Part shown: piece after piece, positions 1-64,000 of the stretch
Layout: every line of letters begins with the position of its first letter
How positions within the stretch are numbered: the stretch's first letter is position 1
Origin: Mansonella perstans
Taxonomy: Eukaryota > Nematoda > Chromadorea > Rhabditida > Onchocercidae
DNA length: 64,000 nucleotides
Assembly: GCA_037074765.1 (NCBI GenBank)
Contig: JBAMDO010000080.1
Span: 1-64,000, forward strand
Direction: 5' to 3'
Made by a program: the position numbers and the translations under genes
The notes under the pieces: generated by a model
The model's database searches: none
What the model was told of the DNA's origin: nothing
The model's input: the letters and a program-made list of their open reading frames with translations, nothing else

Positions 1-2578
1 AGAGAGTGAGAGAAATTTAGATTGTTATTTCGATTTTTTTTTTGCAAGACTAAAAAATTTTTTTATTTTGAAAGACTAAAAATTCAAATTCTTTAAAGTT
101 GCAATTATTCAACAAGCAATTATTTCATAAATGTAAATTCCTTAGCTCTATCGAAAATTTTATATTCACAATGACGATTACATAAAAAGTCTATTTTAAG
201 TGCTAATTTCCATTTTTTAAAAAGTCTATTTTAAGTGCTAATTTCCATTTTTTGAATTTTTTTCCATCGTTAATTTTTTCGGAAGATTTTTTGCACTTAA
301 AATTTTCTTTAACATATAAAATTTCAATTCGTAATTTCATATCATTAGATAGAGGACAAAAAAAAAAAAAAAAAAAAAAATTTGCCTCAAGTTATTACAT
401 ATTATAAAACTTCTGCAAGAGTATTATTTTTCAGTTATGTTTTCGTCAATTAAAGCAATAAATAAAAATTCCTACTTGTTGTATTCAATGAAGTTAATAT
501 TTAAAGATTTTACACGCTTACATATAATCAAAATCTTGATTTTTTGTCTTTTCTATTTTTCTTTTATGATTTAATTTACAATTAATTTCTGCTACTTTTT
601 TCAACTTTTCATTTATATATTAAAGAATGGAAAAATATGTAATGACTAATGAGATTTCCTGACTTCTTATATATATATATATATACAAATTTTTAATTCC
701 AGTCTACAATATTTGTGTGTGTGAGGAATGTTTTTAGTGATAGATGGACCTACAACACTGTTGATCAATCTGTTAGTTCTATCGTATCTTATCATTAACC
801 ATATTTCGCGATAAGTTATCTATCTTTAGCATCATCGTAGTTTAAATGTTGAATAGTACTGCAATATGGTGGAACATAAATCATCGATGATTAATTAAAC
901 AGGTACAGAATGTTTGGAAGAAATAAATAAATTGTGTTTAAAACTATTTATAGTGTTATTAGCAATAATAAATTCGAAATTAAACGCTAAAATTAAAAAA
1001 GTTTTTTTTTTTTTTTTTTTTTTAATTAACAATCATATTGTTTTGTGAACTAATATTATTTCTTCTATAATTTAGCTCAGTAAATGTAAAATTAGCTCAA
1101 TTTTCATTGTTATGTGTGGTAAATTTAAAAAAGATCAAGGAAGAGATAATGAGGGATGAGATGAGACGACACAAATGACAAGTGTGATTTGTTTACTCTT
1201 TCAGTCATCAACGATGGTTTTTGTTTTGTTATCTTCGATATCTCATCGGCTATCTTTCGATAAAATTAGTAAAATTAAAATTAGAAGAGAAGAGAAAATG
1301 ATAGAAATAATGAGTAAGAATTCATTAATGAACTTTATAACGATAGATATACAAGCGACAAATAATATTGAAAATAATTTTATTTATTCAATTCTATCAT
1401 AATATAACTATGATTGTCGTTATTATGATTATTATTTCTGCTAGCTTTCTTGTTTTGTCAATATTCTTGTTTTCATAATGATTTTTACCATTGTCAATTT
1501 TGTTTTGAATGGTTAAGCATGAGTGAAATGTGAAAACAAAAAGGCATAACCAGTTTTTTATAAATACATTCCAATTATTGTTTACAAATACATTGAGGAA
1601 AGAAGTCGTACAGAATTGTTCTGTCTTTCTTTTTGTATAGTTTCATTAATTATTTCTTTGAAAATGTTGCTTGTCAAGATTTTGAGCCTACAGATGTATA
1701 CATTATTGTAACAATATAATGAAAGTTGTTGTTTTGATAATGATGATACTAAAAAATGAGAGTAGGATGGTAGAAAATTTTGTAGGAATTTTACAAGTGA
1801 TAACGAATGGTAGAGTTTTGAGAGCTAATTAATGTTATATTAATTCATACAGATAATTAAGGTTATGTGAAAATTTATTTCAAAAGTAGGTTAAATAAGT
1901 GAAATTCTAGTAGTTACTTATTTATCTCTCTCTCTCTCTCTTTTCTCCCTTCAGTTCTCTAATTTTTAGCAATTTAATATTATTTTTTCAAAGAGGACAA
2001 GAATCTATTCAAATTATAATTTTTACTTCTCATACAATACGACAATTCATTACAAAAATGTGTTATCATAGATGGAACAGTAAATGCAAAAAAAAGAAAG
2101 CATTAATGACAAAATAATTGCATCTAGTATTATCAACTTTTATTTCAAACTTTTTCAACTAATTAAATAAAGGTATAGATGAAACAAAAAAAAAAAATCT
2201 GTGTTTATTTATTAATCATTATCTGTAATCGATCTATCTTTATAAATTAATCATCATCATCAACATTATGTATTAATAAATTATCTTCTAATTTGCAATA
2301 GAATTTTTCAAGCATTCCTTCAAATATTTACTTATTCCTTTTTATTATCTTTTTTATCAGGTTGTTCTTTTTTTTTTTCAGAATGAAAATGATTACATAG
2401 AAGTAAACGACATGAATAATTAGAAGAGATGACTGAAAAAAAAAAAAAAAAAAGACATAAAAGTAGTCTACAAATAATGTCATTTATATGACCGGTTATT
2501 TTATGTTGTTAGTTCTTTTTTTTTCACTATTACAATCTTAAATATAAAAGCAAGATTTGAGAATTAATACGATATTTT

Positions 2579-2609
<31 letters not shown>

Positions 2610-5600
2610 GTTATAAAAAAATTACTGCTGCCGACGAATTGTAGAAATTTGCGCCCACTTTAAACATTCCAAATGATCAGATGGTAATGAAGTAGGAGGA
2701 CAGGGGTAATTCAAAATTTTTTCTCGTGTAAACTATTAACAAGTTGAGAAATCTTCCGTTCCATCTTTTTGCTTCATCATATCTACATTTGTTTCAATAT
2801 CTATGTATTTTATGTGTGTGTGCGTGTGTGTTTGCTGATGAAGCAAATTGATGAGATGATTTCATCAATTTCGAAATTTATCTTTTTTTTTTTTTTTTAA
2901 ATTTAGGAAGCTGAGAAAACATAGGCATATAGCTCAATGTCTGTACTTTTATTGATATCTTTTTCTTTAATATCAATGCAATTTATCAACTGTTTTTTTG
3001 TTTTGATTTCTGATATTTTTTTTTTATCAAACAATAATTTATAATATTTATATAGTCAATTTTTTTTTTTTATCTAATATTTATTTCAAAGGATTTTGTT
3101 AAAGATTTAAAATTGTTGAAATTTTTGTAATCTAAAAAATAATTGATAAATGTACATTCGTTCTCCATTCACTCACATTGTCTCTTACTAATATTACGTA
3201 GGTTTTTTTTTTTTTTTTGTTGTTCATTTTTAATGAATTTTTAAAATTCCAAAACCGTTAGATTGATGCCTCACTTAACTTTGCTATTATCATTTCCAAA
3301 ATTTATTTTCAGCTGTTGCAACAAAAACCGGAAACATTTTTGCTCAGTGGATAGAATTGGATCATAGTGATAGATTTCATTATTTTTTCAGAACAAAAAA
3401 AAAGTGGAAACTGATCAAAACTGTTTTGTGCGAATAATTTTAAATTATTTTTAAACGAATATTGGCAATTTTATAATTTGCTAATTACTTTTTTTTTGAA
3501 ATTATATTCCGCGACAAGGAAACCTGAAATTTTCACCATCAGTCCTTTAGTGCATTTTATCTTCTAATTCCTTTTCCACAGAATGGTTACTTTTTCTCCT
3601 TTTTTTATCTTCTGAAAAGCAAAACTTTCAATTCTGCTTCCTGTCCAATTTTTTAATTTTCATATATTCTGTTCACATTTCTCTACATCTTATGTATTAG
3701 CAGCAGATTTTTACTCATTTAAGTAAACTCAATTTAACTTTTTACATACATTTTGTGATTGCAATGATATACATTCGTATTTATTGATAATTTGATGCTA
3801 AACTGTGTACATTAGTGTACTGTCCTGAAATGATTCAGCAACAGCTTTGTTGACTATACTAATAACAATAATTTTTGCTATGAAAAACTAATTGATGTTA
3901 TGATGAAATTTTGCCTTTAAAATTTATAAATTATTTCTGTGGTATTTATTAGTATTGAGAAACGTATATATTGATAAGTTTGGTTTCTCAGTAATTTTTT
4001 TAACATTTACAGTTTTTTTTTTTTTTTATTTTCTGGAAAGGAATGCAGATCTATAATGAGTGAATTTTTTAATGAAACTTCCATATTGGGTCATTTTAGT
4101 ACATCGTGCAGTTTTTCTTCTTCCCCCTCAAATGGCTGTTATTAAATGTTGCAAAATGGAAAAATTTCAGATTTTCAGAAGAAATATTTTTAGGGACTAA
4201 GTTTGCATGTCTTATTCTATCATCTTTACTTTTTTGCATTTTCCTCATTTTATTATTAAAGTTCAAGTTTTAATCATCTGACGCGTAATGTCCCAATTAT
4301 AAGTGTAACTCCGAAAAGTAAAAGAATGTTACTGAAGAGGCCATTTTAAATTATAATTCAATTCATTAAATTCATTCAATTCGTTTCTCATTCTTGCATT
4401 TTACTTTTCTTCCTTCTGCTAAAACATTTTTTCTCAAAATTTTCGATCATTTATTTGCAAAAGATTAGGAAGATTTAGCCTAATTTTGCGGGCATTTGAT
4501 ACTTACAATAATTCAAACAAATCTTCCATTGCCATTTTATTTTTCATTTCCCCTCTTTATTTACTCCTTTACTTACTTATCATGAACCAGATAATCTATT
4601 TCTTTTGAAGTTTCAGCAAATCCAACTTTCAAGCGCCAATTCCTTTTGATTTGCCGACGAGTTTACTTGTCAGTATTCGATGAAGATAGACATGATTAGA
4701 TCTGTCCAACGCATAGCAATTCCCAGTCATAAATATAAAACGATTAACAAGGTAGACCGAAGGTCAATGGGTCACTTAAATGTCCATGTAAACATAGTAC
4801 TTGTTTATTTCTGATTTTAAATCGTGACTAATTCTAAACTATAATAGTTAATAACTTGTTTTCATCAAATATAACTAACTTAATTTGGTGTCGGAATTTA
4901 AACTTTATTAAACAGATAGAGTGGGTTAAAAATTAACCGTGGGTTGAATTTTAAAATTATTATTCAATCGCATAATAATCAATTATCTGGTAAGTTCGAA
5001 ACCCTTCAGTTAAAATACGGTAGTCCAAGCAAAACTTGAACTATTTCAAGCAAAACTGATACATTCTAGCATACGATAAAATTTGGTAAATTTAAAAGTA
5101 AGAATTAATGGAAGAATTTACCTCTCTTATAATTCTTGCTTGCAGTACTCCAATATTGTGCATCCGAATGTCTTAAAGTTGAATTAACAGACTCATACTG
5201 TATCTAGATTGTATATCACGAAATTTTACAAAAGTTGTTACATATTATCGAAATAACATTAATTAGTTTTGTTTATAAGATGAGTTAAATAAAGATGTCA
5301 AAAAATTTTTTTTTTCGTTTCAGGTGAATGATTTACATTGGCAAAAAAAAAAATTATATTACAAGTAATTATTTTATTTTTATATTACAAGGTCACAGCA
5401 AAAAAAATTCCAAATCTTGTGCTACTTAGTATTTTTTTTTTACAACTGAAAAATTCTGTAAAATATTATATGTAGTTAGATTTTGTTACCAAATTCTGGT
5501 GAAGTTAAAAGGAACAAATATATGGATGAAAAGTTAATAGCTTGATTATGTTAGCTTATTAAAACAGATATTGTTTTGCCGGAAGTATTATTATATTGTC

Positions 5601-6377
5601 TATTTGTTTTAGGCAAAATTAGAAAAGTTTTATAAATGTTTGAATATATCCTTTCAAAAATATATGAACAAAATGATAATGTAAAAATTAAATTAATACA
5701 TTTGAGAAATAAAATGATTAGACGTATGAATTGCTATATAAAATAATTTAAAAAAAAAAGATTGAAAAAAATAAATTAAAAATAAAAAAGTACACTGATT
5801 GCACTGAATTATTTAAGTTTCTTAGATAAAGGAAAGATAAATTTTGCAGAATGATTATTTACAATACAATTATAGAATACTCTTCTTGCTGATTTATTAA
5901 TTATATATTTTAGCAGGATGATGAGATAATTTAGGGTTAATTTTGACCAGATAAATTTGTATGGTATATAGGAAAAGAGAATTCAAATAGTGCAGAGAAA
6001 ACGGCGATGATAATAATATTTACTTCTTTAATATATTATGCTGGAAGTGAATAAAACAATATCAGATATAATGATCATTCGATAATTTTCAACGTAGATA
6101 ATATGTTGAATATTTGTTAGAAATTACTGAAATACAAAAATATATCTCTCATCAAATGATATCAATGATATTTCAATTAGATGGAATTTAATTGATAAAT
6201 GTTAATTTATAAAATGTTGAAAGATTTAATTGTAATTACTGTGATATTGGTCTTAAGTTTTATCTTTTAATGTAAGATTTTATTTATCGATCTATCAAAA
6301 AACTACGTATTCATTTGAAAATAGTTTTTTCAACAAATTCATTTAATCTTTTAAAATCATTGAAAATAGGAATAACA

Positions 6378-6413
<36 letters not shown>

Positions 6414-7541
6414 GTCAAATTGAATTGATCTTTATTGCAGTTAGCAAAAATAAATGTATTGTCTGTACTTTTTTGCTTGACCCATTGGGTATAGTTGCTG
6501 AAAAAAAGAAATCCTCGTAGGATAGATAATTATTCTATTTTCTTATCATTCCATGTCACATTTGTTAAATAATTAATTAATTTCATTTAAATTGGCCTTT
6601 CGGTTAGGAAAGAACGAACTTTTGTCGTTTGTTAACTTTCAATGAGAAAAGTCTGTCATACATTTTTACTAAATTGATTCTTGTTTATTATCCATTTCTC
6701 TTTATAATCTATTCGTTCCATTCTTTACGACTCTTTTCACCATCATTTCTCTCTCTATAACACATCCATTATCGCTAATAACATTTAAAAGCATAATTGC
6801 TTTCTTTTTTTTTCTGTATGAAATGAAATAATTTTTACAATTTCAAATATTTCAAACATTTTTTTTTAAAATAAAAATAAAATTTTTTTTCCTTCATTTG
6901 AAATCTCAGCAAAACGATTGATTAACTTCTTTTTAAAATTTTAACGGTATATGTATAAAAGATAGGATGGATGATTGGTTGGATGGTATAATAGAGTAGA
7001 GAAGAGCGAGCAATATGCCAAATATTTGTCGTAGAAAGTGATGGAAGAGAAAGCAATGTTGGTCAAGTAGTGTCGTTGTTTGCACCTTATGGGCATTTCA
7101 CACTATAATTGTATAAATCCATCCATTTATCCGTATCATCTATTCATCTATGGTGTGTTAATTTAGGCCATCATGTGAATTCTTTTATTTTTTTTTTTTG
7201 AATTATTCGATTACAAAAATTACTGCAGTTTCATTATCAATTTGATAACAAACATTCATTGAGATCATTAATTATTTTCAAAAGTTAAATGAATTGACTG
7301 ACCTCTTTGCAAGGTCATAATGGCAATATATCTTCTAAATTTTCTTTTTATTTTAAGTTTTTGGCAGAAAAATATTTTTGAGCACAAAGCTTGTTGAAAT
7401 ATTAGTTATAATTTAGGATTATTCATATTGTTCCATATTGTACAAAAATTAAACACGTTTATAATAAGAAAGATAATAAGTTTTATCTTATGATTGTTTG
7501 AAATGCTTCAGAGGAAAGAGCAAAGTGTGAATAAATAATAA
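1..7541. other. Non-coding AT-rich region upstream of ELL
   Basis: I see no gene here. The longest open frames are short and of random, low-complexity composition. The region is rich in A and T homopolymers (for example 359-380, 1004-1023, 2583-2609 and 6384-6411) and has short TC (about 1922-1941), TG (about 2814-2832) and AT (about 669-685) runs. The last 30 bases (7512-7541) read as the ELL 5' leader. I saw no tRNA-like T-arm or rRNA-like block, but small structured RNAs cannot be excluded by eye. Confidence 0.6.
184..253. repeat. 35-bp direct tandem duplication
   Basis: The unit beginning AAAAAGTCTATTTTAAGTGC occurs twice without change, at 184-218 and 219-253. It lies in sequence with no gene and is probably a recent slippage duplication. 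Confidence 0.9.
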
Positions 7542-10500
7542 ATGAAAAAGGTGAAATTGGAGAATTCGGAAAAATTAACATCAATGGCTGGAACAAAATC
7601 ACCTCGTAATTTATCCCCGGCTAGTGGTAATTTGGAAGTGCAACGAATGCAAGTAGATATTGATTCAATGGCTCGTCAATCAGCTATGATGATTAAGCTT
7701 ACTGATGAAAGCATTGCCGCCCTTAAAATAGCTCAAAAGACTCGACAGCCAATACGACTAAAAATTGATAAACAGGTTTGTCATTTTGTACTATATTTTC
7801 ATGCTTTGATTAATAAAATTATATTGTATTTGGCAAAAAAATTTGGCTACCTTATTGCTAAATTTCAAAATTAGAATAAAAATTTCGCAAAAATGACTTC
7901 AGCCCAGGAAAAATGATTTCGTTTTGATAAATATATCATCGGGAAATTAAAATTTATTGATTGCGATATGGAAATTGCTGTACTTTCCATATTGTGTTAA
8001 AAGCCATAAAGCCTAACTAGTGGTAGGCTCTGATCCTGAAATGACCATTTATTTGTTGGTGGGATTCTGAGAAAAAAAATTCTGCTTGATATTTTCCGTC
8101 CTTTCATTTTCCAGCTTATGTTAGCATTCGACAATCTTTTGGAAATTATGAAGGATATATTTTGCTTTATATTATTGTGATCAGCACTTTATTCTTCAGA
8201 TCTCTTAAATTGATACTTGCATATTCTAAGTGCAATCTGATGTTTCCTATCCTTTCGGTTTCTATTCGAGATGAATTATTGCGCTTTTTTAATTCAAACC
8301 TACACCATTGGAATTTCACTCTACTTCCCACTGAATTAAAATATCTTCAAGAAAAATGAAAAGCTGTAAAAATTGCATTTATATAATTTCCTTTCTTTGA
8401 CAGATCATTACTTCATAGTTCATCGATGTGAAAATATTACGATCGTACATTATAGTTCAATTAAATTCAATTAGTTTGTTCAGTTTTCCTTCTCTAACTA
8501 ACAGTAAGAATTTAGTAGTACCGGAAAAAGTAGAGTTATGTAAGAAATAAAATTTTTCCATGTTTTTTCAAATTAATTCTTGCTACAGGGAGGTGCCATT
8601 GAAATTGGTTGCAGTGGACAGACAACTAAATTCCGTTTCGTTATCCAGGAAGTATCAGGTGCACCAGCGGATGCAGTTTCTTATGATTGCCAAAAGAGAT
8701 ACCGAACTGTGGCTACTTTTCACTCCAAAATACAGGCAAGGAATACTTCTTTTTTTTATCTTAGGACTTTTTCTTGTTTTTTGTATTTTTCAATAATGTT
8801 CGAGGGTATACCGTCTAAATGATAATGCTGCCAGATTATGAAATTTAATTGCTTCTGGATATTTTGATAACAGTGATGCATTTTCAGGTGCAAACTACGG
8901 CAAAGGCACTTGCAGAAACGCGTGATAAGCTTCTTGAAGAAGAAAAAAAGAAGCAAATGAAGGATTCATCAAGGTTATTTTTTTATTAAATGTTTTGTTA
9001 AGTGAAAATGAACCAATAGTGATTCATCTGAAAATTAACTGAAATATTCTGTCATATTTTACAGCATGATACCTTGAATCAGGCAGATCGTTTGAAAAGT
9101 GATAAGGTATCTCTGTTAAAAAAATTAGGCTGATTTCTAACAGGTGTTGTTAAATCTGTAATAATTTTTTAGACATAAACGTGAGCAACACTCCGTAACT
9201 GTGAAACGTGCAACGAATCCATTGGCAATCGGTGCGCAACGTCCAAGTTCTTCATCCTCTGCTCGATCTCATCATTCTGATTCCTCAAGTAAAAATGCCG
9301 CATCCAGAGTAAGAATTAGACAATTTACAAAGTTACAAGCGCTTTAATAGACCATCAACTTTAGAATTGCATGCATGTTACATTATGGAGAATGGAATGA
9401 AGACTGTTTTCAAAGTAAAAGAAAACAACTATAGTAGTTTTGATAGCTGAGTATTTCTTTGTTCAGGTCACGCTTTTTAGTAATTTCAGAAATAGATTTC
9501 CTGCTTATGATTCTCTGACTGTTAGGATATATTGTAATCAACTGAGGATAAAGTTTACGGTATCTCAATAAAGAATTTGTATAATTTTATGTTTTTAAAT
9601 TAACGATAATGCTATTTTAGAGCGTAAGTAATCAGCAGCAGCAGCATATTTCTTCGAATGCTTCAGCCGGTATGTTCTATTTTGAAATTTAAAATTTCCC
9701 TTTCTAGCGGTTGTTTTTAATTTTAAAGGTTTGCTCGTACTTTTTCAATTCATCATAAAAGGAACAACGATTCATCATTTTACTAAATTAACTAATATTG
9801 AGAAGACTTAAAGCAGTGAAGTTAAGCTTTCCTTCTGATAAGTGCATTGGCTGTTAATAACCAAAGTAGTCATATGCCTAATTTAAATGCCTGTTGAAGC
9901 TGGTGCACGATCGTTTGTCCGCGCAGAACTTTCAAGACGACCACTGAGAAAGCGTGTGATACATTTGGTTGTTCTTGGTCGATTCTCTTCAGCAAGTGAA
10001 ATTATTACTCAGATACGGAAAGATTCTTTGAGTGAAGAGATTGCTCAAGAGGATACTGATCGAATACACGAAATTATCGATGCAGTAATTTGTTATGTTA
10101 TAATATACTTTATTTCTATGACATATTTAGTTGGTGTATCTGTGGAGAAAGTTTTCGATTTTCCGGTAAATTTTTTCCGATGACACGAGATATGGTAATG
10201 TTCTGTTCGGTAAATTGCTAAAAAACATCCTTCTGTAGTCCGGGAGGAGGCTAAAGTATTGCTAGAAATTCGGTCAAAGCTGAGTAGTAAAAAGCGATGC
10301 TAACATTCTTGATCTGTTCATTCTTTATTCACTTATTTTATAAACACTCATATCTTTTTGCGCTACATTTTATCTTGATCGATACATGCATCATTGTTTT
10401 ATAATGAATCAACGGAAAATAGATTAAAGACATTTGAGAGTTTCCGTGGATTATTCAAAATTAATTCAAATTTTAATTTGTTTTTCTTAGTTCCAGTGAT

Positions 10501-13500
10501 TTGATAGAATTTTTGCATAAAATACCTGCAGTCCACAATATGAAGTCTAAATTTTCCAGTTCCATGCTCATGAAGACATCAATCGTTTGTATTAGTGTTA
10601 AAAAAATTTCTTCCAATCACTGATTATAATTAATTTCTAAGGTTTTCTTTGGCGGAATGCCTTTATACCGTTTCACATACTCGAAGTCAAAATGATTAAT
10701 TACAATCAGTGATCGGGACTTTTTGCTATTACTGGTTGTGGTTTTTTTTTCTAATAGGACAGAGATTTATGAAGTCTAAAATAGACGGCATTGCCTCCTA
10801 AAACAAACTGTGGCAGTCATTCGAATAATTTTCTTTACTCTTTCTGCTTCCATACTTCCAGCAAATGTAACAATTTCTATTAAATCCATTTAATTGAATT
10901 ATTTTGTCTTTCAGAAATCACTAATGAGAATGAAAGAAGGAAAAATGATGTGTTAGAATATTGCAAGTAATTATTAGGTTTATTGTTACTAGATAAAAAA
11001 TAAGATGAAATTTATTTTATATTTCGTTTTATATTTTATATTTCAGGTAGGAGAATTGAATCGTGAAACTGGTCGGCTACAACTCAAGCAAGCATTCTAT
11101 AATGAGGTTTTTTTTTCTTGTATGTGACATTGTGGAAGAAATGGCTACATTATAAGAAACTCAGAATGGGCTGCCGTGCTATGTTTTGCTAAAATCTTTA
11201 AAAATATGAAATATTTAATTTGATTTTTTTTTTGCTTTTTCACAGGTGGATGCTCGTTGGCCAGGTTTTAGTTCAGATGAGAAGAGTTATGTAAGAAAGA
11301 TTTTATCTGGTAGTATGGGTAACAATATTTCAAATTTTGCACCGATGCGAAAATCAAGAATTGTTCCCATGGTGGCCCCAGGTTCAGGAACACAGCTTAT
11401 TAATGCAGCTTTATCAACGGATGGTTTGTTTTCGCTCGTAGTCGATTTATTTATTTCTTTGTTTACTCCAGATGATTTGAATTTGAATGGAGAGTTCAAA
11501 AATTTATAAATTTAATCAGCAGCGGTTAATTTGATTTGAAATTTACATTTAAAAATATTTAAAATCAAATTCGCTTCACATATTACTTCCACAAGAGCAG
11601 AGATGATTTCATGAAGTTTCCTATTCATTTTATATTGTTTGTCTGATTTCGGCCTTATTCGAGCCTTAGGAATCCATGTTATGTATAAAAAATTAAATAA
11701 ATATTAGTAGAATTAATAAATATTTAATAAGCTCTCGAAATTGTTTATTTTTAGAATTAAAAGTTAAAGATGCAAATATTTTTATACTTAAATTTTTAGA
11801 TTCATTTTGTCGTGCTGTGCAAAGCAGATCTCCGGAATCTACGGCTTCCACTATTAGCTCAAAAAGTCCCTCTGAATTAAACAATAATGTAAATAGTATG
11901 GGAATGGAGTAAGTCTTTTTCAAATGGAAATTTCCAAGTTTCTATCCCTTGTCGATATATATTGTTTATCACTTTTATTTCTTTACAGTGGTAAAGTAAA
12001 TGATGATCTCAGTAATTCAAATGTGCTCAGTTCAAAACGAAAAGTTCGTGCTAATTCAATGATAGCAGCTCCTCAAATTACGTCCAAGCGACCACGACAG
12101 CAGTCGTCATCACCACCCGAAGATCCATCAAACGCCAATTTAGCCATGCATCTGCAACAAACAGTATATTTTCATTTTTTTCGATAAGCATTAGTAATAA
12201 ATATAAAACTCCATCGAGTGTCAAAGTTGCTTGTAATTTCCTTAGATTAATACTTTCTCGTAATATCTTTCAGCCATCAGTATTTATAAATTAAGTACTG
12301 CATATTTTATACAAGATGAATCACTTTTTTGAACCATTCTTTAACGGCAAAATCGTGATGCAGCTGATAATTTAAGATGTCAGAAAGACTTAACTGAATC
12401 GAAATTAATTTCGGAATCGTTGAACTTACACTGTCATATTATTATATGTATTTTTAGAGACCTCTAAATATGCATAACGCTTGAAAACAGATTATCAATT
12501 GATTAGTGATTTTTAAGATCTTTTTGAAATTGAGTCTTATGGCATTTCATCTGTTCTTATGATTTATGATAGATAAATTTTTTTATTTCATTCAGAAAAA
12601 TATTGGTCAACGTACTGGTGGATTGAACGATACTGAACGCCCAACAGAACCAGTGAGTTCTACAAACACTGGCTTATCGCCTAGTTCCGCACCACAGACT
12701 AGTCGCGATTGGCTGAAGGAGTTCCCAGAACCGCGAAATTTAGAGGAAGCGGAGAAATACTACCTCAAATTTCTAGTAATGTCCATTTCTTTCTTTTTGT
12801 TCATCAAGTTTAGTGCTTTGATTTTTTAATTTCATAGATGCTTTTGAATTTAAAACTCCGGTTGGTTCTCATCTTGAAATTTTAAACTTGTCTTACTTAT
12901 TCAGTACCACTAACTTTCTTTTTCTGAATTCTATCTCAATAATGCTGATTTATTTTTCCTGGCACTTCTAATCGTCTTGTTACGAAGCAAATACTGATTT
13001 GCAGTTTTATTGCTTATGTTAGTTAGATATCATTTGTTTAAAGGATGAATATTTGTGATTGAATTGGTGTCACCACGATTCCACACTAGTTCCTACCTAA
13101 CTAGCATAACTTCATCAAAATTATATTTCATGGATTATTTGTAACATGAATTCAGGATGATTATCCAAAGTATCTGACATGTTATAATCTTCTGTCAGCT
13201 GTAGTAAACGAATTCAAAGAACTAGAAAAAAGGATGAATGAGGCGCCGATAAATTCAAAAGAACATGAAAAGGTATGCGTTCCAGATTTTGTTGTCAAAA
13301 AGCTTATTATAATCTAATCACTGATTTCGATTGAAAAGTGCGGATTGATCTATTGATTGTGGCTTCAATAATGGTTTTTTCTAACCATTGGTATTTTTTA
13401 TAAATTTTCCACTGTTATTTTAAAACTTCAGATATTCAAGAATAGCACTTGATTGTATAAAATAATGACATGTGATTTCTTGACTTCTGAACTTCTTTTT

Positions 13501-13738
13501 TATGTTTAAGGCGCAAGAAGCAATAGAAATGCGATATATGCATTATCAGCGCAATCCAGAGTATTTGGAAACAAGACAGAGACATGAAGATCTGAGATCA
13601 AAGTTGGAAGTTTTGAAGAAACATGTGGATTTCTGGGAAAAAAACCAGAAGAAGCAGCTAACTGCGGATAGGACTAATTTGAACAACAACAGCAACAACA
13701 GTAAACATCATACTTTGAAGAATACTTCTGCAATATGA
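7542..13738 (+). CDS. ELL: RNA polymerase II elongation factor ELL
   Basis: ELL raises the catalytic rate of RNA polymerase II by suppressing pausing and works in super/little elongation complexes in the nucleus. The model has 13 exons: 7542-7775, 8589-8735, 8888-8973, 9173-9308, 9621-9669, 9900-10084, 11047-11106, 11246-11423, 11800-11908, 11989-12163, 12596-12775, 13156-13272 and 13511-13738. It gives 627 aa with every phase consistent. The N-terminal half matches the ELL domain (MMIKLTDESIAALK near residue 50; RRPLRKRVIHLVVLGR near 230; DARWPGFSSDE near 300). The middle is Ser/Gln/Asn-rich with basic patches (KRPRQQ). The C-terminus is an occludin/ELL domain (YLTCYNLLSAVVNEFKELEK, then RYMHYQRNPEYLETRQRHED). 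The start follows an acceptor at 7511 and an in-frame TAA directly before the ATG. Intron 2 uses a GC donor. The exon 6 acceptor (TTGAAG, 9899) is weak. A polyadenylation signal lies near 14145. Confidence 0.93.
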
Positions 13739-16700
13739 TTTTAATTCTTGAAAAAATTTGTTATTTTAAGATTTGTTTTTTTTATCAAATCTTTTATCTC
13801 AGCAATATTAAGTTTTTAAAAAAGACAAAGAAATCTTCATCCATTGATTGAATTTTTGAGAACAAGAAAAAAGTGGTATAGAGATTTTGGAGGATTTCCT
13901 TAAGCTTCTTCTTCTGTAAGTCTAATTAAGCGCGGATGACACTAATTTTCGTCATGTGATCATTGCGTTGTAATTTTTATTGATCTTGCACTATTACGTG
14001 TTTGAATCGCGAAAAATAATATACTGAAATAATTAGGAGAAATATCAATGGAACTTACTACCCTTTAAGAATTTAAGACAATTCTAGCCATATGTTTTTA
14101 CAGAGTAGGCACTTGATAGATTAAATTAAATTTGGGAGAGAAAAATAAAGAACAAAAGTTAATGATGTGACAACTTTTTTCAAAGTTGTACCTTTAAAAC
14201 CATTGCCTTTTCCAAAATCATAGACATACTCTTTGTGGAGAGTATAGTTATATAAGTCACTTTACGATTGTTTATTTTTAACAACAAATATATAGAAGTG
14301 TATGATGTACTAAAACATCTAAAGACAAAAATATATTAAGAAGGAGTATAAGTAACAGTGTTATTTTCTCTGAATTTTATATTTAAAGAAAAAGTTTCAT
14401 AGAGTTTGAAATCAATTTATATTGTTAGATGTTTGCAAAAAATTTTGTAAAATGAGTAAGAATGTAAGTACACTAACGTAAATATTTATTCATTCCATCT
14501 TTCTTCTTCACTTTATAAAAACAAAATGAAGTTTAAAAATTTATTTGGGAAATGAAATGAGATGTATATAGTATCAAGTTAATTCTCTCTCTCTCTCCTT
14601 TTGAAGAGTAATTTTTTTTTTGACAACAGATATCATTCTATCAGAGGAGGCCTTGAAATTACCACTGTATCGTTAATAGATTTATATCTTGATCTTTTAA
14701 GTAGATATGGACTTCCTTAGTCTAAGTATACGATCGGATAATATTATCAACAAATGCATTTGCTAATTTGCGAACTCTTCATTCCTATGGAAAATTATCT
14801 TTTTACCTTACGTGAAACAGTTTTTATTAGATAAATTTCAGGTAAAGTTAATACGGCTTGAAGCTTATTGCTTTATCACTCTGCATCATCTTTAGTTTCA
14901 TTTCTGCTTTCATTTTTCAGAATCCGTAATATTTCCTGTTTTTACTTGAATCAAGTAAGTGCACCTGATTTTTTTCATCTCATTTTTTGCCATATCGATT
15001 TATCTCTAGAGATCAGGATAACTAGCAAGTAAACAATACGGTTTACATTTTCAGTTGTGAATTCAATGAAATAATGATTTTGAAAGATTTGATTGATTTC
15101 AAATCATGCATGTTTGGTAGTATAATCGAAATTTCGATGCACTTTGTTTTATCGTTTCGATTCGTGAGAATTCCTTCTGGCTTAGGGCTTTTTGAATGGA
15201 TCTATGTTGAATCTATAATGAATTCTGGATCTGAATTTATTCAATACTTTTCGAACTATGCTTGTATTCGTTAGCCATTAGATTATCATCATGCTACGCA
15301 TTTAATGAATAAGTTAATTTATTCAGTGAAATTCTGTAAGTGCAAATTCAAATGTTTCTTCTGAAGTTTCAATTTTATACTTTATACTGATCCATTTTTT
15401 TCTCTTTTGTATCTGTCCTACCAGAATAACTAGAAATTTCGGCTTTTAGAACAAGAATACTGCGAAAGGAATATCTCCAGTTTCTTATCATGTCATATCC
15501 TCTTAGCGCGGAATAACTAGCGATTCTGAATAAATGGTAGAAGATGCACAGAATGAATAAGTGCGTGAAATTTTGGTCGTACAATAGGAGCAATTATGAA
15601 TACCGAATGATTTTCTGTTATTTTCAGAAATATTTCAATTAAACTTGGATAAGATTTCAATATAGTTGTATGTATAAAATGATAAGCTTTTTATTGCTCT
15701 TTTAGCGATTGTCGTTTTTGCTTGTCACATTAGCGTGATCATTCTGCGATTAAAATTTCACGCAGTTATTCATTTTGTACATCTTTTATCATTTATCAGA
15801 ATTGCTAGTTTTATTTTTATTTCGCTTTTCATTATTCACTCTAAGAATATTTGTACGTTTTGACGTATCTTCGTTATTTTGGGTAAGAAATTTAGGATCA
15901 TGGAAGTTGAAATAAAACAAAAAGAAAGATTTTTCTATGTTTTCAAGGAATTGAATGTATACAAAGTTCAAACATTTTATCGTGTACTAAATTCATCCCA
16001 TTCTTTATATTCATCCCAGTGTAGCATTCATTTATTTAGAAATTATCTTCGAGATGTTACTGATTAGGACTTAGATGTCGTATAGGCGTAATTAATTATC
16101 CATCTTATATTCCAGGAATAAAGTCGATAGATTGATCAGCAGCCAAAATAGAATATTTTCTTCAATCCAAAAAAAATTTTGCATTTGTAACATATCTGCT
16201 GGAATTAATAACCATTCCAAGAAGTTTTTTGACCTTCTTTATTCCTACTTTTTACATATAGATATTCTGGTTTTTATTTTTTTATCGTGACAATTAAAAA
16301 ATTCTTTTATGACAAATTTTTATCACATATCAGTATGTAACTGTTGTTTCCGTAGTATTTATTGGACGTAGTATTTTTTAAGAATTGGTTTTTTTCATTA
16401 AAATGTTCAATATGATTTCTTCCACATGTGAATTCCCTTTATTATGTTTCCTTCTGTTTAGCTGTTTTTATTGATCATTCTTCAGAATTTTCTGTGAAAT
16501 CAGAAGTTTTTTTCATTCCAGAAAAATCTCCTATTCAATAAACTTGTGAATTTGCAGCTACATTTAGTAGGAATCTTACTTTTTTTGTGTCTCTTATTCT
16601 TTCAGCCTGCTTTATCCGTATGCGTATCTTTGCATTTCTGTTCATCGAATTGACCTGCAATTGATTTCCATTTTTTATGAAATATTTGTTTGCTTTCAGC

Positions 16701-19626
16701 TTCTTTTTCTTAATGGAATTGAATTTTTGCGGGTCTTTTATTTAGGTAACTCGTGAGATATCAAGTATTACAGTCCACCTTTCTGTTCTAGTGAGCCGAA
16801 AGATAGAAGCCAAAAATGAAATCCTTTTTTAGGTATGTGTTGCTTGTTGAATCATGAATTCTCTCAGGAGTAGAGTGAGAGAGAGAAGAATTTTTCTGAA
16901 ATTTTTGGATCAGTTAATACTTTTTCTTTCGTTTTGGAATATATTTATTTCGGGATTTTCATGCTCTTATTTTCATTTCACTTATTTTTTTAAAAAATCA
17001 AAAGTTTTGGTCATTATAATTGTGAAGCACTGAATTTATTTGTAGCAGTTTCTGTAAATGAGCGATTTCTTAATGAATTCCAATCCTTAAAAAAAATGTT
17101 ATGTAGGAGGAAATATCAAGACAAATTCTGTTTAAAAATGCTTAAGAATCATTGCCTGTAATAATGTATCATCATTGCTGTAATTTATGGGTATTTTTCA
17201 ATGAATTCGACCAAATATATGGCTATACGTTTTTTAGAATTACTATTGTGCCTTTTTTAAAACTGCTTTTAAACTGCTTTCTTTATCAGAAAAAATTGTA
17301 TTACTTTTGTTATTCTCTATTTTGACATATTATAGTTACTATTTTCGTTTTAGCGTTTTTTTTTTTTTTTTTTTTTTAATGTGTATTTATTGTTTTTTCC
17401 TAATTTGCATTTAAAAATTTCCTGAATATTTTTTGAAGTGAAAAGAAATAAAATGTGCAGAGAAAGGTTTGCAATTATTCCCATACATTATTTTGAAATA
17501 GTAATTTAGTGTTATTTATCAGAGATGATTCTTTCCATTACTAATTGATGATATTATCAGATAAAATTACCTTACAATATGAGCTATTTAGTTAATTTGG
17601 CATTTACAGCAGAACAGTTAAAGTTATTTTTCAATTTTAATAACTATTTTGGGAAAAGCATTCAATTTTATTAGTAACTCAAATACTAGTATCTTCAGTA
17701 GCTATTAATGAATCGGTGATAGAATGTGGAAGAAAAAGGAGAGCAAGAAATCGTACACAGATGATTTGTTCATCATTCGTCATATATTTTTTGAATTTGT
17801 AATGAAATTAATCGAAGTTAGTCTTGCATGATTTCAATCCAGTTACACAAATCCTGCATAGTTTAGAGAGTATGCGGATCTAATATAAGATCTAATATAT
17901 ATATATATATATATGCATTACTAATATTAGTATGCGGATTTAATAGATCTAATATAAAAAAAAAAAAAAAAAAGAAAGAATATTTTATAAAGGATAGATG
18001 ACATACTATCTGAAGAACATATTTATTACAGTTTAAATTTCTGAGCAATTTAAATGCAATTTAAATTTCTGTTCAATGAATTTCATTATGAATCATCGAT
18101 AAATTCGTGTACAATTTGTAAATTTGTTGCAAAAAAAAGGAATGATTTAAAAGTGAAATTTCACAAATTAATCATTGATTGATTTAAAAATATGCTTATT
18201 TCTCTTAAATGTGATAAAATATTGGAAATTTTTCAAGTATACGTTGCTTTATAAATATACATATGATAATGATATTGACTGAGATACCTCACAAGAGAAA
18301 CAATGATTCACAATATAATTGTCACATTTTATGATGTCGTGAGATGGAGAAGTTGCATAACGCGATATGAGAAACGAACGGTTGAAGAGCGATTGCGTAG
18401 ATGACGTAGATTGGCGGGTGTGTGATTTGGAAGTCGTCTGTTCCATACGTGTGATGCGTGTACATTAAGTCAAGGTTTGATTCAAAATAGGTCATTCTTT
18501 AGTATGTTACATTTAGTATATGGAATTAACGATGATTTTCCCTTTTTTTTTTCATAGTCTTTTGTAGTTTTAATTTATTTTTTTGAATTCAGGCACTATA
18601 AGAAATAAATGAGATACGCTACGTGTAGTATGTTCATGAAGCAATTATTTTGGCCATAATCCATTTTTACATAAAGCGTGATTATTGTCAGCAATTGAAG
18701 TATTCCATTTTACTCGAATATGTGATTAGAACCTGTCTTGATCTCGACGTTCATATGATCGAGAGTGGTACATCCATTTTGTAGTTGTTAGAGTCTGTCT
18801 TGAGTATTTGATAATTTCTCGGCGGTCATATGATCGAGAGTGGTACATCCATTTTGTAGTTGTAAGAGTCTGTCTTATTGAGCATTTGATAATTCCTCGG
18901 CAATTATGTGAGCACTATTTTTGTCATTATTTCATAGTTGATATTCGCAGGATAGATGCCAAAAACTAATCTCTGGAAGATTTGCAGCTGTAATATTCAT
19001 CAGATTTTGCTAAAGTAGGATGGAGCATCTTTGAGAAGTCTTTCTATTTCTTTGCCGAACAATAATAGCCTTAAGTAATAATGACTAAAGAATTATATAA
19101 TATGAAATTTGATCCAAGTTCATTCAGTATTCTAGTATGGCCATTAATGATTTATTACCAACAATACTATAATGTATAAGTTAGGAGTAAAGCCTATAAA
19201 AAGATGGGATTAATTGCAGCAACCAAATTAATGAAAAATACTATTTTGTTTCAACTTGGCTAATTTCCAATTATGTTAGTGAAAATTAAAAGTATTTGGT
19301 AACTTTGTGGATCAAAAATTGGATGTTTTATCATCTCCATATAGAATTAATTGTGACAAAAAACTTTTATCGAATTGCTACTTGAATTAATTGGTTCTCG
19401 AAACATTATTAATTTATATGATGCATTTATCTAAAATTTATCTTCCGAGTTATCACGAGAAGTTCGATTGTGATGCGTTTAAGTTCTTCTATTTTAGTTG
19501 GAACATACTGTAAAGAATACTCGAAAATTTGAAGGGAACCATCGAACAATTCACCATTAATATTATTTCTATTTTTTTTTTCAGACAGCTTATCACACCA
19601 GAGAAACAAGATATTCTGTCGAAGTC
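13739..19626. other. Intergenic region between ELL and rab-1
   Basis: The first ~400 bases are probably ELL 3' UTR, ending near the AATAAA at about 14145. The rest holds no gene I can recognise; open frames around 15074-15274 and 15879-16067 lack splice context or family resemblance. A less AT-rich patch at 18345-18450 contains a CRE-like TGACGTAG and could be an upstream control region for rab-1. An imperfect direct repeat with an AT run lies at about 17875-17960. The rab-1 leader starts after TTTTTCAG at 19584. Confidence 0.55.
18734..18905. repeat. 75-bp tandem repeat, about 2.2 copies
   Basis: The phrase TCATATGATCGAGAGTGGTA starts at 18751 and again at 18826. The following ~55 bases are also repeated almost unchanged, ending GTCTGTCTT and a CTCGGC box. 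A third, partial unit fades out by 18905. The array lies about 0.8 kb upstream of the rab-1 start codon. Confidence 0.85.
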
Positions 19627-24018
<4,392 letters not shown>

Positions 24019-26294
24019 GAATTGTTAAAATATATTTCTTCCTTCAATCACGACTGTTATTTATTCCATATATCTATTGGACAGTCAAAAAATACTTTTT
24101 CTTATTTTCATCAAGCATATTTCTTTTATTTTCTCTTTTTCTAACTAAATTTCAGTTCCTATTGTTTTCGTTGAAAAAACACTTCTCATTAAATTGATTC
24201 ATCTGTGATGTGATTTTTTGTATTTTATGTTACTTTTCTTGCTGATTGGATTGCTTTTTCCGTAATATTCCTTAGTTTTCTTTGCTCGGGATTCGAAACT
24301 GTCGGTTAGGTTAACACTGTTTATTTACACTATATGGCACTAAACTCTTGTTATTAGAAAAAAGAGTTTATGAAGATGACTGTTTTGGAATGGACTTCTG
24401 ATTTTGGCTTATTTTAATTCCGAAGACATTGCTATGGAAAAGCTATAACAACAGCAAATAGCTGACTTTTATGCTTCCTTATTAGCGAGTTAAACTATCT
24501 ACCTAATCAGGTTCGGAGATTCACTTTTTTGAGAATTTCAACACTATGATTTAGTAACAGCTTAGTCAAGTCAGACATCGCATATTTCATCGTTTAGAAA
24601 TAATATATTCGGTTCATAAAGAATCCTTTTTTCTCTTTCCTCTCTTATCATCCTTTATCATTTTTGTAATACGAAAACAAGTTTTTGATCGTCATTTACT
24701 TTCAAGCTAGTGCGAACCATGATTTACAAAAAAAAAAAAGAAAAAACGATTACAGGTTTTATTAAAAAATGCAAAGTTTTTAGTTAAATTTAATTGACGT
24801 TTTCCACCCTGAGTTAATAAAAAAAAACAGTATTTATCTTTATGGCATAAATGCGTTAAAATTATTCGTCAGTATCATTTTCAAAAAAAAAAAAAAAAAA
24901 AAAAATTAGTTTATGTATAATTTCATTTCTCTGGGATTTATTTTCCCAACATTTCTTATAAATTTATATTAAAGTCTCTTCCTTTAGATAAAGTAAACGT
25001 TTTTTTTTTTCGTGTTATGCAAGTTGTCCAAGCAAATAAACGCGATTAGGTTATAGTCTGTGTAGATGTGTTTTAAGCCTTCCCAAATTTAGTCAGTAGT
25101 ACTTAATCAAAAATTTAAATTTAATCAGGCAATAAAAGCTATTGAACATTTATGTAGCGCTCATATTTTCTGCCAGCTTTTCCTTAATACTGGAATCCTA
25201 TTCGGGTCTTTTCCATTATACCGAATGATGGCGAAGGATATTCACTTACTGATATAAGCTCATCTTAACTATAACTATGATTTCATCAGAAAGGATCAAA
25301 ATCAAAGTTATACAGGTATCTTTGGTATATCTTTTTGGTTTAGTTATGATATTTTTAAGTAGCTAGAATTTTGCTTTCAATAGAAATCACTGGTCATAGA
25401 AAGATGAAAGACTACTGCTCTTGTCAAAGGTTGTTGAACACAATAAAACTTTCAACAAATACAACCAATAAAAGCAAATTACAAGTTTGGTTGATGTGTC
25501 ACATAAATGTACTATTTTAAAATGTTGGACAACAAAATAAAGACATAGAAATTGATCAATCTTTCTTCAATTTTAGATGCATAAACCATGGATCAAGTTT
25601 TTTTCCTCAGACTACTGCAATCTTTTTTATTTACCAAATTTTGGAAATTTCAATAAATACATAGATTGAGAAGAACACAGACATCGAAGATAAGAAGTGA
25701 AAGAATGATGAAAAAAAAAATGGACAATAATGTGAAGGGATTGTGTCGAGAAAGATGACACTGACAAGAGTTTGCAATATTTGGATCTGTTAGAGAATAT
25801 AATAAATACGAGAATTTGTTTGAAAGAAAAATGAAGCAAGAATTCATTCATTTTTTCCTTCACTCTTTTAAATATTCAAAGTGGGAAAAAGACGATGAAA
25901 AAAAAAGGCGAAAACTAGATATTGGAAAGAAAAATAAGATGCATGGAATTTATCAGTTTTTCCGGGATTTTCCTTTTCCTTGTGTGTTCACACTAAAGTC
26001 TTATTTTTTGTAATGTAATCGAAGCAATGATTCAAATTTATTTCTTATAAAAAATGTGTAATTATTTGATTTGCATTTTAATTCAAACTTTATCACTGAT
26101 GTGTTCCATAGACTAGTAAACAATATTATTTGGAAATTCTCTTTAAAACTTTGAATTGTTTATTTACTGCACTAATGATTCTCAATAGATTTCATTCTTT
26201 TTCGAAAAAAAAAGGTATAAATCTTTCCAGGGAAAAAAATTTTTTTTTTGTATGAAATCAAAGAAGCGAATATAATTTGTCATATGCATAAAAG
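24019..26294. other. Intergenic region between rab-1 and the vWA gene
   Basis: The start is rab-1 3' UTR; candidate polyadenylation signals are AATAAA at about 25036 and AATAAAA at about 25131. Long A-runs occur at 24728-24738 and 24884-24904. Overlapping open frames near 25627-26013 are AT-rich on both strands and are not convincing genes. A probable splice acceptor for the next gene ends at 26230. Confidence 0.5.
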
Positions 26295-29200
26295 ATGACA
26301 GTATCATCAGGACGGTGTTTTTGGTTTATTTTACTATTGCAAGCGATCATCTTTTCAAAACCGTGTGCCGATATAGTTTTTGTTGTGGATGGTTCCAATA
26401 GCGTTAAAGAACAATTCAAGGTTTTTACTTTTGTCTGTATCAAGGATTAACAGTAATTTGATTGGAATTTCAGCTGAAGAGAGAGATATAAGTTTGTTAG
26501 TTTTAGACGAAAAATATTCTTCAAATCAAGGAAAAGTTGATAGCGATATTTCCTTTTTTTTTGAGCAACAAATAGCATTTTTTAAATGTAACTCATAAAT
26601 TTTCATAAAATAACAACTTAAAGTAAAATTTGTTAAATGAGAAACAGAAGAGAAAAATTTTTGAAAAATTGTTCAGCAAATGATCAATATGGTCAGTAAT
26701 GTAGCAAAGCAGTTTGATGTCGAAAAAATGGGACATCGGATAGCAATTCTGGAATACAGCAGCAAGTCGATCATCTCTAAATGGTTACGATATCCATTCG
26801 ACCAAATTAAGGTGCAGTAAACAAAGACAATTTTGTGTTTTATAAATATCGGAATAATTTTCCTTAAAAAAAAGAAAAAAACTATTATAAGAAGTATTCC
26901 TTAAAAATACTTATTTTTTCATAGGGTCAATATTTTAATTTATCTCAAGTGTTACAACATTATTTTAAAATTACAGACTAATGATGACATGGAAAGAGTA
27001 ATCCAGAATTTAATCCATATTCGTGGTGCAACAGATACGGGGCGAGCTCTCAATGTCGTACTTCAGGAATTTCTACCTCAACATCGACCTGGCTTACCGT
27101 TCTTGATATTTATAATTACTGATGGCTACTACAGGTTGCATCATCAGTCATAGGCATTACAACGATAAATATAAGAATTTCGAGAACTCGTTCAGGAAAT
27201 TGTGAAATCATAAAGCATTAGGATAGAATATGAAGCGAAACAAAAAAGGAAAAGAAAAATTTGGTCTTATCAGTTGATATATATGTAGTCTTTTTGATCG
27301 AACCTAATTTTTGAAGCCTTAATGGTTAATATTTTTTTTCCGACATAATTAAATCAGACAAGCGGTCAAATGATTTTCACAAAATGAAAAATAACTGGAC
27401 TCTTTCCAAAAAAAAAAGACAGTTGTAATGCGAAATGCATTGATAAGGTTGCGTCTTTTTTTTTCTCATTAAAAAATTTCTTTACTAACATTTTGTACAA
27501 TTCTTTTGTTACAGTATGAATTGTGAAGTTTAAAATTTCTTTATCATTATTTATTCCTTTCATCCTCATGAAAAAAAGCTGTTAAAAGTATGATTGGCTT
27601 CTTAGGGATCCTGAAGAAGTGCAGCAGAGTGTTGCAAATCTCGTTGCGAAGGCGAATGTGCAGCTTTTTGTTGCAACTACTGCAAAGTTACATAATAAGT
27701 AAATTACTCATGTTTTATTTCTAATGATTTGAATTCAGTAGTTGCAATTTTAGTCGATAAATTTTTTAGTTCTAAATTTTATTATGGTATGAAAAATAAA
27801 CAATGAATTTTATGAGAAAAAAAGATATCTAATTGCAATAGAGTAGTTTATATTTTATTGTTTAATTCAAAATTTAATTTTTTATTTTAGGAAAGGTTTA
27901 TTACTTCTCGTTAACAATGACTCATCACATATCATAGCAAACGAGAATTTCCTCAACATCTCGCAGCATGTCCTGAAACGATTTAATAAATGTCATAGTT
28001 TGAAAAGTTCCTTCATTCCAAAGAAACTAGCTTCTACCACCATTACCACTACCACAATCAGACATCGGATTAATGGGTAAATTGCAGTAAAAATAGATAC
28101 CATAGTTGGTGTTAAATAATAATTTGTTCTTTTAAAAGATGCCATAATTTTTCTAGAGAAAGTACCTCAATGTTTCATTTCACCTATCTATAATCTAATC
28201 ATTTGCAAAAGAAATGAATTATTGAATTAGCTCATGTTCACTTTTTCCTTTTCAAGCATATATTTTTACAGGCAAAAAATTATTCGTAGAAAGGATCGAA
28301 ATTTAGGTTCGAAAATTGATGATCTTGCTAAATTAGCATCCCAACCAGTTCGCTTTTTCGGTAAATCTTCTGCTAGGACTGTTAATGTTTCTACCATGCC
28401 TACTACAATAACTAGAAATTTACCGATGAAAATTACTATCAAACCAGGTTTGTTAACATCTGCCAAATTCCTCAGTTTATCACTTTCTTGGTTTATTTCA
28501 ATAGGAAAAGTTTGCAAATGATAAAAAAAAATATGGTTCATTGATTTTCATTTACAAAACAACAGTCGTAAACATTATTCACATTCAGAATGTTTGCTAG
28601 ACGTTGTATTTTTGATGGATTTCTCTGGAGGAGTATCGGATAAACGCAACATTTACATGGACTTTGTATCAATCTTGATCAGATCTTTAGATCTTAATCG
28701 AACATCTGCACGTGTTCGTTTTTCCTTAAAATTATTCACTGTTATTGTTCACTGTTAATTTGTATCAAGAATTTCAAAAGAAAATAGCTTTTAATTAGGT
28801 TTTGAGAAGTCTTATGAATGGAAAACCTACAGTGGATTTTTTGAGAGATAAATTTGTCGTGATTGAAAATTTAAATCATGATAGATGAAAATTTAATTGT
28901 ATCACTGACCAATTTTTAAGGTAGCCGTGATATATTATTCGGGTCCGAAACGATCGCGCACCCTATTTCATTTACGTAAACATAGTAGAACAGAAGAGGC
29001 TATCAAGGATTTGCAACAAGCACCATCAAATGGTGGTACAACGCGCACCGGTGAAGCCATTTATTATGCAATCAATGAATTCGATGAAAAATTTGGTGCA
29101 AGGAAAGGTGCTAAAAGAATGATGATTATTTTTACTGATGGATATTCACAGGTTCTGATTCCATTGCCATTTTCTATTTTAGTTTCCACTTTTCATCTTC

Positions 29201-29764
29201 CTCATATCCCGAATAAATTACTATGCATTCCTTAATTTTGTCACTTAAACATCCATGATCTTATCACCATCCCATGATCTTATCACCTTTAAAAAATCTC
29301 TTCACTTTTTCTCAGTTTCTTTTGTTAAATTATCTATCACTTTAATTGCATAATTTTTAATGAACTCGAGAACTGCGAATTTATTCGTATTTTTTAAGGA
29401 TGACCCGTCCGAAGCAAATCGAGTGGCCCATAGTAAAGGTATTGAGCTGAAAGTGGTATTTGTAGACGATGAGGATGTACCGCCTGATATGGAGCAAATT
29501 ATTGCCATCGCTGGAGAGCTATCAGTATGCAATTATTTTTAAATTTTTGAAGAATTCATTTCTGTCCTCTATTCCTGATTAGCCTAAGATATTTAATTTT
29601 TTCATATGTATTTTAATATATTCAACACGGTGCAAAAGATTTCTAAAATTTGATTTGTTATTTGAGCGTTTCAGTGTTCCGTTTTTCAGAATGCTTATTC
29701 CTCCAAAGATTTCCCAAAGCTGCGGTCAATTTTTGATAAATACTCTCGACGATGCAAGTTGTAG
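26295..29764 (+). CDS. Secreted protein with two von Willebrand A domains
   Basis: This is an extracellular adhesion/matrix-type protein; the exact ortholog is not recognised. Ten exons (26295-26420, 26677-26811, 26977-27134, 27606-27698, 27891-28076, 28272-28447, 28589-28713, 28921-29151, 29399-29524, 29690-29764) give 476 aa in consistent phase. Residues 1-25 form a signal peptide (hydrophobic FWFILLLQAIIF). The first vWA domain starts at ADIVFVVDGSNSV and has a full metal site: DGSNS, the T of GATDTGRAL, and ITDG. A Thr-rich, basic linker follows (about 195-290). The second vWA (about 292-470) starts ECLLDVVFLMDFSGGVS and retains NGGTTRTGEA and IFTDG, but the DxSxS motif reads DFSGG, so its metal site is altered. 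It ends RRCKL. AATAAA lies 30 bases after the stop (29794). The arrangement resembles nematode collagen-VI/matrilin-like vWA proteins. There is no transmembrane segment after the signal peptide. Confidence 0.88.
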
Positions 29765-32514
29765 CTAACATTTTTGTTTGCAAAATTTTTTTGAATAAAT
29801 TGCATAATGCTTAATATATAAAGAAGTAACTTGAAATAAAAAATGTTGAACAACTTGGGCAGGCTGCGTTTATACTCTGAAACAAAACCAAAATCAATGT
29901 TAATGTCATAGTAAAATTGTTGGTAAATAAAATGGAACTTCATAAAAGTATAATCCAAAAATATTCTGTTCAAAGCGATGAGAAATGCTTTTTCCACATT
30001 CAGGTAATTTCAGTGGGTTTAGAGAATGAAGTCATATATATGTAGATATGTATATATAAATTTAAATTTATGTATGTATATATAAATTTATGCAAATTTG
30101 TTTGGAACCGTTAATAACAAGCTATCAAGAGGTGTTGAAGGTTTAATTCATAAAAATTGAATACAGAAAATATTCATAAATTATCGGTATACAAATAAAG
30201 ACACAAATAAATAAGTTATTTTAAGAGAAGTTTTCATCCATTTTTTATCATTTTATCATTTTGACCACAAAACAATCAGTGATAAAAATGAATGATAAGT
30301 TTGAATGCATTCATTTTTTAGAATTATAATATTGACAGAAGATTAGTTATGATGATGACCCGTTTCATTTCAAAAAGAATATTTCATTGAAAAGAGGGAA
30401 CAAACAATACGAGCAAAAAGAAATTACGCAAAAACATTGTCAAAAGTTTTTAATTTAATTTGAAAGTTGGGGAAAATTTTTTGCGTGAAACATCTTGGAA
30501 AAAAAATGCGAGAAATGGCATCGATTGGGAAAAAAATTAGCAAAAAAAAAGAAGGAAAATCTCTGAGTTCACAGAACAGCTGAATTAATCAATTAACAAT
30601 TAACGATGAGGTAAAACAATTTCTGGAAATTTGCATAAGAAAAAGATAAATATCCACGCAGCATCAATAAATTTTACGATTGTTACAGCAAATTTTCCAG
30701 AAATTAAAATTAACAAAAAGCACTGAGAAAAATAAAATTTTTCCATTTCTTTAAAATTTACCCTATTACAAACAAAAAAAAAAATCATTTTGGTTAAGAA
30801 AATCATTAAAATGTTGAATTCGAAAAACAAAAAGTCAAAAAACTTTCAATACAGACTAACTAAAGATAAGATAATAATATTCGTCCATACTATTTACCCT
30901 ATTACAAACATACCTTTCTCTTCTCGCATTCCAAAACAATTATCCTCAAATTAGCAAGATTCTGAACTGATCCAGCAGAAAAAGCGCTAATAATCGGAAT
31001 GTAGCAAGGTATATCTATGAGATCAACTAAAGTGCTATTTCGGGATACTGCTACAATCACAGGCATTTACCATCAATCTGAATCCGAAAAGTATGTCATA
31101 ATAGAAGTCTGGTAGAAATACTATTAATTAATACCCGAAATATGGAAATATCCGGAGGAAGAAAAAAATCACTAGAAAGAATGTTCAGGTGAAAGCAATC
31201 AATTGATATCGTAAGATGATACCGCACATTTCCATTTAATTTATGAACAATATCATAAAAGTAGTTAGCTGTATTTTGAAAAAAAAATGTAGAAAATTTT
31301 TTTTCTCAAATCAAAAAATCATTTGTCCAATAAATTATCAAAAAACAACACATTTGAAAAAGATAAATATGAAATAACTGTCGCTACTAGATGGATTAAC
31401 TAGTTTTTCAAGTTCGTGCATTCTTCTTGGATTTACTCCAAGCAACTACTATCAATTTTACTATGCAATATAAGAATTTGTATTATTTTAACTTACATTT
31501 TCTTTTATATGGACCTTGGTTTCGAATTTTCCAAGAAGAAAGTGACGAATGTATTAGCCAAATATCAATATGGATAGACGTATTTGAATACCAAATTTGT
31601 TACCAATAAAAATATTTGGATTAAAATCTCATTGTACACTTTAAGCGATGATATGATTTTGATTAATAACTATATCAACCAGATTGTTGTATTGGAATGC
31701 TTCCAACTATGATGATAATTTTTCTTCTGAATTTAAAGAAAACCTTAAATTTTAACAACTACCATGAAATATAGATTGTGAATGTCAAGCAGTACCTTAT
31801 TTAGAAACAGAAAGTTAAAAATTTAAACTACTGTTTTCATTGCTTGGATTGCGAAGCAAATTTATAATTGCTATTTTAAAGTTATGTAATATAAAATTTC
31901 ATCTTCGTTACATAATTTTGATTTCTAGATTTTTTTCACGAATCCTAGGCTGAACTAAATTTAAAAATTAAAAATTCATTGAACAAAAAAAAGAAATGAT
32001 TTACAATAAATGTTGAATTTTAAACTCTCTCTCCTTCTTTTTCTAGAAGAATCTGATAAATGAACATGCAAACTTATGTACAAATCTAGTGATAACAGAT
32101 TCAAAAAATATCAAAAACTTTTTGCTTTCTGCTATTTCATAGCAATTTCATACTTGCCTCTTTTTTCTGTTCCAAATATTAGATGAAAAATTCAATTCCT
32201 ATGATCAGTTTTTTCTTTAAGATAATTAATTAATTGCAATTATTACAATTAATTTACTCCTGATAATAATGAAATATCATCTAATTATGGCTGTTTCCGC
32301 TCATTTCTTATAAGATCTTTCCAAAAAAAAGTGAATTTACAACTATAACAAAATTTTCAACACTTTTACTTAACCTGTTTAATAAAAAAAAGAGAAAATA
32401 ACTATATTTTTAAATCAAAAAAGGCAAAATGATCAGCGGCATGAAAAAACAGAAAAAGTAGAACGAAATGAAAATCATCAGTGTTATCAAAGCTAACAAT
32501 GACAATTTATGGAG
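29765..32514. other. Convergent intergenic region with exon-like blocks
   Basis: This lies between the 3' ends of the vWA gene (+) and the MIDEAS-like gene (-). Its left 800 bases are AT-rich with no coding signal. The part 30600-31740 holds minus-strand blocks that look like exons and is listed separately. From about 31760 to 32514 I see only AT-rich sequence, probably including the 3' UTR of the MIDEAS-like gene. Confidence 0.5.
30600..31740 (-). pseudogene. Possible unrecognised gene or gene remnant
   Basis: I do not recognise the family. On the minus strand four or five open blocks end at good splice signals: about 31738-31690 (RKIIIIVGSIPIQQS), about 31605-31497 (IHSSLSSWKIRNQGPYKRK, donor GTAAGT), 31268-31135 (NYFYDIVHKLNGNVRYHL), 31077-30914 (PVIVAVSRNSTLVDLIDIP, donor GTATGT) and 30722-30600 (ending PEIVLPHR and a stop). 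Phases agree between several blocks. A one-base shift is needed near 31066 (AAA to AAAA in the gene strand) and another near 31592-31598. Composition is more protein-like than the surrounding AT-rich frames. It may be a real gene with sequence errors, a decayed gene, or chance. Confidence 0.35.
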
Positions 32515-35500
32515 TTAATGAGTGATTGCTGGATTTTGTAAATTGTTCAAAAATTGCAATGCTTGTGCTTGTGGAAATTGATTGAGAACACTGGCAGCTG
32601 TGAGAGACTGATTGAGAGCTTGATGAGCTGCTAAACCTAATGAACCGGACATCAGAGAATTCTGAGCGAATTGATAATGCTCCGGAATTAGAGATGTTTG
32701 CACAAAGAGATCCTGACCAAGTCTTCCACCTCCACCTCCTGATTTTCCGATAACTGAACCAAATGAATGCTGTTCTGATGCAACAATATTTGCTGCTGTT
32801 GAAGCAGCAACAGAAAAATTATTAGTTACTTGCATTGGTGATCTTTCAACATTCACTTTCAATGTATCAGCAGCATTCAAAGAGTTTTGTTGTTGCTCTT
32901 TCTGATGATGTTGAATAAACGGCAATGAATCGATCATTGATGAGGCCTTTGTTGATTTCGTTTTCTCGAAAATATTGTTGACATTATTAGTTATTTTACT
33001 ATTATTGTCATGATGATGCTGCAAATTAAGCTGTGACTGTGCTGCTTCTGCTTCAGCTCTTGCTTTCATTGCATGAGATTTCATATGTGCATTCAAACTT
33101 TTCACCTGCAAAATATGAAATTATTTGATATCTCCTTAAATATAACAATGTAACAATGGTTCAAAGGGTAATTTAACAAATATCTTCTGAGATCATTGCA
33201 AATCTATTCAGTGCAATAACATTTGTATCTGAAACAATTGCACATTTTTTTAAAGACATAAACAAAAATTTACTTTTTCAAAATATTTTTCACAAAGACG
33301 ACAATGAAAGAAGCCATCAGCTGCAGGTTGTGCACCTTTTTTCACTGGTGTTCGCTGTGACTGCAAAAAAAAAAAGCGACAACAGCGTGATAAAAAAAGT
33401 AAACGTATGCATATCGCCTATTAATGTACAATTAAAAAGCATATACAATCTTTGTAAATCTTACTAAATTTTTGCGACAAATGCAGGCAGTACTAACTAA
33501 GCTTACATTATATGGCTGCTCATAAGAGATTAAAAAATGTCAAAATAGGATCGATCATCCTTTTCTAATCAAAAAATAATCAAATACAGTTCTGATCGCT
33601 TATTACTAATTGTTTCATACTTAATGTTTACCTTGATAAAGGACTGAGGTGTGTTATCATTTCTCGCAGCCATTGATGATGAAGCTGTAGAATGTGGCAA
33701 TGCTCCAAACCTTGCCATTGAATATTTCCGTGTTGGCGCCGAACAACTAATATTCGTATCCGAATGATGCCCACTGATCATTTTACTGAAATTAAACAAA
33801 AATTCAAAAAGGTTATAGTATTTCTGTTACTAATGAAGTAATTTTGATTCACTTATATATTTATAATGTAAAAAAATGTGCAAGTTGAAAATGCTTGTTT
33901 ATCGATATTAATTTTGCTTCATTCTATTCCCTTAAATTTAGTAAATTGTAGCATCTTTCAGCTCCTAGTAAAGTTTTGGAGTTAAAATATGATTTCCCAA
34001 AATCAAAGAACATAGAGAGATAAAAAACTGGTTGTTTTTAAGTTAAAAATTATCAACTGTATAATGATTAAAAGTTTTACTATAATTATATTATGAAAAC
34101 CACAGAAATGACTTAGATTTACTCGGTGTTATGAGAAATAGCAGATAAATCACTTCCTCCTTCTTCTGAGTCCAATAATTCATTACTTTTAACTGGCCGA
34201 CTGTTCGATCTCAAATTGTAACTTTCCATCAAATCGAGCTAAATAAAAATTTTAAACAGAAATAAAATTGGTCCGTAAAATTTTTAGCTAAACGATTAAA
34301 TAGCAAAATTGTTATAGTGCGAATAAAAAAATAAAACATTTCGATGTATTTTTAAATATCATTTTAGCAAATAGGAAAAGAGCATCCATTGTAAAAACAA
34401 ACAACCTGTTGTTGCATTTCCAGTAACTGACGCTTGTGTCGCAAATTTCTTAATTTTCGATAGTCATCCGGGCATGCTTTCTTCCACATGTAATAGAATT
34501 CCACACACTGCTTCACCGTTTTGTTACCTAACTGCAATGCGCAAGAATAGATAATATTAATAAATTAGATACGGAAAACGGAAAAAGTGTAAGTGATGTC
34601 TGTGAGATTTATGATGACTTCTGCATCTGAACTACCTACATATTCATCTGTCCTTAATCACTTTCTAGAGATAGCCTCAAGTGGTGGTAGAGTTGTGCCA
34701 CAGATATGTTAATGTAATTAAAGTAATTTTTTTATATTACTTTAAAATATTTTTAAATATCAGTATAATATTTACACAAAAATATTTACACAAAAAAAGT
34801 AATGTAAAACTAACATCTGAAGCTACCTGATGGAAATCTTTCTCGCCTTTGTAAATGGCATCTTGGAAAAAACTAATTTCCTCTGGTGTCCAAGAACTTG
34901 TATCAGCATATATGGAATTGTAAATGATCGGATACTGACTCCAGTCCAGTGTATCCGATCGCATTAAATCCAAAACAGCTTCTTGAATATTTCCCTAAAC
35001 ATTGTACACGAAAATTGATACACCAATGAAAAGAAAATACTAAAATAAAAATGAAGTTTGAATATATTGACGGAAAGCATGCATGATTATCGACTTCAAT
35101 AATAATGAGGATTTTATGGAAAATAACCTTATTTTCCATTAGTAAATGTAACGCCAACTCTCTATTTCTACCTGGCCGTGGTACCGCTTTGCTATAAGCT
35201 AATAGTTCGTAAGCTTCAACTGAAAAAAAATAAGAAATTTCAACAACAATTTGTATTATTATAAAAATATGAGTACTATGAAATATCTGAAGATAGTACT
35301 GCTGACTTACACGTAAATTCGTTTAAGTTAATCTTTACTATTATAAATTTTAACTTCTCGAAATTATAATACCAGCAGAATCGTCCAAATGATCGATGAC
35401 ATTACAATCAAAGACGGCATCATCACGATCTGGTATAGCTGCACGTTCTTCATCACTTATTGCTCGATCAGCCCATTTTTTTACCTTTACTTGATAATCA

Positions 35501-38500
35501 CGTCCACAATTGATGTGTCTATAAGTAGCAAAGTAATCAGAGAACAGAAAGTTGAAACGAATTTTGAAATTTGAATTCGGATAAAAATCAAATGTTTCAA
35601 TACAATCGATATAATTTAACAAAATGAAATTCACGACTTACGGTACAGCATCGGATTCTGGAGCAACAAAAATTTCTTCGTCAAAATCGGAACACGACGA
35701 AATTTTTCTCAGAACTTCACCATCAGATGAGACCGATAGTTTCCTAAGAATTAGCAATCATTACAAGCTGATGAATGAAAAGTGAGTGTAATGAGCAAGC
35801 CCAAATAACGCAAATTTTAGAAATTTGTAATTGAATGGAATCAAATTTATAGGCATCCTTGCAGTCTTTCAAAACTGATTATATGAAACATTGATTGAGA
35901 AAATAATTGGATTTGTTATGATTTTCTAGATCCGTTCATGTTTTTCAGCCGTTGCATTTTGCATAGATCAAAAATCGGATACAACATTTTACTACAGGAC
36001 TTTAATTTTGTCAAAATGAATTACAAAAAACTAAATCGCTTACGTTGCTTACCTAGGAGAAGCTGAATTTGCTGCACCGGATGGTGTAACTGATGAGTTA
36101 GAATTATTCCAAGAGATATCTGATTCCCCGCTCCGTAAGGCTTCTAAATGTAGTAATCTGGCCTACAAAGATTCTGCTATAAATAAATTTCGATGATTTA
36201 TCATCCATCGATAAATTTATAAATAACATGAGAAAAATAGCCAAGAAATGGATCTAATTTTTCAAATAGAACAGATTCATTATAGTGATGGTTTCATAAA
36301 TAATACAAGCTGAAAAAATCATTAAATTATGATTTTTCGTTGATTTGCTTTTTAAGCCAAATATTTGAATAAAAATTGATTTTTCATTCTTTAAATATCT
36401 TTTAAGAAATATTTTTGTATACATCGAAAAGCTGAGATGAATAGCATAATCCATGTTTCCGAATTGGTGTCCGTATTTCCTGTTGCTCCTCATCCACGAA
36501 ACCTTCCTTCACCGATTGCAATGTTGACTTAAGGCAGTGTCGTAAACGTTTTCCAATTGGTTCATCATCTATTGGACTTTCATGGCGATTTTCACTAGCT
36601 ATAATCCGAATAAAATTTATTATCTATTCAATTAAGCTTTTCAGGTTGATTTTAAAGTACAATTTTAGAGTAAAAGATAAATTTTTTTATACGATCATTA
36701 CTAATTAGGGACAATAGTTCGCTTTATAATTGCAAAATATCTTGAAATATAACAATTCAAAGATCAGATGATAACTTTGTGTGTGCTTTATATCGTACAG
36801 AATCGAAATTGCAGCTGTAACAGCAAGAACAAGAAAATGCCTTAAAGTCCTTTCTTTTGAGTAATAAATATTTAAAGTTTGAGAAAATATATGAAAATTA
36901 AGATATAAAAAGCGAAAACTAGTAAGATTAAAGGTGAAAAAGGAAATTTAGTATTTTCGAAAAGCTTATTATGAATGACCAAAAAGAAACTTGGTAAATT
37001 GCAATTTTGTAAGAAAAAAATTTCAATATTTTGAAATTCTTACCTCCTGTTTTGTCAAAAGAATTCCCCTGTGATGACTGGAGCATACTAATCTGCAAAC
37101 GACAATATCACAAATGCAAATTACATATTTCAAACTTCGGGATTTTTAAACTACTTTTAAATATTTTCAATTATAGATAACGAGGTCAGAGGTTACCGGA
37201 AATATTTAAAATTAATGGAAAGAAGGAAAATGATCAAAACTATCACTAATAGTGCAACTGTAATTTTCATTATTCAAGAATTAAATGTTTTTGCACAGAT
37301 AAGTTTATTACTGGAAGAAATCAATAATATTCATGAGTAGTACACGCTAATAAGTAAAAAAATACCTTTGATGAAGAAGTTTGTGATATTTTCCAAAACA
37401 AGCCCGAGCCTCGTCTAATCGGACTTAACATCGGTGGTGGTGTATATGGTACAAAGCATTTCAAATTTGTGATAGGTTCGTAAAATCGCGGTGATCGAAG
37501 TTGAGATGGAAATTGTTTCAGGGACATTGCTGCACCTGCAGCTGCAACTGTGTTACCAGAATCGCCACCACTGAAATCATTTACGTTTCCAAAGGTTGTT
37601 ACACTGACAGAACGACCTTTCGGTATTGTTCGTTCATTTCTTGTCCTGCAATTTTGACTTTCTCCATATATAAATTAGTTTTTACAGCAAGCTGAACTTG
37701 GATTTAAATTTTAACGGTCATTCAGTAACCCATTTGCATTGCAATCATATAAAAAATATAACAGAAACCAACTTGCTGAACTACAAAATCGAATTTTTTG
37801 TCATCTTTAATAGTAATTTAATCTGCTATTGTCAAATAATTGTCACAATAGGTATGAGTTGTAGAAGATCGTCATTTGGTATGAGTTGTAAATAATTTTA
37901 ATTTATTTTTGAAATAAACAAGCAAATATATCTTTGCTAAAGAAAATATCAAAATATACCACTATTTTACTAATCGAATAATCACAATATTGAAATGAAA
38001 TTCATAAGATTTTAATCATAATTATTAAAAAGTTATTACTTTCTACAAAAAACTTCTCGTTTATTCCCAGAAAAGCGACATGCTGAACTAACAAAGAAAA
38101 TTAAGAATGTGCTATTCTCAAGTGAAGTTTCAATATCAACAAACACGGAACTATTTCATCTTTTTTCTGAAATATTAAACATTGTTGTAAATCTATTTGG
38201 GATATTTATTCAGGAAGAAATTCAGGAGGAAATTATTCAGGAAGAAATTTTTTTTATTCAGGATTATTCAGGAAGAAAATTTTTTCAGGAAGAAAATTTT
38301 TTTTATTCAGGAAGAAATTCAGGAAGAATTTTTGATTTCAATTCATAATAAATATGGATTAAACTTACTCTCCTGTTCCGATAGATGTTTCTTGATCAGT
38401 AATTGTCATCAATTGGCATGCATTGTTCTGTTTTCCTTTGCATTTACAATTCATTTGAACTGGACAAGTGGCGCAAGAATAACCAGCAACAATGTTGCTA

Positions 38501-41500
38501 CTACTTTTTGATGTTGCACTTGTTCTCAGTGCTATTTCCGAAGAATTACACATTGAGATTACCGTTCCATCACTCAGTGCCATCCTAGTATGTATTTAAC
38601 TTAAGCTAATTATTGTATATATTTAATTCTTTTTTCAAATTTTTTTTCAAAATTTAATTGACAAATATTTCTAAAATCTAAAATATATTGAATTTATCTA
38701 AGGACAATGATTTACATTATGCAAAAGGCTTTCAATGACTAAGAATAGAGAACAATTGTTCCATTTTATTTTAATCAATAAATATGATTTTAAACATGGA
38801 AATTTGAAACAAATATGCAGCAATTTAAAAGATTTCTTTTTTTAAGAATCAATTTGAATTTTTTTTTGATATAAAAATTGAACAGATGGCACCTATGACG
38901 CAACAACTCAGCACTTTCTCCTTGTAGTTTTTTCGGGTCACAGCCATACATTATTGTATCAGTCATTTCTGAGACATCTATTTCTAGTGGTCCCAATGTT
39001 TCACTATCATTTTGCTGCTGCTGCTGCTGCTGCTTCACCATATCCTATAGAGCACAATTAAAAACTAAACAATTAAATATTTAATCATCCTAAAAAATTA
39101 GAGGAAAATTTTATCAAATGAGTTTTCACGCTTTAAATTATTCAAAATCAAACTAAATATTTAATAATCCTAAAAATTATCGGAAGATTTTATGAAGTGA
39201 ATTTTTTTTTGCTTTAAATTATTCATAGAAAAATTCATACATCAAGGTGATGATTAAAATTAAATCTTTTCATCATTCTCACCTCTTTACTCTTCTCACA
39301 GTTCTAAATTGCTTTTATTTATTTCTAAAAAAGAAATTTTAACAAATTTTTAACACAAAAAACTATTGCATTAAATTTCATCAAATAATTTATTTCTCTA
39401 ATATCAAACAAATTTACAAAAAATTTTAAAAATTTAAAAAGGAAAAAACACCGCAAAACCATACACATAAAAAAACTATTATATTACTGAAGTATGCTAC
39501 GATGCACTTTGAATTGTTTTAAAAAATGTTTTAAAAAAATATACTACAAAAATCTCTCGCCACAAATTTTATGAAGATAGCAGAACATGTTTTCGCCATC
39601 ATAATATTGCAAAACTTTAAAATTTTCTCCCCCAGTAAATGTCGTTGCAAATTCGCCAATAATTCAAAGTGAAATTTTTCATAATTTGAAAAATCCTAAT
39701 TTATTTTATACCATCTGTCTTAGAAGGATAATTTGCCAAAAAATGACAGAACGAATCACTGTCACCTGAACAGTCCCAGCTACTACCAATAAATACATCG
39801 AAGTTACACGCTCAACAGCCATCTCAATCATTTGATGCATTTTTTTTCGTCTCAAATTTTATTTCTTTTTTTAAAGTTGGCTAATATTAAAAAGGAAAAA
39901 ATTGTACAAATAAAACTATTCTCTAAGAATTATTAAGATTAAGACTTCTAATACATAGGCAAGTGTTATAAAATATCATAAAGAAACATAATTCTTTCCA
40001 ATCACTTTACTCCTATAAGAATAGAAATGGATAATTTCTTCTTATACCAATTATTATAATTCATCTTGAAATTTTACATGAAAAATTAACTGATGCGCTA
40101 GCTCTGAATAGTTCAAGAATATAAATTTAAATATTGCTATTTAATCAATTTCGTAAATTTATAAGTCCTTTAAAGAGGATTTTTAGGTAATAATTAGCAC
40201 TTAGGAGAATTTATGTTTTATGCATCGTACCTATTGGCTCAATATTTAGGCTCTTCACTCGTTGAGATCATCCTGTATAAATATATTGTCAACCCTTTCT
40301 TGGAAAACTTCTCCTATGTAATCTGCACTATCTAAGATATATGTATTTTTTCTTCTTTTCAAATTTAAACAGTATTTCATTTAAAAAAGGAAAATTCCAG
40401 GGAATCATGTGACAAAAATTCAGAAGAAAAGAAAAAGAAAGGACAGATAGTTGTTGACATTTTTTGAAATTTATTTTAAAAAATTTTGGTGAAATATAAT
40501 TTTTGATGTGCTCAAAATGATTAATTAATTAAAAACAACTTACAATAGTTGAGGATCCTGAAGGAAATGTTCCTCTAAGTTCACTGTAAGACATTTGAAA
40601 TGTACCACGTGTGGAGCCGAAATCACAATTGTAAATATCGTCGTAAATTTCTTGATTTATCTACAAATAATATCGTTCATCTCATCTATGAAAATTGTAT
40701 AAAAGTAAATAATTTCGCATGGAAATGTTAATTTGATTACCGAAATTTTTATTCATTATTTAAAAATGACTTAGTTTATTGGAATCATGGAGAAAGGCAA
40801 TGAAAAATGTAAATTATTGTATTTTGTTCCAGAAAAAAATGAAATATATTCAAAATTTTGAGATAATAATTTTAGAGCTTAACAAGTGCAATCGATATTA
40901 TCTGTCCTATTCTGTTAAAAAAAAGTAAAAAAACGACTCCTGATCCATAAATGATTCAGATTTTTCACAACCTATATTTGAGCACTACTTTTTCCGGATA
41001 TTTTTAGAACTAGAGAAAAGAAAACAGAAGAGAAAAAAATGATGGATTGTATTTTTTGTGAAGTTAAATGGGCAGTAAAGTAGCAATCAGTAAGTGAGAA
41101 ATATTGTTAAATAAATAACAAGGATGAAAACAAGTGCTCATTTTTGCTGCAAACAATTTTTATTAGTGTTGGAGAATCAAAGGTCAAGCAGACAATACTC
41201 TAATTGTTGTTTAGCTCCCACTTGAATTTATTTTCAACTAATAATTTGAAACTAACAGTAACGCCATTTTCAGATCCTTAATGAATAATTGCACAGCCCT
41301 TTCAAATCTTTAATGAACTGCAAAAAAAAGCACCGAACTGACTCATTTAGGAATTCATTTCTAAATGAATGAACAATTCAAGAGAAGAATCGAACGATAT
41401 GAAGCATGCATAACAGAAATTATACTTCCACAGCGATAATATCCACTGTAATTAATGTGACACTAATACTAATAGAAATTGAAGAAATGCTGAAGAAGGC

Positions 41501-44500
41501 TAAAAATTCTGCGTTTTGATCATAAGAATATTCGAGTAACAAAATTTTCCACTAAATGGAATACGATGGATATTTTCCAGTTTCAAATATCTCTATCAGA
41601 AAAAAATTTTTAAACTTACAGAATCTCCACTCTGTTTGCAACAGTAATCTTTTCTACAAACAATACTTTCACTGCTTCATGCTTTTTAGTCTTAGTAATT
41701 CGGTGCTAAAGAAATTATCGTTACAAGCCTAGAAAGAGCAAGCCTAATTTGTACAAGTAATGAATGATGGATAAAAGATAAGAAAGTTGCTTTCACAATG
41801 CATTCTCCAAACTTTTTTTTTTTCCATTTTTCCTTTCCTGAACCAATAATACCGTGAGAGCCGAATATTTGATCATTTTCTATGAATAGGTCCAAGGAAG
41901 AATTTATTGAAATGAAAAGAAAAAGGAAGAAATTACCTTCGTTCAAAAAGTGTAATAATTGATTAGTTTTAAAAAATTCTGAAACTGTGCACGAATTTAA
42001 AAATGATTTTATAAAACAACTGTATCGAGAAAAATTACTTAAATTTATTCAAAAAAAAAAAAAAAATGACGAAATAAGGAGAAGTTTTCAGCTGAACATG
42101 ATGAACTCAATGCAAGTGAGAGAACAATGCCTTTTTTGAAAACTTGTTTTTACCATAACAGCAGCACACTGGTTATGGTTTATGGTGATGGAAAGCAGGA
42201 AAAAAAAAAAGTAGCAATTACTTGGATTGATCTAATTGAAGAAAAAAAATTATTGAAGTTTATTTCAAATAATAGTATCGAGAAGGAAAAAAAAAAAGGC
42301 AAATGAAATATAATTGTTGAAATTATTTAATGATAAAATATGCAACTACTATTGCTTTATCATTATTCAATCATTATATTTCTAGGCAATGTAATTTTAA
42401 AAATTGATAAATTTAGAAAGGTAAGAATTGAAATAAACAACACTGTTTGAGAAATGGCTGAAATAATTTGGACAGTTTACACATTAAACTTTTATTTTTA
42501 ACATAACTTTTAAGAAATATTTCAAATAGGCAAAAAAAAAAGATGGAAAAGTGTTTTTTAAATATAAAATTAAACTAAAATTGCATATTTAAAGTTTTTG
42601 TTAGGGACATTAACACTTATAGGCCCATTTGTTGAATACAAACGACAAAATAAATATCGATGTTTAAAAATATTACTAAGCTTAAATCTAGATGATTATT
42701 GGATAAATAGTGAACACTTCTCGTAATATTACTCACATATTTAAATTCAATATAGGGAGAGAGAGAGAGAGAGGAAAGAGAAGATGACACGAAAAGAAGA
42801 ATGATAGATAGAGAGACAGAAAGAGAGAGAGAGAAAAAAAGAAATGGAGAAAGTTTGGAATGTTTTTGAGATTTTTTGCAAAAAAAATGAGATAGGAAAG
42901 TCGTGATGAAATGTCCTTTGTTGCTGCAAGTGCAAGGAGGAAAAAAAAAACGAAATGTTTGCAAAACGAAGCAATTATCTTAATAACGACAATGAAGTTT
43001 TTGAAAAAAGAGAGAAATCCAGTGAAGAGATATTGTAGTAAAAATTGGGAGAATTAGACATTGGAAGAAATGGGAAAAAGTAATTGAAAAAAGAAAGTCT
43101 ATTTTTAGTTCGAGTATTGGTTTCATTTGCCTGAAGGCTTCATTTAAAGGAATTTTTGCAAAAAGGCCTTTCTTTTCAATGAGCTATTATTTAGCAAGGG
43201 AGCAATTTTTCCTTATTTTGAATATAAAAAAAAAAAAAAAGATTTAGCAAAAAAAAAAAGCAGAGAAAAAAGGAATATGGAAGATTAGAAGAATGAAACA
43301 TTGAGATAAAGTGTTATGAGAGCTCTCGGGAAAAATTCAACAAGCTATTCTTTGCCATTGCACTATGCAAGATTGATTGGATCAATTAAACAATTGCATG
43401 AATTAAAAAAAAGGAACATAGAGCGTCAGAAGAATCAAAAGAATGAAACATTGATAACAGGTATTATGAGAGCTCTCGGGAAAAATTAAACCAGCTATTC
43501 TTTGCCATTGCACTATGCAAGATTGATTGGATCAATTAAACAATTGCATGAATTAAAAAAAAGAACACAGAGGGTCAGAAGAATCCAAAGAATGAAACAT
43601 TGATAACAGGTATTATGAGAGCTCTCGGGAAAAATTAAACGAGCTACTCATGAATTAAAAAAAAAAAAAAGAAACAAGAAATGATAGCTTAAATATTACA
43701 AATTGTGAACAAATAAAATTGAAATTAGAAAAAAAAAGAATCAAATTCTAAACAGTCAACAAAAAAAAAAAAGAAAAACGTATGATACATTGTAATTGAA
43801 TAGCTCATATTCGTATTCCCATGACTGGAAAATAAAAAATGTTGAAACAGAAGCGAAGAATGTTGAAGAGAGGGTTTAGAGAAGAATGTGAAGCGCAAAA
43901 GTAGCAAAAGCTATCGATAAAATCGATGGAATTTGATTGCTAGAGTATTTCTGCTTCTTCACAACAACAACACCACAAGTTCCTTCTACAATAAGTAATC
44001 AGCAAATGATTACAATAATGATCATCATTATTGATATGAGATAGTATCATTCATTGATATGTAACGAAATAAATTCTGTATATTTATCATATCATTGGAT
44101 CATTTATGAAGAAGATAAGCAAGAGTACCATGACTTTTTCCATGAAAATTGATGATAAAAGAATTATATATAAGATCACTTATGAAGAAGATAAGCAAGA
44201 GTACCATGACTTTTTCCATGAAAATTGATGATAAAAGAGGAGATGTATATTTATCATATCATTGGATCACTTATGAAGAAGATAAGCAAGAGTACCATGG
44301 CTTTTTCCATGAAAACTAATGATAAAAGAGCAAGGATTAGCTATAAGATATGATAAGCTGAAGATGGAAATAGAAAAGAGCAGGATTGTTTGAAATATTT
44401 TTGAACGAAAGAAGATGCATATTTAATTTGAATAAATTTCAAGGAACAAATTTTTAAAAAAAAAACATAAGCAACATATATACCATACCTTAAAGTCATT

Positions 44501-46505
44501 GCAAAAATTTGCAAAAGTAAAAATTACATTTGAGAGCAAAATGGAATTTTAATGTAAAGGAAAATATGAGGGAATTAAAGATATTTTGTACTTAGTAAGC
44601 AGGAAACATATACTAATGTAAGCTTCAATGTTAGAATAAATATATTTGAGCAATGAATAATATGGGACTTATTAAAGAAGAATATGGGCAGCTTTCTTTA
44701 AGATACTGTAACACTTTAAGATACTTCCTGTTTTTGTTATTCACTTGAGTCACATCTTATGCTTTGCAAAAAAAAAGTTCAATTATTCAAGTTAAATTTT
44801 TTTGCAATAATATTTTAAAGCTTATATTTCAAATTTTATTAACAATGGAGATTTTTCATTTGAATCAACTTTTTGTGTTCAGTCAATTTGCTTGATCTAG
44901 TATAATCATGATAACTTTTTCTAATTTTTTAATTTTTCTAATTTCTAGTTTTCACTCTTTTTAAAAAATCAAAAGAATTTATTTTGGTTTATTAGATGAA
45001 GAAATGGAAATATTGTCTAAAGTTAAGATAATTAGAAATGAGAGATACATAAACAAGTGTGAAAAGGCAAAAAAAAAAAGCAATAAAACATTTTGCATTA
45101 GATGACAATAGTTGTAGAAACACTTTGCATTAGTGACAATAGTTGTAGAAAGAATTTCACACATTAGCGAACTAATCTTTCAGTATTTCCTAAAAATAAT
45201 GATGTGAGAAGAAAAACGTATGGAGATCAAATAGAAATAATAAAGCGAAGTGAAATTTAACAACAACTATCATCGACTAATATTTTAAAAAGTTAAGCTA
45301 AATGTTTGATAAGTACAATTAATTTCTTTCAATAAATTCGTTAGTAATAGTCAAATGAATGGAAAGTACTTTAAAAAAGTTAATAGCAGTTAAAGTTTGA
45401 TAAAATGTGCAAATGTCAATGAACTAGGCTAGCACGAACTTGCACATCTGAACAAACTAAAGAAATGCCGAGTGCCGATATTTGGGATTTACAATTTATT
45501 TATTTTTTCTAGGGAACAGAGAACAGCTGTCATGTAATGAGTGAACACTGAAGTGCAGTGGTACTTAGAATGCATGATATTTTCACTCTTTAGTTTTAAC
45601 ACCGACATTCTTAATATTTTAAAAGTTTTAAATATGAAATAGTTGATATATGGCCTAAAATTTTTAGGGATGGATAAAGATTTCGTTTATGCTATATTTT
45701 AATGAGTTTACTGAATAACTAAATTTAATTATTAGCTGAGAAAAACAGTTACTGCTGAAAAATTATTATGTAGGGATAACAGATAAAATAGTAACTCAAA
45801 TAGTATGGTACGTGAAGGAAATAAGTAAATTTCAAGAACTTCTGCAATGTTCTTATTTCAATGTGGTTATTTTCCCATTAAAACACACATAAATATTAGG
45901 AAGAATGAAATTTCCGAAAATGACATAAACAGCAAATAATTTTAAGTCCATTTATCAAACTAAACTCATTAAAAAAAATTCGCTTTACATCTTTTTGTAA
46001 ATAATGTCGTCAAATTTATTATCCATGTCTTTCAATCATTTTATAAGTTTAAACATATCTTTTGGGAATTGAAATATGAGATTGGACCAATCAATACTTT
46101 CATTTGTTTCTTCATTTTCCACCATATTTTTAATTTGTATCTTTTCGTTTTTTATAATGAAAGAAGAAATGAATTGATAAAGAAACAATAAAATAGTAAT
46201 TGAAGCAGTGATTCTAATTGTTTCGAATATTTAAGGCAGTTGAATTTGACTGTTTGATAATTCAAATGAAGTCTAATTGTTGAAATTTTACAATTCAAAT
46301 AATAAAACCTGATTGTATGAGTAAAATTGAAACAGTTTTCAGTAATTTAAAATAGTGAAACCTGATTGATTTGAGGTTGCCCTTTGAGCAGAACATCAGT
46401 GGGATTCAGAAGATGAATGTTGTGAGATTCTGCGAATGAATCATCATTGAATGAATCATCCAATTTATCACCATAAATGGCATTCATTTCCGTATTGTAA
46501 AACAT
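32515..46505 (-). CDS. saeg-1: ELM2-SANT-C2H2 corepressor, MIDEAS/TRERF1/SAEG-1 type
   Basis: Proteins of this family scaffold class I histone deacetylases (the mitotic deacetylase complex, MiDAC, in vertebrates); C. elegans SAEG-1 works with an HDAC in EGL-4 signalling. Seventeen exons, 5' to 3': 46505-46362, 40660-40544, 39044-38893, 38584-38369, 37645-37366, 37092-37044, 36598-36423, 36162-36053, 35743-35642, 35518-35373, 35219-35128, 34994-34815, 34531-34406, 34238-34123, 33785-33632, 33360-33274, 33105-32515. They give 945 aa, all in phase. ELM2 starts HINCGRDYQVKV (about 449). SANT spans about 555-612 (SSWTPEEISFFQDAI, then KQCVEFYYMWKK). A C2H2 finger uses C740, C743, H756 and H760. 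RRGSGLFW (about 292) is a further short motif of the N-terminal half. There is a Gln run near residue 92. The acceptor at 46526 leaves a 20-nt leader, probably SL1 trans-spliced. Intron 1 is 5.7 kb and holds tandem repeats. Confidence 0.87.
38205..38340. repeat. Cluster of TTCAGGAAGAAA-type units in an intron
   Basis: About eight units of TTCAGGAAGAAA or close variants sit within 135 bases, separated by TTTTTTATT spacers. The cluster lies in intron 4 of the MIDEAS-like gene, about 30 bases below an exon. Each unit contains TTC-AG-GAA, the spacing found in heat-shock elements. Open frames here only reflect the repeat. Confidence 0.8.
42754..42838. repeat. GA-rich microsatellite
   Basis: Interrupted GAGAGA runs lie in intron 1 of the MIDEAS-like gene. 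The long minus-strand Ser/Leu open frame across it is a product of the repeat. Confidence 0.9.
43280..43660. repeat. 150-bp tandem array, about 2.4 copies
   Basis: The anchor AGCTCTCGGGAAAAATT occurs at 43321, 43471 and 43620 (periods 150 and 149). Between anchors the first two units are nearly identical, including CTTTGCCATTGCACTATGC. The array sits in the 5.7-kb first intron of the MIDEAS-like gene. Confidence 0.9.
44079..44330. repeat. 76-91 bp tandem array, three copies
   Basis: TATGAAGAAGATAAGCAAGA starts at 44105, 44181 and 44272. Each copy continues through GAGTACCATG and TTTTTCCATGAAAA to GATAAAAGA. The third copy has a few substitutions. It lies in the same intron as the 150-bp array. 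Confidence 0.9.
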
Positions 46506-47893
46506 TTTATTCACTTGGCTCCTATCTAAAAATCAAAAATAGTTAATAATATTATAAACATAAAAATGATTGTAGCAAAAATTTCACGAATGAAATAAAA
46601 TGAAGCATTTTGATGATACATTGATGAATCTAAGTGAACTGAAATTAGCAAAACTTCACAAAAAGCTCTTTCATTTCATTTTCATTGAATTATCCATTCA
46701 TCTTTCTCATCTTTCTCAGATATTATTTTACTTTCATTAATTTCACTCAAATATCAAAGTAATTTTGTAATCATTCTGTGACATAGAATGATTGGAAAAA
46801 ATAATGATATGCAGAGAAGTGAATTATTTTTACAATACAGTGATGTGAAATTTTTCAAAAAAAAAAAAGAAAAAAAAAAAAGCAAAATCAAAATTAAAAA
46901 AAAATCATTTAGTAATAATAGTAAAAACATTGATAAAAATAGTAATAAAATGTTTTAAATTGAAATACATACAGCTTGCAATGAAATAATTGAATATTGT
47001 TGAAAAGAAAAAGTGGAGGATGATTTGGTTGAAACAATCAAGAAACATTAGCTTAGTGAGAGCATTTTTCATGTCTAGCTAGACTCAATGCTAATTGCTG
47101 CTTCTGTGCTCTGTGCAAAGCAAAGAAAGTCCAGAAATGTGACGAATTTGGTGAAATTTCATTAAAAAAAGCTTGATGAAAATGGAAAATGCTGAAAACT
47201 ACATTTTTTATTTCTTAAAGCAAACTTTAACGCAATTAGCATGAGAAATGATTGGTTTTTTTTTCTTATTGAAAAGAATAATTCAATTTTTATAAGCTTT
47301 ACCTCCGTTCAAAGTTTGATTTCAAATAATATTGTCCGAAAAAATGATTAGCCCAATTAATTAATGCGCTGTTTAAATCCATTTCGGATATAACAAAAAT
47401 GTAAAATATCCAAATTGGCCGCCTTTCATGAAAAATTCATAACTCTACTCAATCAACAATATTTCTTTTATGAAAACCAGAAATTATTTTTTAAATTGTG
47501 AAATTTATTTCACTGATAAAAAGGATGTAATTATCAAAAATTATTAAGAAAAAAGTAAACTGAAAATTGGCAGAAAATACATCATGGATTATTTTCCAAT
47601 AGATTTACTTAATGATATTTAGCATAAAAAAAAAAAAAAAAAAAAAAAAAAACTTAAAAAGAGAAAATTTAACTCTAATGATAATGCAATATGGATAGCA
47701 TTCTCTATTTAGTTTTTTACACTTTCTAATTAATTTTAAGTTATCAATGGAGTAAAATAAATAAACAACAACGTAATAAATATTTTAAGTTGTGTTAAAA
47801 ATCAAAAAGTAACTTTAAGTGGCAAATGTTGTTGCAATCAAATAAAGGTAAAATTGGTAAAGGTCATAGATCATAGTATTTCAGTAATCATTT

Positions 47894-48032
47894 ACACACC
47901 CATACACACACACATACACACACACACACATACACGCACACACACACACACACATACACGCACACACACGCACACACACACACACATACAGGCAGCACAT
48001 ATATATACATGCACAACACACACACACACACA
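47894..48032. repeat. CA dinucleotide microsatellite
   Basis: There are long, interrupted CACACA tracts with TA and GC interruptions, split by a short unique piece at about 47991-48012. Open frames on both strands (HTHTHT or CVCVCV) are artefacts of the repeat. Confidence 0.97.
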
Positions 48033-50764
48033 TAAACAGATAATGTAAAACCAAAACGGAAGAACAAAGTTCTCTCCAACTTGTCATCCTTTCGTAATGA
48101 CTTTAGAAAAACTTTTAGGGAGGATGTTATATGTGAATTTATAAATTAATCGAATACTGGAATTGCAAGTATTAATTTTATCTTTAATCATTAATATGAT
48201 CCAAAAGTAAGTGACCTATCATTGAATAAATAAATGCATATGCATAAACTTAATTACATTAATTTGAAAAGTGAAAAAAAAAAAAAAAAGAAAATACTTT
48301 TAATTAATAAATGTTAAAATAAATGAATGCATGAGATCTGGCAAATTGTATTGCACTGTTTTTAGCATAGAGTTTTTAAGAATATTTCGCAGATAAAAGC
48401 ATTTATCAAATAAGAAATATTTCTTTACATTTAAAATGTTAAATCATTTATCAAATTTTTTTCAGTTGTTCAAATTCTAAATTCAATGATACAATGCTAT
48501 ATATTCAATGGAAAATTCTTGACCAATTTGATCTATAAATTCTATATCAATTATGTGTTTATATATATATAATTTATATTCGTTAAATAAATTTTTTTTT
48601 TTTTTTTTTTTGATAGCTTTTCTTATCAAATTTCAGTTATTGACAAGCTTTAGCGTCCAAAATTTCTCGAATTTTAGCTCCAATTTCATGTTCAATTCAA
48701 TTTTCAATTCAAGACTCAAAATTTCCCTTTCGTTTTAGCACTAATGAGAAACCCAACATGTAACTGTATTTTGTATTCTTTGTATTCGATAAGTAAAACT
48801 ATTCCCATCATCTATTAATAACCATTATCAAATACTTTGCATCTATATAGATAACACAGAGAAACTTTAATGTCAAACTTTTCTAAAAATAAAGTAACAC
48901 TTTTTACAACATCTGATTACTTTTTGTAAATTTTAAAATTATTGAAGCATATAAAATTTATTTAAAATTAACAAGAAAACATTTATCAACTCTTCGATCA
49001 TCAAAATCAATATATCTTAAATCATATCGAGTAATTAAAATTATGCAAATTGTTGATAATGGAACTTTCACATTTATATTATAGATGTAGAAATATGGCA
49101 GAGGAAATTCCTCTGTGAATATAACGGAAAAAATGCTAGCACAGAAGAAAAGAGAAAATGAAAAGAAAAAGAAATTGTAAATTGAGGATAAACAGAACTA
49201 ACTTCGCTAGTTATAAGAATTAAATTGATAATTGTTCAACCTGCCGTAGAAACTTTACTCGATGGTCAAAATCATTTTCTTACCTTCAGTAAACCAAGAA
49301 ATATCATCATCTTTTACCATAATCTTTTCATTTTTCTTTCTTCTCTTTTACATGTTCTACTTTAATACAAACTTTGGAGAAAAAAAAAACGCAAAAGAAA
49401 ATATTGATATATTGAGGAGCAAATCCTTGGAAACATGCATATTAAAAATGATCCTTTCCTGTCCAGGCCAATTGATGGAGAAGAATTAGAGGCATAGCAC
49501 TCAACTCAGTAATTAAAACATACATGGTTGGATTATTTTTCCATAAATTTAACACATTTCTTTCACTTACAATATCTAAACAAATTAATTCATATTCAGT
49601 GCGAAGTTTCAAACAAGTGACATAATTTAAAATATCTGAAAGTCTACGAAAAGTAAAAGAAAAAAACAATATTAATGTAATATCAATATTAACAATACTT
49701 CTTCAGCCCTAATACTTGTAGGTGCCACAAATTCTGTTTCCTTCATTGTATTTTTACAGCAAAATAATGAAATGTATTAAGATATCTTTCTCTTATAACA
49801 ATCTGAGAATTCACAATGGTATCATTAATTAAAAGAAGTAAATGATGTCTCGTTTACTCGAAACATTTTTCGAACAAAATACGATGAAATTTATAAATTG
49901 AATAAATTGCTAAAAAAATGCTAATATTTTAGAGCATTAATTATTATTGATAATCAATAATAAATTATATATAATTTATTGGACATAATAAATTACAAAT
50001 GCTTTCCTTTTTTTTTCAAATTATCACTGAAACTGTTATGCAAATTATGCTTGAGTTTTGATAATAATAGGCAGAAGTAGTGATCTATTTATTCGTTAAT
50101 CGATAATAAATGTTTTCGAAGTTAAAATCATAGCAAAACCTTCTGCCAGCTAATAACTAAAATTTTATAGGAAGCGAAAAGATATCATCAAATGTTTGAC
50201 CATTTAATCTGCTCAGTAAAACTTTTTTGTTATTGTAGACCTATGATGTAAGATGATCGAATGATTAATCTAACTTGGACCATTGAATGGGATTAATCTT
50301 ACTAGCATAGAATTAGTTCATTTTAATTAGCACTAACAACTTTAAATTTTATTAAATAATCAGTAATGCTATTGAAAAAAATTGGAAAAAAGCATTGAAT
50401 AATTTTAGTATCAGTTCATAGTTTCGCGAATAAATTGATAAGATTACTTACAGCTATTGCTACAAACTTTGATTGTTTGCCCAAACATATAAGCAAAGTT
50501 TGGCTGTGACAAGGATAGATATCCTTTTTTTTTCGTGAAAATAACACTAAATGATAGAATGCATCAATACCGATGTAGCTTACGGTTATGGGAAGAAAAT
50601 TGAATTAGAAAATGAATAACAAAATCTAATTAGCTAGAGTTATTTTTCGATATATTTTCTTCCAATTCGGTACTATTTTTACATCTTGTATTAAATGGAT
50701 TAACATAGGCATAACACAGCAGGAGTTTGTCGTCAGTAAAAGTTATTTGCGGAGTATTAGTAGG

Positions 50765-50836
50765 CACTTAGTTAACTTTTTTTTTATGTTGACAAATCAG
50801 AATCATTTAGTTAACTTTTTTATCTTGACAAATCAG
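50765..50836. repeat. Direct duplication of about 36 bp
   Basis: TTAGTTAACTTTTTT...TTGACAAATCAGA occurs twice side by side, at 50768-50801 and 50807-50837. The copies differ in the length of the T run. Confidence 0.8.
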
Positions 50837-50934
50837 ACGGCCAATTTCTGCCAAAAAAATTCCATATTCATAAATATATGTCTTTCCTCATTCTATTTTA
50901 TAATGACTGGCTACTGCAAATGAAACATAATTTT

Positions 50935-50986
50935 GTTGAATAAATAAAAATATATAGATAGCCATTATATATTTTATTTATTCAAC
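50935..50986. repeat. Inverted repeat, 21-bp stem
   Basis: GTTGAATAAATAAAA is followed by AT-rich sequence and a short loop (GATAGCCAT), then the reverse complement ending TTTATTTATTCAAC. There is one extra A in the left arm. It could be a small hairpin or the fused ends of an old element. Confidence 0.75.
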
Positions 50987-51454
50987 AACTACACTGTAGT
51001 TCAATGATGTTTAACAAAAATAAAAATTAATCGTTACGACTAGCATTTAACCAAACAAAATTTTGCAAATGAGAATTTTCAGCATTGCGAATTTATCAAA
51101 CATATAATGGCTATCTTCAATTTGAAAAAAACCTCCAAAAACAGACACAATATATGATGAATTTAAACCGATTTAGTTTAATGCTATTTTTTAATGCTAT
51201 TTTATTCACCGTTATTGAGAAATTAAAATATTCCCCTCGATATTTTTCATATTTCTTTCTAACCATTTATACTGTTTTGACAACAATTTGTCGCTATTGT
51301 TCTTTAGTCTAACTAAAGAGTTTCTCTAGTAAGTTCTTTAGTCTGACTAATTCAACAGCCTTGTCGTGATTTTTGTGTGAGAAGTCAACTCTTAGCCAAT
51401 ATTCTTCAATGATTTGATCACGAATTGTTGTGTTAGGTTGAGTTGCGGAAACAC

Positions 51455-51476
51455 CTCAAACTTGGGTAATTAAACC
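51455..51476 (-). other. Exact SL1 spliced-leader 22-mer in LTR (unit 1)
   Basis: The minus strand reads GGTTTAATTACCC then AAGTTTGAG, identical to nematode SL1 over all 22 bases as I know it. It is followed by GTG. It belongs to a 60-bp tandem unit shared with 51515-51536. Confidence 0.95.
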
Positions 51477-51514
51477 GTTGTGTTGAGTTGAGCTGCGTTG
51501 AATTGTGTTCGCAC

Positions 51515-51536
51515 CTCAAACTTGGGTAATTAAACC
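51515..51536 (-). other. Exact SL1 spliced-leader 22-mer in LTR (unit 2)
   Basis: This is a second exact SL1 match, 60 bases from the first, preceded on the minus strand by AATAAA and followed by GTG. The spacer between the units is rich in CAACTCAA-like words. Confidence 0.95.
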
Positions 51537-52106
51537 TTTATTAGAATAATTGGATAACGCGAGATTAATATAACAATTATGTAGAACGTGCAATTAATGG
51601 TAACATTAACATATAATAAAGCGGTAATGATGAGGAGAATAGAACCAGTAGCCGTGGATGTGAACAAATCCCAAAAATGCTCCTTTTGGGATGATTGAAA
51701 GTTTATATACTGAGTATTGTAGGCGGAGAAAACTTGTATTAATGAGTTGAGTTATAAGAAACTAAAGATCATAAAAAATGAAATCCTTTGTACTGATAAG
51801 CTTGGTTGAGACAGTACAATATATTGCATGTAAGCGTAAGCATCAAACAAAGGATTTCGACACAGTTACAGAATGGTTGTGGTTAATAAGTTGTTAATTG
51901 CAGCTGCTTCTTTGTTAGTTTATGGTAGGAAGGAGTTTAACAGCTTACAATTGGAACAAAGAGATTAAACATTACAAATTACTTAGGTGGCTCATAAAAG
52001 CCGTTAATAGAATCAGATTAAAACCCTATTGGGAATTTCGCGTTATGAATTTCGCGACAAGCCTAGTTCAATCCAAACTGAACACCGGATCCAAAGTACT
52101 AGAGCT

Positions 52107-52242
52107 TGCTGAAGTTTTGAAATGATTAAACAGCTATGAAATAATAACGATAGAAAATATAGAATCATCTCACAAAATGTGCAACAGTATATTTTCCTGT
52201 TATCATTCAAATCTTATGGCTGCTATATTTTCGCTGTAAATC
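52107..52242 (-). pseudogene. Decayed copy of ARMT1 last exon (downstream)
   Basis: On the minus strand this aligns with the end of the working exon: CAGCCATAAG, then codons for TGKYTVAHFVR and a stop, against TGEYAVAQFVR in the real exon. The Trp codon is TGA here. It directly abuts the working stop codon at 52246 and continues into a 3' flank that matches the flank of the upstream decayed copy (52474-52518). Confidence 0.8.
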
Positions 52243-52245
52243 AAA

Positions 52246-55200
52246 TCATCTCACAAATTGTGCAACAGCATATTCTCCCGTTGACATCCAACCCTTATGG
52301 CTGCCATATTTCGTCTGTAAATTATTGATCACTTTTGAACTTAATCCTGCTATCGTCTCTGCTTTGACAGTACGAAGCGCCAAAATTGGTGCCGGACAGA
52401 AACCTCGTAATGCTACCTGAAATTACATGATTGAAACAATTTAGAATTCACGCAGGAAATGATTTGCCAGTTTGTTGAAGTTCTGAACTGATTAAAGAAC
52501 TGTATGATAGAAAAGAGGGAATCATTTTACAGACTGTGTGACAAATATGATCTCTTGTTATTATACGAATCTTATTGCTGTCAGATTTCCCTATTGACTT
52601 CTAACATTACTGACTTCTGTCAACCTTCCTAAGCTTAATCTTCCCGACAAGTCGTTTTGTAAAATGAACAAAGAAATTATCAGAATTACTTTAAACGGAG
52701 TATCCAGTGGCCATTCGAGATCACTAACCAATTTCCTGTAATTGTAATCACCTTTGAAAATAATTAGTGATGATTGCGATAATTCACGATGAAGATCTGG
52801 AGCCTTTTCAGCCATTAAATAATATGGATATGGAAGAGTCCAGAAATAATGAGTTCGAAAAACAAATTCATTCTAAAAAAAAATTGATGCATTGAAAATA
52901 CCGAACAGTTTGTATTAATTTTAAAAAAAAGGCTAAATTCAATAAAAATCTCTCGCAGTCCCTCACTTTTTTAAAATCAGAATTTAGATTTGCTCTTTCT
53001 TCTTCAGTGTATTCTAAGCAAAAGTTGAAGCAACATCGCTAATTTGCTCTATATTTTTTTTATTAAGGAAGCACTAATTGAGTGCTTGAGTTGACAAAGG
53101 AAAATCAACAAATTTAAATTTCAATTTTCAATTCAAATTTTTCAAAGAAGAAGCATACGTCTGATAATCTTTGTGAGCATTTGACACCAAAATTTCTCAA
53201 TGAGGAATTCGAATTAGCAATTAGCATTTCGATTGCCCAGTTGAAATCTTTACCGGTAACGTCAGACACAAACCATGGCATACTCTGTAAACATAAACTT
53301 ATATATATATATATATATCCCAAGCAATTGCGACAAAAGGAATAAAACCAAGGAAAAACTAATTTAATTGCTTAATTAGACAAACCAACGATATTTTTAT
53401 TAAGTCAGAAATTTATAAACTTCACAATTTCCGTACTTGATTTCCTAACACATTTGAAACGAAAAAATAAAACAAGAAACAAATCAACAATGCGTAATTT
53501 CGCAAAAAAAGAAATCTGAATTTTTAAATTAGAGATTTTATGAAAGCACAAACCTTTCCGTGAAAAACAACCTTTTTTACGCCATACTTGCTAATTAGTA
53601 ATTCCGCAAGCGCTAAATCGGTAAGAAGTTCGAGACCAGAGTTATCAAGAATCATATCTACATGGTCCACCTTACCATTCCTGAAGCTCATAATTTTTTA
53701 TTGAGAAGAAAAATGGCCAAAGCAACATGGTGAAAAAAGATAATTTTCAGAAATTACAATTTAATAATACGAAACGCATATTATATTTACGAATTAATAT
53801 AAATTAATAATATAAAAAGCTTTCGTAACTTTATGAATCACCTTATAATCGCATCAACTTCATCAATCTGATTACATAAGATTTTATCGGTCAAATGGTT
53901 AAGCATTTCCAAAAGAGGAAAAGCATTAATGCGTTCGCCAGATGAAAGAGACAAGTCACATGTATTTCCCCATAAACACAACTAGATAAAAAATATTTTA
54001 GTTTGAAAATTAAGACATTAAATTTCAATTTTTCATGGTGCTAATGCCAAAGTTATACTTGGAAAAACTCGGCAATCACGTCCTGGTCAATTTTTGCTGT
54101 TTCCGATGCTACTTCTTCTAAGCGCTTTAGAAGCATACTAATCGTTTCAATGCTGAAATTGGCCACATATTTTATAGAAAACTTTACAACTTCCTACAAT
54201 CAATTCTGGGATTAATTAAAAGATGATAATTCCATAACGCATTCAACTATTTACTTATCAAAACTCAATAAAGGTAAGACTGCACAATACAAAAAATCTT
54301 TTATGACATCTAGAAAAAATAAAACATAATACTCACCAATCAATAAACGAGCCTTGTTTTTGTGATGCAAATGGATCGAATTCATTTAGGCTTATTGTTT
54401 TAAAAAAGAAACTCATTACTTGTCTATATAAAAAACACTCCGCAAACAACCAATCACAACGATACCAAGTCACTTGTTCTGCACCTTTCTAAAATGTCAT
54501 TTATGAGCAATTATTCCAATACAAATAAAAGATAAGAACATTTTACTACAGGATAAAGTCTACTAAAGAAATATTGTTTTTTAGAGCCTGCAGAGAAAAT
54601 TTACAGCTCACATTTCAGCAATGATCCTTGTAAAAGAATACTATTAATTAAACAAAAAATATTTATGATCATATTAAACAACCTCCATTCGCAATTTTCT
54701 TAGTTCTTCATTCCAAATATCAACTTTTTCTCCACGATCATCAAGATCTCGTAACGGTTTATCGGTGCAGACAAGGTAAGATAACTCAGATAGTTGACTG
54801 AGAACCGATTTAATATCTTTTTCCCCTTCCTGAAATAAACATATACTGTAATCGAAATTTGAAATAATCAAACTAAAATTTCGATAAACTATATAAAATT
54901 TACAAAAATTTAAGTGTAAAGTAATCGCACTCCAATATCATTATGATAGGAACGTGTAGGATATATGATACATGTGGAATATATAGAAAATCCAGAAAAA
55001 AAAACATAAAAAAAAAAAACTTATAAATACCCGACAATTCAGCGAGTAATTTTTACACATAACAAAAAAAAAAAATTAATAAACCTCGCCGTGAATAGCA
55101 ATGTGAGCATGTCGATATCGATGCACTTGGTCAACAATTTTACCTAATATTTTTGGCCAGCGATCACGAACAGTTAAAAATGCGAATGTACTGAAAACAC

Positions 55201-55375
55201 AAACTTTTTATTATCATGTCAATTTCAGAAATTAAGCATAAGTAAGAAACTTTCTCAAATATAAAGTATTATAATTTGGGAAAACATTTACAGGATTAAA
55301 AAATAATGATCATAGAAAAATATACCCTTCTTTGCTGCCAGTTAAAGCAGGAGGGATAACTGGAATTGGTGGCAT
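52246..55375 (-). CDS. ARMT1: ARMT1/DUF89 damage-control phosphatase
   Basis: DUF89 family III proteins are metal-dependent phosphatases that remove damaged sugar phosphates such as fructose-1-phosphate; human ARMT1 was also reported as a PCNA carboxyl methyltransferase. Ten exons: 55375-55326, 55190-55085, 54829-54683, 54488-54337, 54193-54059, 53981-53842, 53680-53554, 53284-53159, 52872-52690, 52416-52246; about 445 aa. Family landmarks are GTFAFLTVRDRWPKIL at the start, YRCDWLFAECFLYR, LCLWGNTCDLSLS, ILDNSGLEL (metal-site DN), MPWFVSDVTGKDFNW, FKGDYNYRKL and the C-terminal TGEYAVAQF. Exons 4 and 5 are out of phase by one base: exon 4 ends GATTG before GTGAGT, and one more G would restore SFIDW-EVVKF. 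The ATG lies only ~28 bases from a duplication edge and lacks an obvious acceptor before it. Confidence 0.88.
52474..52660 (-). pseudogene. Decayed copy of ARMT1 last exon (within last intron)
   Basis: This lies between ARMT1 exons 9 and 10. Minus-strand blocks CAGCAATAAGA and GTCACACAGTCTGTAAAATGA match the working exon at lower identity. Its 3' flank (52474-52518) matches that of the other decayed copy at 52110-52160. It has several stops and is the older duplicate. Confidence 0.65.
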
Positions 55376-55402
55376 CGTAGAGAATTACCGGAAAATAAGC
55401 CG

Positions 55403-60350
<4,948 letters not shown>

Positions 60351-61044
60351 CACGGCACCTCGTTCTAGTAATTTTCTAGAAAATAACATTTGTCAAAACA
60401 GCTAATCATTTAAAAGCAACAACGCTTACACTCTTCTGCAATAATTCGAAAAAGAATACAACTACCTGTAATGCACATTTCTAATTCTCTATATGCTCCT
60501 AACACACATTAATTATTTATCAACAGATTTTTTTTTTTTTTTAATAAAACTTTTTGGGTCGATTTTAGCTGAGATCAATTATCAGTATGTAAATGTATAT
60601 ACATATATTTATCTATGGCCTCTCTCCCTTCCTCTCTTGATTCCTAATGACCAGGCCAACATTACGCTAGGCCTACACACAATCAATCCTAATTAGCCTT
60701 TCACGCTATCAAAACAGCAAACGAAATGGGGAACCCGTCACTTACTTTTATTGGTAGCAAACCATCACTTTTATTGGTAGCAAACCATGTAGTATGCTAC
60801 ATAACTTGTAATCTCTGCAATACAGTAATACTTTGATGTTTGAATAAGGTAATGGAATTAATTTAGTAAAATTAATTTAAATTATTCTGCAAGAGTAAAG
60901 AATTGGCAAAATTTACATATCACTGATAATATCTTTTCATGAAAAGATAATATCTTATGAATTAAAAGGAACAATATTCCATCAAATCTTATCATTTATT
61001 TACTACATCTTCATGCAAAGTGGTTAGCATCATACTATGATCGA
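60351..61044. other. Divergent intergenic region AsnRS/kinase
   Basis: This 0.7-kb stretch separates two genes transcribed away from each other and probably holds both promoters. It contains the AsnRS leader (60351-60375), a T-run near 60529-60542 and a 23-bp tandem duplication (CTTTTATTGGTAGCAAACCAT, about 60744-60788). No gene is visible. Confidence 0.6.
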
Positions 61045-62860
61045 ATGGTGGACATTGTTAGGCTACAATTAGGTGAGAAAGTTGATCAGTGGACTGTTAT
61101 TGAAAAAGTTGGCGAAGGAGCTTTTGGATCAGTGTATAAGGTTATTATGAAAATTTATTGCTAATTATATCAATTCGATAATATTTCTTTTTTTTCAATG
61201 CATATTTCATACATTTGCAATTTTTTTTTGACTTCTAAATTCCTCATTATTTAAGAATTTTATTTTATAGGTATCAAGAGGAAAAGAAATTTTTGCATTG
61301 AAACAGAAAGTTTAAAGGAGAAAGTTAAAGTAAGTTCTTAAACTTTAGAAAAAAGACATGATAGATTTTTGGTGACATTTTTATGTATCTTTCTATGAAC
61401 AGAATTCTGATACATTTCTAAACTTTTCAGCATATCATCATCATGTTCAAGTTATATTTGCAAATAGTGGGATATCCTATTCATTTCTTACCCATTCTTC
61501 ACAGTCACTGTCCATCACTGTACCCACTCTTCATGGTCATTGTCTACCACTATACCCACTCTTCATGGTCACTGTCTATCATTGGAACCACTCTTGAGGG
61601 TCACTATCTGTCACTGTACCCACTCTTCATGGTCACTGTCTATCACTGTACCCATTCTTCATAGTCACTGTCTATCATTGGAACCACTCTTGAGGGTCAC
61701 TATCTGTCACTGTACCCACTCTTCATGGTCACTGTCTATCACTGTACCCACTCTTCATGGTCACTGCCTATCACTGTATCCACTCTTCAGGTCACTATCT
61801 ATCATTGCCATACGAGTTACTGCTAGATCACAGAGATAACACTTTGACTTCTCTCTTTTTTTGTTAGCATCAATGATTATAGTTGTTGAAAATGGAAGTT
61901 TATGTGCTTAAATTAGCGAATGGACGAAAAAGTAAACATTTTTGTACTTGCGAAGATACAGGCATCTACAAAAAATGCTTGTATTTGGTGATGACACTTC
62001 TTGGACCTTGTTTGCAGGTACATTTATAGAGTTTTAATGGGATTTCCATTATTGATATCTCACTGATAGAAATTGATTATGGCCTTTCATTAAAATGTTA
62101 GATGACCTCGTCGGACTCATGGTAGATTTTAAGGCCAATTGGCTAATAGTCAACTAGTAACTAGTAGCCAGCAAACAATATATTAACAACTCTACTTCAA
62201 CTTCTATTAATTAATTGCTCGTATTAATTGCTCCAACTCAACTGATGTTAATTGTTCACAACAAATAAAATATTCTTTACGGTAAAGGAATCCTTAATAT
62301 TCTTAACTTATCTGGTAGCTTCGATATCTGACATTCTCATTTGAGGATATAAGAAAAGAGTTACCCGGGCAGAAATTTTCTATGGGCTGTGCGCTGTCAG
62401 TTGGGATACAGTGTTTGGAAGCAATCGAAGAGCTTCACGCCATTGGATTCTTGCATCGGTCATCTGTTCTGTACTTTTGAAAAGCCTAATCTTAATTTTC
62501 GTAATAAGTTTACTCTATAATTAGTCTCATCATATAACGAATACATCATAATTCGTTTTCATAACCTTATTTTTTATTTTGAAGGAATTTGTTTGATTTT
62601 TTTTTAAGAAGCAGATATTTTATGATGATTTATTTAAACAGGTAAGAGGTTATGAAAAAACGATCATGATGTCGAGTTATCACTATCACATAAAGAATTT
62701 CCCATTACTCAGAACCAGTTAATATTTTAGTGATATTAAACCAAGTAATTACGCAACGGGTCGTGGAAAGCTTGACGAATTACGACGAATTTACATATTG
62801 GACTTTGGGATGTGCCGAAGTTATCTGGATGAAAATGGACGGTTCCGACCTCCAAGAAGG
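61045..62860 (+). CDS. Tau-tubulin-kinase-like (CK1 superfamily) kinase, 5' part
   Basis: The TTBK-like branch of the CK1 superfamily is expanded in nematodes; I cannot name the ortholog. Exons: 61045-61140, 61271-61329, 61883-62017, 62319-62458, 62731-62860, about 187 aa. Present are the Gly-rich loop (VGEGAFGSVYK), the ALKTES lysine (VAIK site), MTLLGPCLQ, a helix F/E region FSMGCALSVGIQCLEAIEELH, the catalytic loop HRDIKPSNYATG and DFGMCRSYLDENG. In exon 2 the AAA at 61301-61303 needs one more A to read ALKTESLKEKVK; as given it stops after ALKQKV. After exon 5 the activation segment and C-lobe are missing, and 96 bases on the sequence becomes a copy of the AsnRS 3' region. The gene is therefore truncated, or interrupted with its remainder beyond the window. 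Intron 2 carries a minisatellite. Confidence 0.8.
61488..61808. repeat. 32-bp minisatellite, about 10 copies
   Basis: The unit is CTTCATGGTCACTGTCTATC followed by ACTGTACCCACT, repeated about ten times with variants. Two units carrying GGAACCACTCTTGAGGG lie about 97 bases apart, giving a three-unit higher order. It sits in kinase intron 2. The repeat-encoded open frames (His/Cys/Ser-rich) are not genes. Confidence 0.93.
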
Positions 62861-62955
62861 GTTTATAAATTAGTTTTGATGTGTGAAAAGCGTTCAGTGA
62901 ATTCAAGATTTAAAACCACTGAAGATCAGTTGTTTTTTCACTAAAATTTAACGTT
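62861..62955. other. Kinase intron stub before duplication breakpoint
   Basis: About 95 bases follow the kinase exon 5 donor (GTTTATAA). They match neither copy of the duplication, and similarity to 55403 onward starts at about 62956, which marks the junction. Confidence 0.7.
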
Positions 62956-63435
62956 GAAAACTTCCCAAACTTTACGGATACAGTTCTGAAATAATTGCTG
63001 CAAAATATCCGATACGACAACTATGGAAAGTTTTTTTTTTTCGAAATCCAAAAACAAGTGTCAGAAACTGCTTGCACTCTTATCGAAGTAGTAAATAACA
63101 GTATACTTATTTGTCTCGTATTACGATGTGAATAACTTTCTAATGGAATTTCGAGGTAAATAGGCACCATGTAACTACCATATTGTTGCATCTTATTGCG
63201 TCAAGAAAATATTCTCATCAAATTCATGCGAAAATGTAAACGCACAGATAAAGATTCTTCTTCGCTATACTTTTGTATTTTTCGCTATTTCTAATAAATG
63301 TTGATAAGTTTTATAGAATCACACAATGGAGCAATTGTATATATATATTTTTTTTAATTATGGAAGAAGCAAAAAAGAGTAAACAGAACAAGCAACAAAC
63401 AAAAAGAACAAAAGTGTTAAAAAAGTCAATTTCTG

Positions 63436-63612
63436 CAATAAATTAGTCTTTCTTTAAGTGTAACAACATTTCCCAACTATTAAAGATATAAAAACAATAA
63501 ATTAGTCTTTCTTTAAGTGTAACAACATTTCCCAACTATTAAAGATATAAAAACAATAAATTAGTCTTTCTTTAAGTGTAACAACATTTCCCAACTATTA
63601 AAGATATAAAAA
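63436..63612. repeat. 59-bp tandem triplication in copy B
   Basis: CAATAAATTAGTCTTTCTTT starts at 63436, 63495 and 63554, and each unit runs through CCCAACTATTAAAGATATAAA. Copy A has only one unit (near 55880), with TTGG in place of TTAG, so the expansion came after the duplication. Confidence 0.95.
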
Positions 63613-63692
63613 AAGCATCAATTTTAGCGCATTACATCAACAGTCTTAACAATTGATTAAATCAAGAGAAATACATTTTCAGATGCATGTAT

Positions 63693-63896
<204 letters not shown>

Positions 63897-64000
63897 CTAA
63901 AAAATACAAATAAATTATTAAAAAGAAAACAAAAAATGAAGGAAAAAACTCTAGAAAATTCCTTTTACTGAAATGTGGATAATAAACTTTTGAGAAACAT

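What the first reader, a model, noticed from the sequence alone, without database searches (positions are those of the whole stretch)
51455..51536. Tandem SL1 spliced-leader sequences inside a mobile element
Two exact copies of the nematode SL1 22-mer lie 60 bp apart on the minus strand of an LTR-like element. The sister element at 58316 has the pair with 2 and 1 changes (58352-58373, 58402-58423). SL1 normally occurs in SL RNA genes, often within 5S rRNA clusters, or at mRNA 5' ends after trans-splicing. Here it sits ~165 nt downstream of a TATATAAA box, so an element transcript would carry SL1 internally. Three of the four copies are followed by GTG, as if the GAG|GT donor context were kept. 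Possible origins: re-integrated trans-spliced element RNA, with repeated rounds giving tandem leaders; capture of an SL RNA gene piece; or mimicry that lets element RNA behave as, or compete with, SL RNA. I know of no described nematode LTR of this kind, but I cannot search.
Basis: partly seen in the sequence, partly recalled or inferred. Interest (0 to 1): 0.88.

Follow-up and report, generated by a model that had tools for sequence, protein, structure and literature searches.

The report
Retrotransposons carrying the host's spliced leader
In this nematode genome many LTR retrotransposon copies carry the worm's exact 22-base spliced leader right after their poly(A) signal, and one copy has the start of a host ribosomal-protein mRNA joined at that leader, so the elements likely reverse-transcribe trans-spliced RNAs and likely use the leader as the matching end at which the DNA copy changes template.

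Summary
Two exact SL1 22-mers lie at 51455-51476 and 51515-51536 (minus strand), two decayed ones at 58352-58423. They sit in two solo LTRs with perfect 5-bp target duplications, of an LTR family that brackets Pao peptidase domains elsewhere. The genome holds 266 exact SL1 copies, 68 in SL1 RNA gene context. Of 123 units read, 108 have SL1 directly after AATAAA. SL1 is the main place where LTRs change partner: of 7021 LTR pairs, 349 share U3+R but not U5 and 31 the reverse, against 50 that part between U3 and R. Most telling, one provirus with a 5-bp duplication has U3-AATAAA-SL1 joined to an intron-less ribosomal protein L6 mRNA start, exactly at that gene's 3' splice site. So SL1 is likely written in by reverse transcription of trans-spliced RNA and likely acts as the template-switch repeat. 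The SL1-Pao link and SL addition as its origin are in print for Brugia malayi (PMC7181701). LTR position, junction swapping, arrays and host-mRNA capture I did not find in print. No RNA data were available.

The parts
51362..52059 (-). solo LTR A1 (698 bp), TGTCGCGA...TCACGACA on the minus strand
   Evidence: terminal TGTCG/CGACA, identical 5-bp flanks; 95.7% to another LTR over 702 nt
51357..51361 (.). target-site duplication AGCCT, left
52060..52064 (.). target-site duplication AGCCT, right
51702..51709 (-). TATATAAA box of A1
51537..51542 (-). AATAAA directly before the outer SL1
51515..51536 (-). outer SL1, exact
51477..51514 (-). 38-nt CAA-rich spacer of the 60-nt unit
51455..51476 (-). 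inner SL1, exact
51362..51454 (-). U5 type A (GTGTTTCCGCAACTC...)
58316..58944 (-). solo LTR A2 (629 bp)
58311..58315 (.). target-site duplication CCTAC, left
58945..58949 (.). target-site duplication CCTAC, right
58587..58594 (-). TATATAAA box of A2
58425..58430 (-). AATAAA before the outer SL1 of A2
58402..58423 (-). outer SL1, 1 mismatch
58352..58373 (-). inner SL1, 2 mismatches
58316..58351 (-). U5 type B (ATTCGACTGTGCCACG...), unrelated to U5 type A although U3 and R of A1 and A2 are 88-90% identical

Best explanation
The SL1 copies are built into Pao-type LTRs directly after the poly(A) signal and were likely written there by reverse transcription of RNAs that had received SL1 by trans-splicing, with SL1 then likely serving as the matching end, a stand-in for the R repeat, at which the cDNA changes template. 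Proposed steps: (1) the element is transcribed from its TATA box and SL1 is trans-spliced to its 5' end (inferred; no RNA seen). (2) The 3' end of element RNA is cleaved shortly after AATAAA, in or near the encoded SL1 (inferred from position). (3) Strong-stop cDNA therefore ends in SL1 and anneals to the SL1 at the 3' end of the same or another element's RNA, giving U3-AATAAA-SL1-U5 with a fresh, exact SL1 (inferred; it predicts the swapping seen). (4) Because host mRNAs can bear the same SL1, a host mRNA can be joined the same way; one such copy, with ribosomal protein L6, is present (shown). Tandem 50/60-nt units would arise when the transfer lands on the wrong SL1 of an array (inferred).
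For: Position: 108 of 123 units have AATAAA 0-1 nt before the first SL1, 2 more are SL1 RNA genes. Swapping: 119 units, 7021 pairs, fixed segments: U3+R shared but U5 not, 349 pairs (55 units); U5 shared but neither U3 nor R, 31 pairs (27 units); all shared 250; R never unlike where U3 is shared and all three segments are clear (0 pairs). Examples, U3/R/U5 percent, shuffled 23-43: L003/L045 32/43/82, L060/L054 40/45/92, window A1/A2 90/88/38, L136/L152 96/91/18. Chimera C35:5235-9200: TSD ACCAC at both ends, U3s 97.5% identical over 361 nt; after U3-AATAAA-SL1 comes RPL6 (PF03868, E 4.6e-10), 98% to the gene at C539, exon 1 joined to exon 2 without the intron, starting exactly after the gene's TTTTTGTAG, then reverse transcriptase (PF00078). 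Refreshing: outer SL1 exact in 54 of 85 and 32 of 42, in the latter 0.014 changes per site against 0.055 in the adjacent 22 nt; inner SL1 exact in 32 of the 100 listed (105 found), with variants shared by 16 and 12 copies. In 31 arrays of the batch plus window, outer alone exact in 17, an inner alone in 3 (with L086 moved by eye). New junctions whose older sequence could be read follow AG: RPL6, L136 (GAAG), SL1+TTTGAG (CCCAAG), the 21-nt arrays (AATAAAG).
Against: No RNA evidence: trans-splicing of these elements, transcription start and cleavage site are all unseen. 50 pairs (36 units) share R+U5 but not U3, so breaks at the U3/R edge, as in ordinary R-mediated transfer, also occur or are mimicked by length changes; 113 pairs share R alone; 4268 of 7021 pairs had a segment of middling identity and were not classed; a looser alignment setting did not separate the classes. 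Of 19 hand-picked pairs only 9 were clean. Pairs are not independent. One host-mRNA capture was recognised among 123 units. The two LTRs of one element (C4, TSD AGCGC: L004 and L006) differ by the TTTGAG insertion, so that mark can come from slippage after insertion. The L136 junction could be a deletion at short homology, and the 21-nt arrays a duplication between G's. Some outer SL1 variants are shared too (one by 3 copies). The family with the longest open frames (C61, C333, C309; 2393-2452 aa) has only a decayed SL1-like stretch at the same place. How the first transfer worked before any SL1 was in the LTR is unexplained.
Confidence: 0.65

Rival explanations
1. SL1 entered one ancestral Pao LTR long ago and is kept exact by selection because it works in place, for example as a promoter or initiator element, a splice acceptor, or a poly(A)-site element; swapping of U5s is ordinary recombination between co-packaged RNAs.
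For: SL1 is at one fixed place after AATAAA in LTRs whose U3 and R are unrelated. 50 pairs share R+U5 on unlike U3, as ordinary R transfer would give. The leader is reported to be part of the SL RNA gene promoter in Ascaris (recalled, no call).
Against: Inner copies are not kept exact (32 of 100 listed); the family with the longest open frames has lost exact SL1; selection does not explain the RPL6 mRNA joined exactly at its 3' splice site.
Confidence: 0.16
2. SL1 was acquired a few times by chance retro-integration of trans-spliced RNA and is now a passive passenger; it plays no part in replication.
For: This is close to the reading in print for Brugia malayi (PMC7181701, passages). Inner copies drift.
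Against: A passenger does not explain why most classed partner changes fall at SL1 or why outer copies stay closer to SL1 than the neighbouring R end does to itself.
Confidence: 0.13
3. DNA-level recombination or assembly misjoining at a repeated 22-mer made the mosaics.
For: A 22-bp exact repeat can trap assembly graphs (general knowledge); I had no reads.
Against: Window A1 and A2 carry different U5 types, each with a perfect TSD. The RPL6 gene reads TTTTTGTAG, not SL1, at that point, so the join needs RNA, and the chimera's ends share ACCAC.
Confidence: 0.04
4. The unit is a piece of an SL1 RNA gene captured by the element, or a mimic that donates SL1.
For: GAG|GTG context is kept in three of four window copies.
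Against: No SL RNA match at E up to 1; true genes read SL1|GTAATTG, LTR copies go on in many different sequences.
Confidence: 0.02

Closest known systems
SL1-flanked PAO retrotransposons of Brugia malayi (PMC7181701, passages seen)
   Same: SL1 22-mers away from SL1 RNA genes, 60 of 120 within 1 kb of PAO elements, occasionally one at each end on the same strand; the authors infer leaders added to expressed elements and integrated with them.
   Different: The passages seen do not place SL1 inside the LTR after AATAAA, nor report tandem arrays, junction swapping, a fresher outer copy, or a host mRNA joined at SL1.
DinoSL relicts in dinoflagellate retrogenes (PMC6050394 and PMC12014239, passages seen)
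   Same: Leader sequence fixed in the genome by reverse transcription of trans-spliced RNA; more 5' relicts are reported to carry fewer changes (PMC6050394), as here.
   Different: There the carriers are host genes; here an LTR element whose own terminal repeat contains the leader.
Cer1 of C. elegans (PMC3315495, passages seen)
   Same: A nematode LTR element with an SL1 trans-splice site.
   Different: Gypsy/Ty3 type; SL1 was found on the spliced 2.4-kb mRNA and not on the 8-kb RNA.
Host-gene capture by retroviruses and LTR elements (general knowledge)
   Same: A template switch between element RNA and host mRNA yields a provirus with host exons.
   Different: Here the 5' junction is the shared spliced leader.

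Membership tests
BEL/Pao LTR retrotransposon | Pao peptidase domain (PF05380) between the LTRs | tested here: met
   same-strand SL1 pairs 5.9-6.3 kb apart bracket PF05380 at C114, C131, C40. The window solo LTRs have no internal part and are assigned through U3/R clustering with C114
BEL/Pao LTR retrotransposon | Reverse transcriptase | tested here: met
   PF00078, E 4.6e-8, in the C35 piece, the only piece tried
BEL/Pao LTR retrotransposon | LTRs with TG...CA ends and short target duplication | tested here: met
   5-bp duplications at window A1, A2, C2, C5, the C4 element and the C35 element; L003 gave none
BEL/Pao LTR retrotransposon | Integrase, gag | not tested
   -
SL1 RNA gene (RF00198) | Full-length SL RNA as modelled by Rfam | tested here: not met
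   no match in window 50800-59400 at E up to 1; controls match
Trans-spliced retrotransposon with SL1 as R repeat | Element RNA begins with SL1 | not testable with these tools
   No RNA data
Trans-spliced retrotransposon with SL1 as R repeat | SL1 in both LTRs, just after the poly(A) signal | tested here: met
   Paired copies L060/L061, L087/L088 (with Pao between); 108 of 123 units after AATAAA; the cleavage site itself is inferred
Trans-spliced retrotransposon with SL1 as R repeat | Template changes fall at SL1 | tested here: inconclusive
   380 of 430 classed pairs with one break have it between R and U5, 50 between U3 and R; the RPL6 chimera breaks at SL1; pairs are not independent

The most novel reading that the evidence does not exclude
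These Pao elements have made the host's spliced leader their R repeat: trans-splicing supplies one copy at the RNA 5' end, the LTR encodes the other at the poly(A) site, and strand transfer runs through SL1. The leader renews itself each cycle, lets unrelated families trade U5s, and opens the element to capture any SL1-bearing host mRNA.
Probability: 0.48. Interest if true: 0.88.

Novelty: new variant of a known kind. Interest (0 to 1): 0.72.

Why it matters
If true, a retrotransposon uses an RNA-processing step of its host to build the terminal redundancy it needs for copying, a role not given to the spliced leader in the papers that my searches showed. It would make SL1-bearing host mRNAs potential partners for template switching, a route to retrogenes and gene capture, and would explain scattered SL1 copies in such genomes. 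It also warns that genomic SL1 copies can confuse SL1-based transcript mapping.

Tried and rejected
SL RNA gene piece: rejected (against controls). Host gene behind SL1 in L049: rejected, it is a repeated LTR sequence. L084 and L057 look like truncated or rearranged LTRs, not captures (by eye); other units were only looked over by eye for host genes. An automatic search for older sequence before each junction gave many artefacts from decayed SL1s and CAA-rich spacers; only L136, TTTGAG and AATAAAG were kept. Automatic clustering of U5 was blurred by flanking DNA; 19 hand-picked pairs followed (9 clean, 2 alike throughout, 2 sharing only R, 6 unclear), then all pairs of 119 units: a loose gap setting did not separate the classes, a stricter one did in part. 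A regex count missed some decayed outer copies and was replaced by a plain mismatch count, which gave 18 outer-only and 2 inner-only; it puts L086 on the wrong side because its outermost copy is too decayed, so I give 17 and 3. Rows dropped: L002, L005, L007 (same places as L001, L004, L006), L009-L038 (SL1 RNA cluster), L115 from the units; L098, L101, L086 and one too short. The second batch, L118-L157, came from lists anchored on exact outer SL1 and is left out of the outer/inner comparison. About 50 of the 266 exact SL1 copies were not read. The species was not determined; nematode is inferred from its SL1 RNA genes.

Full report
WHAT IS THERE. Two exact SL1 22-mers at 51455-51476 and 51515-51536 and two decayed ones at 58352-58373 and 58402-58423, all on the minus strand; 4 matches against 0 in 100 shuffles. 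They lie in two solo LTRs: A1 51362-52059, flanked by AGCCT on both sides, and A2 58316-58944, flanked by CCTAC. Both run TGTCGCGA...CGACA on the minus strand, with TATATAAA, about 160 nt, AATAAA, SL1, spacer, SL1, U5. No Rfam family matches 50800-59400 at E up to 1.

THE GENOME. G000 has 75.7 Mb in 539 contigs. Exact SL1: 266 (154 forward, 112 reverse), reversed control 0. SL1 RNA gene context, SL1|GTAATTGAATG: 68 places, 67 on C518 (mostly 307 bp apart) and 1 on C191 beside a 5S gene; the 50 that one search scored are all on C518. A further isolated SL1 RNA gene is at C181:393356 (L098). I read the surroundings of all 100 places that one search listed (of 266), plus 40 stretches chosen from the lists: 123 units with 149 exact copies. 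In 108 of 123 the first SL1 follows AATAAA by 0-1 nt; 2 are SL1 RNA genes; of the other 13, most have a signal one letter off, judged by eye.

THE CARRIER. Same-strand SL1 pairs 5.9-6.3 kb apart bracket PF05380 Pao domains at C114 (41228/34944), C131 (47742/53621) and C40 (506165/500159). Target duplications are 5 bp (L003 gave none). U3 and R of both window LTRs cluster with those of C114.

SL1 AS THE SWITCH POINT. In 119 units I compared U3 (-300..-180), R (-120..-1) and U5 (first 36 nt after the last SL1) for all 7021 pairs; 'shared' means 78% or more, 'unlike' means within 95% of shuffled pairs. U3+R shared, U5 unlike: 349 pairs, 55 units. U5 shared, U3 and R unlike: 31 pairs, 27 units. 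R+U5 shared, U3 unlike: 50 pairs, 36 units. R alone shared: 113. All shared: 250. All unlike: 1960. U3 shared with R unlike: 0. The other 4268 had a middling segment. Thus among classed pairs with one break, 380 of 430 have it at SL1, and 50 at the U3/R edge, where ordinary R-mediated transfer or length changes would put it. Pairs are not independent, and a looser setting blurred the classes. Examples in U3/R/U5 percent: L003/L045 32/43/82, L078/L045 37/40/87, L113/L079 41/45/90, L060/L054 40/45/92; window A1/A2 90/88/38, L133/L099 69/79/35, L060/L104 65/61/36, L136/L152 96/91/18; shuffled 23-43. Ten of the 19 pairs tried there were not of this clean kind. If the donor RNA began at the TATA-derived start, R should travel with U5; mostly it stays with U3, which suggests that the donor RNA began at SL1 (inference).

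A HOST mRNA JOINED AT SL1. At C35 a 5' U3-AATAAA-SL1 is followed by GTGCAAAACAATG and a reading frame of 87 aa whose start is the N-terminus of ribosomal protein L6 (PF03868, E 4.6e-10; eL6 chains in the PDB). The gene lies at C539 (98% over 239 nt). There the same stretch follows TTTTTAATTTTTGTAG, and an intron separates GGGG from CCAAAATATCTG; the C35 copy has SL1 exactly at that acceptor and the two exons joined. After CTGAAAGAA it continues as reverse transcriptase (PF00078, E 4.6e-8), with a Pao hit at 7655-8128 and a 3' LTR whose SL1 is followed by a common U5. The ends at 9200 and 5235 share ACCAC, and the two U3s are 97.5% identical over 361 nt. I read this as one integration of a cDNA in which a trans-spliced and cis-spliced host mRNA was switched to element RNA, with SL1 at the 5' junction.

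OUTER COPIES ARE FRESH, INNER ONES DRIFT. With patterns anchored on R ends and 3 mismatches allowed: class 1, 54 of 85 outer SL1 exact, 0.019 changes per site against 0.031 in the 18 nt beside it; class 0, 32 of 42, 0.014 against 0.055. Inner copies: 32 of the 100 listed (105 found) exact, 0.045 against 0.027 in their flank, with variants shared by 16 and 12 copies; outer variants are shared by at most 3. In the batch (81 units plus the two window LTRs; 31 arrays): only the outer exact 17, only an inner 3, both 10, neither 1 (L086 moved by eye). Spacings are mostly 60 (41) and 50 (17), arrays have up to 10 units.

MARKS OF SPLICE ACCEPTORS. L136 has SL1|AATATTGGC where its sisters read AAG|AATATTGGC. 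SL1 followed by an extra TTTGAG occurs in L006, L050, L064, L129, L157 and inside L097 and L109, as expected from CCCAAG|TTTGAG. L063 and L138 have SL1s at 21-nt steps, as expected from AATAAAG|GTTTAATT. AG makes up 3.1% of dinucleotides in these U5s. Against: L004 and L006 are the two LTRs of one element (AGCGC) and differ by TTTGAG, so slippage can make it.

A LINEAGE WITHOUT IT. C61, C333 and C309 have the longest open frames at Pao hits (2452, 2413, 2393 aa). The one LTR read in each has AATAAAG then GGTTCTATTACCCAA or GGTTCAATTACCCAAG at the same place, a decayed or partial SL1, so exact SL1 is not needed by every lineage that looks intact.

MECHANISM. Shown: the position, the swaps, the chimera, the gradient. 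Inferred: that element RNA is trans-spliced, that cleavage falls at SL1, that first-strand transfer uses SL1. I put 0.65 on leader-by-reverse-transcription with SL1 as the switch point, and 0.48 on the strong form with SL1 as the regular R repeat; both were lowered slightly after the all-pairs count showed 50 pairs broken at the U3/R edge.

LITERATURE. Passages seen: PMC7181701 reports SL1 near PAO elements in Brugia malayi and infers leader addition followed by integration; PMC3315495 SL1 on a Cer1 mRNA; PMC6050394 and PMC12014239 leader relicts in dinoflagellate retrogenes; PMC4558846 a solo LTR whose transcript competes with a spliced leader for an acceptor. The other papers appeared only in listings and were not opened. 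Searches listed no title or abstract with SL1 as R repeat or strand-transfer site; two returned none. The library lacks most subscription journals, so older work may exist.

Noticed in passing
window 55404-56328 and 62957-64000: A near-identical repeat (98-99.6%) about 7.55-7.67 kb apart, the second copy holding three 59-bp tandem units; solo LTR A2 lies between them.
   Followed up: no
window 61489-61804: About ten tandem 32-bp units with a 96-bp higher-order period.
   Followed up: no
L098, C181:393356: An isolated SL1 RNA gene (86 bits) away from the C518 cluster, reading SL1|ATAATTG instead of SL1|GTAATTG.
   Followed up: partly
L101, C191:69446: A single SL1 RNA gene next to a 5S rRNA gene on the same strand, away from the C518 array.
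   Followed up: partly
L158, L159, L160 (C61, C333, C309): Pao family with long open frames whose LTR has only a decayed SL1-like stretch after AATAAA.
   Followed up: partly
window 59659-60135: A 158-aa minus-strand frame containing [14 protein letters not shown], which looks like an aminoacyl-tRNA synthetase exon (from memory, not searched).
   Followed up: no
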